Shown here in pieces: positions 1 through 64,000 of a stretch of 64,000 nucleotides of DNA (position 1 is the stretch's first letter; every line of letters starts with the position of its first letter). The notes under the pieces were generated by a model. It worked only from the letters and a program-made list of their open reading frames with translations. It was not told the DNA's origin and ran no database searches. Made by a program: the position numbers and the translations under genes. This DNA comes from Propionispira arboris (GTDB lineage Bacteria; Bacillota; Negativicutes; Selenomonadales; Selenomonadaceae): assembly GCF_900109225.1 (NCBI RefSeq), contig NZ_FNZK01000006.1, positions 1 to 64,000 on the forward strand, in the 5' to 3' direction.

Positions 1-135
1 AACTTTTACTTTTTGTTCTTCAACAATTTCTTCGCCTGTTGCTTTAAGTCCAAGAATATCTGTATAGAATTTTTTTGCTTCTGCCAGATCAGCAACAGCA
101 ATACCAATATGGTCTACTCTGTCAACATTAAACAT
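1..135 (-). CDS. mce: methylmalonyl-CoA epimerase, N-terminal part (runs off the window)
   Basis: First 45 codons only; the gene continues to the left of the window. The product begins MFNVDRVDHIGIAVADL, the opening strand of a vicinal-oxygen-chelate fold, with His9 in the position of the first metal ligand of methylmalonyl-CoA epimerases. The ATG at 135 follows a GAGGAGG ribosome site. The enzyme interconverts the (2R) and (2S) forms of methylmalonyl-CoA between the mutase and the decarboxylase or carboxyltransferase. It is the last visible gene of the propionate cluster, 56 bases after meaB. A generic VOC protein is possible from so short a piece, but the context makes the epimerase call firm. 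Confidence 0.88.
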   Translation of the reverse strand, partial: MFNVDRVDHIGIAVADLAEAKKFYTDILGLKATGEEIVEEQKVKV

Positions 136-191
136 TTATAAAGATCCTCCTCAAAAACTAACAATTTCAAGTGGCCGATACAAAGCCGCCT

Positions 192-1130
192 TTATTTTAG
201 CATACCTTTTAATAGATCATTTACGACACTATATGGGTCAATTCTCCGGTCTTCTACATCTTTTACATACTGGTCAAACTGCCCGGATGCCGTAATATGA
301 TTTGTAATATACGTGCCGATTCCATTTTTCAGGATATCCAGCATTTCATTTTTCGTGCGTTCTGTACGTCTCGTAGTCAACTGCCCTGTCGTTTTCAAAT
401 GCGCGTAATGCTCTTCAATTGTTATGATGAGTTCCTTCACACCTTGTCCCTGATTGGCCACAACTTGTTTGATTGGTGGTCGCCAATCTTTCGTCATGCC
501 GCCAAGGTCAAGCATCATATTGAGTTCAACATTCAGCCGGTCCGCACCTTCATGATCGGCTTTGTTGATGGCAAATACATCACCAATTTCTAAGATCCCA
601 GCTTTTATGGCTTGTATATCATCACCAAGACCAGGTACCAGTACAACCATGGTTGTATCGGCTGCTTTGACAATGTCTACCTCTGACTGACCTACACCTA
701 CGGTTTCAATAAAGATAATATCTTTACCAAATGCATCCATTGCTTTCACTGCATCTGCCGTTTTGCGTGATAAGCCGCCGAGACTGCCTCGCGTTCCCAT
801 ACTGCGAATGAATACACCTTCATCTAATGTAAGATCATTCATCCGAATGCGATCGCCTAAAATTGCGCCGCCCGAAAATGGGCTTGTCGGGTCAATTGCT
901 ATGATGCCTACGGTTTTACCCATTAAACGATATTCTCTGGCGAGTTTATCTGTCAATGTGCTTTTACCTGCACCGGGTGGTCCCGTTATTCCAAATACAA
1001 AAGCGTTTCCTGTATGCGGATACAACTTTTTCATGATGTCTACTGCATCGTCGTGCTCATTTTCGATTGCGGTAATGGCACGCGACAAAGCAAGTTTTGA
1101 ACCATTTAGTAATTCTTGTGCTATATCCAT
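192..1130 (-). CDS. meaB: methylmalonyl-CoA mutase-associated GTPase MeaB
   Basis: G3E-family GTPase that gates cofactor loading and protects the B12-dependent mutase. Walker A (GITGPPGAGKST) lies at residues 47-58, a switch-type segment IDPTSPFSGGAILGD follows near 79-93, ETVGVGQSEVD near 143 is the G3 region, and NKADH near 190 is the G4 base-recognition motif. The 312-residue length is normal for MeaB/ArgK. The ATG at 1130 has AAGGTGG seven bases upstream. It sits directly after the two mutase subunits and before the epimerase, so it was probably co-transcribed with them and serves that mutase. Confidence 0.95.
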   Translation of the reverse strand: MDIAQELLNGSKLALSRAITAIENEHDDAVDIMKKLYPHTGNAFVFGITGPPGAGKSTLTDKLAREYRLMGKTVGIIAIDPTSPFSGGAILGDRIRMNDLTLDEGVFIRSMGTRGSLGGLSRKTADAVKAMDAFGKDIIFIETVGVGQSEVDIVKAADTTMVVLVPGLGDDIQAIKAGILEIGDVFAINKADHEGADRLNVELNMMLDLGGMTKDWRPPIKQVVANQGQGVKELIITIEEHYAHLKTTGQLTTRRTERTKNEMLDILKNGIGTYITNHITASGQFDQYVKDVEDRRIDPYSVVNDLLKGMLK

Positions 1131-1189
1131 GTTGCACCACCTTCGGCGATACGGGCACTCCGAAGAGCACCCATCACCTCATATGACAA

Positions 1190-1582
1190 TTATTTTACGT
1201 TTTCTTTAATGAAATCTATGATTGTTCCCGTTGTTGCTCCTGGTGTAAATACTTCCGCAATTCCTGCTGCTTTAAGAGCCGGAATATCACTTTCAGGAAT
1301 AACACCGCCGCCAACAACCAGCACATCATCCATCCCTTTTCCTTTAAGTAAATTTACAACTTTAGGGAAAATATGCGCATGTGCGCCCGATAAGATACTC
1401 ATTGCTACTACGTTTACGTCTTCTTGCAGTGCTGCTTCAGCAATCTGTTCCGGGGTCTGACGAAGACCTGTATATATTACTTCGAAACCTGCGTCACGAA
1501 GTGCACGTGCTACCACTTTTGCTCCACGATCATGACCATCAAGGCCCGGTTTTGCTACTAATACTCTAATACGTTTTTCCAT
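1190..1582 (-). CDS. methylmalonyl-CoA mutase, small cobalamin-binding subunit
   Basis: A free-standing B12-binding domain of 130 residues. It carries the base-off/His-on signature DGHDRG at 15-20, with His17 as the lower cobalt ligand, then SILSGAHAH at 62-70 and VVGGGVIP at 89-96, the other two conserved loops of the Rossmann-like fold. In most bacteria this is the C-terminal domain of one large mutase chain; here it is a separate gene located 30 bases after the large subunit, as in archaeal and some Firmicute mutases. Together the two chains would isomerise succinyl-CoA to (R)-methylmalonyl-CoA during propionate formation. Confidence 0.93.
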
Positions 1583-1612
1583 CGTATTTGTCCCTCCAAC
1601 TCTTACTATTAA

Positions 1613-3259
1613 TTACAGATTCACATGGGCAACATATTCACCGAACACGCTGCGCATTACTCCACAAATTTCACCAAGTGTTGCATAGGTCTTAACAGCT
1701 GTTAAGATATGCGGCATAAGATTTTCTTCTTCATCTTTACATGCTTTTTCAAGGGCTATAAGTGCTTCTTTTACCGCTGCATTGTCGCGTTTTGCTCTAA
1801 GTTCAGCCAAATGTTTTTTCTGTTTTACGCCAACAGAAGCATCGACGCGAAGTAAACCTTCAACTGGTTTTTCTTCAACTTGGAATTTGTTTACGCCAAC
1901 AATTGTTTTCGCACCGGATTCAACATCCATCTGCCATTGATAGGCACTGTCTTGGATTTCTTTTTGGATATATCCTTGTTCAATTGCCGAAACAGCTCCG
2001 CCGATTTCGTCAATTTTTTTGATGTAATCCCATGCTTCGGCTTCGATTTTGTTTGTCAAAGCTTCTACATAGTAAGAGCCGGCAAGTGGATCAATTACGT
2101 CAGCCAGTCCGCTTTCACACGCAACAATCTGCTGTGTACGAAGTGCAACCATTACGGAATCTTCCGTAGGAAGTGCTAAGGCTTCATCACGTGAATTTGT
2201 ATGAAGGGATTGTGTGCCCCCCATTACAGCTGCTGCTGTCTGCAGAGCAACACGAACAATGTTATTGTTTGGTTGTTGTGCTGTCAGCATCGAACCGGCT
2301 GTTTGTGTATGAACACGCAGCATCCAGGATTTAGGGTTTTTAGCTTTAAAACGTTCTTTCATTACTTTTGCCCATACACGACGGGATGCTCTAAATTTCG
2401 CAACTTCTTCGAGCACATTGTTATGCGCATTCCAGAAGAACGAAAGACGTCCAGCAAATGCATCTACATCAAGGCCTGCTTTAATAGCAGCTTCGCAGTA
2501 TGCAATACCATCGGCAATTGTAAAGGCGATTTCCTGTGATGCGGTTGAACCAGCTTCACGAATATGATAACCAGAAATGGAAATTGTATTCCATTTTGGT
2601 ACATTTTTTGAACAATAAGCAAAGATATTTGTAATCAAACGCATGGATGGTCTTGGTGGGAAAATATACGTTCCACGAGCTGAATATTCTTTTAAAATAT
2701 CATTTTGAATGGTTCCTTTTAGTTGATCTGCACTCACACCCTGTTTTTCACCAACGGCTATGTACATGGCAAGTAGTACCGATGCCGGGGCATTGATTGT
2801 CATGGAAGTCGAAACTTTGCCAAGATCAATTTTATCAAACAGAAGTTCCATATCTGCTAACGAATCAATAGCAACCCCTACTTTACCAACTTCACCTTCC
2901 GAGATATCATCATCGGAGTCATAACCGATCTGCGTTGGTAAGTCAAATGCACAGGAAAGACCTGTAGCACCGGATTCAATCAAATAGCGATACCGTTTGT
3001 TGGATTCTTCGGCCGTGGAAAACCCTGCATACATACGCATCGTCCAGAAACGACCGCGATACATCGTCGGCTGTACGCCACGAGTGAAAGGATATACCCC
3101 TGGGAATCCGATTTCATCGGCATAATCTGTATTTTGAATATCAAGCGGTGTATAAATACGTTGTTTTGGAATATTAGCCCGTTCCGGGAATTTCGCGATT
3201 GCTTTTTCTACTTTGGCTTCATAGGCAGCCAAGTCAGCTTTTACTTTATCATTACTCAT
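1613..3259 (-). CDS. methylmalonyl-CoA mutase, large (substrate-binding) subunit
   Basis: The 548-residue TIM-barrel subunit of a split methylmalonyl-CoA mutase. Family landmarks are [17 protein letters not shown] near 84-100, [12 protein letters not shown] near 128-139, [11 protein letters not shown] near 183-193 and the long [17 protein letters not shown] / [15 protein letters not shown] region near 318-370 that lines the active site. There is no B12 domain at its C-terminus; that is encoded by the next gene. It lies 18 bases downstream of the CoA transferase, so succinyl-CoA made by the transferase can be fed directly to the mutase. The length and motif set leave little doubt, although isobutyryl-CoA-type mutases share this architecture. 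Confidence 0.94.
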
Positions 3260-3276
3260 AATTTTTGCCTCCTACC

Positions 3277-4782
3277 TTATTGCTTCATTGTACCTGTTTC
3301 TACAAATCTTTCATGCCATGATAATGCTTCCTTCAGCAAGTGAGGAGTATGGGCATGTTTTGTGGCCTTATCAGCTCTTTCAAAATAGTCCATAAGCATT
3401 GGTTTATAATCTGGATGTGCACAATTTTCGATGATAACACGGGCACGTTCTCTCGGACTCAACCCGCGCAAATCAGCAAGTCCCTGTTCCGTAACAATGA
3501 TATCTACATCATGTTCTGTATGGTCGATATGTGAGCACATTGGAACGATCGAAGAAATAAGACCATCTTTTGCCGTTGATGCTGTGAAGAAACATGTTAA
3601 ATATGCATTACGAGCAAAATCTCCTGAACCGCCGATACCATTCATCATTTTTGTACCCATAATATGGGTTGAATTTACATTACCATAAATATCGCATTCA
3701 ATTGCTGTATTCATCGCAATAATCCCGATACGACGTGCTACTTCCGGACTATTCGCAATTTCTTGTGGACGAAGCAGTAATTTTTTACGATATTTTTTTA
3801 TATTATTATAAAAACGGTCTAAACCTGTTGGTGATGGTGATAAAGAGGTGCCCGATGCGAAGCTCAGCTTGCCAGCATCAATCAAATCAAACATACCATC
3901 TTGAATAACTTCCGTATACACTGAAAGATCGGTGAAATCTGAATCAACAAATCCACTGATTACTGCATTGGCAACATTACCAACACCAGATTGTATTGGG
4001 AGTAAATTTGCAGGCAAACGGCCTTCTTTTACTTCTTTATGGAAAAGATCAATAATGTACTGTGATATTTTATGTGAATTTTCATCAATTTCACCAAATG
4101 GACGAACATCATCCTTTATATCACATGCTACTATGTATTTAATTTTATCCAAACCGCATGGAATATATGGTGTGCCGATATGATCATTTGGTTTTACAAC
4201 AGGAATCGGTAAACGGTGTGGTGGATCAAGTGGAACATATACATCATGCATACCTTCCAGTTCAATTGGCTGTGATGTATTAACTTCAACAATGACTACA
4301 TCCGCAGTCTGAACATAAGAAGCTGCATTCCCCATCGAAGTTGTAGGGATTATATTGCCATCTTCCGTAATCGCACAAGCTTCAACAATTGCTACATCAA
4401 TTTTTCCACCCATATAGCCATAACGTGCCAGTTGTGCGGATTCGCTTAAATGCAAATCACAGTATTGTACTTCACCATTATTGATTTGAGCGCGCAAATC
4501 TTTATTGGTCTGATATGGCATACGTCTTTTGATACCATGGACTTTTGCCAAAGCACCATCTAGTTCTTTACCAACAGATGCGCCCGTCCATAAATTGATT
4601 TGAAATGGTTCTTTTTCCATTCGTTTAGCCAATGCTAAAGGAACTGCTTTTGGATACCCTGCTGGGGTAAATCCACTTGTACCAACGTTCATATTAGGCT
4701 TAATGAAAGCAGCAGCTTCTTCGGCACTAACGATCTTCGCATGCAATGCGGTATTTCGCACACGATCGAGAATATCAATCAT
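3277..4782 (-). CDS. acetyl-CoA hydrolase/transferase family protein, probable propionyl-CoA:succinate CoA transferase
   Basis: Class I CoA transferase of 501 residues. The presumed catalytic glutamate is Glu291 in VYTEVIQDG; the IQSGVGNVANAV segment at 263-274 and GIGGSGDFARNAY near 388 are typical of the succinate/acetate CoA transferase family. I use the ATG at 4782, which has AGGGAGG nine bases upstream, rather than the in-frame codon 27 bases earlier that lacks one. As the first gene before the mutase subunits, its likely role is to move CoA from propionyl-CoA to succinate, closing the propionate cycle. Acetyl-CoA:succinate transferase or 4-hydroxybutyrate CoA transferase specificity cannot be excluded by sequence reading alone. 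Confidence 0.88.
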   Translation of the reverse strand: MIDILDRVRNTALHAKIVSAEEAAAFIKPNMNVGTSGFTPAGYPKAVPLALAKRMEKEPFQINLWTGASVGKELDGALAKVHGIKRRMPYQTNKDLRAQINNGEVQYCDLHLSESAQLARYGYMGGKIDVAIVEACAITEDGNIIPTTSMGNAASYVQTADVVIVEVNTSQPIELEGMHDVYVPLDPPHRLPIPVVKPNDHIGTPYIPCGLDKIKYIVACDIKDDVRPFGEIDENSHKISQYIIDLFHKEVKEGRLPANLLPIQSGVGNVANAVISGFVDSDFTDLSVYTEVIQDGMFDLIDAGKLSFASGTSLSPSPTGLDRFYNNIKKYRKKLLLRPQEIANSPEVARRIGIIAMNTAIECDIYGNVNSTHIMGTKMMNGIGGSGDFARNAYLTCFFTASTAKDGLISSIVPMCSHIDHTEHDVDIIVTEQGLADLRGLSPRERARVIIENCAHPDYKPMLMDYFERADKATKHAHTPHLLKEALSWHERFVETGTMKQ

Positions 4783-4845
4783 TGATAAAATCCTCCCTCG
4801 GTAGGTCAAAAATATTGGCCTGTAATCTTTTCACTAACACAATAT

Positions 4846-4876
4846 ATTATACATAATCCGAGATAAAACACATCAA
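4846..4876 (-). promoter_or_regulatory. candidate sigma-A promoter of the propionate gene cluster
   Basis: On the minus strand TTGATG (4871-4876) and a perfect TATAAT (4846-4851) are separated by 19 bases, a little long. The start codon of the CoA transferase lies 64 bases further on. The surrounding DNA (4810-4980) is very AT-rich and I see no clear operator in it. Confidence 0.4.
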
Positions 4877-4980
4877 TTAATCATAAATAAATTATAAATC
4901 ATTCGTAGATATTTATAATTAAAGATTATAATAACAACATGTATTAGTTATATCCCATTGACAAGCATACCACTACAAAG

Positions 4981-5022
4981 AAATGCCGTCAAGATAGACA
5001 CTACGTATTCTTGACGGCATTT
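4981..5022. terminator. intrinsic terminator between rex and the propionate cluster
   Basis: A perfect 14-bp inverted repeat (AAATGCCGTCAAGA and its complement) with a 14-base loop. On the minus strand it would end rex transcription, although its T-run there (ATTTCTTTG) is weak; the T-run on the plus strand is stronger but no plus-strand gene precedes it. Confidence 0.7.
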
Positions 5023-5126
5023 TTTATTTTTATTTTCTGCATTTGTGAAATTTTGTTCAAGCTTTATTTGTTTTTCCTAGGTTTACGCTAATTTTTCAGA
5101 AAAATCAGTTGGCAAAATTTTTATGA

Positions 5127-5756
5127 TTATTTTCTCGTAATATGGTAAGACAGACTGCTAAGCCCCACAGATAAATCTTCATTTACAATATGCATGAAAT
5201 CTGGAACTTTCATTTTGATTGGAGCAAAATTCCAAATTCCGCGTACACCGGCGGCAACAAGTTTATCCGCTACCCCTTGAGCAAAAGCCGCCGGAACAGC
5301 AATAATACCAATATGAATGTTTCTCTCTTTTATAATCTCGTCTAAATTCATAATGTCTTCAACCTTCACATGGTTGACCGTCGATCCGATTACGCCGGGA
5401 TCTTGATCAAAAAGTGCCACAAGGTTAAACCCCAAAGTGACAAAGTTTTGATAATTTGCCAAAGCTGCACCCAAATGCCCAATACCAATCACTGCAATAT
5501 TCCAATGATTATCCAGTCCCAGAATCTCACCAACATTGCGTTTCAATTCGTTCACATAATAGCCTACGCCTTTTTTACCAAATTGTCCAAACGATGCTAG
5601 ATCTTTGCGGATCTGCTCTGGTGTGATACCTAAACGCCGACCTAACTCATCCGATGAAATGATGTCTATTCCTTCATCTTGTGCTAAACGAAGTGTACGA
5701 AAATATAAGGGTAAGCGATCAATTGTCGCTTTCGATATTACAATTTGTCCCTTCAA
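5127..5756 (-). CDS. rex: redox-sensing transcriptional repressor Rex
   Basis: 209 residues: an N-terminal winged helix (about 1-80, with LPLYFRTLRLAQDEG and GRRLGITPEQIRKDLASFG typical of Rex DNA-binding domains) and a C-terminal Rossmann domain with the NADH-binding glycine motif VIGIGHLGAALANY starting at residue 89. Rex senses the NADH/NAD+ ratio and represses fermentation genes when NAD+ dominates. The start is a TTG at 5756, seven bases after GGAGG; no better ATG exists near the family N-terminus. Its position just upstream of the propionate cluster fits a role in fermentative redox balance, but I did not find a convincing Rex box in front of that cluster. Confidence 0.95.
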   Translation of the reverse strand: MKGQIVISKATIDRLPLYFRTLRLAQDEGIDIISSDELGRRLGITPEQIRKDLASFGQFGKKGVGYYVNELKRNVGEILGLDNHWNIAVIGIGHLGAALANYQNFVTLGFNLVALFDQDPGVIGSTVNHVKVEDIMNLDEIIKERNIHIGIIAVPAAFAQGVADKLVAAGVRGIWNFAPIKMKVPDFMHIVNEDLSVGLSSLSYHITRK

Positions 5757-5888
5757 ACCAAGTCCTCCTCAAACGACTATCCTCAGATAAACGCGATATA
5801 CATACATAAATAGTATTATTCGTAATCAAACTGTAAAATCCTTTAACGTTTTGGTAACAAACATTCAGATTGCTGCCAATCAAAATAT

Positions 5889-7115
5889 TCAATCCAGCGA
5901 TTGTCGAGTAATGAGCACAATCAGCGCACACAAAAACCAAAACAGCATTGATGATTCAATATTAAACAAAACATAATCCGTAAAACCATTTAGTAAAATA
6001 GACACAATCGCCAAGCCACACCCCAGCAATAGTCCATTTAAAAACTTTGATTCTCTTAGATGTGTATTCGAAAGTGCCAAACTCATATGGCCAAGCATAC
6101 AAACCATAAAACTCATAAAACCAGCAAGACCTATCTCTGCTGCAAAATTCAAATATAAGTTATGGGCATGAACGATTCGAACTGCCGGATTATTAATATA
6201 AAAATCATATTCCGGATACACCATCCAATACGAACCCCAGCCAATCCCTAAAAGCGGATGATCCAAAATCATTGCCATCGTACTTTCCCAAAGAGCAAAT
6301 CTCATTTCAGATGAAGTGTCTACTTTCGTAAAAACGGATAAAAGCCGCTCAGACAAAGCAGTATCAAATGCCAAAAGCATAATGGTTAATACGATAAAAC
6401 CAGCTAGTATTTTTCGATTCTGCAAAATCCCATACCCAGCAATCACCAGGGCTAGTGTCAAGCAAGCCCCGCGTGCATAGGTCAAGCCAAGGCAAATACC
6501 AAGCAAGCAAAAAAATGCTGTTAAAATCCCACGTTGTTTTTTATCTGCCAACTTACAAAACAGACCAAACACAATCGACATGATCACAACAAGATAGCCT
6601 GCTAAGATATTGGGATTTTCCCACGTTGAAAAGACTCTCGTTTTAAGTTCTGGAAAAGCCTCCCCATCCACCCATTTCATACTGCTGATATCAATTCCAT
6701 GTATCGATTGATAAAACCCATAGCCAACAACAAAAGCAGCGGATAAACCAAGTGCATAGACAATCTGTTTTATTTGCTGCATCTTAACTATATTCTGAAC
6801 CACGAGCAAATAGGTAAAAACATAACGGCCAATAAGATGGTAGTAATTATAAAAGCTAAAAGCCGGGTCTGGTGAAACAAACACGGACAATCCTGAAATA
6901 ACAACAAAAGTAACAATCGCTATATCATACGGCGTCCTTTTGAATGTTTTTCCTTTGGTGATATATAGTTTAATAAACCAAAAAAAACTTCCTATGATAA
7001 GCGAAACTGTCGCCAAATCCGGAAATAACGCCAAAAAAAATGCCAATGCCAAAATCGCATAAAAAATCAAACGGTCTAAATCACCTAATAATCGCTCTTG
7101 TTTCAATGTACTCAC
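5889..7115 (-). CDS. O-antigen ligase (WaaL/RfaL)-like polytopic membrane protein
   Basis: 408 residues with about ten to twelve hydrophobic segments throughout. The region around 285-320, with LGIGWGSYWMVYPEYD and later VHAHNLYLNFAAEIGLAG, matches the conserved periplasmic loop and following helix of the Wzy_C/O-antigen ligase family, where an Arg and a His (HAHN) are functional. Such enzymes attach glycan chains to lipid A-core or to proteins at the outer face of the inner membrane. The start is a GTG at 7115 preceded by AAAAGGTGAGATC. It sits between rex and folC with no functional link to either. The acceptor cannot be told from sequence; O-antigen polymerase is the main alternative. Confidence 0.8.
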   Translation of the reverse strand: MSTLKQERLLGDLDRLIFYAILALAFFLALFPDLATVSLIIGSFFWFIKLYITKGKTFKRTPYDIAIVTFVVISGLSVFVSPDPAFSFYNYYHLIGRYVFTYLLVVQNIVKMQQIKQIVYALGLSAAFVVGYGFYQSIHGIDISSMKWVDGEAFPELKTRVFSTWENPNILAGYLVVIMSIVFGLFCKLADKKQRGILTAFFCLLGICLGLTYARGACLTLALVIAGYGILQNRKILAGFIVLTIMLLAFDTALSERLLSVFTKVDTSSEMRFALWESTMAMILDHPLLGIGWGSYWMVYPEYDFYINNPAVRIVHAHNLYLNFAAEIGLAGFMSFMVCMLGHMSLALSNTHLRESKFLNGLLLGCGLAIVSILLNGFTDYVLFNIESSMLFWFLCALIVLITRQSLD

Positions 7116-7214
7116 GATCTCACCTTTTATTATTTATTTTATCACTAAGACAAAAAGGAAATCAACCAACAACAAAATTTCTGTCAAAATGGAAGATTCC
7201 CTTTCCCCTAAAAA

Positions 7215-8507
7215 CTATTGTTCTGTTAACAGCAATTGACGGGCTTCACCAATCAAATACAAAGATCCCGCTATACATAATAAACGATTGCTTCCAGCAA
7301 GTTCCTGCGCTCGTGCCAAAGCTTCCGGAATATCAATATAGGCTTCTACATGCTGCGATTTGATTTTTTTCGCAATATAATCCGGCATTGCAGCCCTGTC
7401 CGAACTTGGCTCTGTAACAACCACCGTATCAATTGGTCGAATTAATGTCTCAATCATGCCGTCCACATCTTTATCCTTTAAAATTCCCAATAAAATAACA
7501 CGTTCCTGAGCCGGAAAATAGGAATCTAAATTACTCCGTAGAACCTTCATACCTGCCAAATTATGAGCTCCGTCAACGAGAATCTTCTGATTGTTTTGAT
7601 TCATGATCTCAAAACGCCCCGCCCAAGTAGCTAAATCCAGTGCATGACCAATTCCTTCCATAGTTACACGGCTATCTTGATTATGAATTAACAGTGCTGT
7701 CATAATCGCCAAAGAGCTATTTTCAATTTGATGCTTTCCTAAAACCCGTAAAAAATATTCTTCTGATGCCCCTAGTAAGCGAGATGAAAAGGCTAATTTT
7801 TGTTTGTGCCCATCAAACGCTATAAAAGCAGCTGAAAAATCTTCACCAGCCACAAAAATATCAGAATTTTTAGCATGAGCTGTTTCACGAATAATCTGCA
7901 ATGTTTCGCCATCAGCTGCCGTTACTACAGGCACACCTTCTTTAATAATGCCAGCTTTATGTGCAGCAATTCCCGCAAGCGTACCGCCACAACGATCGGC
8001 ATGTTCAAAGGTAACATTGGTAATAACAGATACCTCGGGAACAATGACATTCGTTGAGTCAAGCAGCCCGCCCAACCCGACTTCAATGACAGCATATTCT
8101 ACCTTCATAGTAGCAAAATACAAAAATGCGCCAGCCGTCAAAACTTCAAACTGCGTTGGGCTTTCATTGCCATCTGCAACCATCTGGTCAGCACATAACT
8201 TTACCTGGCTGATACAATTCGCAAAATCCGCTTCACGAATCTGGTGACCATCAATTTGCATTCGCTCCGTATAAGATACAAGATGCGGGGATGTATACAT
8301 CCCCGTCTTGATCTTCGCCTGCGTCAAAATACCGGCAAGCATATTCGTTGTTGATCCTTTACCATTGGTCCCCGTAACGTGAATCGTTTTATAACGATTC
8401 TGCGGCTGATCCATTCGTTTTAGTAAACTTGTAATTCGTTCCAAACCCAATTTTATACCAAATGTATTCAAACTGTCTAAATACAGTAATGTTTCCTGAT
8501 AATTCAT
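7215..8507 (-). CDS. folC: bifunctional folylpolyglutamate synthase / dihydrofolate synthase
   Basis: 430-residue Mur-ligase-fold enzyme that adds glutamate to dihydropteroate and to folates. The P-loop VTGTNGKGSTTNML lies near residues 44-57, YTSPHLVSYTERMQIDG follows, and VDGAHNLAGM marks the start of the C-terminal domain near 320. I place the start at the ATG at 8507, with AAAGGA nine bases upstream, instead of the TTG codon 27 bases before it that would overlap the valS stop. It follows valS after a 13-base gap, the common Firmicute valS-folC order, and so is probably also under the valS T-box. Confidence 0.93.
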   Translation of the reverse strand: MNYQETLLYLDSLNTFGIKLGLERITSLLKRMDQPQNRYKTIHVTGTNGKGSTTNMLAGILTQAKIKTGMYTSPHLVSYTERMQIDGHQIREADFANCISQVKLCADQMVADGNESPTQFEVLTAGAFLYFATMKVEYAVIEVGLGGLLDSTNVIVPEVSVITNVTFEHADRCGGTLAGIAAHKAGIIKEGVPVVTAADGETLQIIRETAHAKNSDIFVAGEDFSAAFIAFDGHKQKLAFSSRLLGASEEYFLRVLGKHQIENSSLAIMTALLIHNQDSRVTMEGIGHALDLATWAGRFEIMNQNNQKILVDGAHNLAGMKVLRSNLDSYFPAQERVILLGILKDKDVDGMIETLIRPIDTVVVTEPSSDRAAMPDYIAKKIKSQHVEAYIDIPEALARAQELAGSNRLLCIAGSLYLIGEARQLLLTEQ

Positions 8508-8520
8508 ATTTTCAAGTCCT

Positions 8521-11175
8521 TTACAACGTAGCAAGATAAACTAAGCGCTCCTGGACAGCTGACCGTTTTTCTTCAAAACCTTTTTGTTTTTCCCGTTCCT
8601 TTTCCACGAGTTCTGCCGGTGCTTTGCCAATAAAACCAACATTCGATAATTTACCTGTCACACGTTTGATTTCATTGTCCAACAGATCCAGTTCTTTATT
8701 AAGACGTGCTGTTTCTTTTTCCACATCGATCAAACCCTTAAGCGGCAAATAAATTTCCACACCATTTACAACGGCAGTCATAGCATTTTCTGGTTTTCCC
8801 TCTGCCAGTGATTCCAATGTAATAGGCTGTGCGGATGCAAGTACTGTTAAATAACCCTGATTTGACGCAAAAACAGTTTGAAGCGTTTCACTGGCAAAAT
8901 GAAGCACCACTGCACTTTTTTTACTTGGAACAGCTTTCACTTCCGCACGCATATTCCGAATCGACTTGATTGTTTCCATAATCGCTGTCATATTCGTTTC
9001 TGCTGCATCGTCAATTTTACTCATTTCATCGGCTGGCCAAGGAGAAACCATAACACTTTCTCCTTCATGCGGAATATGCTGCCAAATTTCTTCGGTAATA
9101 AACGGCATAAACGGATGCAAAAGGCGCAAAGTATGTTCTAATACATAACCAAGCACGTACTGCGCTGTCTGGCGAGCCCTAACAGCTTCGGTATCGTAAA
9201 GACGTGCTTTCGATAATTCTATATACCAATCGCAAAATTCATTCCAGATAAATTCATAAATCGTACGTCCAGCTTCACCAAGTTCAAATTTCTCCAGATT
9301 ATTCGTAACTTCTTGTACAGTTTTAGCATAACGACTCAAAATCCATTGATCAGCCAATGTATAATCTGACTTTTCCGGTACAAAACTCTTATCAAATCCT
9401 TCTAAATTCATCAACATAAAGCGAGAAGCATTCCATAACTTATTGGCAAAATTCCGCGCTGATTCAACACGTTCCCAGTAAAAGCGCATATCATTACCTG
9501 GCGTATTGCCTGTAATGAGCATAAAGCGCAATGTATCCGCTCCATATTTGTCGATTACTTCAACCGGATCAATACCATTCCCCAACGATTTACTCATTTT
9601 TCGCCCCTGCGAATCACGTACCAGCCCATGAATAAAAACATGTTTAAATGGAATATCCTTGCCAAATTCCAGCCCCATCATAACCATGCGTGCTACCCAG
9701 AAGAAAATAATATCGTATCCCGTAACTAAAACACTCGTAGGATAAAACTGCTTGAGTTCAGGGGTCTTATCCGGCCAGCCCATTGTTTCGAAAGGCCATA
9801 ATCCGGAACTAAACCAAGTATCAAGAACATCTTCATCCTGATGAAGATGCGTACTGCCGCATTTTGGACAAGTTGTCAGATCTTCACCTACAACGCTTGT
9901 CTGACCACAATCATCACAATACCAAGCTGGAATACGATGTCCCCACCAAAGTTGACGTGAAATACACCAGTCACGGATATTTTCCAGCCAATTCGTATAA
10001 ATTTTCGTAAAGCGTTCCGGTACGAACTGAATATCTCCACTTTTTACTGCTTCAATGGCCGGTTTCGCCAGAGATTCCATCTTCACGAACCACTGTTTTG
10101 AAACAAGCGGTTCTACCGTAGTATGGCAGCGTGAACAATGTCCGACTGCATGTTCATGGTCTTCAATTTTAATCAAAAACCCCTGTTCTTTTAAATCAGC
10201 AATCAGTTGTTTGCGGCATTCATATCGGTCCATTCCAGCATACTTGCCCGTATTGCTTGCCATTGTAGCATCATTATTCAGCACAACAATCTGTTCCAAG
10301 CCATGACGCTGACCCATATCAAAATCATTCGGATCATGTGCTGGCGTAACCTTTACAGCTCCGGTACCAAAATCTGGATCTACATATTCATCCGCAAAAA
10401 CAGGAATTTTTCTGCCGACAAGCGGTAAAATTAAAGTTTTTCCAATTAGATGTTTATAACGATCATCCTCGGGATGTACAGCCACCCCAGTATCACCAAA
10501 CATAGTTTCCGGACGCGTTGTTGCAATCTGAACATACTCAGCTGTATCTTCGACCTGATAGCGCAAATGATAGAAATGACCAGCTTCGGTTTCATGATCT
10601 ACTTCAATATCACTGAGAGCGGTACTACAGCGAGGACACCAATTCGTAATGCGAGTTCCCTGATAAATCAATCCTTTATTATAAAGGCTGACAAATACTT
10701 CACGAACGGCTTTTGAGCAACCTTCATCCATTGTAAAACGTTCCCGTTCCCAATCACACGAAGAACCCAAACTTCGCAGCTGCATCGTAATATGACTGCC
10801 AAATTGATTTTTCCAATCCCAAACGCGTTCCAAAAATTTGTCGCGCCCCAGATCATGACGACTTTTCCCTTCTTTACGAAGTGCCTCTTCCACCTTAGCC
10901 TGCGTTGCAATACCAGCATGATCACACCCCGGCATCCAAAGTGTATTATACCCCTGCATCCGACGCCAGCGAATCAAGATATCCTGCAACGTATTATCCA
11001 AAGCATGCCCCATATGAAGCTGCCCCGTCACATTTGGTGGGGGAATAACGATGCTGTAAGGTTTTTTATCGGCTTCTACCTCCGCATGAAATAAGTTCTT
11101 TTCTTCCCAATATTTATACCATTTTTTTTCAAATGATTGTGGATCATAAACTTTTGGTATGTTACTTTCTTCCAT
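8521..11175 (-). CDS. valS: valyl-tRNA synthetase
   Basis: Class I aminoacyl-tRNA synthetase of 884 residues charging tRNA-Val. The HIGH-type motif is HMGH at 54-57 within [17 protein letters not shown], the KMSKS motif is in [11 protein letters not shown] near residue 530, and zinc-ribbon cysteines occur in WCPRCSTAL and in two CxxC pairs near 430-450. The C-terminus is the Val-type coiled coil rich in Lys and Glu (ending LVYLATL). The ATG at 11175 follows GGGAGG; the longer reading frame upstream has no ribosome site. Expression is predicted to be controlled by the T-box leader described next. Confidence 0.97.
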
Positions 11176-11206
11176 AAAAAGAATCCTCCCTAAAATAAAA
11201 TACAAA

Positions 11207-11245
11207 TAAAAAAATCCCTTTCATCCGCAAAGGACGAAAGAGACT
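11207..11245 (-). terminator. T-box-controlled terminator upstream of valS
   Basis: The minus strand has a CTCTTTCGTCC / GGATGAAAGGG stem-loop followed by seven T residues. It lies just after the T-box core whose bases would form the competing antiterminator. Confidence 0.88.
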
Positions 11246-11500
11246 ACTCTCGTGGTACCACCTAAGTTTTTTTATAAAGCAAAGCCTCATAAAACTCCAA
11301 TGCCATAACGCTGCATCTGCGGCTGCATCTACTTAAGTTCAATGCAGCAACTCCAAAGCTACTTTCCATATTCTAAACAGAGAAATCTTTCAGCCAGGGA
11401 TTTCATCTCTAAACTGCCACCAAACATGTACTCTCTTCTTCATTGCCTGTAATCGGATATCTTACGTTTTTCACATCACTGCGAAAAAACTATAACTATT
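11207..11500 (-). promoter_or_regulatory. T-box leader (tRNA-sensing riboswitch) of valS-folC
   Basis: Between the promoter and valS lies a roughly 290-nt leader with the T-box core AGGTGGTACCACG (11251-11263 on the minus strand), an upstream long imperfect stem region and a GAAGAGAGTA segment typical of stem I. The UGGU bulge would pair with an ACCA tRNA end (discriminator A), as expected for tRNA-Val. A GTA triplet at 11360-11362 (minus) is a candidate valine specifier, but I could not fold stem I with certainty. Uncharged tRNA-Val binding would favour the antiterminator and read-through into valS. Confidence 0.92.
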
Positions 11501-11506
11501 GAAAAT

Positions 11507-11535
11507 ATACTATCACATTTTAGATTCGATTGCAA
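11507..11535 (-). promoter_or_regulatory. sigma-A promoter of the valS T-box leader
   Basis: Minus strand: TTGCAA (11530-11535), a 17-base spacer, and TAGTAT (11507-11512). Initiation near 11500 would start exactly at the T-box leader. Confidence 0.75.
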
Positions 11536-11552
11536 ATAAAAGAATGACCGTT

Positions 11553-11602
11553 GAATAGAACCAAAAAGCCCCTGTTTCTACAGATACTTTTTGGTTCTAT
11601 TC
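11553..11602. terminator. strong intrinsic terminator downstream of glmM
   Basis: A perfect 16-bp inverted repeat (GAATAGAACCAAAAAG and complement) with an 18-base loop that itself contains CTGT/ACAG. It separates the glmM operon from the valS promoter. Confidence 0.8.
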
Positions 11603-11624
11603 GAACGACTCATTTACTTTTTCG

Positions 11625-12974
11625 TTAGCCTTGTTCTTCTTTCACAATCCCCGCGATACGATGACAAATCACATCTAGCTGCTCTTGATCAGCACCTTCT
11701 GCCATCACACGAATCAAAGATTCCGTACCGGATGGACGAACTAATATACGGCCGCTTTCCCCAAGCTCATCATTCCCGGAAGCAATCGCTTTACAAATAG
11801 CGCCATTTTCTTCCCATCCATCTTTTGTCGCCACACGAACATTTACCAATAGCTGCGGGTAACTTGTCATCAGTTCAGAAAGTTCCGATGCTTTTTTACC
11901 ACTGCGTTTAATCGAGCAAAGCACCTGTATGCCGGTAATCAAACCATCACCCGTTGTACTAAACTCGCTGAATATGATGTGACCTGATTGTTCACCGCCC
12001 AGATTATATCCATGTTCCAGCATATTTTCCAGTACATAACGATCCCCAACTTTAGTCACTTCAACATGTCCACCCGCTGCTTTGATAGCCTGATGAAAAC
12101 CAATATTTGCCATAACCGTTGATACAACTGTATTGTCTTTAAGACGTCCATTTTTCATCATTTCCAGTGCGCACATAACTAAAATGCGATCACCATCGAT
12201 AATATTACCTTTTTCATCAACGCATAAGCAACGATCCGCGTCACCATCATGGGCAATCCCAAAATCAGCTTTATGTTCAAGTACTGCTTTTTGCAAAGTA
12301 TCCAAATGCATCGATCCGCAGCCTGCATTGATATTGACTCCATTTGGTTTTGCATTCGTTACAATGACATTCGCTCCAAGACGTTTAAGTACCGTTGGCA
12401 TCGATTCATAGGCTGCGCCATTTGCACAGTCTAAAACTACTTTTAAGCCGTTAAAGCTATCATCAGCCGTACCTGTAACAAAATTAATATAATCCTGCAC
12501 TAAGTCATGCCGATATTCAACAGTACCAATTTTATCACCAGTTGGTCTAAACAGATGTTTGCCAGCTTCAATTTCATGTACATGTTCTTCCAGTTTATCT
12601 TCCACTTCATCTGGCAGTTTATAACCATTCCCGCCAAAAAACTTAATTCCATTATCCTGAAACGGATTATGCGAAGCCGAAATTACAATGCCAGCCTGTG
12701 CTTTTAATTTTTTTGTTAAATAGGCAATTGCCGGTGTCGGAATAACCCCCACTATAAGTGCTTTCCCACCAGCTGAACAGATTCCTGCCGCAAGTGCCGA
12801 TTCAAACATCTGCCCTGAAATACGCGTATCACGACCAATTAAAATCACTGGCTGATGCGGCGTATCCTCACCAAAAAGTATCGTAGCAGATCTGCCTAAT
12901 CGATAAGCAAGTTCCGGCGTAAGATCAATATTCGCCTCACCGCGCACCCCATCTGTTCCAAAAAGTCTAGCCAT
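11625..12974 (-). CDS. glmM: phosphoglucosamine mutase
   Basis: 449 residues, the normal length. It converts glucosamine-6-phosphate to glucosamine-1-phosphate for UDP-GlcNAc and thus for peptidoglycan and lipopolysaccharide. The catalytic phosphoserine is Ser101 in ISASHNPFQDNG; the metal-binding loop DGDADR is near 242-247; the sugar-recognition GGEQSGH is near 325 and the phosphate-binding RPSGTE near 418. It begins MARLFGTDGVRG as in other GlmM proteins. It ends the cdaA-cdaR-...-glmM cluster; in Firmicutes CdaA, CdaR and GlmM are known to interact, coupling c-di-AMP to cell wall precursor supply. Confidence 0.97.
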   Translation of the reverse strand: MARLFGTDGVRGEANIDLTPELAYRLGRSATILFGEDTPHQPVILIGRDTRISGQMFESALAAGICSAGGKALIVGVIPTPAIAYLTKKLKAQAGIVISASHNPFQDNGIKFFGGNGYKLPDEVEDKLEEHVHEIEAGKHLFRPTGDKIGTVEYRHDLVQDYINFVTGTADDSFNGLKVVLDCANGAAYESMPTVLKRLGANVIVTNAKPNGVNINAGCGSMHLDTLQKAVLEHKADFGIAHDGDADRCLCVDEKGNIIDGDRILVMCALEMMKNGRLKDNTVVSTVMANIGFHQAIKAAGGHVEVTKVGDRYVLENMLEHGYNLGGEQSGHIIFSEFSTTGDGLITGIQVLCSIKRSGKKASELSELMTSYPQLLVNVRVATKDGWEENGAICKAIASGNDELGESGRILVRPSGTESLIRVMAEGADQEQLDVICHRIAGIVKEEQG

Positions 12975-13046
12975 GAATCATTCTCCCTTCATCTCTTCCC
13001 AAGACCTATAAATTTTTTATTTTCTACAATCCAAAATAATCTTCGT

Positions 13047-14651
13047 TTAGGCTTTGTAAATTCGCATAAACGCAAAAGCTGCATTCATACCATCAATCGC
13101 AGCACTCATGATGCCGCCAGCATAGCCTGCACCTTCGCCCATCGGATATAACCCACCCGTATTGATGGATACAAAATTATCACGATTTCGAATAATTCGA
13201 CACGGTGCAGATGAACGTGTTTCTATTCCCGTCATCACAGCGCCCGGATCATCAAACCCTTTTATTTTACTGCCAAAATAAGGCAGTGCATTCTGCAATG
13301 TATCAGTAACGAACCCTGGCAGACATTCCCTTAAATCAACAGGTTTTATCCCAGGCCTGTATGTAGGTCTTGTCAAAAAATCCATTGATCCCTTTGTACC
13401 TTTAAGAAAATCTCCTACCGTTTGTACTGGTGCTTTATAATCGCTGCCTGCACACAAAAAAGCAAGTTTTTCATACTTACGTTGAAACGTTATACCATCT
13501 AAAACATGCGTGCCAAAATCATCCGGCGTAACTGTAACCAGCAAAGCACTGTTGGCAATACCTGAAGCACGCTGATAATTGCTCATGCCATTCGTCACAA
13601 CCTGATTTTCTTCCGATGTCGCAGCTACGACCTGACCACCAGGACACATGCAAAAAGAATAAGCTCCACGGCCCGTCTGTTTATCTTGAAATGTTACGGC
13701 ATACTCGGCTGCTGCAAGTCTTGGGCTTTTTGAATCATTCCCATACTGAGCCTGATCAATTGTTGTCTGCGGATGTTCAATACGAACCCCAATTGCAAAA
13801 GCTTTCGCCTCCATGGCGACCTGTTTATCATGAAGCATGGTATACGTATCTCTGGCACTATGACCAATTCCCATTAAAGCTGCATTGCAAAAAATCTTTT
13901 CTTCATGATTTACAATGACATATTTTAACTGTTCAGCCTCGATACCAAGATCCGTTACCAGCGATTCAAACTTCACCGTACCACCTAACGCAATGATTTC
14001 CTGACGAATATTTTTCACAATGGTCTTTAGTAAATCCGTGCCAATATGTGGTTTTTGTAAATAAAGAATTTCTTCCGGTGCTCCGGCATCAACAAACATT
14101 TTTAATACATCCATCATTTTACGATCATTAATGCGTGTCGTCAACTTACCATCTGAAAAGGTGCCTGCACCGCCTTCGCCAAACTGCACATTTGAACTTT
14201 CATTCAATTCACCACTTTGCCAAAAATGTTGAATATCCCGACTTCGGCTGTCAACATCACGACCTCGTTCCAAAACTAAAGGTCGGTAGCCGTGTCTGGC
14301 AAGTGTCAAGGCCGCAAACATACCAGCCGGTCCAAAACCAATGACCAGCGGCCTGCAGTCAAGCATTTGGCTCCCATATTCTACTGACTCACCTGCCGGA
14401 TGTTTGGCAGTCTCTACATTTTTGTCCCCACGCAATCTCGCCAAAACTTTCTTTTCTGGCGCGGACACTTTTACATCGACTATATAGACAAAACAAATCG
14501 GTGCGTTTTTATAACGTCTCGCATCAACAGCCTTACGAACAATTACCACCTCAAGCACAGCTTGGGGTGGTAATTGTAACCGTTTTGCTGCAAGGTCCAT
14601 CAATGGAGATTCATCGTCAAAAGGTACATGAAAATTTATAATACGTAACAC
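13047..14651 (-). CDS. FAD-dependent dehydrogenase of unknown substrate (COG2509-like)
   Basis: About 534 residues. The FAD-binding dinucleotide fold VIGFGPAGMFAALTLARHG starts near residue 103; VQFGEGGAGTFSDGKLTTR near 160 and GEGAGYAGGIMSAAIDGMNAA at the C-terminus are hallmarks of a widespread but poorly characterised family with a small N-terminal domain (here about 1-95). The start is a GTG at 14651 with AAGGAGGG upstream; the longer frame begins inside cdaR. It is inserted between cdaR and glmM, which are adjacent in many Firmicutes. A role in wall or thiol redox chemistry is only a guess from position; the substrate is unknown. Confidence 0.82.
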   Translation of the reverse strand: MLRIINFHVPFDDESPLMDLAAKRLQLPPQAVLEVVIVRKAVDARRYKNAPICFVYIVDVKVSAPEKKVLARLRGDKNVETAKHPAGESVEYGSQMLDCRPLVIGFGPAGMFAALTLARHGYRPLVLERGRDVDSRSRDIQHFWQSGELNESSNVQFGEGGAGTFSDGKLTTRINDRKMMDVLKMFVDAGAPEEILYLQKPHIGTDLLKTIVKNIRQEIIALGGTVKFESLVTDLGIEAEQLKYVIVNHEEKIFCNAALMGIGHSARDTYTMLHDKQVAMEAKAFAIGVRIEHPQTTIDQAQYGNDSKSPRLAAAEYAVTFQDKQTGRGAYSFCMCPGGQVVAATSEENQVVTNGMSNYQRASGIANSALLVTVTPDDFGTHVLDGITFQRKYEKLAFLCAGSDYKAPVQTVGDFLKGTKGSMDFLTRPTYRPGIKPVDLRECLPGFVTDTLQNALPYFGSKIKGFDDPGAVMTGIETRSSAPCRIIRNRDNFVSINTGGLYPMGEGAGYAGGIMSAAIDGMNAAFAFMRIYKA

Positions 14652-14673
14652 GTATCGTACCCTCCTTATTCCA

Positions 14674-15594
14674 TTACTTTTTTTCTGCAACATCAATAGT
14701 AACAGTTATTGTATCATTTGTCACTGTAATTCCTGCCGGCAAAACCAGTTTTACATCTTTTTTGACTGGTTTTATGATATCCGCTAAAGATATTTTTTCC
14801 GTTTCAATAAAATTAATCGGATCAATTAGCTTTTGATCACCAGTAATCTCAATCTTGGTCGGATCAAATTTCATTCCATTTACAACATAATTAGCTGGTA
14901 AATCCGAACCAAGAACAGGCTTAACGCCAACCATTTTTTTAGCCACTCCTTTTACAATAGCAACCACTACATCAACAGACTGCGGCATAATCTTTACACT
15001 TTCAACTTCCTTGCCATCGGCATTAACAGCAGTCAATGGAACTGTAACCGAAAAATCACTCCGATTCCCTGCCACATTCACATTTGCAATAACACGCGTG
15101 ACTGTATCAATAAAGCTGCTTGGTCCCTCAATGGTAACACTCTGCACTGATGGCAGAACCTTCCCAACTGTCGTACCTGTCTCAGGTGCTCCCGCAACAG
15201 CCAGTTCAACTGGAATTTGCTTTTGTATGATTTTATCAATTGCAAAAGCAATGGTCTCCGGCGATGTTTCTAAGAGTTCAAACCCCGGTGGCAATACCGA
15301 CTGGATCTTCACCGCATGTCTGCCTTCCGTGATACCTTTTAAGTCAACATATGCTTTTAGATCCGAAGCAGAAGTTGTTGCAAACAAGGAACGTGCTCCA
15401 CGGACTTTCAAGGTCACAGTATCCACATTGCGGCTGATTTTATAGCCATCCGGTGCATTTACTATATCTACCGGAATCGAAAAGCTGCTATCCATAGATG
15501 GATTTTGATCACTCATAACAAAAAACCATAAAACAATAGCAACAAGCAAAGCAATAATTTTTGCTGGTAAATTCTTTTGAACAAGATTTATCAT
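14674..15594 (-). CDS. cdaR: CdaA regulatory protein CdaR (YbbR-domain protein)
   Basis: 306 residues with one N-terminal membrane segment (about 12-27, IIALLVAIVLWFFVMS) followed by an extracytoplasmic chain of three to four YbbR repeats of about 80 residues each, marked by recurring patterns such as TVKGARSL..., TIEGPSSF... and EITGDQKL.... It overlaps the cdaA stop by four bases (ATGA), indicating translational coupling. In Bacillus and Listeria CdaR modulates the diadenylate cyclase CdaA from outside the membrane; that role is inferred here from the operon order and domain content. Confidence 0.92.
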   Translation of the reverse strand: MINLVQKNLPAKIIALLVAIVLWFFVMSDQNPSMDSSFSIPVDIVNAPDGYKISRNVDTVTLKVRGARSLFATTSASDLKAYVDLKGITEGRHAVKIQSVLPPGFELLETSPETIAFAIDKIIQKQIPVELAVAGAPETGTTVGKVLPSVQSVTIEGPSSFIDTVTRVIANVNVAGNRSDFSVTVPLTAVNADGKEVESVKIMPQSVDVVVAIVKGVAKKMVGVKPVLGSDLPANYVVNGMKFDPTKIEITGDQKLIDPINFIETEKISLADIIKPVKKDVKLVLPAGITVTNDTITVTIDVAEKK

Positions 15595-16418
15595 TTTCCA
15601 TGCCTCCAGTTCGCAAAAGCGCCTTTAAGCGTGGTTGGCTGCGGTGCAAATAGCGGCTGCAGGCTTTGCTTTAATTTTTCAGAATCCAAATGACGATAGA
15701 TTTTCCCATTTTGAGCAATGGATATTGTTCCCGTTTCTTCACTTACAATCACGACAATAGCATCACACTGCTCTGATAAACCAATTGCAGCTCGATGCCT
15801 TGTTCCAAGTTCTTTGCTGAGTGTCCGATCTTCCGTTAGTGGCAGCAAACAACCCGCTGCTACCATCCGCTTACCGCGAATAATCGCTGCACCATCATGT
15901 AGTGGTGTATTGGGAATAAAAACATTCATCAAAAATTCTGAAGTGACAAGACCATCAATTTGTATACCCGTCGCACAAAAGTCATTTAAGCCCGTCTCTT
16001 GTTCCAAAACAATCAGCGCCCCTATTTTATTTTGTGCCAACACCATAACGGCCCGATCCAATTCATTAACCAAAGAACGTGCTTCCTCCACATTGAGCAG
16101 TACAGACCTGCCAAAGAGCTTCCCCTGACCGAGATGCTCCAGCGTCCGGCGAAGTTCAGGCTGAAACACGATTGGCAACGCCACAAACAATAAAGTTACT
16201 GTTTTTTGCAACAACCAATAAATTACATGCAGACCTAGCCAATTACTGACCATAGTCAACCCCAATACAACAAGCAATCCCTTGACGAGCGTAATGGCCC
16301 TGGTATCTTGAAGCATGACATATAGCTTATAGAGAATAAATGCTACTATCAGGATATCGACTAAATCAAGGAGACTAATGGTTGATAATAATCCTTTTAA
16401 TTGTAACGACATATACAA
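15591..16418 (-). CDS. cdaA: diadenylate cyclase CdaA
   Basis: 275 residues: three transmembrane helices within about 15-85, then a DAC domain. The two catalytic motifs are visible: DGA at 175-177 (PLHDGAAIIRG) and RHR at 207-209 (GTRHRAAIG). The enzyme condenses two ATP into cyclic di-AMP, a messenger for potassium, osmotic and wall homeostasis. It is the first gene of a cluster with cdaR and glmM. Start choice between the codons at 16418 and 16412 (MYMSLQ) is uncertain but immaterial. Confidence 0.95.
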   Translation of the reverse strand: MYMSLQLKGLLSTISLLDLVDILIVAFILYKLYVMLQDTRAITLVKGLLVVLGLTMVSNWLGLHVIYWLLQKTVTLLFVALPIVFQPELRRTLEHLGQGKLFGRSVLLNVEEARSLVNELDRAVMVLAQNKIGALIVLEQETGLNDFCATGIQIDGLVTSEFLMNVFIPNTPLHDGAAIIRGKRMVAAGCLLPLTEDRTLSKELGTRHRAAIGLSEQCDAIVVIVSEETGTISIAQNGKIYRHLDSEKLKQSLQPLFAPQPTTLKGAFANWRHGK

Positions 16419-16596
16419 AACTCCTCAATTTATCTTTCTTACAACTTTACTACACCTCTTTTTTCTATTCTCTTTTCAAATATCAAAATCCTTTGTTATC
16501 AGCTGATATTTTTAAAAAGTTGCACCCGAAAAAAAAATCCACAATTATTTGCAATTTCCATAGGATAAAAGTCGTATTTTATTTGTTTTTTTCAAA

Positions 16597-16628
16597 AAAA
16601 AGCCTCTCGCAATGATCGAGAGACTTTT
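16597..16628 (-). terminator. intrinsic terminator of ilvE
   Basis: Minus strand GTCTCTCG / CGAGAGGC stem, 7-base loop, followed by eight T residues; it begins eight bases after the ilvE stop codon. Confidence 0.85.
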
Positions 16629-16635
16629 GGGGAAA

Positions 16636-17709
16636 TTATATTTTGGTTACTCCTTCAATAAATCCTTGTGTATCTTTTATAAGTCCACTTTGCAATCCCG
16701 TTATATGATCGAACATTTTTTGGGAAAACGAACCAATTTTACCTTCATTGATAATCATATCCTGTCCTTTATAACTAAGCAGTCCGACTGGTGAGATAAC
16801 CGCTGCTGTACCAGAGCCAAAAACTTCATCAAGCTCGCCATTTTTATAAGCTTCACAAACTTCATCAATCGTAATACGTCGTTCGGAAACTGGTATGCCC
16901 CACTCTTTAGCTACAGCAAGTACCGTTTTTCTCGTGATCCCACCTAAAATACTCCCGCAAAGCGACGGTGTAACGATCTCTCCCTTAATTTTAAATAATA
17001 TATTCATGGACCCGACTTCTTCAATATATTTACGTTCTACGCCATCAAGCCATAATGTCTGATCATACCCTTTTTCATGCGCCACAAGCCCTGCATGCAG
17101 ACTGGCTGCATAATTTGCTGGTGTCTTAGCCTCACCAAGCCCCCCCGGTACTGCACGTACATAATGATCTTCAACCATAATCTTGACTGGTGCAAAACCA
17201 TGTGCATAATAAGCGGCTACTGGCGAAAGGATAATCAATAACTTATATGTATCACTGACACTGACACCAAGATAAGGATCCGTTGCAAATATAAATGGTC
17301 TGATATAAAGGCTCTGACCAATCTTAGCTGGTACCCATTCTTTTTCAATTTCAATCAATTTTTTTAATCCCTGATGAACCGTATTGATATCAACATTTGG
17401 AATATCTAAAAGCCGTGCTGAATTATTTAAACGATTCAAATGATCCAACGTGCGGAAAATAACGATTTTGCCATCTTGCTGCCGGAATGCTTTCATACCT
17501 TCAAAAATAGCCTGCCCATAATGAAGTGTTGTATTAGCCGGACTTACGGAAATATCATGATATGGTACAATCTTAGGATCATGCCATCCGTCTTCGCGAT
17601 TATAATTCATTTCAAACATATAATCGGAAAAATGTGTTCCAAAACCGATGCTGGATACATCTGGTTTTTCCTTAAAAGTTTTTGTTGCTTCAAATTTAAT
17701 TTCAGCCAT
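16636..17709 (-). CDS. ilvE: branched-chain amino acid aminotransferase
   Basis: Fold type IV PLP enzyme of 357 residues, matching the longer Bacillus/eukaryote class. The Schiff-base lysine is Lys195 in GGLGEAKTPANYAAS, and EEVGSMNILF with GGITRKTVL downstream are family motifs around the cofactor phosphate. It transfers the amino group of Leu, Ile and Val to 2-oxoglutarate, reversible for synthesis or catabolism. The ATG at 17709 has AAGGGGA upstream; the longer frame to 17799 covers an AT-rich leader without a ribosome site. It is transcribed alone, with its own terminator. Confidence 0.95.
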   Translation of the reverse strand: MAEIKFEATKTFKEKPDVSSIGFGTHFSDYMFEMNYNREDGWHDPKIVPYHDISVSPANTTLHYGQAIFEGMKAFRQQDGKIVIFRTLDHLNRLNNSARLLDIPNVDINTVHQGLKKLIEIEKEWVPAKIGQSLYIRPFIFATDPYLGVSVSDTYKLLIILSPVAAYYAHGFAPVKIMVEDHYVRAVPGGLGEAKTPANYAASLHAGLVAHEKGYDQTLWLDGVERKYIEEVGSMNILFKIKGEIVTPSLCGSILGGITRKTVLAVAKEWGIPVSERRITIDEVCEAYKNGELDEVFGSGTAAVISPVGLLSYKGQDMIINEGKIGSFSQKMFDHITGLQSGLIKDTQGFIEGVTKI

Positions 17710-17925
17710 TGATATACATCCCCTTACGATATTTGACAAAGTGTATATATTTCTCTCCCGGAAATACAATGTATACATTATATTCCGCAACCTATACAAT
17801 AGTCAAGAAAAATATCATTTTTTTCGTGTTTTAATATGAATATTTTACATTCAGTATTTTCAGAAAGTACATTTTTCCTTTCATGATGTATTTATTTGTA
17901 TAAATGCTCCAGCAGCAAGAAACGA

Positions 17926-19002
17926 TCATACTGTTTTTTTCTCACGGCGAAGCCATTCCGACCAGCTTATATCTAGTTTTGGATTTTCGCGAACATACTG
18001 ATAAAACAAAGGTATCATTTCTGTACGTTCTTGTCCAAAGCTCTGCTTCCAGCTAGTTATTGCTGTATCAGTCACCGGTGCAGCTGAATGAGTCATTTTG
18101 TTTGATTCATTCATTGCCATGATATCAATGCCGCCAATAACATACTGACGAGCCGCAATGTCAGCAAGAGAAACATTTTTGCCATTTTTTAAAATATCAT
18201 AAAGAACCATATATGTGGTGGTTCGACCTTCTCCAGCCATACAATGAAAATGCAGCCACACATCATTTGGCAGAGTCTTATAAAAAGCGATGAAACGATC
18301 AATATTTTCCGGGCTTGTCCAAATATGATCCGTCGAAGTAATTCTAAAATAGTTCGCACCATATTCTGCCGCAACTTCCGCTTCCGTTTTTGTTTCCAGT
18401 GGTGTAAAAGTAATCGCCGCATCTTCCGCCTTATGTTTTGATTTATCTAAAGGATACACATTTGTATCCACAGCTAGTGCGTCTTGCAAAAGAACCGATT
18501 CCGCCTTGATAATATCCTCTGTTTTTTTACCAATATTTCCCCAATTACGTTTACCATACCAGCTCACAGCTGTACCATCCAAATATCCATGCGTTTCCTG
18601 ACGCAGATCGACAATATAAATCGGAACATCTGTTTTTGTCCTTATGGTTTCCAGCAACCCCTCCATACCCGACTCTGACATTTGACCGCTACCAGATATT
18701 TTCAATTTATCCATCCCCGTACTATCCGGCAGAATACCATTTACTTTTCCTACTGTATCCAGGCTCGTACGAAAATTCTTTGGCAGATCTTCATTATCTT
18801 CTGCATCAAGGCGCCAAAATTCCCCTGCATAATGCTGTCGATCTGCTTCTGGCATATTTTCTACTGCCCAGGTTGTTGTCGGTTCACTGGCCGTCGTTTT
18901 TACAGTAACATCTCCTCCAGCAAGCGATGTTGCTGTATAACCTAGCAAAAAAATTGCCAGCACAGCAAGAAAAGCTACTATCCGTTTATGGAAATCAATC
19001 AT
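17926..19002 (-). CDS. exported protein-tyrosine-phosphatase-like inositol phosphatase (cysteine phytase)
   Basis: 358 residues with an N-terminal signal peptide (hydrophobic 8-25). The active-site P-loop is HCMAGEGRTTT, with nucleophile Cys254 and Arg260, and the probable general acid is Asp225 in STDHIWTS. This layout is that of the PTP-like phytases first known from Selenomonas ruminantium and Mitsuokella, which remove phosphate stepwise from myo-inositol hexakisphosphate. Residues between Cys and Arg (MAGEG) differ from the usual EAGVG, so substrate preference may differ. It would act in the periplasm or outside. It is flanked by repeat elements at its 5' side and stands alone. Confidence 0.88.
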   Translation of the reverse strand: MIDFHKRIVAFLAVLAIFLLGYTATSLAGGDVTVKTTASEPTTTWAVENMPEADRQHYAGEFWRLDAEDNEDLPKNFRTSLDTVGKVNGILPDSTGMDKLKISGSGQMSESGMEGLLETIRTKTDVPIYIVDLRQETHGYLDGTAVSWYGKRNWGNIGKKTEDIIKAESVLLQDALAVDTNVYPLDKSKHKAEDAAITFTPLETKTEAEVAAEYGANYFRITSTDHIWTSPENIDRFIAFYKTLPNDVWLHFHCMAGEGRTTTYMVLYDILKNGKNVSLADIAARQYVIGGIDIMAMNESNKMTHSAAPVTDTAITSWKQSFGQERTEMIPLFYQYVRENPKLDISWSEWLRREKKTV

Positions 19003-19026
19003 AAATTCACCTCATTTAAATTTCAT

Positions 19027-19110
19027 TATATATAATGCATTAAAGAAATTACATCTAGCCTATCAGTCTGCCAAACATGGGATATAGAACATTTAATGCA
19101 ACTTAATATA
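19027..19110 (-). repeat. palindromic repeat, copy R1 (internally deleted)
   Basis: An 84-bp copy in reverse orientation. Read on the minus strand it starts ATAAGTTGCATTAAAT-like, then TTCTATAT, then TGGCAGACTGATAG, and ends GATGTAATTTCTTTAATGC. The central stem seen in copy R3 is missing. It lies just upstream of the phytase gene. Confidence 0.75.
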
Positions 19111-19226
19111 GACTCAATTTTATTATAAGCCGTTTTTATTTGATTACAATGAAATTTTTCCATAATTTTCTTTTCTGTTAGATTTATATTGCAATTTAGA
19201 ATATGAAATTATATGATTACTAGACA

Positions 19227-19254
19227 TATATAATACCTTAAAGAAATTACATCT
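19227..19254 (-). repeat. palindromic repeat, partial copy R2
   Basis: Only the right end of the repeat, AGATGTAATTTCTTTAA followed by GGTATTATATA on the minus strand. It lies between R1 and the cysteine desulfidase-like gene; the remaining DNA from 19111 to 19366 is AT-rich with no other feature I can support. Confidence 0.5.
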
Positions 19255-19366
19255 CATAGATAAAAAATAAACAGTATAAAAAATTGAATTAGACCTCTTA
19301 AAGATTTAACCCCTTTAAGCTTTTTTCTTACATATGAATGTCGATAAATTCACAGGAGGTATGACA

Positions 19367-20695
19367 ATGATGCATCGAAAATCGATCAACCATAATTTGA
19401 AATGGAGCGAATTGATTAAAGTCATCAAAAAAGAAGTCGTTCCCGCACTCGGCTGTACGGAACCAATCTCACTGGCATTAGCTGCAGCGACAGCGGCCAA
19501 AACCCTAGGCTTGCCTGTAGAAAAAATCCAAGCAAAGGTATCAGCCAATCTCATGAAAAACGGTATGGGCGTAACCGTTCCCGGCACAGAAACTACAGGT
19601 TTATTGATTGCCGCAGCCGTAGGAGCTATCGGTGGTGATCCGGAAGGGCAGCTTGAAGTTTTAAAGACACTCACAGAAAAACAAATTGCCGATGCAAAAT
19701 GTATGGTCAAAGAACATCGTGTCGAACTTTCAATCGCTGATGTCCCCAATATCCTCTTCGCACAAGCTCAGGTATTTCATGGTAAGCAATGGGCAAGAGT
19801 AACAATTGCTGACACGCATACCAATATCATTAAAATCGAAAAAAATGATCTGACTTTATTTGAAGCTTCTACTGAGCAAGATGATACAGTCGAACCCATT
19901 GTGTATTCCTTATCTGACCTGCAAATGGAGGATATTTTTGAATTTGCCACAGAAGTTCCCATTGAACAAATTGATTTTATTCACGATGCGGCTAATCTCA
20001 ATATCTCATTATCAGCTGAAGGGATGCGCGGAACCTATGGTCTGCATATCGGTGCGACCATGAATCGTCAAATTGAAACAGGACTCCTGCCCGACGGTCT
20101 TTTGACTCAACTCCTCATGCGGACAACGGCTGCTTCCGATGCTCGGATGGGCGGAGCCAACCTCCCGGCGATGACAAATTCCGGTTCAGGGAATCAGGGA
20201 ATAACGGCTACCATGCCTGTAGTTGTGGTGGCTGAATATCTAAAGGTAGATCGTGAAACATTGATTCGAGCCCTTATTTTATCACATATGACCGCGATCT
20301 ATATTCATGATAAGCTGCCAAAATTATCAGCTTTATGTGCTGTCACAACCGCCGCGATGGGTGCTGCCGCCGGCATGGCCTGGCTTTTAAAACGCGATAT
20401 CATCTACGTGAACATGGCAATTTCAAATATGATCGGAGATGTAGCTGGTATGATCTGTGATGGTGCGTCAAACAGCTGTGCGATGAAAGTATCCACATCT
20501 GCTGCCTCAGCCTACAAAGCAGTCCTGATGGCGCTTGATGAAACACGAGTAAGCGGTAATGAAGGAATCGTCGATGAAAATGTCGATCAATCCATTAAAA
20601 ACCTTGGTCAATTAGCCTGCCAGGGCATGACCCAAACCGATGCTGAAATTCTACAAATCATGCTCAATAAAGCCATCCAAAAAAAGCTTGACTAA
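19367..20695 (+). CDS. L-cysteine desulfidase family protein (UPF0597, CyuA-like)
   Basis: About 442 residues. The N-terminal GCTEPISLALAAATAAKTLG and the C-terminal ICDGASNSCAMKVSTSA contain the cysteines expected to hold a [4Fe-4S] cluster, as in L-serine dehydratase alpha chains and the CyuA/YhaM group. CyuA breaks L-cysteine to pyruvate, ammonia and sulfide. AGGAGG at 19354-19359 favours the ATG at 19367 (or 19370), not the earlier in-frame ATG at 19334. It is followed after 109 bases by a C26 hydrolase and an amino acid permease on the same strand, which suggests amino acid use. Serine deaminase activity is the main alternative. Confidence 0.85.
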   Translation: MMHRKSINHNLKWSELIKVIKKEVVPALGCTEPISLALAAATAAKTLGLPVEKIQAKVSANLMKNGMGVTVPGTETTGLLIAAAVGAIGGDPEGQLEVLKTLTEKQIADAKCMVKEHRVELSIADVPNILFAQAQVFHGKQWARVTIADTHTNIIKIEKNDLTLFEASTEQDDTVEPIVYSLSDLQMEDIFEFATEVPIEQIDFIHDAANLNISLSAEGMRGTYGLHIGATMNRQIETGLLPDGLLTQLLMRTTAASDARMGGANLPAMTNSGSGNQGITATMPVVVVAEYLKVDRETLIRALILSHMTAIYIHDKLPKLSALCAVTTAAMGAAAGMAWLLKRDIIYVNMAISNMIGDVAGMICDGASNSCAMKVSTSAASAYKAVLMALDETRVSGNEGIVDENVDQSIKNLGQLACQGMTQTDAEILQIMLNKAIQKKLD

Positions 20696-20804
20696 ACATG
20701 TATTTTTACTATTTATTTTTTTAAAGAAATGTATTATGATGCTATATAATGAATTAAAAATCCATTCATTCAATTTACACATCGAACCAAGGAGTGAAAT
20801 ACCC

Positions 20805-21521
20805 ATGAAAAAAATTATCGGAATCTCTGGCAGCATCATGTTTGATGAAGGCGGTATGTTCCCAGGTTATCCAAGAGCTTATGTAAATCACGACTATGTA
20901 AGATCCGTCCTCGACGCAGGTGGTATTCCTTTGATTATCCCTGTAAATACCAATGAAGAAATCATCAAAGCACAACTTGCATGTATTGACGGACTCGTTA
21001 TTTCTGGTGGATATGATGTGAACCCTTTGTTATTCGGTGAAGAACCACATCATCTGCTTGGCATGACCCTCGCGCAGCGTGATACCTTCGATCTGGCACT
21101 CATCAAATATGCACTCGAAATGAAAAAACCAATTCTTGGCATCTGCCGCGGCATTCAAATCATCAATACAGCTTGTGGTGGAACTTTATATCAGGACTGT
21201 TCTTTATCCGAAGGGTCCTATATCAAACATTCGCAGGGACACACACCAACGCAAGTCTCACATTCGGTGAAAATTGAAAAGGATTCATATCTCTACGAAA
21301 TTTTCGGCTCACAAACCTTAGTCAATTCCTTCCATCATATGTCAGTTAAAGACCTAGCACCCGGATTTAAAATTACAGCAACCGCTGCCGATGGTATTAT
21401 TGAAGCAATGGAAAAAGAAACAGGTTCCTTTATCCTAGCTGTCCAATGGCATCCAGAAATGCTGTCTGGTGTAAATCAAGATATGCGTAAATTATTTAAG
21501 CTCTTACTTGAAAAATCTTAA
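20805..21521 (+). CDS. gamma-glutamyl-gamma-aminobutyrate hydrolase family protein (peptidase C26, PuuD-like)
   Basis: 239-residue class I glutamine-amidotransferase fold. The catalytic triad is visible as Cys114 in GICRGIQ and His216/Glu218 in AVQWHPE. PuuD removes GABA from gamma-glutamyl-GABA in putrescine breakdown; close relatives hydrolyse other gamma-glutamyl compounds. The start is the ATG at 20805 with AAGGAG upstream; a longer open frame beginning inside the preceding gene is not credible. An APC permease follows 17 bases later, so the pair may take up and hydrolyse a gamma-glutamyl amino compound. No other putrescine genes are present, so the exact substrate is open. Confidence 0.85.
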   Translation: MKKIIGISGSIMFDEGGMFPGYPRAYVNHDYVRSVLDAGGIPLIIPVNTNEEIIKAQLACIDGLVISGGYDVNPLLFGEEPHHLLGMTLAQRDTFDLALIKYALEMKKPILGICRGIQIINTACGGTLYQDCSLSEGSYIKHSQGHTPTQVSHSVKIEKDSYLYEIFGSQTLVNSFHHMSVKDLAPGFKITATAADGIIEAMEKETGSFILAVQWHPEMLSGVNQDMRKLFKLLLEKS

Positions 21522-21538
21522 AGAAAACAGGTGATTCT

Positions 21539-22819
21539 ATGAGTACAAACAAATTTGGTTTTTGGAGCATTGTTTTATTAGGAATCAATGCGATCATTGG
21601 CTCCGGTATTTTTTTACTGCCGAATAAAGCTTACGCATTGACCGGTTCATTTTCACTAATTGTGATTTTATTTGATATGATTTTAGCAATTTCAATGGCA
21701 TTATGTTTTGCCGAACTCAGCGGCCTCTTCAAGAAAAACGGCGGCCCTTATGTCTATGCAAAAGCCGCTTTTGGTGATTTTGTGGGTTTTGAAGTCGGCT
21801 TCATGAAAGCAGCGGTCAGCATCATTGCCTGGGCCACAATGGCCAATGGTTTTGTCACTGCACTCTCAGCCGTATGGCCCATAGCCAGTGGCCCTATTTA
21901 CAAAAACAGTATTATCATTGCCTTAATTACGTTTCTTGCCATTATTAATATTCTGGGTGTAAAATTATCAGAAATTCTCAATAACATTGTTACGATTGGG
22001 AAAATTCTGCCACTGCTCCTTTTCATCAGTGTCGGTATTTTCTTTATCAACGGTGGAAATTTTACCCCGTTTTTTACCACTCAAGTAACTGAAACCAGCT
22101 CGTTTGGGGCAGCGGCATTACTCATATTTTATGCATTTACCGGATTTGAATCCATCTCCTCTGCCGCTGAAGATATGGATGATCCAAAAAAGAACCTGCC
22201 GCGAGCAATTCTTGTCGTGATGCTGATTGTTTCAGCTTTTTACCTTTCCATTCAGGCAGTTTCGATCGGCATTTTAGGCACGTCGCTCGCCAATACACAG
22301 ACACCGATTGCCACTGCAGCCTCTGAATTTCTGGGCCCAGTTGGTGGCATTCTTGTAACGGCCGGTACGTTGATTTCAATTGGCGGCATCAATATTGCTG
22401 CTTCTTTTTTAACACCACGAAACATTGTAGCCATCGCTGATGATAAATTACTGCCACCTGTATTTTCAAGATACAGCAAATATGGCACACCTTATGTAGC
22501 CATTGCTTTTTCAGCAATTTTGACGATTTTCATTGCACTTTCTGGCTCCTTTACTCAGCTGGCAGCCATCAGTGTGGTATCGAGATTTACCCAGTATCTC
22601 CCAACCTGTCTGGCCGTTATTGTCCTTCGCAAGAAAAATCCCACAGAAAAAAGTTCCCTTCGCCTTCCCTTTGGACCCGTTATTCCACTCATTTCCGTCA
22701 TTGTAAGTGTTTGGCTGCTTGTCCAATCCGATTTAGAGAAAATTCTAATTGGTCTCGGTGGTCTCATTATTGGTATTCCTTTTTATTTTTTAATGAAAAA
22801 ACAGTATTTGGACAAATAA
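21539..22819 (+). CDS. APC-superfamily amino acid permease
   Basis: 426 residues, about twelve membrane helices. The first helix contains GINAIIGSGIFLLPN, the substrate/sodium-binding unwound segment of APC transporters, and helix 6 has YAFTGFESISSAAEDMDDPKKNLPRAI, also typical. It transports an amino acid or amine across the inner membrane. It is 17 bases after the C26 hydrolase and is closed by a strong terminator, so the three plus-strand genes from 19.4 kb probably form one unit. Substrate cannot be assigned. Confidence 0.88.
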   Translation: MSTNKFGFWSIVLLGINAIIGSGIFLLPNKAYALTGSFSLIVILFDMILAISMALCFAELSGLFKKNGGPYVYAKAAFGDFVGFEVGFMKAAVSIIAWATMANGFVTALSAVWPIASGPIYKNSIIIALITFLAIINILGVKLSEILNNIVTIGKILPLLLFISVGIFFINGGNFTPFFTTQVTETSSFGAAALLIFYAFTGFESISSAAEDMDDPKKNLPRAILVVMLIVSAFYLSIQAVSIGILGTSLANTQTPIATAASEFLGPVGGILVTAGTLISIGGINIAASFLTPRNIVAIADDKLLPPVFSRYSKYGTPYVAIAFSAILTIFIALSGSFTQLAAISVVSRFTQYLPTCLAVIVLRKKNPTEKSSLRLPFGPVIPLISVIVSVWLLVQSDLEKILIGLGGLIIGIPFYFLMKKQYLDK

Positions 22820-22849
22820 ATATGGTATACTAATTTTATCGGTTGACAG

Positions 22850-22896
22850 CCACAGAGGCACTGCCCCACTTCGGGACAGTGCCTCTGTTTCTTTTT
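22850..22896 (+). terminator. intrinsic terminator after the permease
   Basis: ACAGAGGCACTG-C-CCC / GGG-A-CAGTGCCTCTGT stem with a short ACTTC loop, followed by TTTCTTTTT. Confidence 0.92.
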
Positions 22897-22927
22897 AAAC
22901 AAAAATCACTTCATTTTCACATATTCT

Positions 22928-23866
22928 TCATTGCGAATGAAACGTTTTCAGAGCATCCATGAGCATTTTAATAAATGCATCACGATCAATATCGAGCAAA
23001 ACCTTGCAGTTCTTCTGGCGATAACTCAAGTCATAATAATCCACCACGGTTTCCCCCTGCGTAAGTGCTCCATCCACTTCAACCTCTACATTTAAAAATT
23101 TTTCTTGAAATATCGTTGGATCTATAAGCCATGCGATTGTACAGGGATCATGTAATGGCGCACCTTTAAATCCCCATTTTGGGTCTTCATGATACCGTTC
23201 AAAAAAATCAAGCAAACCGGCAAAAACATCCGCCACAGGATTTCCGATTTCATGAATTTTTGCAATTTCCGATTTTAAAATTTGTGCTTTATGTGTAACA
23301 TTTAGTGGTACCATAACGATTGGTATGCCAGAACCCAGAACCATTTTAGCGGCATGTGGATCAACAAAGATGTTAAATTCGACAGATGGTGCCCAATTCC
23401 CCAGTCCCATAGCACCGCCCATAAATACAATCTGCTCAATCTTGGTTTTAAGCTCTGGATATACAGCAAGAAATAAGGCCGCATTCGTCATCGGTCCAGT
23501 AACTACGAGAGTAATCAATTCCTTACTTTCCTGCAAAGTTTTAGCAATCAATTCAATTGCCGTCATATCCTGTGCTTTAAAATCCGGTTCCGGCAGCACC
23601 GCACCATCCAATCCACTTTCTCCATGTACATTATCAGCAATAATCAGTTCGTTTAACAAAGGTTTTTGATTGCCACCTGCCACGGGAATATTCTGTTGTT
23701 TCATCAAAGTCAGCAAACGCATCGCATTTTTCAAAGTTTTCTGTGGTGTCTGATTCCCCACCGATGTAGTAACTGCAAGAAGTTCAATATCCTGCGATGC
23801 AATTGCCAGCATCATAGCCAGTGCATCATCATGCCCGGGATCACAATCCAAAATTATTTTTTTCAT
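22928..23866 (-). CDS. inosine/uridine-preferring nucleoside hydrolase
   Basis: 312 residues. The calcium-binding and catalytic motif DCDPGHDDA is at residues 7-15, VVTGPMTNAALFL is near 120, and EFNIFVDPHAA near 164 is the second conserved region. It cleaves the N-glycosidic bond of ribonucleosides to base and ribose. The ATG at 23866 has GGAGG eight bases upstream. It is the last gene of a run with a concentrative nucleoside transporter, PsuG and PsuK, so imported nucleosides are split here while pseudouridine takes the C-glycosidase route. Confidence 0.93.
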   Translation of the reverse strand: MKKIILDCDPGHDDALAMMLAIASQDIELLAVTTSVGNQTPQKTLKNAMRLLTLMKQQNIPVAGGNQKPLLNELIIADNVHGESGLDGAVLPEPDFKAQDMTAIELIAKTLQESKELITLVVTGPMTNAALFLAVYPELKTKIEQIVFMGGAMGLGNWAPSVEFNIFVDPHAAKMVLGSGIPIVMVPLNVTHKAQILKSEIAKIHEIGNPVADVFAGLLDFFERYHEDPKWGFKGAPLHDPCTIAWLIDPTIFQEKFLNVEVEVDGALTQGETVVDYYDLSYRQKNCKVLLDIDRDAFIKMLMDALKTFHSQ

Positions 23867-23953
23867 AAGAAAAACCTCCATACGTCTAAGTTGAATTAAA
23901 TATTTTTAATAAAATTACCAATTCGATTTATACCCTAATTTAAGACTTGAATT

Positions 23954-25138
23954 TTAGAAATACAGACCAACAATGGTTCCACTAAGAATAGACGCCAGCG
24001 TTGCACCGGTTAATAATTTCATCGAAAATTTTGCCACATGGAAACCGGATTTTTCGTTTATAGCCTTAATCGAGCCTGTAATAATACCGACCGTACCAAA
24101 ATTAGCAAAACTAACCAAATATACCGAAATAATGGCATTTGCTTTTAGCGTCAAATTACTTGCCAATTCGTGTAAAGTTCCCATCGCGACAAATTCATTC
24201 GTGATCAATTTCGTAGCCATCAAACTGCCGACTTGGACGATATCCTGACCCGGAACTCCCATAACAAAAGCAATGGGCGCAAAAACATAACCGATCAAAG
24301 TCGTAAACGTCATGCCAAAAAAAACATCAAATGAACTGTTTAGAAAAGTTACCAGCGAAACAAAGCCAATCAGCATCGCCCCTACGGTAACAGCCAATTT
24401 GAACCCGTCTAAAATATATGTTCCCAATACCTGAAAAAAAGGATCTTTGTTCCCCTTCGGGATTTTTACAAGTTCATCATCCATTTCCGGTTCATATGGA
24501 TTCACAATACAGGAAATAATTAATGCCGATAAAATATTTAAAAATACCGCAACCACTACATACTGCCCAGGAACCATCTTCATATAAGATGCCAGCATTG
24601 CCGCACTCACAGCACTCATCGCCGAAGCACAAATCGTATAGAGTCGCTGCTCTGTTAGCTTAGGAATCTGCTCTTTCACAGTTAAAAACACTTCTGGCTG
24701 CCCTAAAATCGCTGTCGATATGGCAAAATAACTTTCCAGTTCTCCCATGCGTGCAACTTTATTCAAAGCCCACCCAGTCCACTGAATAATAAACGGCAGA
24801 ATTTTTGTATAGTTCAAAATACCAACCAGTGCCGAAACAAAGACAATTGGCATCAAAACAATAAAGAAAAATACCGCAGCCCCTTCTTTCAGAACAAAAC
24901 CACCAAAAACAAAATCAACCCCACCTGATGCCTGCGCCATAAGCCAACTAAAGAAATTGGAAATTTCCGTAAGTGCATAGATACCTCCTGATGTATTCAA
25001 ACACAAAAAAGAAATCAGAATTTGCAGCGAAAACAAAATACCAATATTCTTAAAACGAATCTTCTTACGATCTGAACTCATAAACCATCCTACAGCAAAC
25101 ACAAAAGCCAGCCCTGTCAGCAAAAATATAACATTCAC
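23954..25138 (-). CDS. concentrative nucleoside transporter (NupC/CNT family)
   Basis: 394 residues with about eight to ten membrane spans. GQPEVFLTVKEQIPKLTEQRLYTICASAMSAVSAAML in the middle and the later TNEFVAMGTL and VSFANFGTVGIITGSIKA are the conserved substrate- and sodium-binding regions of CNT proteins. It should import nucleosides by ion symport through the inner membrane. The start is a GTG at 25138 with AAAGGTGA upstream. Placement between psuG and the nucleoside hydrolase suggests pseudouridine is among its substrates. Confidence 0.92.
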   Translation of the reverse strand: MNVIFLLTGLAFVFAVGWFMSSDRKKIRFKNIGILFSLQILISFLCLNTSGGIYALTEISNFFSWLMAQASGGVDFVFGGFVLKEGAAVFFFIVLMPIVFVSALVGILNYTKILPFIIQWTGWALNKVARMGELESYFAISTAILGQPEVFLTVKEQIPKLTEQRLYTICASAMSAVSAAMLASYMKMVPGQYVVVAVFLNILSALIISCIVNPYEPEMDDELVKIPKGNKDPFFQVLGTYILDGFKLAVTVGAMLIGFVSLVTFLNSSFDVFFGMTFTTLIGYVFAPIAFVMGVPGQDIVQVGSLMATKLITNEFVAMGTLHELASNLTLKANAIISVYLVSFANFGTVGIITGSIKAINEKSGFHVAKFSMKLLTGATLASILSGTIVGLYF

Positions 25139-25175
25139 AAGACAAAATCACCTTTCCTTAAAGTTTTAACTAATT

Positions 25176-26105
25176 CTAGACAGTTTCTAATTTGCACAAT
25201 TCTACCGCCGTCAGTGCGGCGAGTTTCGCATTATGATAAACAAGCTGAATATTGGCTTCCAGACTGCGACCTCCCGTAACATCTTTAATCCTGGACAGTA
25301 AAAACGGTGTTGTTTGTTTCCCATGAATCCCCTTTATGCGAGCTTCCTCCACAGCTTTTGCAATTGCCTGTTCAATAACTTCATGTTCCATCGAATATTC
25401 TTTAGGAATTGGATTCGTCACTAGCATTCCTGCACACAAACCCATTTCCTGACTTGTATGGAATGCTTCCGCCAGTTTCTTTGGAGAATCGATTTCATAG
25501 TCTACTTCAAATCCGCTGTGACGAGTATAAAATGCCGGTAATTCTTTCGTTTGATAGCCGATCACAGGGACACCGTGAGTTTCGAGATATTCTAACGTTA
25601 AGCCTAAATCAAGAATAGACTTTGCTCCCGCACAAACTACCAAAACTGGTGTATGCGCTATTTCTTCCAAATCCGCAGAAATATCCATACTTGTTTCCGC
25701 ACCACGATGTACGCCACCGATTCCGCCTGTAGCAAAAACCGAAATTCCAGCCATATGAGCAATCATCATCGTTGTTGTTACCGTAGTAGCACCATCTGCA
25801 CGACGTGCTGTCAAAACAGCAAGGTCCCGGCGACTTGCCTTATTGATTTTCGCACCACTCTTGCCAAGATACTCAATTTCGTCTTTCGAGCAACCGACTT
25901 TTAGTTTTCCACCGATTACAGCAATCGTGGCGGGTACAGTACCATGTTCGCGCAGAACTGCTTCCACTTGAAGTGCAGTTTCCACATTTTTTGGATAAGG
26001 CATACCATGAGAAATGATCGTAGATTCCAAGGCAACAACCGCTTTTTTATTTTTTATCGCTGCACTTACTTCTTGGCTGATTTCTAAATATTTTTCTAAA
26101 TTCAT
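25176..26105 (-). CDS. psuG: pseudouridine-5'-phosphate glycosidase
   Basis: 309 residues, the family length. ALESTIISHGMPYPKN at 25-40 is the signature of PsuG; TVTTTMMIAHMAGISVFATGGIGGVHRG near 105-133 forms the metal and phosphate site. The enzyme splits the C-C bond of pseudouridine 5'-phosphate to uracil and ribose 5-phosphate. It lies 20 bases after the kinase that makes its substrate. Confidence 0.96.
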   Translation of the reverse strand: MNLEKYLEISQEVSAAIKNKKAVVALESTIISHGMPYPKNVETALQVEAVLREHGTVPATIAVIGGKLKVGCSKDEIEYLGKSGAKINKASRRDLAVLTARRADGATTVTTTMMIAHMAGISVFATGGIGGVHRGAETSMDISADLEEIAHTPVLVVCAGAKSILDLGLTLEYLETHGVPVIGYQTKELPAFYTRHSGFEVDYEIDSPKKLAEAFHTSQEMGLCAGMLVTNPIPKEYSMEHEVIEQAIAKAVEEARIKGIHGKQTTPFLLSRIKDVTGGRSLEANIQLVYHNAKLAALTAVELCKLETV

Positions 26106-26125
26106 AAAATGACCACCTTTATATT

Positions 26126-27085
26126 TTATATTGTAGAAACGGAATATTCTGTAAAATTAGCTCGTTCTTTAAGATGTTTTTGATTCAAATTCGGATTTAC
26201 GGTTTCTGGATATTCAATGCATAAAGAAGCCGCTGCCAAGCCGGCTTTTGCAGACTCTTCTAATTCCAGTTCGTTCAAATAGGCCCAGACAAGCGCTGCC
26301 ATAAACGCATCACCGCAGCCTGTCATACCGACTGGTGTAGTCTTTATACATGGCAGCATCTTACATCCCCTATGATCTGCCGCCATGACGCCCTGTTTTC
26401 CCATACTGATAAAAACGCGCTGCAAGCCTGTAGCTAATAAAACATCGACTGCTTGATATAATGTAACTCTATCCGTAATTTTCACACCAGAAAGAATTTC
26501 CGCTTCAAGTAGATTTGGTTTTAGCGTATGAATAAGCCCTAATACCGCTTGTAATTTCATCGCTTTCGTCGTCGATACAGGATCAACAAAAATCGGTGTC
26601 CGACAATGCTTTGCAATCCACGCGATTGAGTTTTCTGGAATATTCGTATCAACAACAATAACCTGTGCTTCCTGCAACAAATATTCCCTGGTCTGTAGAA
26701 ATTCCGGTGTGATTTGTTCATAAAGTGCCATATCCGCAATCGCTGCCTCCATATCCCCATCCTTCCCCTCAATGAAAAGGTACGTGGATGTAAAACCATG
26801 CTGGACATGCATTGACGGGCTGCTGTCAATCCCTAATTCATTGCAGGAAGAAGCGATTTTTGCCGCATAAACATCTTCACCAAAAGCAGTAATAAAACAT
26901 ACATGAAGTCCAAGCAAGCTCATATTATGGGCAATATTCCGCCCTACACCACCCAGTTTCATTGATATCGTTCCCGGATTTGAATCTTTCAAAACAAGAG
27001 GTTCAAATGCTTGCCCGCCAATATCAATATTTGCTCCCCCGATTACCACAACATAAGGTTTTTCCCCCTGCTGTTCCTGTTTCAT
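26126..27085 (-). CDS. psuK: PfkB-family carbohydrate kinase, probable pseudouridine kinase
   Basis: 319 residues. N-terminal VIGGANIDIGG and GGVGRNIAHNMSLLG are the PfkB substrate-binding segments, and GCGDAF at 256-261 holds the catalytic aspartate (Asp259) and anion hole. The kinase is assigned to pseudouridine because psuG follows directly; by sequence alone a ribokinase-like or adenosine-kinase-like protein would be possible. It phosphorylates pseudouridine at the 5' position. Confidence 0.9.
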   Translation of the reverse strand: MKQEQQGEKPYVVVIGGANIDIGGQAFEPLVLKDSNPGTISMKLGGVGRNIAHNMSLLGLHVCFITAFGEDVYAAKIASSCNELGIDSSPSMHVQHGFTSTYLFIEGKDGDMEAAIADMALYEQITPEFLQTREYLLQEAQVIVVDTNIPENSIAWIAKHCRTPIFVDPVSTTKAMKLQAVLGLIHTLKPNLLEAEILSGVKITDRVTLYQAVDVLLATGLQRVFISMGKQGVMAADHRGCKMLPCIKTTPVGMTGCGDAFMAALVWAYLNELELEESAKAGLAAASLCIEYPETVNPNLNQKHLKERANFTEYSVSTI

Positions 27086-27175
27086 AATTCACCCTCCATT
27101 CCAAGCCTGCCTTTTATGGCACAAATCGTAAAAAACACATTTCGCTTATCTGCTTCATTTATAAAAAGCCTCCTT

Positions 27176-27613
27176 TCAGCATAGAGCTACGATCGACTTC
27201 ACCTCCTCCAAAGTCTTTGCCTCTGTCAACCGGTCAAGCACACCGTATTCGATCAGATCGAGTGCAAACGACACCATATGCCAATAATCTTGGACATTCA
27301 TTGCCGAAAAGCAAAGCACTACCTTGACCATTTCCTTTGACCCAGAAAAAGATAATGGTGTCTTCAATGTAACTAAACTGATTCCCGCTCGGAATGCTCC
27401 ATCTTCATAGCGCGTATGCGGAATGGCAATCCCTTCTGCAATAACAACATCTACACGATGCTGGCTGACATTTTGAATCATTCCATCAATATACGATTCC
27501 TCCACACAACCCTGTGCAACCAATAGTTCCCCGCCAATCCCGACAGCTGCTTCCCAAGACTCAGCTTCTATTCGCAGTCTCGTATTTGTTTCATTAAATA
27601 AAATTTCAGCCAA
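27176..27613 (-). CDS. stand-alone PTS fructose/mannitol-type EIIA domain protein
   Basis: 145 residues making a single EIIA domain with the phospho-acceptor His66 in GIAIPHTRYEDG. No IIB or IIC partner is encoded nearby, so it is not a complete sugar transporter. It lies 90 bases upstream of psuK on the same strand and could be a regulatory phospho-protein, or its partners may lie elsewhere. The start is a TTG at 27613 with GGAGGG eight bases upstream. The association of EIIA with pseudouridine salvage is unusual enough to be listed as a finding. Confidence 0.82.
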   Translation of the reverse strand: MAEILFNETNTRLRIEAESWEAAVGIGGELLVAQGCVEESYIDGMIQNVSQHRVDVVIAEGIAIPHTRYEDGAFRAGISLVTLKTPLSFSGSKEMVKVVLCFSAMNVQDYWHMVSFALDLIEYGVLDRLTEAKTLEEVKSIVALC

Positions 27614-27680
27614 TCTATGTTCCCTCCTTATAAATAACAGAATTTTCCGATTTTAATTTTCATATCGTATATAAATAAAT

Positions 27681-27872
27681 TTACGATTTAGGTTGTAATA
27701 ATTCCCCAATACTAACACCTAAAGCCAAAGCCAATTTTTGTGCAATCGGAACTGTTGGCTGTTTCTTATTTGCTTCCAATTCCGATATGTAAGTTTGTGA
27801 AACCCCTGATTTATCTGCTAACTCCTGTTGTGACCACCCCTTTGCCTTACGAATTTCCGCCAAATTTTCCAA
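27681..27872 (-). CDS. small XRE-family helix-turn-helix regulator
   Basis: 63 residues, almost all of it one HTH_3 domain (WSQQELADKSGVSQTYISELE at about 13-33). No sensor domain. The start is a TTG at 27872 after AAAGGCGGGG. Placed 67 bases before the EIIA gene on the same strand, it may regulate the nucleoside/pseudouridine operon. A repeat element (R3) lies immediately upstream. Confidence 0.8.
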   Translation of the reverse strand: MENLAEIRKAKGWSQQELADKSGVSQTYISELEANKKQPTVPIAQKLALALGVSIGELLQPKS

Positions 27873-27907
27873 AGCAACCCCCGCCTTTCACAAGATACAA
27901 ATTTCCA

Positions 27908-28054
27908 TATATAGAACGCATTAAACATTTTATATGGCAATCGTCAGGAATGGGGTATAGGGTTGAGTGGCGTTACGCAGGAAGCAAACGATGCCCTAAC
28001 CCCATTCCTGGCAGACTGATAGAATGGAGGTAATTTCTTTAATGCGTTTATATA
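27908..28054. repeat. palindromic repeat, copy R3 (longest)
   Basis: 147 bp with near-perfect terminal inverted repeats (TATATAGAACGCATTAAA at 27908 and its complement, lacking one base, ending at 28054). Inside, CAGGAATGGGGT (27945-27956) pairs with ACCCCATTCCTG (27999-28010), next to an AGGG/CCCT pair. It carries no ORF and looks like a non-autonomous mobile or RNA-folding repeat. Confidence 0.85.
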
Positions 28055-28104
28055 GATAAAGATGAATTTTATTTTCACACGTGTTTTGTTCTTTTTAATT
28101 ATGG

Positions 28105-28205
28105 TATAATTGCTATAGCAATATATGGAAGCGAAACAATACAGTATGGGTTGCAATCGACTAGATTTGCCCATATAAATTCCGTTTTTCTTTTTTCCGA
28201 AAGGA
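28105..28205 (+). ncRNA. possible structured 5' leader or small RNA (weak)
   Basis: A perfect TATAAT at 28105-28110 is followed by about 90 bases containing nested pairing: GGAA ... TTCC enclosing TATGGG ... CCCATA, which in turn encloses AATC-GACTA-GATT. A T-rich tract (TTTTTCTTTTTT) ends it. I do not recognise a known riboswitch. The -35 box is poor (TTTTGT). It may be the leader of the 22-codon ORF that follows. Confidence 0.3.
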
Positions 28206-28209
28206 ATAC

Positions 28210-28278
28210 ATGACAGAATTATCGAACCGTTTTAAAGAGTCTTTTTCTACTTTGATAGTTTTGATCAAGACTGTTTAG
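28210..28278 (+). CDS. possible 22-residue peptide (sORF)
   Basis: ATG at 28210 with AAAGGA four bases upstream; the peptide begins MTELSNRFKE and ends TLIVLIKTV, i.e. a polar N-terminal half and a hydrophobic, lysine-tipped C-terminal half. An A/T-rich hairpin (TGTTTAG/CCAAACA) with seven T residues follows at about 28270-28302. Size and layout resemble type I toxins or small membrane peptides, but there is no homology I can claim and the ORF may be chance. Confidence 0.25.
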   Translation: MTELSNRFKESFSTLIVLIKTV

Positions 28279-28410
28279 TTTTTAACCAAACAAGCTTTTT
28301 TTATTGTGCAGTAATACTTTTGATAAAAAGCACCCCACCAAAAATAAATATACATTCTACTTATTTTTAACATTTACGTTGAAAAATCTTATTTGTCATG
28401 CTTTCATATC

Positions 28411-28504
28411 AACAAATAACTCAAGACACTTATTTGTTTCTTTATCTGATCTACACCTTTATTATAGACACATATTTGTTCTTAGTCAATATTAAAGTTA
28501 TAAA
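28411..28504 (+). promoter_or_regulatory. promoter and repeated operators of the XRE gene
   Basis: AGACACTTATTTGTTT (28424-28439) and AGACACATATTTGTTC (28466-28481) are direct repeats 42 bp apart, four helical turns; AACAAATA at 28411 makes an inverted partner to the first. The second repeat overlaps a -35 box TTGTTC (28476-28481), 17 bases before a -10 box TATAAA (28499-28504). This looks like cooperative autoregulation by the XRE protein encoded 31 bases downstream. The stretch 28279-28410 shows nothing else. Confidence 0.55.
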
Positions 28505-28534
28505 TATATGCTTTTATAGAAAGGATTTTATTTT

Positions 28535-28906
28535 ATGGAACCTAACTATTTAGAAATAGGAAAACGATTACAAGAAGCGCGAAAATCTGCTAATATGTCA
28601 CAGCAAGACCTTGCTAATTTAATGAATGTATCATCCTCTTATGTGAAAAATACAGAGCGGGGTGGAAAACCTAGTATTAGTTATCTATTCACCGTAGCCA
28701 ATAATTGTAGTGTATCCTTTGATTGGTTATTAACGGGAACTCATACTTCATTAGACTTAAAACAAATTCCGAATAGCAATGAAGAAACGGAAGATTTATT
28801 AGATAACCTCCGCAATATACTAAATACCGCTGATCCAGATATACGTATTTGGGCAAAAGTTCAATTACAAAAAATGTTTGGTGAATATTTGCCTGCAAAA
28901 AAATAA
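28535..28906 (+). CDS. XRE-family transcriptional regulator
   Basis: 123 residues: HTH_3 domain at about 8-62 (LQEARKSANMSQQDLANLMNVSSSYVKNTERG), then VSFDWLLTGT, common at the end of phage-type and SinR-like HTH domains, and an acidic C-terminal helix pair (about 78-123) that probably dimerises. AGAAAGGA precedes the ATG. The gene stands alone, with its own promoter, putative operators and terminator. It may be a remnant of a mobile element or a self-contained regulator; no target besides its own promoter is suggested. Confidence 0.85.
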   Translation: MEPNYLEIGKRLQEARKSANMSQQDLANLMNVSSSYVKNTERGGKPSISYLFTVANNCSVSFDWLLTGTHTSLDLKQIPNSNEETEDLLDNLRNILNTADPDIRIWAKVQLQKMFGEYLPAKK

Positions 28907-28917
28907 AATACATAAAA

Positions 28918-28967
28918 AAAAGACGATATAAATTTGGCTTGTAATGGCCTAATCTATATCGTCTTTT
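28918..28967 (+). terminator. intrinsic terminator of the XRE gene
   Basis: AAAAGACGATATA / TATATCGTCTTTT with an inner TTGGC/GCCTAA pairing; T-run TTTTATATTTTT follows. Confidence 0.85.
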
Positions 28968-29092
28968 ATATTTTTACGAAACGTCTCTCATAAATAATTC
29001 CAATATACCTTAAAAGTCAGTAATTGGCTGTATCTCCTAGCAAATTTTTAGACTCAGGGCGTTCATTCATTTTTTGAATAAATTCCCGATCT

Positions 29093-30817
29093 TTATTTTA
29101 CCATGAACAACATATTCATTGCTTTGTCGTAGCGGCTCTGGAAAGCAAACATTGTTTTAATATCATCCACTGATATCATTGCGGTTCCCTTAAGCAGTGT
29201 AAGTGGATAAGTCAAAGTATGTGCTTCTCTATTTAAATTTGCCTGTGTAGCGTTAAGCTTTAATAATACAGTTGTTTTTTGATACGATGCAATAATATTC
29301 CCCTCACTATCACCATCAATCTTACCGCCGATAAATTCGATAAAGCTGCGTAGTGGAATATGCCAGATACCGGATATTTTTTGTGGCGGTACTGCAACTA
29401 AAGGTGTTTGCAGTAGATTCCCCCAAATGACTAAAAGCGTATTGTTGGATGGTTCTGGCAAACTCGTGCGCGGAATATCAACTTGTTTTTGCTTATCGAT
29501 ACTATATACATCAATCAATTCACCACTTTGTGTATAGGCATTTATGGTAAGAACTTTTTGATTAACCGTAATCGTCACATAATTCGGTTCAGCTTGTGGA
29601 TCGTGGAAAAAGGCATCCCATACTTTAGGCGATAAATCTGTATAATATTTATTGCCGCTGCGCCCAGAAACCAAATATACGGTTCCTTTTGCCGGTGCAT
29701 CAACAAACGTATCCTGATAAATCGGATAAGTACGTGAATAGCCATGATCATGTCCATTGATAACCAGATCTACATGATGTTTATCAAGAACAGGCGTCAA
29801 AACTGCTTTTACTTGTTCATTCGAACGGGTAGCCTTGTTATAGTAAGGGGTTTTATGAAATAGAACAATCTTCCATTCCTGCTTGCTAGCAGTAAGATCT
29901 TGATCAAGCCAGTTTGCTTGAAGTTCCAGCATATGGTCAACGTAGGAATGCTCTTCCTCCAATTGACTATCTAGAACCGCGAAATGTGTATTGCCATAAT
30001 CAAAAGAATACACTTGACCCTTGAGTGCTTCGGGTCCATTCATTGGCAGATGCAATTGTTTTTTAAAATAGAGCGGCAACACGGAATGATTTTCTTCAGG
30101 TACATCGTATGTTTCATGATTTCCTGGTACCGACATGCTAGGAATTTTATCAATAACATCTTTTGCGGCGGCATACCAGTTTTTCCAATGGGCGTAGTCT
30201 TGCCCCACTTCAACAAGATCTCCAACATTCATAAAAAATGCGGCATCTGGATGAGCGGCATAGGCATTGTTAATTGTTTTTTTCCATGGCCCATATTCTG
30301 GGTTTTTAGGCAGTCCACTTTGTGAATCTCCGAAAACAAGAAATTTAAAAGAATCCTCTTTATCTGGTTGTGTAGAAAATTGCAGAGGTTCACTCCATTT
30401 ATCATCTATTTTGACACGATATGTATAAATTGTTCCGGGTTTTAGGGAGACGGCTGTAGCATAATGAAGCATAACATTTTCTGTATTTGTTTTGAAAAGT
30501 TCATGATCCGCTTCTATAGTAACCGCTTTTTCCCAACCACTTTTTTTATAAATACTCGTTTTTATGACTTGCAAACTACCTTTTTCACTGTTTTCTGCTG
30601 TAGACCAGGCAATCGTTTGTGTAGTTTTTGGATCAAGGCTCCAAGTAAGTGTCAGATGACCTGCTGAAGCAACTGCATCGGCTGCGAATACTTTCGTCAG
30701 GTTTATCGGTAAAGCAGCAGCTACTAGAGAAGCACCACATGTTTCTAAAAAAAGTCGACGACTAATCCCCTTGTTGGTTTCTTGAAATAGATCAAGCAAA
30801 CTTTTTTCTTGTTTCAC
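29093..30817 (-). CDS. Tat-exported metallophosphoesterase (purple-acid-phosphatase-like) with copper-amine-oxidase-like C-terminal domain
   Basis: 574 residues. A twin-arginine signal (SRRLFLE, Arg20-Arg21, then a hydrophobic stretch ending near AADA). Residues about 50-145 form a fibronectin-like N-terminal domain with TWSLDPKTTQTIAWST, as in purple acid phosphatases. The phosphoesterase core follows: FGDSQSG, NVGDLVEVG, PGNHETYD, and NGHDHGYSRTYP supply metal ligands. From about 455 onward, IWHIPLRSFIEFIGGKI resembles the copper-amine-oxidase N-terminal-like domain used as a surface stalk in Negativicutes and Clostridia. It probably releases phosphate from organic esters outside the inner membrane. 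Metal-folded export by Tat fits this chemistry. Confidence 0.85.
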   Translation of the reverse strand: MKQEKSLLDLFQETNKGISRRLFLETCGASLVAAALPINLTKVFAADAVASAGHLTLTWSLDPKTTQTIAWSTAENSEKGSLQVIKTSIYKKSGWEKAVTIEADHELFKTNTENVMLHYATAVSLKPGTIYTYRVKIDDKWSEPLQFSTQPDKEDSFKFLVFGDSQSGLPKNPEYGPWKKTINNAYAAHPDAAFFMNVGDLVEVGQDYAHWKNWYAAAKDVIDKIPSMSVPGNHETYDVPEENHSVLPLYFKKQLHLPMNGPEALKGQVYSFDYGNTHFAVLDSQLEEEHSYVDHMLELQANWLDQDLTASKQEWKIVLFHKTPYYNKATRSNEQVKAVLTPVLDKHHVDLVINGHDHGYSRTYPIYQDTFVDAPAKGTVYLVSGRSGNKYYTDLSPKVWDAFFHDPQAEPNYVTITVNQKVLTINAYTQSGELIDVYSIDKQKQVDIPRTSLPEPSNNTLLVIWGNLLQTPLVAVPPQKISGIWHIPLRSFIEFIGGKIDGDSEGNIIASYQKTTVLLKLNATQANLNREAHTLTYPLTLLKGTAMISVDDIKTMFAFQSRYDKAMNMLFMVK

Positions 30818-30971
30818 AAAAATCCCTCCGTTACTGTAAATATCTTGTATTCTTTTATTTTAATGTCTTACGGATGGTAAATGGTTACGTTTTTATTAAG
30901 AATATGTTAATACTGCTACGACAACATAATGCAGATTGTGTCTAATCTTAAAAAAACTTATTTTAGTGCGG

Positions 30972-31868
30972 CTAAGACTGAACAAATTTTTGTTTGATGA
31001 TCGCAAGAATTTTTATTATATGGGGAGATAGTTCTTTGTCGGTTTTACGACTGCAAAAATATACCGGGCGTTTTATTTTTATTCCTTTTACGTGAACGCG
31101 CCCAACCTCATTACGCTGCAAATGTTTTTCAACTGCCAGTGAAGGGGCTAACATCGTCCCGTAGCCAGCGATAACAGCATGAATTGATTCATTTAGCCCA
31201 TGAAATTGTACGCCTATTTTAGGATTTGCCACACCATGGACTTTACACAAAGCAAACAAGATTTCCCTTGTTGAACTTCCTTCTTCCCTTAACAAAAAGG
31301 GTTCTTGTACTAAATCAGATAATGATATTTCTTTGCCAGCATATTTATGTCCTTTTGGAACAATAAACCAAAAGTCAAGATCCATTAAATGAATAAGATT
31401 CAGCTCGGGTTGTTGCCAAGCTTCTTTTACGACAAAAGCAGCATCGGCTTTATAGTGAATTAATCGTTCCAATGTCTCCATTGAATTACCGCTATATAAT
31501 TTTACGTTTACAGACGGTGCTGCTTTTTTAAACTGAGCTAAGCCTAACGGTAATAGAAAATTAGCGGGCAAATAAGTTGATGCAATTCGTAAATCTTCAA
31601 GTTCCCCGTTTTTAAATTGTTCTAATTTATGTTCAAGGTCTTTTTCCATATCAAATAAATATTCGGCTTGTTTAAATAGAAATTTTCCGGCATTTGTTAA
31701 TTTCATCCCCCTGCCGTTCGCTTCAATCAATTTCAATCCAGTTTCTCTTTCCAAATTCCGAATCTGCATCGTTACCGCCGGCTGGCTAATCGAAAGGATT
31801 TCAGCAGCTTCCGTAACACTTTTTATCGATGCCACCGCCGTAAAGATACGAAGCGCATGAAGATTCAT
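30972..31868 (-). CDS. LysR-family transcriptional regulator
   Basis: 298 residues: winged helix at 1-60 (SVTEAAEILSISQPAVTMQIRNLE) and a periplasmic-binding-like effector domain at about 90-295. Divergent from a TauE/SafE exporter whose start is 115 bases away, the usual arrangement of a LysR protein with its target. CysL- and CbbR-type members sit next to sulfur or carbon genes; here a sulfur-anion exporter neighbour suggests a sulfur-linked effector, which is inference. Confidence 0.92.
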   Translation of the reverse strand: MNLHALRIFTAVASIKSVTEAAEILSISQPAVTMQIRNLERETGLKLIEANGRGMKLTNAGKFLFKQAEYLFDMEKDLEHKLEQFKNGELEDLRIASTYLPANFLLPLGLAQFKKAAPSVNVKLYSGNSMETLERLIHYKADAAFVVKEAWQQPELNLIHLMDLDFWFIVPKGHKYAGKEISLSDLVQEPFLLREEGSSTREILFALCKVHGVANPKIGVQFHGLNESIHAVIAGYGTMLAPSLAVEKHLQRNEVGRVHVKGIKIKRPVYFCSRKTDKELSPHIIKILAIIKQKFVQS

Positions 31869-31982
31869 TGCATCGTCTCCTTTTATAAGAAAATTTTATG
31901 ATTTACTATGAAACATATATTAGATTTATTATTATTTATTGTATATCATTTATATAAAGAAGCAAAGGAGATAAATAAATTC

Positions 31983-32867
31983 ATGAATACACATATACTG
32001 AAAAAAGAAGCAACCCCCTCGCTAAAACAAAAATCACATATCAAAAAAATTATATTTTTTATTCTTGTCCTTATATTATTCATAAGTTATACCTTTGAAA
32101 GTACTCTGCTGGCAAGTACCGATTATCAATTTTTCCTTTTAATTTTCATCGGTTTGATTGCTTCTTTTTTAGGTACATTAGCCGGTGGTGCTGCTTTAAT
32201 TACAATTCCGGCTATGATGTTAACGGGCATCCCCATTCAAACAAGCATTGCTACAAACAAATTCTCCTCTGGGATCGCTGCTATTTCAAGTGTATTTTAT
32301 CTGATCCAGCATAAACAGCTTCAAACGAAGTCAATACTTCGTAATGTACTCGTAGCGTTTGCAGGTGGACTATGCGGTGCCTTATTAACGGCCCAGGTTG
32401 CTGAACAAACTATGAATGTTGTTGCATTTTTTTTGCTTTGTTTTGCATTATTGGTAACAATGAAAAATAAAGACTGGACTGGCAGCATTGCTATCCATAA
32501 ACCGCTTTCGTCTAGCATGAAAGCAAATTTATATATTCCCTTTTTAGTGGCGATCTATGATGGAGGATTTGGTCCTGGTTCTTCTACGTTCGGCATTATT
32601 TATTATTTGAAAAATTTTCATAACTATATGAAAGCCGTTCAAATGACAAGAGTTTTAATTTTGGGCAGCTGCACGGGAGGATTTATTGTATTTTATCAAA
32701 CTGGATTCATCAATTGGTCTTATGCTATTTCTATGGGGATTGGTTCTATCCTTGGTTCTCAAATCGGTCTTTTGTGTTTACCTAAAATTCCGCAAAAAAT
32801 GGCCAAACGTCTTTTACTTTCGATTATTTTACTCTTAATTGGGCAAATGTTTTATAAATTGTTTTAA
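31983..32867 (+). CDS. TauE/SafE-family anion permease
   Basis: About 294 residues with eight predicted membrane helices in two related halves (first half near GLIASFLGTLAGGAALITIPAMMLTGIPIQTSIATNKF summarised by GGGA-type glycine-rich loop, second half near AIYDGGFGPGSSTFG). Members export sulfite, sulfoacetate or related organic anions. The start is placed at the ATG at 31983 (AAAGGAG lies 12 bases upstream, somewhat far); the frame is open back to 31908. It diverges from the LysR gene. Confidence 0.85.
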   Translation: MNTHILKKEATPSLKQKSHIKKIIFFILVLILFISYTFESTLLASTDYQFFLLIFIGLIASFLGTLAGGAALITIPAMMLTGIPIQTSIATNKFSSGIAAISSVFYLIQHKQLQTKSILRNVLVAFAGGLCGALLTAQVAEQTMNVVAFFLLCFALLVTMKNKDWTGSIAIHKPLSSSMKANLYIPFLVAIYDGGFGPGSSTFGIIYYLKNFHNYMKAVQMTRVLILGSCTGGFIVFYQTGFINWSYAISMGIGSILGSQIGLLCLPKIPQKMAKRLLLSIILLLIGQMFYKLF

Positions 32868-32871
32868 TCTG

Positions 32872-32968
32872 TATAAGTTGCATTAAATATTCTATATAGC
32901 AATGCAAACGATGCCCTATATCTGGCAGACTAATAGACACGATGTAATTTCTTTAATGCATTATATAT
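32872..32968 (+). repeat. palindromic repeat, copy R4 (internally deleted)
   Basis: 97 bp, beginning TATAAGTTGCATTAAATATT, containing GCAAACGATGCCCTATAT and CTGGCAGACTAATAG, and ending GATGTAATTTCTTTAATGC then ATTATATA. It starts only five bases after the TauE-like gene's stop codon. Confidence 0.8.
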
Positions 32969-33010
32969 AATGAAAAAACCGTCGCTACAATCAGCATTTA
33001 TAAGTTCCAT

Positions 33011-33060
33011 AAAAAAATAGCTTTCTATGATTTTTTATTTTCTCATAGAAAGCTATTTTT
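33011..33060. terminator. bidirectional terminator between the anion permease and the pentapeptide gene
   Basis: AAAAATAGCTTTCTATGA and its complement, 18 bp, with a T-rich loop; T-runs on both sides. Confidence 0.85.
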
Positions 33061-33713
33061 CATGGCTTAACCTGAATACCCCAGAGGCCGATTAAATTTG
33101 CAGCTTGAAATGTATTGATTATACACCCCTTAAGCTCCATGGGAGGAATCGATACCAAGGGTGCCAACAATTCACTATTGCTAAAATCAACGTTCGTCAG
33201 CATTGTTTTAAAAAAATTTGTCTTCACAAATGTGGACTTCATAACAGCAAAGCGTTTCAATTGTGATTCTATAATGGATGATTCTGTAAAATCAATACGA
33301 TCAAATAAAACATCCGTTATTTTCGTTTTAATGAAATATGCATATTGCAAATTTGATTCTTCAAATGTTGTGTGTTTGATAACGATATCACTCATATCTA
33401 TACCAATACATTTACAGGAGACAAAGCGGCATCGCTCAAAATATGCTCCTTCAAACTTGCTGTTTGATAAATCACACGATTGAAATACCACGTCAATAAA
33501 AGTCGCCTTTTCAAAGTTACAATTACGAAACGTACATTTTTCAAAAATGCTCTTGCGAATTTCAATTTTAAAAAACGCTTCATCTTCAAGGCACTCTTCA
33601 CGGATTTCAATTTCCTCAATTGGCAATTCCTCCGCCATAAATTCCTGTACATAAAAAGAAAACGTATCCACTAGATTGAGTTGTGCTGGTATCTTAGGAC
33701 GTATAATACTCAT
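33060..33713 (-). CDS. pentapeptide-repeat protein
   Basis: 217 residues. From about residue 45 to 195 the chain follows the A(D/N)LXX five-residue periodicity of right-handed quadrilateral beta helices: FEKCTFRNCNFEKATF, CDLSNSKFEGAYFERCRF, then DIVIKHTTFEESNLQYAYF and so on. The ATG at 33713 has AGGGGA upstream; the frame extends further but into a leader without a ribosome site. Some family members (Qnr, MfpA) mimic DNA and protect gyrase; many have no known role, and nothing here tells which applies. Confidence 0.88.
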   Translation of the reverse strand: MSIIRPKIPAQLNLVDTFSFYVQEFMAEELPIEEIEIREECLEDEAFFKIEIRKSIFEKCTFRNCNFEKATFIDVVFQSCDLSNSKFEGAYFERCRFVSCKCIGIDMSDIVIKHTTFEESNLQYAYFIKTKITDVLFDRIDFTESSIIESQLKRFAVMKSTFVKTNFFKTMLTNVDFSNSELLAPLVSIPPMELKGCIINTFQAANLIGLWGIQVKP

Positions 33714-33865
33714 ATTCTTCCCCTTTTTGCTAATGAACCAGCCTGCATAGAAGACTAGTTGCACTCTTTTTAAATCAAAAAAGCTATAACTATAACTATA
33801 GTATTTTCCACAATAACAACAAATACCTGCCAACCTACTATAAATTCAATGGAGTTTATTTGAAG

Positions 33866-33925
33866 TACCATTCTGAAAGTTTTTTATGCAATAGAGCCTC
33901 TTCAGTTTTCTAAGTTGCGGTTTTA
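33866..33925 (+). repeat. direct repeat A flanking the TetR/CrtC-like cassette
   Basis: Contains TACCATTCTGAAAG (33866-33879) and GTTTTCTAAGTTGCGGTTTT (33905-33924), both found again in the same order and orientation at 35961-36029. The stop codon of the TetR gene is inside it. Confidence 0.6.
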
Positions 33926-34567
33926 CGTTTCCGGAAAGATTAACCAGTTTGGATTTTTTTGCGATTTCCGGCTTTCTACCCCTGTTTGAAACCCATTTAA
34001 TGCAATTTTTATTAAAACTTTTGCCATTTCCTTTGGTGGAATTAATGCACCAGTTTCAAACCATTGTTTAATAATTCCTAAAAAGCCAAAGATTATATAG
34101 GCATAAAAATATTTACTGAATGCTAAATCACTATTTTTCCTGTCCATTATATTTTGTCTTTTGTAAAATTCATTTTCAATTACGGTTTTGGTTTTTTCTA
34201 AAAATGAAATACCACCATTAGGCCCCATTAATGCATTGCAAGCATTTAAATTATTTTTAAACCATTCAAATAATTCAACCAAAGGAGGATATGTTTTATT
34301 TTTCAAATTATACGCAACAAATACGGAAGGGTCTATTTTCTTTAAAATTTCACTCATTTCCTGCAGCATTTCTCTTTCATTTTGCTCGAGCAAGTCAAAT
34401 ATGTCGCGATAGTGTAAATAAAAAGTACCGCGATTCAGATCCGCTCTTTCTGTCAAATCCTTGATAGTAATGTTATCCAATGACTTCTCATTCATTAATT
34501 CAAAAAGTGTATCTCGCAATAATTTTTTAGTTTTCCTAATTCTTCTGTCTGGAATTTGTTTATCCAT
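33923..34567 (-). CDS. TetR/AcrR-family transcriptional regulator
   Basis: 214 residues. HTH at about 25-60 (TIKDLTERADLNRGTFYLHYRDIFDLLEQ). The C-terminal domain resembles the group with a YAYIIFGFLGIIKQWFETG helix, common in regulators of acyl or hydrophobic-compound responses. The ATG at 34567 follows AAAGGA. It diverges from the CrtC/AttH-like gene, with a palindromic candidate operator in between. Confidence 0.9.
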   Translation of the reverse strand: MDKQIPDRRIRKTKKLLRDTLFELMNEKSLDNITIKDLTERADLNRGTFYLHYRDIFDLLEQNEREMLQEMSEILKKIDPSVFVAYNLKNKTYPPLVELFEWFKNNLNACNALMGPNGGISFLEKTKTVIENEFYKRQNIMDRKNSDLAFSKYFYAYIIFGFLGIIKQWFETGALIPPKEMAKVLIKIALNGFQTGVESRKSQKNPNWLIFPET

Positions 34568-34689
34568 TCTTATATATCCTTTCAAAAAAATTTAATAATG
34601 AACATTTCTTGTTCTTCTGTTTGATATAAAACACAAATCAGATTATTGACTAGTGTATTTTTTAATTACTTATATTATAATCAATACAA

Positions 34690-34722
34690 GATCATAAATC
34701 AACATAGTGTTCATTTATGATC
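34690..34722. promoter_or_regulatory. candidate TetR operator
   Basis: Perfect 10-bp inverted repeat GATCATAAAT ... ATTTATGATC with a 13-base centre, located between the divergent genes. Upstream, TTGACT at 34646 with a TTATAT/TATATT box 18-19 bases later is a possible promoter for the rightward gene, placing the operator just downstream of it as a roadblock-type site. Confidence 0.5.
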
Positions 34723-34805
34723 ACTGTGATTTCATGATTTCTTGGTACATAGTTGCCAGGAAATCATATCCAAAAAAATTTTAAAAATAGTAAAGGGGTT
34801 TTTTT

Positions 34806-35807
34806 ATGTCAAAGAAAAATTTAATGAAAAATAGCGGTATCCCTCTTTTTGTAGACTACAAAGAAGATTTGTCTGCAAAGCCCAAGGCCACTGCAGATTC
34901 CTGGTATATCATCTGCAACTTTGAATCTGAAGGCAAGCAGATTGGTTTTGAATGGCACCAAATGTTTATGGGTTCTGGTACAGTCCAAGTCAATAATACA
35001 GAGTTTCTATTAATGGAAGGTACTGAAAAAATTTGGATAGACAATGCAAAAACAGGACCGACTTCTTCATTTCATGGCGCATCAGATAAAGAATTAAATG
35101 TATATTCAGAGTTTGGGAACCTTCATGGTAATTGCCAAAAAATGACGTTAAAACTTGCAGTAGAGAATGGAAATGTTGATGTAGTTTTAAGACCGAGGAA
35201 AAACAATATTCTTTATAATGGAACAACGGGTCTTCTTGATTTACTTGGCACCAACTCTTATCAATTTTCATTCCCCAATATGGATATCGAGGGAACCGTT
35301 ACGATTAAAGGAAAAGAATACAAGGTTGATCATGCAACTGCATGGTTCGACAGACAATGGGGATTTGGCTCGGCGGAAGGTCTTCTTGCAAAATCATCAG
35401 ACAAAACTCTTAAGCCAGCATGGCTGTGGCTCGGTATGACACTAAATGAGGATGCAAGCGGTGCCATTTCGTTATGGGATACTTATTCTGGTGGAAAGCG
35501 AAATGCTTTTGCTACCATCTTAAATCGCAATGGTACTCAAGTAAATGTGAATGCGGATATAACGTATGATCATATTTGGACAAGCAGCCGTACCAGCAAT
35601 CAATACCCTGCCAGCATTCATATTTCCATTCCGACAGAGAATCTCGATATCACATTGACAGCTTTATTAGATGAGCCGGAATTTGCTCACAATGGATCAA
35701 TGACGCAAGGCTGCCAAAGCCTTTGCAACGTGCAAGGTACTTACAAAGGCCTTCCTATCAATCGGCATGTTATTCTTGAAATGATTGGAGATCTCTGTGG
35801 CGAATAA
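34806..35807 (+). CDS. lipocalin-like (AttH/CrtC-type) domain protein
   Basis: 333 residues, no signal peptide. The signature AWFDRQWGFG at 179-188, preceded by a beta-rich half with IGFEWHQMFMG and followed by a second half beginning AWLWLGMTL, matches the double-lipocalin fold of the carotenoid 1,2-hydratase/AttH superfamily. Classical members hydrate carotenoids; most bacterial relatives have unknown hydrophobic substrates. No carotenoid genes are visible, so the CrtC reaction should not be assumed. The ATG follows AAAGGGG. With the divergent TetR regulator it makes a two-gene cassette. Confidence 0.75.
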   Translation: MSKKNLMKNSGIPLFVDYKEDLSAKPKATADSWYIICNFESEGKQIGFEWHQMFMGSGTVQVNNTEFLLMEGTEKIWIDNAKTGPTSSFHGASDKELNVYSEFGNLHGNCQKMTLKLAVENGNVDVVLRPRKNNILYNGTTGLLDLLGTNSYQFSFPNMDIEGTVTIKGKEYKVDHATAWFDRQWGFGSAEGLLAKSSDKTLKPAWLWLGMTLNEDASGAISLWDTYSGGKRNAFATILNRNGTQVNVNADITYDHIWTSSRTSNQYPASIHISIPTENLDITLTALLDEPEFAHNGSMTQGCQSLCNVQGTYKGLPINRHVILEMIGDLCGE

Positions 35808-35913
35808 GCCGTTAAATACAAAACTAGAAGGTTTTTAAAAAGCCACCTTTATTCCAATAGACCCGCATAGAAAACCCAAGATGTAGAATTTTTTCCTCCA
35901 CCCTAATAAAAAG

Positions 35914-35984
35914 AAATACACCCCTATCCAAAATGGTAAAATGATGGTATCAAAACCAGTTACCATTCTGAAAGGGGTGTATTT
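35914..35984. repeat. 71-nt imperfect hairpin, possible insertion-sequence remnant
   Basis: AAATACACCCCT (35914-35925) pairs with AGGGGTGTATTT (35973-35984); inside, AATGGTA (35932-35938) pairs with TACCATT (35961-35967). The right arm overlaps direct repeat B. Such a nested hairpin with no T-run fits an IS end or cruciform rather than a terminator. Confidence 0.55.
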
Positions 35985-36029
35985 TATATTACAATTAAAG
36001 TATGCTTGTTTTCTAAATTGCGGTTTTTA
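35961..36029 (+). repeat. direct repeat B flanking the TetR/CrtC-like cassette
   Basis: TACCATTCTGAAAG (35961-35974) and GTTTTCTAAATTGCGGTTTT (36008-36027), matching repeat A with a longer middle. It ends ten bases before the HAD hydrolase stop codon. Confidence 0.6.
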
Positions 36030-36038
36030 TAACAAATG

Positions 36039-36689
36039 CTATTCGGAAATTCTAGGAATTGTGTTGCAAAATTTGGCAAATTCATGGATTGTCGCAAAAA
36101 TATAATCTGGCTTTAATTTGTTCAATTTTTCGATTTCTGTGGTCTCCGCCCATGCTGCCGAGATCATTCTTACGCCTGCTTTTCTGGCAGCTGTTATATC
36201 AGTCGGTGCATCGCCAACATAATAGGCTTCTTCCGGTTTAATTTTAAAATTTTTGAGAACAGCTGACATTCCTGCCAATTTTACACTTCCCGTGATTGAA
36301 CCCGTTTCAACCTGTTCAAATAAATCTCCAATTTCATATTGTTCTAAGGTTATATCTGTACTTTTCTTTCCCTTGCCCGTCACCATGGCTATCCGTATGC
36401 CTTTTTGCTTTAAATCTTTTATGATCTCCACGATACCCTCAAATGCTTTTGGACATTCGTTGTGAAAAAGTTTATAATAATGCAAATATTTTTCTAACCC
36501 CTCTTCATACTGTTTTGGTATCAGCGAGTGAATCGTACCTTCTTCCGAAGGTCCAAAAGTTGCGATAATTTCTTCATCACTGATATTTCTTTTCATAAAA
36601 GTTTCAATTGTTTGACGAAAAGCCTTGATACAAAGAGGAAGTGTATTTCCTATCGTTCCATCTAAATCAAAAATCATTGCCTTAATCAT
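36039..36689 (-). CDS. HAD-superfamily phosphatase (phosphoglycolate phosphatase-like)
   Basis: 216 residues. Motif I FDLDGTIGNT has the nucleophile Asp8 and Asp10; motif II is MVTGKGKKS near 100; motif III/IV is GDAPTDITAARKAG near 160. A four-helix cap between motif I and II places it in the Gph/PpaX group. The ATG is at 36689. It is separated by 65 bases from the upstream larA, so they may be co-transcribed. The natural substrate is not evident: phosphoglycolate, pyrophosphate and other small esters are all possible. Confidence 0.85.
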   Translation of the reverse strand: MIKAMIFDLDGTIGNTLPLCIKAFRQTIETFMKRNISDEEIIATFGPSEEGTIHSLIPKQYEEGLEKYLHYYKLFHNECPKAFEGIVEIIKDLKQKGIRIAMVTGKGKKSTDITLEQYEIGDLFEQVETGSITGSVKLAGMSAVLKNFKIKPEEAYYVGDAPTDITAARKAGVRMISAAWAETTEIEKLNKLKPDYIFATIHEFAKFCNTIPRISE

Positions 36690-36754
36690 TCGCGCGTCTC
36701 CTTCGTATTGTTTCTCATTTTAATGTATCCGTTTGCTCAGGTTCTTCTTTATAC

Positions 36755-38038
36755 TCAGTCTTTTACAATTACGGAAAGGCCATCCGGAATAACCGTTATC
36801 TTTGCCCCTTCGCCTTGCAGTTCATAGGCTCGTTTCAAAGCCTCATCTAATGTTTTGGCAAGCTCCATATGCATGTTTTTAATCAATTGTTCATCGACAA
36901 GATCCGACACCATAATCACATGGTGTTTCGCAAGAATACGTGCTAATATTTGCGAGGTCCATTGATCCGGAATCGTATCCTGTCGTTTTGTATGTATTGC
37001 TTTTTCTAAAAATTCTTCTGGTGTTTTTACGTCAGCTAAATTTCTATAAAATCCTTCCCCACCATGCCCGTCAGCACAGCCTGCAACCATAATAATAACA
37101 CCATTTTCTTTATTCACAGCTTCAGCCGTTGTCATTCCTTTAACTGCCTGATAAATATTTTGATCTAAAGGATAACCACCATTTGTGGAAATAGCTATAT
37201 CACAAGGTATTTTTTTTACTTCCGACATTTTTTTTACGAAAGAACAGCCTGTTTGATGGGCTTTTTCTAAATCACCAGCAAAAGAAGCAATAATTTTTTT
37301 ATTTCCATCCAATACTACATTTAAAATAAAAGCAAGCCCGGATTTCTTCGCCGCGTACAACATATCAGCATGAATCAGATTCCCTTTAAGATTACCGGTA
37401 CGCGCCTCACTCGTATCAATAAATTCTCCACAGTGATTCGCCATAATCGTTTTATACGATGCAATTCCCGGCAATACAGACTTTCTACCGCCAGAAAATC
37501 CCGCGAAAAAATGTGATTCAATAAAGCCTTCCGCAATAAGCAGATCCGCCTCAGCTGCAATACGATTGATGATGCAGGGTCCGCCAGATGGCAGGATGCC
37601 TATTTGCACCATAGCATCATCATCTGTTGAAATATGCATGATAATCTGTTCGTGATTCACAATATCTTCGCCATATTTATCAATCAATTCCTCTTTGGTT
37701 GATGGACGATGAAAGCCAGTAGCAACTAAAATTTTAATATCTGCATCCGGTTCAATCTGCCGAATACGTCTAAGTAGAATCGGCGTAATAATCTTTGATG
37801 GTACCGGACGCGTATGATCTGAACTAATCAAAACGATCTTTTTCTTGCCACGAACCAGTTCTTCTAATTTATCTGACCCAATCGGAGCAGCCAGGGATGC
37901 TTCTACGATTTCTTCTTGCGACAACTTCGTTGCATAATTTTCTGCTTCTGAAGTCAAAACACCAGCTAAATTATTCTTGTTGATTTTTGCTATAATCTTT
38001 CTCTTATCATATGGTAAGCTTATATTCACAAATTCCAT
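36755..38038 (-). CDS. larA: nickel-dependent lactate racemase family protein (LarA)
   Basis: 427 residues. Residues that build the nickel-pincer active site in Lactobacillus plantarum LarA (His108, His174, Lys184, His200) all appear here shifted by two: His110 (TGFHRP), His176 and Lys186 (ESHFFAGFSGGRKSVLPG), His202 (MANHCGEF); SDHTRP at 73-78 is also present. It interconverts L- and D-lactate or a related 2-hydroxyacid. The ATG at 38038 has AGGAGG upstream. The cofactor makers LarB, LarC and LarE are not in this window. Substrates other than lactate are known in the family. Confidence 0.9.
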   Translation of the reverse strand: MEFVNISLPYDKRKIIAKINKNNLAGVLTSEAENYATKLSQEEIVEASLAAPIGSDKLEELVRGKKKIVLISSDHTRPVPSKIITPILLRRIRQIEPDADIKILVATGFHRPSTKEELIDKYGEDIVNHEQIIMHISTDDDAMVQIGILPSGGPCIINRIAAEADLLIAEGFIESHFFAGFSGGRKSVLPGIASYKTIMANHCGEFIDTSEARTGNLKGNLIHADMLYAAKKSGLAFILNVVLDGNKKIIASFAGDLEKAHQTGCSFVKKMSEVKKIPCDIAISTNGGYPLDQNIYQAVKGMTTAEAVNKENGVIIMVAGCADGHGGEGFYRNLADVKTPEEFLEKAIHTKRQDTIPDQWTSQILARILAKHHVIMVSDLVDEQLIKNMHMELAKTLDEALKRAYELQGEGAKITVIPDGLSVIVKD

Positions 38039-38372
38039 TATAAAACCTCCTAGTTTGATTTCAATGAGACATTTATTGGGTATCTGAGAACCAGTATAGT
38101 GCAATATTGTTTTTTTGTATAGCTCAAGAAAAAGATGACTCTTATAAATAAATATGATAACGAAAAATCAAAAGCATACGTTTTTTCGTAGCCAACCGAT
38201 TATAAAATATAAAAAAGCCACTTATTGCAAGACGCTATACAGATTAATTGGTTTTTCTAGTACAAACTCCCTACTCTTTTCCCATTTACAGAACCTCCTG
38301 TGACAAGTATGCTTAAAGTAGACTTATGAATACATCATAGCAATTTTGCTGTTTTAGAATGGAAGTGTACAC

Positions 38373-38636
38373 ATGAATTTTATAAAATATGATTTAGGTC
38401 CTGTTGCTGGTGGAAATAAAGTTAGAGTTACACTTGATATACAGGCGAATGTAATGTTAATGGATCGCATGAATTTTTCCTTATACAATGACTCGCTTGC
38501 TTTTAAATATTTTGGTGGTTACTATAAAAACTCACCCGTTACCATTGATGTTCCTGATACGGATCATTGGTATGTTATTATTGATTTGGGCGGTGCCGCT
38601 GGTCCGGTAAAAACAACCTGCAGCGTCATATCTTAG
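38373..38636 (+). CDS. DUF1883 domain protein
   Basis: 87 residues, entirely one DUF1883 domain: MNFIKYDLG at the start, NVMLMDRMNF in the middle, and SPVTIDVPDTDHWYVIIDLGG near the end. The domain is a small beta-rich fold of unknown function, sometimes fused to TIR or other signalling domains; here it stands alone. The preceding 38105-38372 stretch is AT-rich, with a possible larA promoter (TATACT on the minus strand near 38095) and no other gene. Confidence 0.82.
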   Translation: MNFIKYDLGPVAGGNKVRVTLDIQANVMLMDRMNFSLYNDSLAFKYFGGYYKNSPVTIDVPDTDHWYVIIDLGGAAGPVKTTCSVIS

Positions 38637-38679
38637 ACAAAAAAACAGATATCATTTTAGGAAAAAAGAATATGAACCA

Positions 38680-38720
38680 AAAAAGCTGACTCCTATTTTA
38701 TATAGGAATCAGCTTTTTTA
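38680..38720. terminator. bidirectional terminator between DUF1883 gene and argH
   Basis: AAAAAGCTGA-C-TCCTAT / ATAGGA-A-TCAGCTTTTTT stem-loop with T/A runs on both flanks; serves DUF1883 on the plus strand and the arg operon on the minus strand. Confidence 0.88.
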
Positions 38721-38766
38721 CATATTGCTACTACCGACAAATTTGCTTGTACTAACTTCTCTTTAT

Positions 38767-40191
38767 TTAAATCTGAATTTGTTTGCTTTCATATTCGTCA
38801 ATAACGACCTGTTGTTTTTCCAGCATTGCTTTGGCAAGCTGCAATTGATTTTCTACTTGTGTATAGGAGGTACCACCAAACGAGTTACGATTCTTTACAC
38901 AAGTTTCCGGTTTAATTGCTTCTAAAATATCGGCTTCAAAAAGTGGTGATAATTCTTTGAACTCATCATGAGATAAATCTTTTAGCCAAATTTTCTTTTC
39001 AATACAATAATGTACCGCTTTACCGGATACTTCATGAGCTTGTCTAAATGGCAGACCTTTTTTTACCAGATAATCCGCCAAATCCGTTGCATTGGAAAAA
39101 TCATCGCTTACAGCTTTAAACATGACGTCTTTGTTTACTTTCATCGCCCGAATCATCTGGGCATAAACAGCCAGACTGAATTTCACAGTATCAATCGTGT
39201 CAAAAAGACCTTCTTTATCTTCTTGCAGATCTTTATTATAAGCAAGCGGCAAACCTTTTGTTGTTGTAAGCATTGCCATAAGGTGACCAATAACCCGACC
39301 GGTTTTACCACGAACCAGTTCTGATACATCTGGGTTTTTCTTCTGTGGCATCATGCTGGAGCCTGTACAATGGGCATCATCTAATTCAATGAAGGAAAAT
39401 TCCCGTGAACACCACATTATGATTTCTTCACTGAGACGACTCATATGCATCATCATAATAGATGCTGCCGACAAAAATTCCAGAATATAATCACGGTCAC
39501 TGACCGCATCTAGACTGTTTGTATAAATTGACTCAAAATTAAGCTGATCCGCAACAAAACTGCGATCAATCGGGAAGGTTGTACCAGCCAAAGCCCCCGC
39601 GCCAAGCGGCATTATATCAGCTCGTTCATACACACCCTTTAGACGGGAAAAGTCACGACTGAGCATCGAAAAATAAGCCATCATATGATGCGAGAATAGG
39701 ATTGGCTGAGCACGCTGCAAATGCGTATAACCAGGCATGATGACATCACTGTATTTTTCTGCTGTTTCGACAAAAGCCGTCTGCATATCAAATACAAGCT
39801 TGGCAATATTTACGACTTCTTTACGTACATACATATGGGTATCCAGTGCGACCTGATCATTACGGCTGCGAGCCGTATGAAGTCGACCACCCGCTTCACC
39901 GATTGCATCGGTTAGACGTTTTTCAATATTCATATGTATATCTTCTAAGGCAACATCAAATGAAAAGTTGCCTTGTTCGATATCCGTCAAGATCTTTTTC
40001 AAGCCAGCAATAATCGAGTCCTTATCTGCATCGGCAATGATACCGCATTTGGCCAGCATCGTTGCATGCGCGATACTACCTGCAATATCTTCGTGATACA
40101 TGCGTTTATCAAACGAGATAGAAGCCTGAAATTCGTTGATCATTTCATCAGTTGATTTGGAAAATCTTCCACCCCAAAGTTTTTTACTCAT
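38767..40191 (-). CDS. argH: argininosuccinate lyase
   Basis: 474 residues of the fumarase/aspartase fold. The signature [12 protein letters not shown] occurs near residue 282, [10 protein letters not shown] near 105 and [10 protein letters not shown] near 155 form the rest of the active site. It releases fumarate from argininosuccinate to give arginine, the last step of the pathway. Its ATG overlaps the end of argG by eight bases, with AGGACTT upstream inside argG. Last gene of the operon. Confidence 0.97.
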
Positions 40192-41404
40192 TTTTAAGTC
40201 CTGCTTCTTCTTTCATTAAGGCTCTCACTTTAAGCGGCAAACCAAAAAGGTTGATAAATCCAGTTGCATCAGCCTGATTGTAGACTTCATCACGTTCGAA
40301 CGTAACAAATTCTTTGCTGTATAACGAATATGGCGATTTCGCCCCAGCTGACATAATATTGCCTTTATACAATTTCAGTTGTACCGTACCGGTAACGGAT
40401 TCTTGCGTACTGTCAACAAAAGCAGCCAGTGCTTCACGAAGCTGTGAGAACCACATTCCATCATATACCAACTCACCATAGCGGATCGCAATACCTTCTT
40501 TATAATGGAGCGTTTGTCTGTCAAGGCAGAGATATTCAAGTTCACGATGCGCATAATAGAGAATTGCTCCGCCTGGATTTTCATATACGCCGCGGGATTT
40601 CATGCCCACCAGACGGTTTTCAACAATATCCGTAATACCAATACCATTCGCCGCACCAATATCATTTAATTTAGTTAAAAGTTCTACAGCACCCATTTTG
40701 TTGCCATTTACTGCAACAGGAATCCCTTTTTCAAAATCAACCGTTACATATTCTGCTCTATCCGGCGCATCTTCTGGTGCTTTTGAGATAAGCAGCATAT
40801 CATTTTTCGGTGCATTCCAAGGATCTTCAAGATCTGAACCTTCATGGCTCAAATGCCAAATGTTTCTATCCATACTATATGTTTTATTGCTTGTTGCAAC
40901 AGGAATTTTATGTTTTGCCGCATATTCAAGTGCATCTTCACGGGATCTAATTTCCCACTCACGCCAAGGTGCAATAATACGGATATTTGGTGCTAACGCT
41001 TTTACCGTAAGTTCAAAACGAACCTGGTCATTCCCTTTGCCAGTTGCGCCATGAGCGATGGCATCTGCACCTTCTTGTTTAGCGATTTCCACAAGTGCTT
41101 TCGCAATAATCGGACGAGCAAACGAAGTCCCTAATAAATATTTACCTTCATAAACTGCGCCTGCTTTTAAAGTCGGCCACACATATTCTTCAAGGAATGG
41201 TTCCGTCAAATCAGCAATAAATACTTTCGATGCACCCGAGGCAAGAGCTTTGTCATGAACTACATCAAGTTCATCCCCTTGTCCAATATCAGCACAAACT
41301 GCAATAACTTCACAGCCATTATAATTTTCTTTTAACCATGGAATAATAACGGAAGTATCTAAACCACCGGAATATGCAAGTACTACTTTCTTTACATCAG
41401 CCAT
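40184..41404 (-). CDS. argG: argininosuccinate synthase
   Basis: 406 residues. The N-terminal ATP pyrophosphatase loop [11 protein letters not shown] is at about 9-19, [13 protein letters not shown] near 118 and [14 protein letters not shown] near 178 bind citrulline and aspartate. It condenses citrulline with aspartate at the cost of ATP. The ATG at 41404 is preferred to the TTG one codon before it. It overlaps argH, which it precedes. Confidence 0.97.
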
Positions 41405-41446
41405 CAAAAAAAACGCCTCTCTTTTCCAAAATATTATTTAAATTTT

Positions 41447-42379
41447 TCAATCACACATTGTTAAGGCCATAATTGCCTTCTGGACATGCAGACGGTTTTC
41501 CGCCTCATCAAAGATGACTTGTGCATTATCTTCCATAACATCTTCCGTGATTTCTTCACCACGATGAGCCGGCAGACAATGCAGTACAATTGCTCTTTTA
41601 TCAGCAGCTTGTAAAAGTTCTTTGTTGATTTGATAATTTTTGAAGATTTCTTTACGTTCCTGACGCTCCGATTCTTGTCCCATGCTCGCCCAAACGTCTG
41701 TATACAGGATATCAGCATCTTTTGCGGCAGCAAAGATATCATGGCCTACCGTAATAGAACCGCCCGTCAGCTTTGCATCTTCCACCGCATTTTTGGTCAC
41801 AGCCGCATTTGGTTCATAGCCTGGCGGCGCCGCCACCGAAAAATGCATACCAACTTTGGCACAACCATACATCAACGAATGAGTCATGTTATTCCCGTCG
41901 CCAATATAAGCGAGCTTCAAGCCCTTAAGGTTCTTGCCTTTATGCTCTTGTACCGTCAGTAAATCCGTTAGCACCTGGCAAGGATGCAGTAAATCCGTCA
42001 AGGCATTAATGACAGGAATATCTGCATATTTGGCAAATTCCTCCACATCAGCATGAGCAAACGTACGAATCATCACACCATCGAGATACCGTGACAAAAC
42101 ACGCGCTGTATCTTTAATCGGCTCGCCACGCCCTATCTGTAATTCACTTCCAGATAAGAAAAGTGCCGTACCACCCAATTGATACATTCCTACTTCAAAG
42201 GATACACGGGTTCTTGTTGATGATTTTTGAAAAATCATCCCCAACGTTTTACCTTTTAAAATGTGATGCTCAATACCAGCTTTTTGCTTTGCCTTTAATT
42301 CTTTGGCAAGGTCAAGGATTTCATACACCTCTTCTGTCGTAAGATCGTGTATCGATAATAAATCTTTGCCTTTCAACAT
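41447..42379 (-). CDS. argF: ornithine carbamoyltransferase
   Basis: 310 residues. Carbamoyl-phosphate motif STRTRVSFE at about 53-61, and HCLPAHRGEE near 267 with the catalytic cysteine; the ornithine-specific loop DVWASMGQE is near 226. It forms citrulline from ornithine and carbamoyl phosphate. A GGGGG run precedes the ATG. No carAB genes are present here, so carbamoyl phosphate must come from elsewhere. Confidence 0.96.
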   Translation of the reverse strand: MLKGKDLLSIHDLTTEEVYEILDLAKELKAKQKAGIEHHILKGKTLGMIFQKSSTRTRVSFEVGMYQLGGTALFLSGSELQIGRGEPIKDTARVLSRYLDGVMIRTFAHADVEEFAKYADIPVINALTDLLHPCQVLTDLLTVQEHKGKNLKGLKLAYIGDGNNMTHSLMYGCAKVGMHFSVAAPPGYEPNAAVTKNAVEDAKLTGGSITVGHDIFAAAKDADILYTDVWASMGQESERQERKEIFKNYQINKELLQAADKRAIVLHCLPAHRGEEITEDVMEDNAQVIFDEAENRLHVQKAIMALTMCD

Positions 42380-42466
42380 ATTAAAACCCCCAAAAATTTT
42401 ACCGCCCGCATATTTTATCTATATTCGGTGATAAGCACCTAATTATTATACTATAATAGCTTTAAT

Positions 42467-43660
42467 TTATACATGTTTTTTTAAAACTTTATCCAGTATG
42501 GTCATGAGCTCATCCACATGTTGTTTTGTGATGATAAGCGGTGGCACAAACCGTAAAACATTCCCTGCTGTACAATTGATGATAGCTCCCTGCTCCAGAC
42601 ATTCATTTACGATGTCACGACCTGGTTTCGTTAATTGCATGCCAAGGATCAAGCCAAGGCCACGAACATCTACGATAAGCGAAGGGTATTTCACCTTACA
42701 TTCTTCCAATTTACTCTTAAGATAAGCGCCCATTTCCTGACAATTTTCCAGTAAATGATCGCTTGCAATCGTATCAAGAACTGCATTTGCGGCTGCACAA
42801 GCAAGCGGATTGCCACCAAAAGTCGAGCCATGATCGCCAGCATGGAAAACCTTCGCTATTTCATCGGCGGCGATAAAGGCTCCAATTGGTACCCCGCCGG
42901 CAAGACCTTTCGCAAGTGTAACAACATCCGGTTTCACGCCTAATTGTTCATAAGCGAACAATGTACCAGTTCTGCCCATCCCCGTCTGAATTTCATCAAA
43001 AATGAGTACTGCATGATATTTATCACATAAAGCGCGAACCTGTTTAAGATAATCAACGCCCGGCATATTCACGCCGCCTTCGCCTTGAATTGGTTCCAGC
43101 ATAACAGCACATGTCTTATCGCTCATCATATTTTCAAGAGCCTTAATATCATTATACGGTACATAATCAAAACCTGCCGGCAAAGGACCAAATCCTTCCC
43201 GATATTTGGGCTGACCCGTGGCCGTAAGTGTAGCAATCGTACGTCCATGAAAGCTGTGAATTGCTGTAATGATCTGCGATTTATCTGGGTCGATGCTATG
43301 TGCATATTTACGAGCCAGCTTCATAGCCCCTTCATTGGCTTCCGCACCAGAATTACCCAAAAATACTTTGCCAAGACCACTGAGTTTTTTTAGTTTTTCT
43401 GCAACATCAACTTGGACTTTTGTATAATAAAGATTCGAGCAATGGATCATTTTCCCCGCTTGTTCAGCAATCGCTTTTACCAAGACCGGATGATTATGTC
43501 CTAAAACATTAACAGCAATCCCGCCCAGATAATCAATATATTTTTTTTCGTCTGTATCATATACGTAAGGTCCTTCTCCATGATCTAAAACAATTTGATA
43601 TCTTGCAAAGACCGGAAAATAGGATGCTTCGTCTTGTTTATAAATTTCTTCGTTTGTCAT
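42467..43660 (-). CDS. argD: acetylornithine aminotransferase
   Basis: 397-residue class III PLP aminotransferase. GNSGAEANEGAMKLAR near 103, FDEIQTGMGRTG near 222 and the Schiff-base lysine in TLAKGLAGGVPIGAF near 252 identify the family. It makes N-acetylornithine from N-acetylglutamate semialdehyde. Relatives act on succinyl or lysine intermediates, but the operon setting fixes the role. Confidence 0.95.
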   Translation of the reverse strand: MTNEEIYKQDEASYFPVFARYQIVLDHGEGPYVYDTDEKKYIDYLGGIAVNVLGHNHPVLVKAIAEQAGKMIHCSNLYYTKVQVDVAEKLKKLSGLGKVFLGNSGAEANEGAMKLARKYAHSIDPDKSQIITAIHSFHGRTIATLTATGQPKYREGFGPLPAGFDYVPYNDIKALENMMSDKTCAVMLEPIQGEGGVNMPGVDYLKQVRALCDKYHAVLIFDEIQTGMGRTGTLFAYEQLGVKPDVVTLAKGLAGGVPIGAFIAADEIAKVFHAGDHGSTFGGNPLACAAANAVLDTIASDHLLENCQEMGAYLKSKLEECKVKYPSLIVDVRGLGLILGMQLTKPGRDIVNECLEQGAIINCTAGNVLRFVPPLIITKQHVDELMTILDKVLKKHV

Positions 43661-43693
43661 CTGACTCGTCCTCTCCGTATGCTTTTTTACTTG

Positions 43694-44581
43694 TTACCGA
43701 ACAACTTCCGTGCCAATCCCCTGTGGTGTGAAAACTTCTAAAATCAACGAATGATCAAGGCGCCCATCAATTATATGGGTTTTGCCCGCCCCCGCTTCGA
43801 GTGAACACAAACACGCTTCTACTTTTGGAATCATACCACCAGCGATAGTTCCATCTTTTATCATTTCTTTTGCTTCATCTTGTGTAAGCGTTGAAACAAA
43901 CGTTGTTTTATCATGGTAGTCTTTATAAATACCTTCAATATCTGTCAAAAGAAGCAGTTTTTCAGCATGAAGTGCACCGGCAACTTCAGCTGCCACATAA
44001 TCGGCATTAATATTATAGCTTTCATTGTTTTCACCGACACCAATCGGTGCAATCACCGGAATATAATCCTGATCTAAAAGATCATTCAGTATATCCACAT
44101 TGATTTTTTCGACTTCACCAACAAAGCCAATATCAACCATCCGAACCGTTTCACCCTCGTAAACTTCAGCCAGCTTTTTTTTAGCGCGAATGAGTTCTGC
44201 ATCTTTACCGCTTAGTCCGACAGCCTTTACTCCGCGGTGATTCAGCAAACTGACAATTTCAGTATTGACCTTGCCCACCAGAACCATCTCCGCAATTTGA
44301 ACCGTTTCTTCATCTGTCACACGCAAACCACTGACAAATTCTGATTTTTTACCGATTTTCTGCAAAAAGCCAGTAATATCGGGCCCGCCGCCATGTACGA
44401 CAACGGGCCGAATACCAACATATTTCATCAAAGCAATGTCTTCCATTACTTTTGCTTTTAATTCATTATTGACCATCGCGTTGCCACCATATTTGATAAC
44501 AATTGTTTTACCAAAAAATTTTTGAATATATGGCAAAGCTTCTACTAATATAGCGGCTTTATCTTTTGATGAAAATTCCAC
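43694..44581 (-). CDS. argB: acetylglutamate kinase
   Basis: 295 residues of the amino-acid-kinase fold. KYGGNAM at about 27-33 and HGGGPDITGFLQK near 64 are the ATP and substrate loops, and GGMIPKVEACLCSLEAG near 250 closes the site. The start is a GTG at 44581 behind AAGGAGG. The N-terminal extension of about 20 residues before the first strand is the type linked to hexameric, arginine-inhibited enzymes, so feedback control is likely. Confidence 0.96.
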   Translation of the reverse strand: MEFSSKDKAAILVEALPYIQKFFGKTIVIKYGGNAMVNNELKAKVMEDIALMKYVGIRPVVVHGGGPDITGFLQKIGKKSEFVSGLRVTDEETVQIAEMVLVGKVNTEIVSLLNHRGVKAVGLSGKDAELIRAKKKLAEVYEGETVRMVDIGFVGEVEKINVDILNDLLDQDYIPVIAPIGVGENNESYNINADYVAAEVAGALHAEKLLLLTDIEGIYKDYHDKTTFVSTLTQDEAKEMIKDGTIAGGMIPKVEACLCSLEAGAGKTHIIDGRLDHSLILEVFTPQGIGTEVVR

Positions 44582-44596
44582 GTATTATCCTCCTTA

Positions 44597-45802
44597 TCAG
44601 GTGTGATATTCTCCGTTTATTTTTACATATTCATAAGAAAGATCACAGGACCATACCGTAGCTTCTTCATCGCCTAATCCCATATCAATCGAAATCGTAA
44701 TATCATGAGCTTCCATAACATCACGCAGGGCCGTTTGATCAAAAGCAGCACCCATGCCTTTATCAAAAACAGTGATATCGCCAAACTTCACAACCGTTTG
44801 TTCTGGTATCATTTGTACTCCGGCATAACCAACTGCACAAATTACACGGCCCCAGTTTGCATCCTGTCCAAAAAATGCCGTCTTAACAAGTGGAGATTTA
44901 GCCACCGACATAGCAACTGTTTTTGCATCGGCAAAAGAAGGCGAGCCCGTTACTTTGATTGTCAGAAATTTTGTTGCTCCTTCACCATCTTTCGCAATTT
45001 CTTGTGAGATTCCTGTACAAATTTTATCAAGGGCATCACAGAAAATTTTATAATCATCATTTTCTGTTGTAATTGCAACATTTGCAGCCATGCCATTTGC
45101 CATAACAACGACCATATCATTGGTACTCATATCGCCATCAACCGAAATCATATTAAACGAAGTTTCAACAACTTCCGAAAGTGCTTTTTGTAATAATTTT
45201 TGATTGATTGCTACATCCGTAGTAATGAAGCAAAGCATCGTTGCCATATTAGGCTGAATCATACCTGATCCTTTGGCAATCGCCCCTAAACGGACTTTTT
45301 TACCGCTGATTTCGATTTCCAGTGAGCAGGCTTTCGATTTTGTATCTGTGGTTATGATGGCATTACCTGCCGCCACACTGCCGTTTGCATTTAACTCTTT
45401 CACAGCGGCTTTAATACCTGGCTCCATTTTATCCATCGGCAAATTTACACCGATTACACCAGTAGAAGCAACAATAACATCATCCGGCTTCACACCTAAT
45501 TCCTGCGCTGTGATAGCTGCCATTTGATTGGCATCATCCATCCCCTGCTGCCCAGTACAAGCATTCGCGCAGCCAGCATTAGCAACAATTGCAAAAGCAG
45601 TCCCTGATTTAACTACCGCTTTTGAAACATGTACGGGAGCTGCAGCCACTGCATTTTGCGTAAATGTCCCAGCAACTACCGCTGCTTTTTCTGTATAAAT
45701 TACAGCAATATCTGCTTTACCGCTTTTTTTAATTCCAGCTTTGACACCCGCTGCTGTGAACCCTTTGGCAAATGTAACACCTGCATTATTTTCTCTAAAC
45801 AC
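44597..45802 (-). CDS. argJ: bifunctional ornithine acetyltransferase / N-acetylglutamate synthase
   Basis: 401 residues. The self-cleavage site and nucleophile Thr lie in MIQPNMATMLCF near residue 188, giving alpha and beta chains. It recycles the acetyl group from N-acetylornithine to glutamate; whether it can also use acetyl-CoA cannot be judged. No separate argA or argE is visible, which fits the recycling pathway. The start is a GTG at 45802 after GGAGG. Confidence 0.96.
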   Translation of the reverse strand: MFRENNAGVTFAKGFTAAGVKAGIKKSGKADIAVIYTEKAAVVAGTFTQNAVAAAPVHVSKAVVKSGTAFAIVANAGCANACTGQQGMDDANQMAAITAQELGVKPDDVIVASTGVIGVNLPMDKMEPGIKAAVKELNANGSVAAGNAIITTDTKSKACSLEIEISGKKVRLGAIAKGSGMIQPNMATMLCFITTDVAINQKLLQKALSEVVETSFNMISVDGDMSTNDMVVVMANGMAANVAITTENDDYKIFCDALDKICTGISQEIAKDGEGATKFLTIKVTGSPSFADAKTVAMSVAKSPLVKTAFFGQDANWGRVICAVGYAGVQMIPEQTVVKFGDITVFDKGMGAAFDQTALRDVMEAHDITISIDMGLGDEEATVWSCDLSYEYVKINGEYHT

Positions 45803-45838
45803 AAAAATTCCTCCAAATATTTATTTCGTATATATCCA

Positions 45839-46873
45839 TTAAGGATAAACAGGAACATTTAAAAGTCCCATTTTTTCATCAAAACCACAAATAATATTAA
45901 AATTCTGCACGGCTTGACCGGCAGCACCTTTTACAAGATTATCAATCGCTGAAAGAGCAATCACCCTGCCAACACGGGCATCGATGTGCCAGCCTATATC
46001 ACAGAAATTCGAACCGCGCACTTCCTTTGTCGCCGGATAACCGCCTCGTCCCAGGAGCCGAATAAAAAATTCATTTTGATACATCTCTTCATATGCTGCA
46101 TCAACCTGCTCTGCCGTCACGTCTGGTTTAAGCTTTGCATAACAAGAACTCAAGATTCCCCTAGACATAGGTACAAGATGCGGCGTGAAACTCAAAACGA
46201 TTTTTTCGCCAGCAAGTTCCGATAAAGTTTGCTCAATTTCTGGTGTATGGCGATGTCCGCCTACATTATATGCTTTGAAATTATCATACATTTCCGGAAA
46301 ATGATTGCTCAAGTTTGCGGAGCGCCCCGCTCCTGACACACCGGATTTAGCATCAATTACAATCGTGTCGATATAAATCAAATTATATTTGACCAATGGT
46401 GCTAATGCCAAAATACTCGCGGTTGTATAACAACCAGCATTACCAACAATGGATGCAGTTTTAATATCCTTGCGATAAAGCTCTGCTAATCCATAAACAC
46501 GTTTTGCATCTTTATGGGTATGTTCGACTTTATACCATTCTTCATATGTTTTTGTATCCGTAAAGCGATAATCTGCTCCGAGATCAATGATTTTAACACT
46601 TTTACCTTCCAGTACCTTACCGACCGCCATCGCATGTCCATGTGGCAAGCCAATAAAAACAACATCACTAGCCCCAGCAATCTTATCCATTTCCTTCATG
46701 CTGATTAACTTCTGATCATAAATTCCTCGTAAGTGAGGATATATCGCTGAAATCGGTTGACCGGTGTGGCTTTCCGATGTCATATACATAACTTCTGCTT
46801 CGGGATGATTGTGCAGAAGTCGTAAAAGTTCTGCACCGGCATACCCGGTAGCACCAATAACACTAACTTTCAT
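45839..46873 (-). CDS. argC: N-acetyl-gamma-glutamyl-phosphate reductase
   Basis: 344 residues. Rossmann motif IGATGYAGAELLRLL at the N-terminus and the catalytic cysteine in VGNAGCYTTAS near residue 148; SGVSGAGRS follows. It reduces acetylglutamyl phosphate to the semialdehyde with NADPH. First gene of argCJBDFGH; the promoter lies within 60 bases upstream. Confidence 0.96.
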   Translation of the reverse strand: MKVSVIGATGYAGAELLRLLHNHPEAEVMYMTSESHTGQPISAIYPHLRGIYDQKLISMKEMDKIAGASDVVFIGLPHGHAMAVGKVLEGKSVKIIDLGADYRFTDTKTYEEWYKVEHTHKDAKRVYGLAELYRKDIKTASIVGNAGCYTTASILALAPLVKYNLIYIDTIVIDAKSGVSGAGRSANLSNHFPEMYDNFKAYNVGGHRHTPEIEQTLSELAGEKIVLSFTPHLVPMSRGILSSCYAKLKPDVTAEQVDAAYEEMYQNEFFIRLLGRGGYPATKEVRGSNFCDIGWHIDARVGRVIALSAIDNLVKGAAGQAVQNFNIICGFDEKMGLLNVPVYP

Positions 46874-46903
46874 ACCAATTCCTCCTCAAACTCCATGCTC
46901 ATA

Positions 46904-46934
46904 ATTATACATCATAAGTGCATAAAATTTCAAT
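46904..46934 (-). promoter_or_regulatory. promoter of the arg operon with an ARG-box-like sequence
   Basis: Minus strand TTGAAA (46928-46933), 18-base spacer, TATAAT (46904-46909). The -35 region reads TTGAAATTTTATGCAC, which resembles an ArgR half-palindrome (TGNATAAAANTTNCA on the other strand). ArgR repression is a reasonable inference, not demonstrated. Confidence 0.5.
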
Positions 46935-47102
46935 AGTAAATTTACAAAATAACACTATTTTTTTATTTTTTTATAAATCAAGGGGCTTTAAACCTTTATT
47001 TTATGCTGTGAAGTTTTTTCTTTCTACTAAATTTCCTCAGATCATATGAAAACAAACGTTCTAATGTTATAATAGAGCTATTCTTATTTGTAGGAGGATT
47101 TT

Positions 47103-47918
47103 ATGCGTACTTCACGCTTTTTACTTTTATCCATTGTTTTGTTTTTTATCTGCTTTTGGTTTTCCGGCGGCAGCAATATCATATCGCAAGATACAAAAGC
47201 ACTTAGCACCAAACTGCAAGATCAAATGCATACAGCAACAAACAATAGTTCTGTTCCAACCACCAATACCAATAGATCCCAAAACATTTCAACCCTTGAT
47301 CGTGTTTCACGCATTGTTTTTTTACGGGATGCCGTAGCAAAAACAGTGAATGGAAAAAAATATGTAACAATTGATAAAATTAGTGTTCCCCTGCAGCAGG
47401 CGATCATCGCCGTTGAAGACAATCGATTTTATTCACATTGGGGTTTCGATATTGAAAGTATCCTGCGAGCCTCGCTTGTCAATCTGCAATATGGAAAAAT
47501 AGAAGAAGGAGCCAGCACAATTACCCAGCAGCTAGTAAAAAATTTATTTTTATCCCACGAACAGTCTTTCGGTCGCAAAGCTGAAGAACTCATATTAGCT
47601 GTCGATATGGAAAACCGCTATTCAAAGGAAAAAATTCTCGAACTCTATTTGAATACAATTTATTTTGGCTCTAACTTTTATGGAATTCAGGAGGCTTCAC
47701 AAGGTTATTTTGGTAAAGATCCCGAAGATTTGACGCTTGCCGAAGCTTCGATGCTTGCTGGTCTGCCAAATGCGCCTTCTCTATATTCACCATATGTTGA
47801 TTTTCCTATGGCAAAAAAACGTCAGAGCATTGTTTTGGATACAATGGTACGAGCTGGTTTTGTTGCCCCGGCCATTGCCGAAAAAACAAAACAAACACCT
47901 TTGTATTTCATAAAGTAA
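47103..47918 (+). CDS. monofunctional peptidoglycan glycosyltransferase (GT51)
   Basis: 271 residues: signal anchor at about 7-22, a low-complexity Ser/Thr/Asn linker (40-63), then a GT51 domain. Motif 1 EDNRFYSHWG has catalytic Glu105; motif 2 GASTITQQLVKN is at 136-147; RKAEELILA and KEKILELYLN are motifs 3 and 4. It polymerises lipid II into glycan strands on the outer face of the inner membrane. There is no transpeptidase domain, and the end (about 271) is as expected for MtgA-like proteins, though the sequence is closer to the N-terminal half of PBP1A. AGGAGG precedes the ATG. Confidence 0.9.
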   Translation: MRTSRFLLLSIVLFFICFWFSGGSNIISQDTKALSTKLQDQMHTATNNSSVPTTNTNRSQNISTLDRVSRIVFLRDAVAKTVNGKKYVTIDKISVPLQQAIIAVEDNRFYSHWGFDIESILRASLVNLQYGKIEEGASTITQQLVKNLFLSHEQSFGRKAEELILAVDMENRYSKEKILELYLNTIYFGSNFYGIQEASQGYFGKDPEDLTLAEASMLAGLPNAPSLYSPYVDFPMAKKRQSIVLDTMVRAGFVAPAIAEKTKQTPLYFIK

Positions 47919-47962
47919 AAAAGCGTATCAGCATCTGTTAAGAGATACTGATACGCTTTTTT
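47917..47962. terminator. bidirectional terminator after the GT51 gene
   Basis: AAAAAAGCGTATCAG / CTGATACGCTTTTTT 15-bp stem with a further ATCT/AGAT pair; serves both converging genes. Confidence 0.9.
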
Positions 47963-47970
47963 AGTATTTT

Positions 47971-48534
47971 CTATTTCTTTTTATTTTGATCTTTAATTTG
48001 TTGTTGTACTGTTTTTTCAAAAGAGCGATAGAAATTTTTTGTCAAACCTTCATAGGTTTTAAGCGAATCTTCATCATGACTGCCCGCCACGATTTCATAA
48101 GAATATACCATCTGGTTTGTCTGTGCAGAATATACATCATAGAAAATAACAACGCGACTGTTATGTACGATAGTCGCTACCATATACGCATCCGCATATT
48201 TTCCAACATTGGACGTAAATACTTCATCCGCTTTTTTGGTTTCTAAAGAGCTGAGATCCACATTAGAATCCTTTAAAATTGATTTTTCAACATCTGATTT
48301 TGGCATTACATAAATTCTGGCACTCGCACCGGTCTTGTAAAACATATTCATGACAGCATCTTTCGTAGCACCATCTTTTACCGGACTATATTGAGGGTCG
48401 ACAATTACCAAACGATGAATTGTCGAAAGATCAAAACCCTCCGTAATTATCGTTTTTTCAGGATTGGCTGATACCAGCTGTACATTTACAAGAACAACAC
48501 AGGCAACCAATAACATTTGAAGCAATTTTTTCAT
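47971..48534 (-). CDS. exported protein of unknown function
   Basis: 187 residues starting at the ATG at 48534 (AGGAGGAG upstream). A clear signal peptide (MKKLLQMLLVACVVLVNVQLVSA) is followed by an alpha/beta domain with VIVDPQYSPVKDGATKDAVMNMFYKTGA and a polar, lysine-rich end (QQQIKDQNKKK). The pattern resembles periplasmic domains with an ABC-like or TolB-N-like fold seen in Negativicutes, but I do not recognise the family. It would be in the periplasm. No function is proposed. Confidence 0.75.
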   Translation of the reverse strand: MKKLLQMLLVACVVLVNVQLVSANPEKTIITEGFDLSTIHRLVIVDPQYSPVKDGATKDAVMNMFYKTGASARIYVMPKSDVEKSILKDSNVDLSSLETKKADEVFTSNVGKYADAYMVATIVHNSRVVIFYDVYSAQTNQMVYSYEIVAGSHDEDSLKTYEGLTKNFYRSFEKTVQQQIKDQNKKK

Positions 48535-48638
48535 TCTAAATACTCCTCCTATTTCATCAAACATAAATACTTAACTTTATATTTATTCTTTCTCATCCGC
48601 TAAAATCCTTTATTCCTAAATAATTTATTCCAGTAAAT

Positions 48639-49415
48639 TTAGAGCCATTGTAGTTGCATGGCGGTAATTCCCATATATTCACGGACCGCTGTTGTGGTGT
48701 TTTTTAAAGCTCCTAAAGTGGGCAGCCACACAAACATATCTTTGTTGTAACTACTAGAATCCGAAAAATCCGTCTGATAATCGACCGCAAATGTTTCAAA
48801 ATCCATCATTCCAGCCTGCTTAAAACAAAGCACCGCCCGCGGCATATGATAAGCCGAGGTAACAATAATCGGCTTTTTAAAGCCTGCGACTTCACAAATT
48901 GCAGCTATATGCTCAGCATTCATAACCGTTGTATGCGCCTGATCATCAATAATGATATTTTCTGGAAAAACACCTAAATCCAGCATAATTTCTTTGGCTT
49001 TGGCTGTTTCTGGATCTTCACCACTTACAACAATCGGTATATGAAGGCGTTTTTGCAGGCGAATCGCCGCAATCAGGCGATTCATCGAACCACCACCCAA
49101 AGATCCTCCGTCCGCTTCAATATCTGGAGTACCATTTAAGGCACCACCACCCAAAACGGCAATCAAATCCCCCTGTACAGCAGCCGATGGAATATATTCT
49201 TTCTCCAGTTGCTGCAAAAGCAGATGACTTATGAATGGATTGGCACATAAATACAAAAATAATGTTATGAAGGTCAAGGCATATTTGATGTTCAGCTTTC
49301 GACGCCAAGCATAAATACAAACACCAAATAATACGACGGATATCAACCCAACTGGCAAGACCAAAAACGTTAGAATCTTATATAGATAAATAAAAACATG
49401 CACGCTAAAATCCAC
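48639..49415 (-). CDS. YdcF/ElyC-family (DUF218) membrane protein
   Basis: 258 residues. Two N-terminal membrane helices (about 10-65) lead to a DUF218 domain: AVLGGGALNGTPDIEADGG near 85, IPIVVSGEDPETAKAKEIM near 128 and PIIVTSAYHMPRAVLCFKQAG near 185. ElyC and SanA proteins affect envelope integrity and the lipid carrier pool in proteobacteria; the biochemistry is not settled. The neighbouring GT51 gene supports an envelope role. Confidence 0.85.
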   Translation of the reverse strand: MDFSVHVFIYLYKILTFLVLPVGLISVVLFGVCIYAWRRKLNIKYALTFITLFLYLCANPFISHLLLQQLEKEYIPSAAVQGDLIAVLGGGALNGTPDIEADGGSLGGGSMNRLIAAIRLQKRLHIPIVVSGEDPETAKAKEIMLDLGVFPENIIIDDQAHTTVMNAEHIAAICEVAGFKKPIIVTSAYHMPRAVLCFKQAGMMDFETFAVDYQTDFSDSSSYNKDMFVWLPTLGALKNTTTAVREYMGITAMQLQWL

Positions 49416-49517
49416 CCTGCTTTTTAAGAAATTTATTGGCAGAAGTATTTACATAACCCATAGCTGCCATCTTTAATCTATTAGGTTTTACAAGGATATT
49501 TTCCTGCTTGTTATTCT

Positions 49518-49558
49518 AAAAAAGTCGTTCATCCCACAAGTGAAATAAACGACTTTTT
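49518..49558 (-). terminator. intrinsic terminator of the phosphofructokinase gene
   Basis: AAAAAGTCGTT / AACGACTTTTT stem-loop with T-run on the minus strand. Confidence 0.85.
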
Positions 49559-49600
49559 GGATAGGTTAGACAAATTGTCGGTAAAGTTTAAAGTTCTTCC

Positions 49601-50851
49601 TTATAAAAATAAATATTGATAACGATCTTTAAAAGCCTGTGGCGATAAATCAAACATATTTGCCAGTTTCACATCATCCAGATCATCTGGCAGCAAACGG
49701 ATCATAAAATCTTTCGCTAACTGATAATGCGTCGATTCAATATCAACACGGCGTACTTTCGTCCGCCCCAATTTTTCATCACGCAGCTCGGAAAATGGCA
49801 TTGGCACTGCTTCATTGTGCTGCATGGTAATCATCGCCGAACAGCCATCTTCATCAAGAAAACGCACTGCTGCATAACCGAGTGATCTTGTATAATCAAT
49901 ATCGTATGAAATCGGCGGCGCACAGCGCAATGCATAGCCGATCTTTTCATCGACAATAGTCAACTGAATCTGTATTTTTTTGAGTTCTTTCATCACTGCT
50001 TTTTTCAAGACTTCTCCAAAATTCAATTCAGCATACCGCAGATGCCCATGCTCATCCAGACAAGCATCCCCCAATTTATGAAAATCCTCTGGTGCAATTT
50101 TTTCGATAACGCCCTCAGCAATAACTGCAACACCATAATTACGCCCGGTCAAATAACGTTTAACGATTGAACAAGTCAGAAGATCTACAATCTGCTGCAG
50201 ACGAATCGTCACACTCGTAAATTCTTCGGGAATTAATGTGATAATCGCACCAGCAGATTTTCCCATTCCCAATGCTAAATGCCCTGCCGTCCGCCCCATC
50301 GTGACCGCAAAATACCAACGATTATTCGTCGTCCGGGCATCTTCCATTAAGTTTTCAAGCAGCATAGTCCCTACTGCCCTGGCTGTTTCAAAGCCAAAGG
50401 TTGGCATTCCCGCCGGCAGCGGCAAATCATTATCAATCGTTTTTGGCACATGGACTACGCAAAGTGAGCGTCCACATTGTTTTGCATATTCTGCAACACT
50501 AGACGCACTAAAAGCCGTATCGTCACCCCCGATTGTAACAAGATAGGTCACACCTATTTCATTTAACGTATCAACAACCATTTGCAAATCCGCCTGCCGC
50601 TTGGTCGGATTGAAACGTGACATATGAAGTATACAGCCACCCGTCAAATGAATACGGCTTACTAAATCGTAATTCAGTTTGATATACTGCTTTTCACCTT
50701 TTGCCAAATGAGAAAAACCATCATAGATTCCATAAACATCCCAGCCACGTCGTTGTGCCTCCATCGTTACCGCACTAATAACACTATTCATTCCTGGAGC
50801 CGGACCGCCGCCGCAAACAATCGCCACAGCAGTTTTTCTCGTATGTACCAT
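49601..50851 (-). CDS. pfp: phosphofructokinase, pyrophosphate-dependent type by sequence
   Basis: 416 residues. N-terminal GGGPAPGMN binds the phosphoryl donor. The residues that tell donor type are GGDDT at 108-112 (ATP enzymes have GGDGS) and PKTIDND at 136-142 (ATP enzymes have PGTIDND); both agree with use of pyrophosphate. It phosphorylates fructose 6-phosphate, reversibly if PPi is used. The length and C-terminus fit the long-chain group of bacterial Pfp. I prefer the ATG at 50851 (AAGGTGG five bases upstream) to the GTG at 50860 that overlaps that site. Biochemical confirmation of the donor is lacking. Confidence 0.85.
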   Translation of the reverse strand: MVHTRKTAVAIVCGGGPAPGMNSVISAVTMEAQRRGWDVYGIYDGFSHLAKGEKQYIKLNYDLVSRIHLTGGCILHMSRFNPTKRQADLQMVVDTLNEIGVTYLVTIGGDDTAFSASSVAEYAKQCGRSLCVVHVPKTIDNDLPLPAGMPTFGFETARAVGTMLLENLMEDARTTNNRWYFAVTMGRTAGHLALGMGKSAGAIITLIPEEFTSVTIRLQQIVDLLTCSIVKRYLTGRNYGVAVIAEGVIEKIAPEDFHKLGDACLDEHGHLRYAELNFGEVLKKAVMKELKKIQIQLTIVDEKIGYALRCAPPISYDIDYTRSLGYAAVRFLDEDGCSAMITMQHNEAVPMPFSELRDEKLGRTKVRRVDIESTHYQLAKDFMIRLLPDDLDDVKLANMFDLSPQAFKDRYQYLFL

Positions 50852-50898
50852 AGAAACCACCTTTCAATTAGTAAGAAGAAATATTAAACATATTGCCC

Positions 50899-50926
50899 AT
50901 TTTACTATAAACAATGATAATAGCAA
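50899..50926 (-). promoter_or_regulatory. candidate promoter of the phosphofructokinase gene
   Basis: Minus strand TTGCTA (50921-50926), 16-base spacer, TAAAAT (50899-50904); 48 bases before the start codon. Confidence 0.45.
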
Positions 50927-50942
50927 GCCTCTGGCATCGTTC

Positions 50943-50954
50943 GAAAACGTTTTC
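50943..50954. promoter_or_regulatory. cre-like palindrome upstream of phosphofructokinase
   Basis: Perfect 12-bp palindrome GAAAACGTTTTC, which fits the core of the CcpA cre consensus (TGAAANCGNTTTCA). It lies 17 bases upstream of the -35 box, a position compatible with activation. The rest of 50955-51138 is AT-rich and empty. Confidence 0.5.
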
Positions 50955-51138
50955 TTTTTGATATTTAACAGATTTTTTAAACTTTTTTTATTAAATAAAT
51001 CTTTATAAGTAAAAATAGTATTTTTTTAAGTGATTATCTTACATTTCAAAAGACCGCCTTAAACAAATCCCTTAGTGATACTTACAAAAAAAAGCGGGAA
51101 AATCGTCATTTCAAATGATATTTTAGCTAAAAACAAAT

Positions 51139-51175
51139 AAAACAGTCCCATATTTTTATCTATAGGACTGTTTTT
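51139..51175. terminator. intrinsic terminator near the DUF1737 gene
   Basis: AAACAGTCC / GGACTGTTT stem, 15-base loop, followed by TTTTATTTT on the plus strand; the minus strand also has a T-rich tail. Confidence 0.7.
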
Positions 51176-51224
51176 ATTTTAAGTTGTCAATTTTAAAAAT
51201 CAAGCATTTAAAGACAGCATCAAC

Positions 51225-51404
51225 CTAGAAATCAGGATCATTTTTTAAAATTACGGCTTGTGCGGCAATCACATCGTTTCCATTAAAAGTAAGTGCTGGT
51301 GATCCACAAATTTCATAACCATTCTCTAATAATGCCGAAATTCTTTCGCAAAAAGATGCATCATCTTTTCCTGTAATTAAGCGATAATGAAGTTTTTTTT
51401 CCAT
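51225..51404 (-). CDS. DUF1737 domain protein (59 residues)
   Basis: A short gene easily missed by length filters. The protein runs MEKKLHYRLITGKDDASF ... CERISALLENGYEICGSP ... VIAAQAVIL, which follows the DUF1737 pattern (YRLVTGPDD...CERV...LLxxGYxLxGSP...AQAV) closely. GGAGAG lies upstream of the ATG at 51404. The fold is a small alpha/beta domain without known activity. It is downstream of the acetyltransferase on the same strand, 33 bases after it. Confidence 0.85.
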   Translation of the reverse strand: MEKKLHYRLITGKDDASFCERISALLENGYEICGSPALTFNGNDVIAAQAVILKNDPDF

Positions 51405-51437
51405 AATAAAACTCTCCTTTTTTGATAAAATTAAACA

Positions 51438-51956
51438 TCAACATAAATCCTTACGCAAAAGCCAGTCAACTTGTGATGCCTTCCCCATAACAAACTCATG
51501 CTCACCAATTTTATAAAACCTATTTTTTTGATAAAAGTTAAAAGCTCTTTGATTGTTTTCCCAAACACCAAGCCAAATATACTGTTTTTGATATACTTTT
51601 GCCATTTCAATTGCTTTATTCATTAAAACTGCACCGAATTTTTGACCATGTGCCTCTTTGCGAACATAGATTCTTTCGATTTCTAAAGAAAAATCATCTT
51701 TTATATCCGTTTGTGCTGCCCCAATATTTAATTTTAAATAGCCGACGACTGTTCGACCTGTAATAATAAAATAAAAGAAAGTATTCTTATTTAAAATTTC
51801 TTTCTTTAACTTCACAAGATCATAGGCTTTTTGTAGATAGTCTTCCATATCTGCCACTGTACTTGCAGTAGAAAACGTATCGCGATAGGTTTGCCGGGAA
51901 ATTTCCTGCAAAACTACTGCATCATCTTTCGTACATTGTCGAATAATAAAATCCAT
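51438..51956 (-). CDS. GNAT-family N-acetyltransferase
   Basis: 172 residues. The acetyl-CoA loop RKEAHGQKFGAVLMNKAIEMA is near 100-120 and WLGVWENNQRAFNFYQKNRFYKIGEHEFVMG near 130-160 is the typical C-terminal half, much like spermidine/ribosomal-type GNATs of Firmicutes. The ATG at 51956 follows GGCGGAG closely; the longer TTG frame lacks a site. Acceptor unknown. Confidence 0.88.
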   Translation of the reverse strand: MDFIIRQCTKDDAVVLQEISRQTYRDTFSTASTVADMEDYLQKAYDLVKLKKEILNKNTFFYFIITGRTVVGYLKLNIGAAQTDIKDDFSLEIERIYVRKEAHGQKFGAVLMNKAIEMAKVYQKQYIWLGVWENNQRAFNFYQKNRFYKIGEHEFVMGKASQVDWLLRKDLC

Positions 51957-52100
51957 AAGCTCCGCCTTTTTTTTCAAATAATGTATCTTTATATTCTAAC
52001 ACGAAAGACAACCCTCGTCACTGTCTACAAAAAAATAGAAAGCCAACTTATTGAAAAATACCAAATATAATCACGTGGCTATCGATACAACTTGCAACAG

Positions 52101-52132
52101 AAAAGCCGTATACAATTGAGTACACGGCTTTT
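52101..52132. terminator. intrinsic terminator of the 52.2 kb exported-protein gene
   Basis: AAAAGCCGT-A-TAC / GTA-C-ACGGCTTTT short stem-loop with flanking A/T runs. Confidence 0.75.
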
Positions 52133-52151
52133 ATTGTTTAACAAGCTTATT

Positions 52152-52835
52152 TTACAGTGAAAAGGAATTATGTTGTCCAGGAAATTCTCCTGCATTCGAA
52201 AAAGCATCACGAATGATTTTTATATCATTTCTAAACGTACTTTCATCAATATTTAAAGAATCTGCTACATCTTCCCATGTATTATTCATTTTTTTCATAG
52301 CTAAAACATCCTGAATTGATTTTTTACTATTTCCTGCTAATTCATTGGCAAGCGCAATATCATTCGGTTGATATCCATCTTGCAGAAGTCCTAATCCCGT
52401 TTGTTTGGCAATCTTTAATTTGCTTTCAAGTCGATTTGCGGCAATTTCATTGCCAGTAGATTCCATTTTTTCTTTCGTAAGACCTAAAGACTGACCAACA
52501 TCGCGCCAACTTGCTTTTTTCATTTTGATACTCATAACAGCTTTTAAAGATTTATCACTGGCTTTCGCCAAAAAGCAACCTGTCGACAAAGCTCTTTCAC
52601 CAACGCCTTCATTTACATAATCTAAAATATCATCTTTAGCAATGCCAAATGTATCCGACAAGTTTTGGGCCACTTTATCTGGTGATATTTGATGTTGATC
52701 CATCATTGGAGGTCTGACTCCATCTTCACCATCATTCGGTGGAGATGCTTGTGCAACGAATGGACTCATTGTTCCTGCAAAAAGAGCAACACCTGTCGCT
52801 AACCCAATTATACCTTTTTTGGATAAAATACTCAT
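52152..52835 (-). CDS. exported protein with two internal helical repeats
   Basis: 227 residues. Signal peptide 1-30 (GIIGLATGVALFAGTMSPFVAQA). After a Pro/Asp-rich linker come two similar segments: about 90-135 (LAKASDKSLKAVMSIKMKKASWRDVGQSLGL in pieces) and about 160-200 (LAGNSKKSIQDVLAMKKMNNTWEDVADSLNI in pieces), each a K-S-[LI]-x2-V-[ML] helix, a W-x-D-V helix and an S-L turn. The WxDV repeat suggests a folded solenoid or binding module. AAGGAGG precedes the ATG. Function unknown; the neighbouring Pro/His-rich exported peptide may be related. Confidence 0.75.
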   Translation of the reverse strand: MSILSKKGIIGLATGVALFAGTMSPFVAQASPPNDGEDGVRPPMMDQHQISPDKVAQNLSDTFGIAKDDILDYVNEGVGERALSTGCFLAKASDKSLKAVMSIKMKKASWRDVGQSLGLTKEKMESTGNEIAANRLESKLKIAKQTGLGLLQDGYQPNDIALANELAGNSKKSIQDVLAMKKMNNTWEDVADSLNIDESTFRNDIKIIRDAFSNAGEFPGQHNSFSL

Positions 52836-52948
52836 GAAAATAGCCTCCTTGTTTAAATGTGTAAAAATCCCTTTAATTAAGACACGAAAAGCGTCTTATA
52901 ACTCCCTAGCGCTTTAGATAAAATAATTACTATATCTTTTTTGAAGTA

Positions 52949-53200
52949 TTAAAGATCCCACCAGTGGTGGTGAGATTTTGGTGGTTGTGGAGGTCGCTGC
53001 GGTTCATGCCGTGGTGGTTCATGCCGTAGTTCATTTGGATTACCAGGGCCAGGATCACCAGGACCTTCATAAAATTGAACTTGTGCAGAGGAGTCATTAT
53101 TCGTGTGCAAAGGAGAAGCCTCTGTAAAGCCGACAGCAAATCCTAATTGAATTACGCTTATCAGTGTCAATAAAGTTATTTTCTTCGCGAAATGATTCAT
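52949..53200 (-). CDS. small exported Pro/His-rich protein
   Basis: 83 residues. Signal peptide ending near TEASP; the mature part of about 57 residues has GPGDPGPGNPNE then the repeat RHEPPRHEPQRPPQPP and ends SHHHWWDL. No cysteines. The ATG at 53200 has AAGGTGG eight bases upstream. Such extended, histidine-ended peptides may bind metal or wall polymers, but that is guesswork. It follows the same strand as the 227-residue exported protein, after a 114-base gap. Confidence 0.7.
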   Translation of the reverse strand: MNHFAKKITLLTLISVIQLGFAVGFTEASPLHTNNDSSAQVQFYEGPGDPGPGNPNELRHEPPRHEPQRPPQPPKSHHHWWDL

Positions 53201-53235
53201 ACTAAACGCCACCTTATAATTTTAGAATTATAAAA

Positions 53236-53339
53236 ATTAAAATTCTTTAACTCATATAATTATATTATAACACTTTTTAACATAGAATATCTACATAAAT
53301 TAAAATTCTTTAATTCACAATTTTAACATTGTATTATAG
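53236..53339. repeat. imperfect tandem repeat in the 53.2-53.4 kb intergenic region
   Basis: ATTAAAATTCTTTAA followed by CTCATATAAT...ATTATATTATAA (about 53238-53275) recurs as ATTAAAATTCTTTAA followed by TTCACAAT...GTATTATAG (about 53299-53340), 61 bases apart. Each ends in a TATTATA-like box. Possibly a duplicated promoter or binding region serving the exported-protein gene or fabH. Confidence 0.45.
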
Positions 53340-53371
53340 ACTATCCAGTGTTAAAATAAATTAGCCAATCA

Positions 53372-53388
53372 TTAGTACTAGGTACTAA
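53372..53388. promoter_or_regulatory. FapR-type operator upstream of fabH
   Basis: TTAGTACTAGGTACTAA; on the minus strand TTAGTACCTAGTACTAA. This is close to the FapR consensus of Bacillus (TTAGTACCTgaTACTAA as I recall it) and is a perfect 7-bp inverted repeat. It lies 31 bases before fabH and overlaps the likely promoter, so malonyl-CoA-relieved repression by FapR is expected. Confidence 0.75.
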
Positions 53389-53418
53389 TATTTAATAATC
53401 TATGAAGAAGGTATTTAA

Positions 53419-54387
53419 ATGTATACAAATATAACAGGTATCGGTGCTTATGTTCCCCAAAAAATTTTAACCAATGGTGATCTTGAAAACATGATTGATA
53501 CATCGAACGAATGGATTCTTCAACGTACTGGTGTACAAGAACGACATATTGCTGCTGAAAATGAATTTTCGAGTGATCTCGCAATTAAAGCAGTCAAAAA
53601 TCTTTTAAGCAATCCCGTGCTATCAATCGATGATGTCGACATGGTTATTGTAACGACTTTCACTGCTGATCACCTGACGCCTAGTGTTGCCGCCCTTGTC
53701 CAAGGACACTTTGCAATTAAAAATGCTGGCACAATGGATTTAAACGCTGCTTGTACCGGGTTTACGTATGGTCTGTGTGTAGCTGATTCTTTGTTAACCG
53801 CTGGGCATAGCAAAAAAATACTATTAATTGCCGCTGAAACAACATCAAAAATTCTCGACTATACCGAACGTGGCAGCTGTATCCTATTTGGTGATGCGGC
53901 TGTTGCTGTACTAATGGAAAAAAATTCATCGCATCAGAAAATTCTACAATCTTATTTTACATCAGATGGAAATTTAGCCCCGCTTGTCGCCTGTAGCAAT
54001 TTAGCGCCAACGGTAAATGATAAACCTTTTGAAAAAGAACATATTTTCCAGCAAGAAGGACCTCTCTTATATGAATATGTAATTAAAAATATTCCTACTG
54101 GCGTTCAAACTTTATTAGATAAAAATGATATGTTACTCCAGCAAATTGATTGGTTCATCCCCCACAGTGCCAATTTGCGTATGATAAAAAGTATGTGCAC
54201 AAAACTGAATTTCCCCTTCGAAAAGACTTTAATCAGTAATGATTTTTATGGCAATACATCTTCCGCATCCATTCCATTAGCTATTTGGTTAGGTCAGCAA
54301 AATTTAAAAGTCAAAAAAGGGGATGTTTTACTTCTGTACGGCTTTGGTGCCGGATTAACACACGGTGGAATCATCATAAAATGGTAA
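53419..54387 (+). CDS. fabH: 3-oxoacyl-ACP synthase III (FabH)
   Basis: 322 residues, thiolase fold. Catalytic triad: Cys112 in NAACTGF, His249 in IPHSANLRM and Asn279 in GNTSSAS. The His-context is PHS where PHQ is common. It condenses acetyl-CoA (or a branched primer) with malonyl-ACP to start fatty acid synthesis. The gene stands alone, not in a fab cluster, so it may be a second FabH with other primer preference. A FapR-type operator is directly upstream. GAAGGT precedes the ATG. Confidence 0.92.
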   Translation: MYTNITGIGAYVPQKILTNGDLENMIDTSNEWILQRTGVQERHIAAENEFSSDLAIKAVKNLLSNPVLSIDDVDMVIVTTFTADHLTPSVAALVQGHFAIKNAGTMDLNAACTGFTYGLCVADSLLTAGHSKKILLIAAETTSKILDYTERGSCILFGDAAVAVLMEKNSSHQKILQSYFTSDGNLAPLVACSNLAPTVNDKPFEKEHIFQQEGPLLYEYVIKNIPTGVQTLLDKNDMLLQQIDWFIPHSANLRMIKSMCTKLNFPFEKTLISNDFYGNTSSASIPLAIWLGQQNLKVKKGDVLLLYGFGAGLTHGGIIIKW

Positions 54388-54420
54388 TACAACTTATAAT
54401 AGCTCGATAAATATTAGCAA

Positions 54421-54448
54421 AAAAAGCACTCTCTTGCGAGTGCTTTTT
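54421..54448 (+). terminator. intrinsic terminator of fabH
   Basis: AAAAAGCACTC / GAGTGCTTTTT stem-loop with a 6-base loop. Confidence 0.9.
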
Positions 54449-54451
54449 CTC

Positions 54452-54546
54452 TATATAAGTTGCATTAAATATTCTATATGGCAATCATCAGAAATTGGGT
54501 ATAGAGTTGAGTGGTCTTACGGAGAAAGAAAATGATGCCCTATATA
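54452..54546 (+). repeat. palindromic repeat, copy R5 (left half only)
   Basis: TATATAAGTTGCATTAAATA, then TTCTATATGGCAATCATCAG, AAATTGGGTATAGAGTTGAG, and a last GATGCCCTATAT, after which the MCP stop codon follows immediately. The right half (including GATGTAATTTCTTTAATGC) is absent. Confidence 0.75.
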
Positions 54547-56268
54547 TTAAATTGTAAATTTTTGAATTTCATTTTGGAGATCGGCTGCCAATTTCGATAA
54601 GTGAGTGCTTGCCGCAGCAATTTCTTGCATGGATGCTGATTGTTCTTCCGTGGCCGCGGAAACCGTTTCTGTTTCTTCGGAGATTTTACTGCTTTGTTCT
54701 TTAATATTTTCCGCCGACTTTACAACATCCTCTGTTCCCGCACTGAGTTCTTCAGCAGCAGCTGAAATACTAGTAATTTCTTCGGTAATCCCCTTAATCA
54801 TCATAACAATTTCATTAAATGTTCTTCCTGCAATATCAACAAGTTCCGCACCGCTTGCAACTTCTCTTTTACTTTCTTTCATAAAAGTAACCGCTGTTTG
54901 TGTTCTTGTCTGCACATCCTTTATAAGAACTTGAATATCCTTTGATGCGCTTGCAGACTGTTCCGATAATTTTCGAACTTCTTCTGCCACAACGGCGAAT
55001 CCTCTGCCATGTTCACCTGCTCTTGCTGCTTCGATCGCAGCATTTAAGGCAAGCAGGTTGGTTTGATCGGCAATATTTGAAATCAATGTTACCATTGTAT
55101 TAATGTCTTTTGATTTTGCTTCTAACTCATCAATGACATCCGCCGTATCCTCTGTCCGTTTATTAATTGCCCCCATCTGCGCTATTGTTTTTTCAATAGC
55201 TTTTCCCCCTTCATAAGCAGATGTAGTCGTTGACTCCGCCGTTTTCGCAACGCCAGTTGTATTTTGCGTAACCTGATGGATACCCTTTGCCATTTCTTCC
55301 ACAATATGATTTGTTGCTACCGCAATTTCTAATTCTCGATTCGCACCAGCTGCGACTTCGGTAATAGAGACAGCTATCTGCTGTGACGCTTGTGCCGACT
55401 GTTCTGCACTTGCCGTTAATTGCTCCGAAGCTGCCGCTACCTGCTCCGAAGTATTAAGTAATTGTTTTATTAACGAGCGAATATTTTGATTCATCTGATT
55501 CATAGATTTGGATAAAACACCAAATTCACTTTTATCCAGCAAACGATGAGCATCAACATCATTCGAAAAATTCCCGGTTGCTACCTGTCCTAAAAATGCC
55601 ACAGATTCTTGTAATCGTGCATTAATCTGGCGAATAATAAGTAATCCTATCCCGATACCTAAAATTAACGCAATCAATGTAATCACCAAAGCAAGCATCG
55701 TTGATTTTTCTAAATCTTCTTTGGCTTGCATACTCATTTCATCCGCTTTTTTATGACTACTTTCTGATATAGAAATTAAATTTTTTGCAACATCATTGGA
55801 GATTCCTTCCATCTGTGTTCGAAAAATCTGATACGCTTCTTGATTTTTATTTTTCACAGCTAAATCTATTACCGCTCCACTTGCCCCATCGAATTTAGCC
55901 AGCAGACCTTTAAACCCTTCCAATCCCGCTTTTTCATTTTCATCTAAGGAAAGTTTTGCATAGGCATCATTATTTTTATCAATTCCTGCTCTTAAGTCCT
56001 TAATTTCACCGGTTAATCGCATATTTTCACGCTCATCCGTTGTAAGAAGTAAAGCAAAAATATCAGCCTGTATCCGCCTGATATCCAAACGACTTTCATA
56101 CGCTAAATTGGACTTTTCAACGTTGATTTTATACAAAACCTCCATGTTATTACTGCTCTGTTTTAAATTAACATACCCTAGTCCTCCAATAACAATAATT
56201 GCCACACTAAAAACAGTAATCAAGACATACAACTTCTGACTTACTTTTAAATTACTAAACCAGCTCAT
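54547..56268 (-). CDS. methyl-accepting chemotaxis protein
   Basis: 573 residues. TM1 at about 10-30, a periplasmic four-helix-bundle sensor (4HB_MCP, about 31-185), TM2 at about 190-212, HAMP 213-265, then a signalling coiled coil. The hairpin tip has the conserved [38 protein letters not shown] (given in pieces: [37 protein letters not shown]) near residues 395-435. It relays a signal from the periplasm to CheA/CheW, so the cell is probably motile. No chemotaxis genes are adjacent. A repeat element ends exactly at its stop codon. Confidence 0.93.
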
Positions 56269-56469
56269 TTCGTATTCCTCCTACTTGTTTTTATTACTTA
56301 ATTCTATAAATATATTTCTCTATTTGAATATAAATACCTCTATAAAAACAGAATATTTGGCACTATTTTATCAGTATATGAAATGTTGTGACCCCTATCC
56401 GGAAGAAAACTCTATTTGATAATTCTATTTATCACTCCCAAAACATATAATATACGTATGGATTAAAAT

Positions 56470-56493
56470 AAAAGCACCCCGAAAGGTGCTTTT
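56470..56493. terminator. intrinsic terminator of the VOC gene
   Basis: AAAAGCACC / GGTGCTTTT stem with a 6-base loop. Confidence 0.8.
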
Positions 56494-56506
56494 TATTCCA
56501 TATAAA

Positions 56507-56878
56507 TCATTCTTTAGCACAAAAACAAAATGGATGCCCAGCAGGATCCAGCATCGTTACAAAATGGTCTCCACCAAACTGCGATTTTGCTTTAACAGCC
56601 CCTAATGTTTCTGCTTTTTGAACTGCAACAGCTACATCCTCGACTTGAAAATCAAAATGCATTTGTTTTTGTTGCTTATTTAATTGGTCAGGCCAAATAG
56701 GCGAAACATATTCTTCGTCCTCTATAAATAAAAACACCAATCCATTTTCGTTTCGCACTGCTGGATGTCCATACATTTCACGTTTTTCCCACCCAAGCAG
56801 TTGTTTATAAAATCGGCACAACTTTTGTTCATCATTGCAATCTACAACTATGTTTCCAAAACAAATATCCTGATCCAT
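56507..56878 (-). CDS. VOC-superfamily (glyoxalase/bleomycin-resistance-like) protein
   Basis: 123 residues, single VOC fold. FGNIVVDCNDEQKLCRFYKQLLGWE opens the first beta-alpha-beta unit; MHFDFQVEDVAVAVQKAETLGA begins the second and MLDPAGHPFCF ends it. The ATG at 56878 has AAAGGAG upstream; the long frame above it is a chance extension. The family includes lyases, dioxygenases and antibiotic-binding proteins; metal ligands are not clear enough to assign one. Confidence 0.85.
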   Translation of the reverse strand: MDQDICFGNIVVDCNDEQKLCRFYKQLLGWEKREMYGHPAVRNENGLVFLFIEDEEYVSPIWPDQLNKQQKQMHFDFQVEDVAVAVQKAETLGAVKAKSQFGGDHFVTMLDPAGHPFCFCAKE

Positions 56879-57073
56879 CACACTTATGCTCCTTTGTTTA
56901 ATCACTTTGTTTTTAAATGTTCGCCAAAATAAATATAAATCCTGCCAGCATTCATTTGACTTATACTTTCGAACAAAGCTGTAGAAACAAATCATTAAAA
57001 TTGCAGGACTTGTATTTAATTTGTCGAATTTTTCTCTAAAATGATTCACAATATACTTTAGGGGGATTCAATT

Positions 57074-57472
57074 ATGGCTATTATTACATGGAATGATGAA
57101 TTTAGTGTTGGCATCCCTAAATTCGATGAAGAACACAAGAAATTGGTTACTATGATAAATAATCTTCATGCTGCAATGAAAGAAGGTCGTGGAAAAGATA
57201 CAATGGAAGAATTACTTCTAAGTCTAACCAAATATGTAAACACTCATTTTTCTCATGAAGAAACGTTAATGGCCAAATACAACTATCCTAATTATGAAAA
57301 GCACAAAAAAATACATGATGATTTCAAAGTGAAAGTAATGGAATACAAATGCTTATATGATAAAAACCTCTTGCCTGCCAATCAGTTGCTTACGGTTCTT
57401 CGTGATTGGTTACTTAAACATATTTGTGATACGGATCGTGATTATGGTCCATTTTTAGAAAAACATATGTAA
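57074..57472 (+). CDS. bacteriohemerythrin
   Basis: 132 residues, four-helix bundle. The di-iron ligands are all in place: His21 (EEHKKL), His58 and Glu62 (THFSHEE), His77 and His81 (HKKIH), His116 and Asp121 (KHICDTDRD). It binds O2 reversibly and may serve as an oxygen scavenger or sensor in an anaerobe. GGGGG precedes the ATG. It is the last recognisable chromosomal gene before the phage-like block. Confidence 0.95.
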   Translation: MAIITWNDEFSVGIPKFDEEHKKLVTMINNLHAAMKEGRGKDTMEELLLSLTKYVNTHFSHEETLMAKYNYPNYEKHKKIHDDFKVKVMEYKCLYDKNLLPANQLLTVLRDWLLKHICDTDRDYGPFLEKHM

Positions 57473-57494
57473 AAATCATATTTTTTATAAAACA

Positions 57495-57530
57495 AAAAAG
57501 CCCCAAGAACACTGGGTTCTTGGGGCTTTT
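57495..57530 (+). terminator. intrinsic terminator of bacteriohemerythrin gene
   Basis: AAAAGCCCCAAGAAC / GTTCTTGGGGCTTTT, 15-bp perfect stem, 5-base loop. Confidence 0.92.
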
Positions 57531-57730
57531 AAATTCATTAATATTAACGTTTCGAGAACTGAGAAGCCTTTATTTAAATGGTTCATAAGGCTTTTTGTTA
57601 GTTACGAGGCATTTACCGAAATGGCATCATTTAGTTTTAGACGTTCCAAATTAATTGATGAATTAACGATTTCAATGTCGAAATTTATATATTTGCATCC
57701 TATTAAGTATATAAATTTTTACGGCAAAAT

Positions 57731-57783
57731 AAAAAAGCCCCGGATCCTTAGAACATTTCTATTCCTTGAATTCGGGGCTTTAT
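57731..57783. terminator. second GCCCC-type hairpin in the chromosome-phage junction
   Basis: AAGCCCCG (57735-57742) pairs with CGGGGCTT (57773-57780) across a 30-base loop, with A/T runs on both sides. It shares the AAAAAAGCCCC start with the hairpin at 57495. The intervening 57531-57730 has no gene I can support; this stretch is where the phage-like element probably ends, but I see no attachment site. Confidence 0.6.
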
Positions 57784-57843
57784 CTCAATCCTGTATATCT
57801 TTTGGTGCATAGCTAACAGTATGCGGGATTTTTTTATACAAAT

Positions 57844-57879
57844 AAACAGGACTACCTCCAATTAGAAATAGTCCCGTTT
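57844..57879 (-). terminator. intrinsic terminator of the phage-like block
   Basis: AAACGGGACTA / TAGTCCTGTTT on the minus strand, 14-base loop, then TATTTG. Lies 18 bases after the stop of the last phage-like gene. Confidence 0.7.
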
Positions 57880-57896
57880 GCTAAAGTTATTTACTT

Positions 57897-58526
57897 TTAA
57901 ATGACTTCAAAACTGATGATTTTTTCGAAAGCCACATATTCCGTACTCGCCTGTGTACCAATTTTTTTACCAAGGCCGTAAGCATGTGTATCCGTATTGG
58001 CATGGCCGTTGTACCATTTCACAAATGCTGATATTTCATCTGATGAAAGCTGGTAATCATGATCACTTGAATCGATTAAGGTAACACGTAAAAGTTTTTT
58101 ATCATCAGTTATATCATGTGGTAAAATATCACCTGTTTCATCAATATCAATTGCTTGAAAAGTATAATTTGCCGTACTATCCATATCTTCAATAACAACA
58201 TAATGTTCCTTATTACTTAAATTTTGTATATCACATGCTAAAATATATGATGTTCTGTCTGAACTTGTTTTTTCTGAGAAGTTCACTGTCTTTGTTCCAT
58301 CAATATAAACATCAACTGAACCACTATGATTCGGATGTCCCTGGATTAAAATTCTTAATTTAGTTCCTACAAATTTAAATTTAATTTTGCCATCTATTGC
58401 CCAAATAATATCATAGTTACTATCTAGAATCCATGTACCATCTGTATAAGTAAATCTCGAGTCAGAACACTTATATCTTTTCCACCCGGCTTCAGGCGCT
58501 GTTAATATGTCTCCTACTGTTGCCAT
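57897..58526 (-). CDS. phage-associated surface-type protein with shared C-terminal module
   Basis: 209 residues. N-terminal half (about 1-130) is beta-rich: GWKRYKCSDSRFTYTDGTWI, KLRILIQGHPNHSGSVDVYI and YVVIEDMDSTANYTFQAIDID resemble carbohydrate-binding or SGNH-associated jelly-roll domains. From about 143 to the end (LLRVTLIDSSDHDYQLSSDEI ... FEKIISFEVI) is a 65-residue module shared with the next gene upstream. The ATG at 58526 has GGAGG eight bases upstream. Last gene of the phage block; likely a tail fibre accessory or a cargo (morphon) protein. Confidence 0.65.
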   Translation of the reverse strand: MATVGDILTAPEAGWKRYKCSDSRFTYTDGTWILDSNYDIIWAIDGKIKFKFVGTKLRILIQGHPNHSGSVDVYIDGTKTVNFSEKTSSDRTSYILACDIQNLSNKEHYVVIEDMDSTANYTFQAIDIDETGDILPHDITDDKKLLRVTLIDSSDHDYQLSSDEISAFVKWYNGHANTDTHAYGLGKKIGTQASTEYVAFEKIISFEVI

Positions 58527-58547
58527 TTTCCATTCCTCCAAATATTT

Positions 58548-59399
58548 TTATTTACCTACTGTTAATACTTCAAAGCTGATAATTTTTTCAAAAAATAAAT
58601 ATTCTTTGCTTGTCTGCTCACCAATAATCTTGTCAAACACATAATATGCCGTGCCTGTGTCAACTGTTCGATTACACCATGTAACAAAACTAGTAATTTC
58701 ATCATCAGAACATTGATATTCACGTTCGCTGGAATCATTCAGCGTAATCCGTAATAAATTATTAGTTTTAATGGGCACAGGATCAAAGTTTTCTGTCCAC
58801 CGAGCAATATTAGAAATTCTAAATTCATCAATATAACCTGGGAAGAAAGAGTTATCAGCCACATCATATCCAATTGTTATATTTGCTGATGGAGCTAATA
58901 TTGATAATGGACTTGTCGCAGTAGAAGTTAAAACCCCGTTTTTAAACCCGTAAAACGTATTACCATTTCTTACTATAGCATAATGGTTTAATTGATTTAA
59001 ATTTTGTGTACCAAGATTAAATCCATTTAATATATCCCAAGAAGAGCCATTTGATGTCAAGCATACATAGTTTGGTCCCCCATCGAGCGATGCTTGTCCG
59101 ACAACAAAAGGTGGATATTTTCCTTGCATAACAGATAAAACTCGTGATGTTTTATCAAAGCTTGTTCTATACTCCCACCAATCAATTGTAAAATCACCAG
59201 AACCAAAATTAAAATCGGTAGAATTTGGGGTTGTTAAATAGCTACTACTGCCATCCAAATATAAACTTTTTCCACCAAACTTACTTTGTACTGACGATAT
59301 GGCCGAGCTACCATTAGCCGTCCAAACTTTTCCCGTTTCATCTTTAAAACTATCATCAAAATGTAATAATGATACTGTATTTGTGTCAACTTGATACAT
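58548..59399 (-). CDS. LamG/concanavalin-like phage tail-associated protein with shared C-terminal module
   Basis: 283 residues. Residues about 8-205 form a LamG-type jelly roll (VSLLHFDDSFKDETGKVW, FGGKSLYLDGSSSYLT, FTIDWWEYRT, GYIDEFRISNIARW), as in many phage receptor-binding or tail-fibre proteins. The C-terminal module begins LLRITLNDSSEREYQCSDDEI and ends FEKIISFEVL. The ATG at 59399 has GGAGGA upstream; the longer frame is without a site. It sits 21 bases before the paralogous-tailed gene. Binding of cell-surface glycan is a plausible role. Confidence 0.75.
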   Translation of the reverse strand: MYQVDTNTVSLLHFDDSFKDETGKVWTANGSSAISSVQSKFGGKSLYLDGSSSYLTTPNSTDFNFGSGDFTIDWWEYRTSFDKTSRVLSVMQGKYPPFVVGQASLDGGPNYVCLTSNGSSWDILNGFNLGTQNLNQLNHYAIVRNGNTFYGFKNGVLTSTATSPLSILAPSANITIGYDVADNSFFPGYIDEFRISNIARWTENFDPVPIKTNNLLRITLNDSSEREYQCSDDEITSFVTWCNRTVDTGTAYYVFDKIIGEQTSKEYLFFEKIISFEVLTVGK

Positions 59400-59688
59400 A
59401 ATTATTTCCTCCAAATATTTTTTATTTTCACGTATATTTTTTAAACTAATATTTTTCATAAGGTCAATATAATTAAGAAACTCTACCTTCATTTTGTTTT
59501 TCCTGTATCTTGACCTTCAACTTATATTTTTAAAACTCTTCGAACACTATTTATAAACAAAATGCTGGCCAGCGTTGTTTATAAGGTCATCCATAAGCAT
59601 GCATTCTTATCTTTACCAAAAATAGTATTCATTTCTATGTTTAGTATCGAACACATGTTCTATTATAACACCTTTATAGAAATAAAAA

Positions 59689-59726
59689 AAGCGGTAGACA
59701 CTACATTTCCATAGTATCTACCGCTT
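59689..59726 (-). terminator. intrinsic terminator after the lysis genes
   Basis: AAGCGGTAGA / TCTACCGCTT with inner TACT/AGTG pairing; seven T residues follow on the minus strand. It separates the lysis genes from the two surface-type genes; 59400-59688 holds no gene I can support. Confidence 0.88.
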
Positions 59727-59742
59727 AAATTTAATAAATATT

Positions 59743-60237
59743 TTATTTTGCTACAACATACCCCAAAGATACTGCCGCTATAGCTTCCCAGATATTTTTT
59801 TGTGTTTTTAGCTTACTCTGCAGCTTTTCCTGCTCCTGCTCGTATTTCTTGAAGGATTGATTCGCATTCTGTAATTCTTGATTGGCTATCTGCAAGGATT
59901 GCTGCGCTGCTGCTGTTTGAACTTTGAGCGTCGCTAACTGCGTTTGCAATGTTTGTATTTGATTCTGCGATTCGGTCAGCTGTTGTTTGAGCAGCTCGAT
60001 TTGACTGGTCAAGATTGACGACTGTTCGCTCGCTGTCGTCAAGTTCTGACTGGACTGACTTAATAGCGTCTTCAGCTTTTCGTTGTTGCTCTGCAGCTGT
60101 ATCAAGTTGTTCTGTAACGTCATTAGTTGTTGCTCTGTTATTTGGTACGTCTCGGAACAAAAACCAACCGAGGGCGATAAGAATAATGGCAGCAAGAATA
60201 TAGCCACCGATACGTATATAAGTTTTAGTTTGTTCAT
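59743..60237 (-). CDS. exported coiled-coil protein, spanin-like (frame 2 of an overlapping pair)
   Basis: 164 residues. A signal peptide (hydrophobic 5-20) leads to Cys27 (SVGFCSET), which is not a canonical lipobox because Phe precedes it. Residues about 33-142 are a nearly uninterrupted coiled coil with regular Leu/Ile heptads (QQLMTLQNNLIQLQSNNEKL and similar). The end is a short hydrophobic segment (NIWEAIAAVSLGYVVAK). An exported N-terminus, long coiled coil and hydrophobic tail are what a spanin that bridges inner and outer membranes would have. It overlaps the next gene over 425 bases in another frame. ATG at 60237 shares its ribosome site with that gene. Confidence 0.65.
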   Translation of the reverse strand: MNKLKLIYVSVAIFLLPLFLSPSVGFCSETYQITEQQLMTLQNNLIQLQSNNEKLKTLLSQSSQNLTTASEQSSILTSQIELLKQQLTESQNQIQTLQTQLATLKVQTAAAQQSLQIANQELQNANQSFKKYEQEQEKLQSKLKTQKNIWEAIAAVSLGYVVAK

Positions 60238-60241
60238 TCAA
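59813..60241 (-). CDS. membrane-anchored coiled-coil protein, Rz (i-spanin)-like (frame 1 of an overlapping pair)
   Basis: About 142 residues from a TTG at 60241 (AAGGGG eight bases upstream; a GTG at 60250 lies inside that site). N-terminal membrane anchor of about 20 residues (YIRIGGYILAAIILIALGWF) followed by a polar, Ala/Gln/Ser-rich coiled coil (EQQRKAEDAIKSVQSELDD, DRIAESNTNIANAVSDAQ) and the ending EIRAGAGKAAE. This is the topology of Rz inner-membrane spanins. It is read in a different frame from the exported coiled-coil gene starting four bases later. Which of the two is translated, or both, needs experiment, but both look like protein. Confidence 0.65.
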   Translation of the reverse strand: MNEQTKTYIRIGGYILAAIILIALGWFLFRDVPNNRATTNDVTEQLDTAAEQQRKAEDAIKSVQSELDDSERTVVNLDQSNRAAQTTADRIAESNTNIANAVSDAQSSNSSSAAILADSQSRITECESILQEIRAGAGKAAE

Positions 60242-60279
60242 TTTTTCCACCCCTTAAAATAATTTGTACAAAGTCAATA

Positions 60280-60891
60280 TTACTCAGCCTTAGCATTTTC
60301 TTCATATACAGGCACACCATATGCCGATAAATCTAATCCAGTAACATAATCAAATGTATTATCTGCTCTATTTGCATATCCGACAGCATACTCTCCACAA
60401 CTTGCAGCTGATGCATACTGTTCGTGGAACAAATCCCGTACTGTTGCCAACGACCTAAGATCATAGCCACGGTCTTGCCGACGCTGCAAAAACCTCGACA
60501 CTATATAATGACTGGTAGGGCACCAAATGCCGGCATAAATCGTGCAACGACTATCATCAAGCGTTTCAACCTCCTGCAATGTATCCACATAAGTTGCAGT
60601 GTCTTCTGCTAGTAAAGCAATTTGCGCCTCTTGGCCTTCCGGTGAATCAAGTAACTGCGCCAACGAGTCAAGTTCTCCAGCTGCCTCGATATCGCTATAA
60701 GTTCGACCCGTATAATAATCGCCGCCTGGTATCGAAGATAGTAACGACTCTGCTCTGCCGCCTTCCCATTGCGAACAACCTATACTTGGATAATCACCGG
60801 CTGTGCTGCATGACACCGCATTAAATCCACCTTCAACGCCAGTATTTACAAGCCCTTTTGCTATTTCTCTAGCTAATTCTTCTTTTGTCAT
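60280..60891 (-). CDS. putative phage endolysin (lysozyme/transglycosylase-like)
   Basis: 203 residues, no signal peptide. VNTGVEGGFNAVS with Glu20 and GDYPSIGCSQWEGGRAESLL near 33-52 resemble the catalytic E...S-I-G-x-x-Q-W pattern of lysozyme-like phage hydrolases. The rest (about 90-170) is helical. Its place between small membrane proteins and the spanin-like pair supports a role in peptidoglycan degradation. The family was not identified with certainty; a structural or tail-tip protein is the alternative. GGGGAAA precedes the ATG. Confidence 0.6.
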   Translation of the reverse strand: MTKEELAREIAKGLVNTGVEGGFNAVSCSTAGDYPSIGCSQWEGGRAESLLSSIPGGDYYTGRTYSDIEAAGELDSLAQLLDSPEGQEAQIALLAEDTATYVDTLQEVETLDDSRCTIYAGIWCPTSHYIVSRFLQRRQDRGYDLRSLATVRDLFHEQYASAASCGEYAVGYANRADNTFDYVTGLDLSAYGVPVYEENAKAE

Positions 60892-60919
60892 TTTTCATTT
60901 CCCCATTTCATCTCTTATT

Positions 60920-61123
60920 TTAAATTGATAAATCTTCTGGATACGCATACCGATCGCCCTCATGCGAATCGATATGCAGCACATGCCCATCAAAACTCAC
61001 AAATCCCTCGAAGGAATTTTTTAAGCTTTCATTTGGGCAACTGCTTTCTTGAAAGATTGCCCGAATTTTATTGCGCTCTGTTTCTGTGAGCGGCTTACCG
61101 CCTTTAATTACTGTGATTATCAT
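60920..61123 (-). CDS. small phage protein of unknown function
   Basis: 67 residues: MIITVIKGGKPLTETERNK, a helix, then GFVSFDGHVLHIDSHEGDRYAYPEDL. Soluble and acidic. It overlaps the end of the holin-like gene by 20 bases and precedes the endolysin candidate by 28 bases, so it is part of the lysis unit. I do not recognise the family. GGTGAT lies upstream of the ATG. Confidence 0.65.
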   Translation of the reverse strand: MIITVIKGGKPLTETERNKIRAIFQESSCPNESLKNSFEGFVSFDGHVLHIDSHEGDRYAYPEDLSI

Positions 61124-61286
61124 TTATATCACCGCCTCTCTTTTCTGCTTTACCGCCCATATATCCGACAAGACCGGATGCAATGGACATCGCCAGCTCA
61201 TTCATTCCTAAAAAAATCGCCGCAATCAGCGCTGCAACCAGCCCGATTCCGACGATTTTTTCTGTATTCAGTTTTTCACCCACCAC
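61104..61286 (-). CDS. small holin-like membrane protein
   Basis: 60 residues. One or two hydrophobic segments (IVGIGLVAALIAAIFLG and AMSIASGLVGYMGG) and a charged tail (KAEKRGGDINDNHSN). Size, topology and position just before the lysis enzyme fit a holin. The start is a GTG at 61286 after GGGAGG. Similar short proteins in Firmicute prophages are annotated as holin only by analogy. Confidence 0.6.
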   Translation of the reverse strand: MVGEKLNTEKIVGIGLVAALIAAIFLGMNELAMSIASGLVGYMGGKAEKRGGDINDNHSN

Positions 61287-61299
61287 ACATCACCTCCCT

Positions 61300-61593
61300 T
61301 CATGGCTCTTGCTGCGGTAATTGTAAAAACTTATGATATATCTCTGTAATGGCTCCATTCCCATCTAAAGCATGATATGCATTATACATAATAGTTACGT
61401 TATCCACCGCATAAAAAGGCGCCCATCCTTTCTCACAATAATGATTATAATTTTGCAAGATACGGTCTCTTAGGATTGCTCTTACCCCATCTCGTATTGC
61501 TACCTGTTTTTTAAATTCCATCATCAATCTTGCTGATGCAAGCGAAAACATGCCTGTTACCGCCCAAAAGATTACACTCTCCCAAAATGTCAT
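61300..61593 (-). CDS. phage membrane protein, holin/antiholin-like
   Basis: 97 residues. N-terminal membrane segment (VIFWAVTGMFSLASARLM), then a soluble part RDGVRAILRDRILQNYNHYCEKGW and YNAYHALDGNGAITEIYHKFLQLP. This arrangement recurs in Firmicute phages next to lysis genes (LRDR...GW...YxALxGNG...LP). It is 13 bases before the holin-like gene and may act in the same step. Confidence 0.65.
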   Translation of the reverse strand: MTFWESVIFWAVTGMFSLASARLMMEFKKQVAIRDGVRAILRDRILQNYNHYCEKGWAPFYAVDNVTIMYNAYHALDGNGAITEIYHKFLQLPQQEP

Positions 61594-61620
61594 TCACATC
61601 ATCTCTTTTCATTTTATTTT

Positions 61621-63693
61621 TTAAATTATAAAGGCATAACCCTTAAATGGATTAACCGTCATGTTTACCTTTATTGATTTTAGATAGGAATCGTACATTT
61701 TGCCGTATACTGTTGTTTGGGTGTGACCATATCCATTAGGAAATGAAATTCCTGTCACTATTTCTCCTGGACTAACATTATAGTAATAATTAGTCGGATT
61801 ATGGTCAGCCCACGCGACTCGAATTGAATACCCGTTTGGATATAAATTACTATAAACAGTTAAATAACTAGCATTTGCATTTGCATATGCTGAAGAAATT
61901 ATTTGAGTAATCTTAGTTGGATAAGTTGGAAAACTAGCAAAAGCGGAAGAAGTCGGATTTATACTATAAAATACTAGAGTATCTGAAATGTCGTTGCCAA
62001 TATACACCGATACATCCAAAGCCTTGCCTTTAGTGCCATTTGCCGGGTTCATTACATCTCCCCATTGGGCTTCGGTTATTGCATTTATCACGGCCATTGT
62101 CATTCCAGACGTTGCAATGTTTGTCTTATCTATGGTGTGCCAAGCGTTTGCTGAAAAAGCTGACCAAGTTAATCTACCGTCGAAACTTACCAATATTCTA
62201 AGGCTCTTGCCAGTTGCCACTAAATTTTGTATGGACAAAATGTTTTTGAGATTTATATTGGTGAAATCGGTAGTGGTTATTACAGCATGATCTCCGTAAT
62301 TCGGAACCATTGCACAAGGTGGTGTGCCGACGTTCAATATCTTTGGAGGACACCAGAACTCACCATCAAAACCGCCGTCATAGTCTCGAAACAACCTTTC
62401 TGCAGTTGTCCGGCGGGCTTCTTCCTTAAATACTTCGAAGTCCAAGTACTCAAGACAGCCATTGGAATGCTTGATATTAAGCCAGCACTTGTTGACACCC
62501 TTAAGCCACTGACCGGACGACAAATTAATGTCAATGGCAGTTATGTCCAATTCCCCCGCTGAATAATCAACTGCTATCGTTCCGTTTATAAGCAATTGAT
62601 AAGAACCTCTAAAGTCTGTTCTCCCATAGGTTTTGGCGTGGACATTAACAATTGCAGCCCGGTATTGATGCGTCGCTGTTACCAGCAAAGTATAATGATT
62701 GGACGCATAAGAATTTTCTTCTAATACTTTTAGATCTATCCCCATGAAATTTCTCAACAATCGGGGAACTGAGTCAGATTCTCTGGTGTCTTCCAAGAAG
62801 CCAAGATACTTATCAACTTTTATTGAGCCAGGTTGGTCTTCAACGAAAACACCGGGAGCATCATGCACATTTGTCTTGCCAAGCTCCTCTTTCTCGAAAG
62901 CCATCCCAATCAAGCTTATTGTTGATCTCTTGCCGAATTCTTGAGTTGCCTCCATGCCAATACAGCCGGAACCACCGTATAATCCCGCTTTGTTGCAAAT
63001 TTCATAAGAAAATTTGTTATTTGGAGTTTGAAAGGCTTTATTTGCTTCTATGAGAAAAGCTTTATTGCTCTTCGGCAATACTACGGAGAATTTGTTTTCT
63101 TCTGCATTTGCTACAGCTAAATTAGCTTTGTTTGGTAAATATGACTTAATTTCTTCGGAAGCCTTCCCCAAATGGGAAGATGGAATCAATATATCTGATT
63201 CCATCGGAATTATTTCGTTTCCTCCAAAATTATGTGGTTCTGATACTCCCCACGAGAGATTGGAGATATTTGGCCAACCATCCAACACCCCAGACAAAAC
63301 ATACAATCTATATCCTAAATATGCAGTATTAATTTCAAGGTGCATTTCCATCTCGAAATTTGTGTCCTTTACCCCATTGGCGTTAGTTATATTACTTTGG
63401 ATGTCTATCCAAGAACTCCCATCCCAAGCCTGTACTTTAAAACTAGCAAAACTTCTATAAATCATGGTCATATAATTAACCAAAATAGGGGAGGAATATA
63501 TAATGGAGACCCAACGATTCCCCCCCGCTCCTCCAAAACTTAGTCCAGCCCCACGGTTGGAATCAAAAGCCATGTACGGCATTGATTTGGCATCATAATA
63601 AGAACTGGCTGCGATAGTGAAGGAATAGGTAATTCCCTTGAAAACCAGGCTTCCTGCGGCAGCAGTTGCAACATTTGGTATAAATGATATCAT
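61621..63693 (-). CDS. large phage tail-tip / receptor-binding type protein
   Basis: 690 residues, no signal peptide. The N-terminal region (about 15-160) resembles a discoidin/F5-8C fold: MPYMAFDSNRGAGLSFGG, NRWVSIIYSSPILVNYMTM, SFKVQAWDGSSWIDIQSN. The middle (about 230-470) is beta-rich with no clear family, and the C-terminal 150 residues contain repeated Tyr/Thr/Ser-rich strands (PTYPTKITQIISSAYANA, NYYYNVSPGEIVTGISFPNG). Such composition fits a baseplate or tail-fibre protein. AAGGAGG precedes the ATG. It is 11 bases downstream of another structural gene that leaves the window. Confidence 0.7.
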   Translation of the reverse strand: MISFIPNVATAAAGSLVFKGITYSFTIAASSYYDAKSMPYMAFDSNRGAGLSFGGAGGNRWVSIIYSSPILVNYMTMIYRSFASFKVQAWDGSSWIDIQSNITNANGVKDTNFEMEMHLEINTAYLGYRLYVLSGVLDGWPNISNLSWGVSEPHNFGGNEIIPMESDILIPSSHLGKASEEIKSYLPNKANLAVANAEENKFSVVLPKSNKAFLIEANKAFQTPNNKFSYEICNKAGLYGGSGCIGMEATQEFGKRSTISLIGMAFEKEELGKTNVHDAPGVFVEDQPGSIKVDKYLGFLEDTRESDSVPRLLRNFMGIDLKVLEENSYASNHYTLLVTATHQYRAAIVNVHAKTYGRTDFRGSYQLLINGTIAVDYSAGELDITAIDINLSSGQWLKGVNKCWLNIKHSNGCLEYLDFEVFKEEARRTTAERLFRDYDGGFDGEFWCPPKILNVGTPPCAMVPNYGDHAVITTTDFTNINLKNILSIQNLVATGKSLRILVSFDGRLTWSAFSANAWHTIDKTNIATSGMTMAVINAITEAQWGDVMNPANGTKGKALDVSVYIGNDISDTLVFYSINPTSSAFASFPTYPTKITQIISSAYANANASYLTVYSNLYPNGYSIRVAWADHNPTNYYYNVSPGEIVTGISFPNGYGHTQTTVYGKMYDSYLKSIKVNMTVNPFKGYAFII

Positions 63694-63704
63694 GATTTAC
63701 CTCC

Positions 63705-64000
63705 TTAGTTTATGCGAATTAACAAGGCTCTGCTAGGGAAAGCGGTTGAAACCTGAACCATGGTGATTACCACGTAATATACTTCAGTTCCTATTGTAAT
63801 GGTGTCCCCGGTCGATAAATTGGTTCCTGAGTAGAAAGCACATTTGACTCCGTCTAGTTTGCCTCTAAAGCCTTCCGCTACGCTACCATAATATATAGAA
63901 GAAACCGAAAATTTATTCGCTGCATTTGGATCACCTGGTGGAAGTAAAGCATATGAATTTAAATTATAAGGTGCTGTTACCGCTGCAACAGTATCGGAAG
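63705..64000 (-). CDS. phage structural protein, C-terminal part (runs off the window)
   Basis: 97 residues plus stop; the start is to the right of the window. The sequence has PYNLNSYALLPPGDPNAANKFSVSS in pieces, GKLDGVKCAFYSGTNLSTGD and the ending SRALLIRIN. It is beta-rich and Tyr/Ser/Thr-heavy like tail or baseplate proteins. The stop is 11 bases before the tail-tip gene, consistent with one late transcript. Family unknown. Confidence 0.65.
   Translation of the reverse strand, partial: SDTVAAVTAPYNLNSYALLPPGDPNAANKFSVSSIYYGSVAEGFRGKLDGVKCAFYSGTNLSTGDTITIGTEVYYVVITMVQVSTAFPSRALLIRIN

Follow-up and report, generated by a model that had tools for sequence, protein, structure and literature searches.

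Phages of the Negativicutes carry a pair of genes read almost end to end in two frames, for which the best explanation (probability of about 0.68) is a two-protein, spanin-like lysis module with a non-lipidated o protein held in the outer membrane by its C-terminus. The pair was studied in the window, i.e., the whole 64,000-nucleotide stretch of Propionispira arboris DNA that was analysed, and its sequence features suggest that it probably breaks the host outer membrane at lysis. The two genes, hereafter i and o, comprise the following features:

59813..60241, minus strand: i-frame gene, with a TTG start at 60241 and a stop at 59813 (142 aa); predicted N-terminal transmembrane (TM) helix followed by a helix of ~105 residues; i-spanin-like
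59743..60237, minus strand: o-frame gene, with an ATG start at 60237 (164 aa); signal-type N-terminus, helix of ~129 residues and C-terminal hydrophobic tail
59816..60237, minus strand: dual-coded stretch of 422 nt, in which o is in frame +1 relative to i; purifying selection on both frames in relatives
60247..60255, minus strand: Shine-Dalgarno-like, purine-rich AAGGGGTGG, upstream of the TTG (60241-60239) and the ATG (60237-60235); similar layout in relatives
60154..60237, minus strand: o signal sequence, residues 1-28, ending in VGFCS (estimated boundaries)
about 60208-60143, minus strand: i TM helix, encoded by the same DNA as the o signal sequence (estimated boundaries)
59746..59793, minus strand: C-terminal hydrophobic tail of o, IWEAIAAVSLGYVVAK, in the single-frame part; proposed outer-membrane anchor

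A sequence-only reading of this DNA had described two open minus-strand frames starting at TTG 60241 and ATG 60237, four bases apart behind one ribosome site, with about 425 bases of dual coding. Both frames are open as claimed, the starts are 4 nt apart downstream of one purine-rich site, and the stretch read twice amounts to 422 nt, i.e., 99% of i and 86% of o. The two start codons are fused (TTGAATG) with AAGGGGTGG just upstream, so that a single ribosome-binding site could serve both and the two proteins would be made from the same mRNA; the start region is weakly folded (z +2.2). A close relative of the genome is Propionispira raffinosivorans DSM 20765 (class Negativicutes), with 94% identity in i. 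A second pair is present in the window's own genome (G000:C29:121812-122307), its i protein being 74% identical.

Genes located beyond the window end on the same strand code for tail, tape-measure, major head, portal and terminase proteins, and then for a primase and a helicase (10 ORFs scanned); the structural and terminase genes place the window locus at the lysis end of a prophage. Three neighbouring elements complete this picture:

59689..59726, minus strand: intrinsic-terminator-like hairpin of 17 pairs followed by a T run, directly after the o stop
60280..60891, minus strand: putative endolysin of a family without a name (203 aa, invariant YPSxGxSQWEG), immediately upstream of the pair; lysin role suggested by position
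61104..61286, minus strand: weak holin candidate (60 aa, one hydrophobic segment), matching the holin family phrog_6384 at E 0.13 only

Between 59400 and 61700, three terminator-like sites were found vs 1.4 expected, the stem at 59689..59726 being the longest by far. The putative endolysin ORF ends 38 nt from the i start, and members of its family also lie upstream of the pair in several other genomes (L063:386-988, L027:3383-3964 and others). The window member and that of L063 had no Pfam match at E 0.001, 14 members of the family had no PHROG match at 0.01, and the family profile had no PDB match below E 0.06. When the upstream ORF of each locus was taken as the longest one of at least 90 aa ending near the start, such an ORF was found at 91 of 96 loci, with a gap of at most 60 nt in 59 of the 91. 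Lysin-like motifs (six simple patterns) occur in 65 of these 91 ORFs, 11 of the 65 belonging to the YPSxGxSQWEG family. Wall-hydrolase Pfam families were matched by 16 of the 20 upstream ORFs scanned, the window's own upstream ORF having no family match, and six hydrolase families are represented upstream of the pair (Amidase_3, Amidase_2, GH25, VgrG3-like C, Peptidase_M15_3, and Glucosaminidase). That unrelated lysins adjoin one and the same pair points to a role in lysis, and two paired genes next to an endolysin in an apparent lysis cassette are the arrangement expected of spanins.

Other genes in the vicinity are of phage type. A 97-aa protein with an N-terminal hydrophobic segment (61300-61593, minus strand), which matches phrog_4105 and phrog_4257, both of unknown function, sits between the tail-side gene and the lysis genes and is a possible holin or lysis regulator. 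Past the terminator, the genes at 57897-58541 and 58548-59492 (minus strand) match Laminin_G_3, CE2_N and baseplate PHROGs; these structural or lectin-like genes resemble tail-fibre genes and are located beyond the lysis cassette.

The pair recurs throughout the class. Loci L001-L119 include 30 and then 60 places taken from among the matches listed for an o profile built from 15 sequences; duplicates and o frames under 350 nt were removed. Among these loci, 97 distinct pairs were obtained in which the o ORF is accompanied by an ORF in the same relative frame that independently matches the i profile; counts made after L117 was set aside use 96 pairs, because the start of L117 was not called. 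In these 96 pairs, the median overlap is 371 nt (range 320-542), which corresponds to 85% of o and 99% of i. By heuristic start calls, several of which are doubtful (e.g., L047, L055, L083), the starts are offset by +4 in 47 pairs (ATGNATG, TTGNATG and similar) and by -2 in 13 (mostly ATGTG). The o proteins fall into 72 clusters when grouped at 70% identity and into 50 when grouped at 50%, and pairwise identities have a median of 28% for o and 21% for i; recent common ancestry is therefore no explanation for the open frames.

Whether homologues conserve only one of the two frames, with stop codons in the other, had been proposed as the refuting test. For the most part they do not: the 97 distinct pairs keep both frames, and on the other side three genomes have a stop in the o frame while i is open (G070, locus L102; G089, locus L133; and G111, seen from tables only). 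Among 20 further loci taken from i matches, 15 keep both frames, four are decayed or cut (L131, L132, L133, L146) and one is false (L136). The 350-nt filter removed L119, a 60-aa o fragment without i, and the broken or short L069, L102 and L110. The i proteins of L006, L088, L104 and L107 and a fragment at L039, all weak matches to the o profile, were left uncounted; L008, L010 and L011, which lie inside long ORFs (613-796 aa) and have no o-profile match, were left out, and L158 is cut by a contig end. The 60-aa ORFs that match only the C-terminal part of o, at L119 (G060:C1:1249644-1249802) and at G068:C6:906861-907019, are possibly remnants or separate tail-only genes; L119 lies ~3.3 kb from an intact pair in G060.

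Across 380 Negativicutes genomes representing 102 genera, the 15-sequence o profile matched in 102 genomes and 53 genera. A 52-sequence o profile matched in 128 genomes and 59 genera, reaching E 1e-10 in 97 genomes, its weaker matches being partly generic coiled coils; the i profile matched in 121 genomes and 54 genera, some matches again falling in long unrelated ORFs. The profiles were built from 15, later 52, of the same sequences that were searched, so matches to those very sequences are expected. In a wider sample of 398 Bacillota genomes, the o profile matched 20, of which four are Negativicutes with full-length matches and 16 lie elsewhere with weak ones (best E 1.5e-10); the four of these 16 that were opened (L122-L125) are unrelated coiled-coil proteins without a comparable overlapping pair. 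Within the Bacillota, the phylum covered by the profile searches, the pair was seen only in Negativicutes among the genomes searched, which points to the outer membrane. IMG/VR contigs hold further members with both frames. Some genomes carry multiple copies, with four on G040:C6 and at least four places in G057.

The predicted architecture of the two proteins suggests a bridge between membranes. AlphaFold2 models of the single chains consist of a helix at 3-29 and another at 37-141 for i (mean pLDDT 88.8), and of helices at 3-19 and 35-163 for o (mean pLDDT 90.9), and hydrophobicity has a period of 3.5, that of a coiled-coil heptad, in both. The TM scale values and hydrophobicity scales applied to i and o are those that we take to be the accepted ones. 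On this assumed TM scale, the i helix passes over 17-21 residues in 88% of the 96 pairs, and the models give i the N-terminal TM helix (type II) and periplasmic domain of an i-spanin. On the one hand, i would be inserted into the inner membrane by this helix and extend its long helix into the periplasm. On the other hand, o would be exported without being lipidated, and its long coiled coil would end in a hydrophobic tail that is embedded in, or docked on, the outer membrane. Pairing of i and o through their coiled coils would link both membranes and, once the endolysin has removed the wall, the complexes would collapse or cluster and thereby disrupt or fuse the outer membrane, by analogy with what is proposed for lambda Rz/Rz1.

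The o tail, which is conserved along with the overlap, lies in the extension of o past i (70 nt in the window, usually 55-85 nt); in 95 of the 96 pairs it includes a hydrophobic run that is 11-16 residues long. Insertion of a helix of 12-16 residues in the outer membrane is unusual, and the inner membrane is an equally conceivable docking site, since 68% of tails score below zero, i.e., pass, on the assumed scale over 12-14 residues. A topology in which the o tail sits beside i in the inner membrane, as in a u-spanin-like arrangement, and leaves the outer membrane untouched (the pair acting, e.g., as a lysis regulator or holin partner) is an alternative, albeit an unlikely one. It is favoured by that same score, by the basic flanks of the tail (84 of the 96 o proteins end in K or R) and by the existence of short TM helices. 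However, none of the 96 tails passes the scale over 17-20 residues, compared with 88% for the i helix, and two divergent o lineages have replaced the hydrophobic tail by a beta-strand-like, aromatic-rich one suited to the outer membrane. These tails occur in L114 and its relative L150, both ending in GYKFKF, and in L143; L114 is the same protein as L149. Pfam gave no support for the beta-strand-like tail, and no relatives of L143 were found in viral contigs. Such a tail may be a small outer-membrane anchor.

In place of the usual lipid, o would rely on a C-terminal anchor in the outer membrane, as no Lol route that would deliver lipoproteins there is known in the host. LolA was found in none of 31 Negativicutes genomes, its control being positive in six of 14 genomes, and LolB likewise in none of the 31, with a control positive in one of 14 (E. 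coli only); the absence of LolB alone thus says little. Absence of LolA and LolB from Negativicutes is also reported in a published study (PMC5007114), and a study of Veillonella parvula (PMC10665443) states that neither an outer-membrane lipoprotein nor a Lol homologue was identified. With no LolA or LolB found in these 31 genomes of the class, a lipid-free anchor is what would be expected of a spanin there.

The o protein could nevertheless be a conventional o-spanin, with Cys27 (GFC-S) lipidated through an atypical lipobox and a substitute for Lol, and with the C-terminal tail serving as an interaction segment only; this we regard as distinctly improbable. The sequence-only reading had noted that the second protein lacks a canonical lipobox, and the window o indeed has VGFC-S near its signal end and no lipobox. 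A strict lipobox string occurs in four of the 96 o proteins, three times inside the hydrophobic core and once in a plausible position (L103), which is not what an outer-membrane lipoprotein of the o-spanin type would have. A looser GxC near the end of the signal sequence is present in 42 of the 96, four of the 42 having S or G before the Cys, as lipidation would favour, and an atypical lipobox, AWAC, has been verified earlier (PMC6139136). Against lipidation, 37 of the 42 have T, F, I, Y, L, M or W in that position and 54 of the 96 have no GxC at all; several relatives, L007 and L009 among them, lack a Cys in the part of the signal region that follows the core. Signal peptidase II normally refuses T, F, I, Y, L, M and W before the Cys. 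The failure to find LolA or LolB in the 31 genomes weighs on the same side.

The Cys itself is probably selected. The i residues encoded over it are often W-x-L-F, and where i has W-x-L, the codon for Leu together with the following base yields a Cys in o in 31 of 34 cases, vs a background of 46% NTG for all i Leu codons that precede a T; this background includes the W-x-L sites and the sequences are related, which makes the comparison a lead. A disulfide or a signal-peptidase I site is probably a better reason for this selection than a lipid. By a rough pattern that includes the signal-end Cys, 81 of the 96 pairs have a periplasmic Cys and 15 do not; in the survey of Kongari et al. (PMC6139136), at least one was present in 507 of 528 spanin pairs. 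Outer-membrane attachment by lipidation of Cys27, a point that the sequence-only reading had listed for checking, is thus not supported, with no lipobox in the window protein, one sensible case among 96 relatives, several relatives without the Cys and no LolA or LolB found in 31 genomes.

Selection acts on both frames, and the dual coding of i and o is genuine. When o codons are shuffled among synonyms, i stays open in a median of 0.8% of shuffles across the 96 pairs, with a mean of 3.6 stops (0.2% for the window pair, L001); when i codons are shuffled in the same way, o stays open in a median of 5.4%, with a mean of 1.9 stops (8.4% for L001). Substitutions at the three o codon positions, counted in 13 sequence pairs, amount to 0.11, 0.13 and 0.20 per site in the overlap and to 0.12, 0.08 and 0.35 per site in the o-only tail. 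The third-position rates of 0.20 and 0.35 imply that this position is constrained where i is also coded. The comparison of synonymous change in both frames, which the sequence-only reading had called for, likewise returned purifying selection in each. It used 13 pairs for o and 12 for i, each sequence being used once, from 31 ungapped candidates. Observed o-synonymous changes are less harmful to i than random changes would be (Fisher p 1.3e-13; 11 of 13 pairs at p<0.05), and the same holds for the effect of observed i-synonymous changes on o (Fisher p 2.6e-9; 7 of 12 pairs at p<0.05), the remaining 2 of 13 and 5 of 12 pairs not being significant singly; in the i test of L093/L097, the o-frame stop that was counted was read as o's own stop, i running past o there. 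The alternative that one of the two frames is no gene, and stays open by chance or through codon bias, has next to no probability and is refuted at the sequence level. Codon bias is a feature of coiled-coil genes, and the 96 pairs include 17 frame instances in which an antisense frame has no stop throughout the overlap. However, none of the 96 pairs has an open third sense frame, the shuffles and both directions of the selection test rule out a chance open frame, and membrane segments and heptads are conserved in both proteins.

Database searches, which had been recommended for each protein separately, returned marginal matches to PHROG spanin families and no named spanin above a trusted cut-off. 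Pfam gave both window proteins sub-threshold matches only, mostly to coiled coils, and gave the 52 i members no family at 1e-5. The best PHROG spanin match reached E 4.7e-4 for i and, for o, 3.2e-6 in one of 52 members, possibly through coiled-coil similarity. The spanin families phrog_4349, phrog_739 and phrog_89 are weakly similar to i or o, a marginal likeness that may reflect coiled-coil composition. The best match to i was phrog_18860, of unknown function, which 9 of 52 members matched with an E of at most 1e-5. In NCBIfam, o matched SMC-like and other coiled-coil families and i had two weak matches, and a PDB profile search with o returned generic, tropomyosin-type coiled coils. Searches of annotated phages by tblastn found no match for the window i and o (E 0.1), for L092, L062 and L013 (E 0.01) or for L114 (E 1). 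A distant DNA search of 58000-63700 found nothing but short matches to cyanophages, which fall in the gene 58548-59492 downstream of the pair, and Rfam reported nothing at the gathering threshold in 59300-61800. No report of spanins in Negativicutes was found in the open-access literature searched.

A broader proposition, about which our judgement is evenly balanced, is that Negativicutes phages possess a lipid-free spanin class in which o is held by a C-terminal hydrophobic helix (by beta strands in some lineages), and whose co-linear coiled coils have been encoded by the same ~370 bases, behind one ribosome site and fused starts, since early in the class. If true, spanins can do without a lipid anchor, the exit of phages from diderm Firmicutes whose outer membranes lack Lol-sorted lipoproteins would be explained, and a handle would be available on whether Negativicutes truly have no outer-membrane lipoproteins. 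The pair is also an extreme and deep example of one sequence that encodes two proteins, in which the same bases specify an export signal and a TM helix, and some 100 natural variants of it are available for study.

Such systems would be discarded by current surveys, which demand or filter for a lipobox. Indeed, a spanin is defined as an i protein with an N-terminal TM domain and a lipoprotein o (Kongari et al., PMC6139136), and a survey of 2025 dropped o-spanin candidates without a lipid box (PMC12596118). By their own statement, the criteria of Kongari et al. (PMC6139136) do not extend to proteins of other topologies or anchors. The suggestion that this is a spanin-like pair in a phage of an outer-membraned Firmicute is supported on several counts: the topology and the coiled coils fit, the pair follows a putative lysin and precedes a terminator, and it was not seen in the Bacillota genomes searched outside the Negativicutes. 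A lipidated attachment to the outer membrane is not supported. Accordingly, the pair is described as probably acting like a two-component spanin and is not filed as one, because the lipoprotein feature was looked for and not found.

For the comparison with known systems, the features of the lambda, P2 and T1 genes are, beyond the passages cited, those that we take to be established. Like lambda Rz/Rz1, the Negativicutes pair consists of overlapping genes after an endolysin, with a coiled-coil i protein bearing an N-terminal TM helix and a partner in the +1 frame, both being exported and proposed to bridge the membranes. Unlike Rz1, which is a lipoprotein, its o has no lipobox and bears a C-terminal hydrophobic tail; moreover, this o begins at the i start, covers 99% of i, overruns it and is larger than i. 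Among embedded pairs, about 70% have an o start that lies 0.4-0.5 of the way along i (PMC6139136). The overlapped pair LysB/LysC of P2 is similar in that o is in the +1 frame and extends past the i stop, but the Negativicutes overlap includes the segments that target each of the two proteins to a membrane as well as almost the whole of i, and its o is no lipoprotein. As in the u-spanin gp11 of T1, o alone combines a signal for export with a periplasmic domain and a hydrophobic segment at the C-terminus. However, gp11 unites a lipoylation signal at its N-terminus and a TM domain at its C-terminus (PMC6139136), whereas o has neither by the tests applied here, and a second protein, i, is conserved alongside it.
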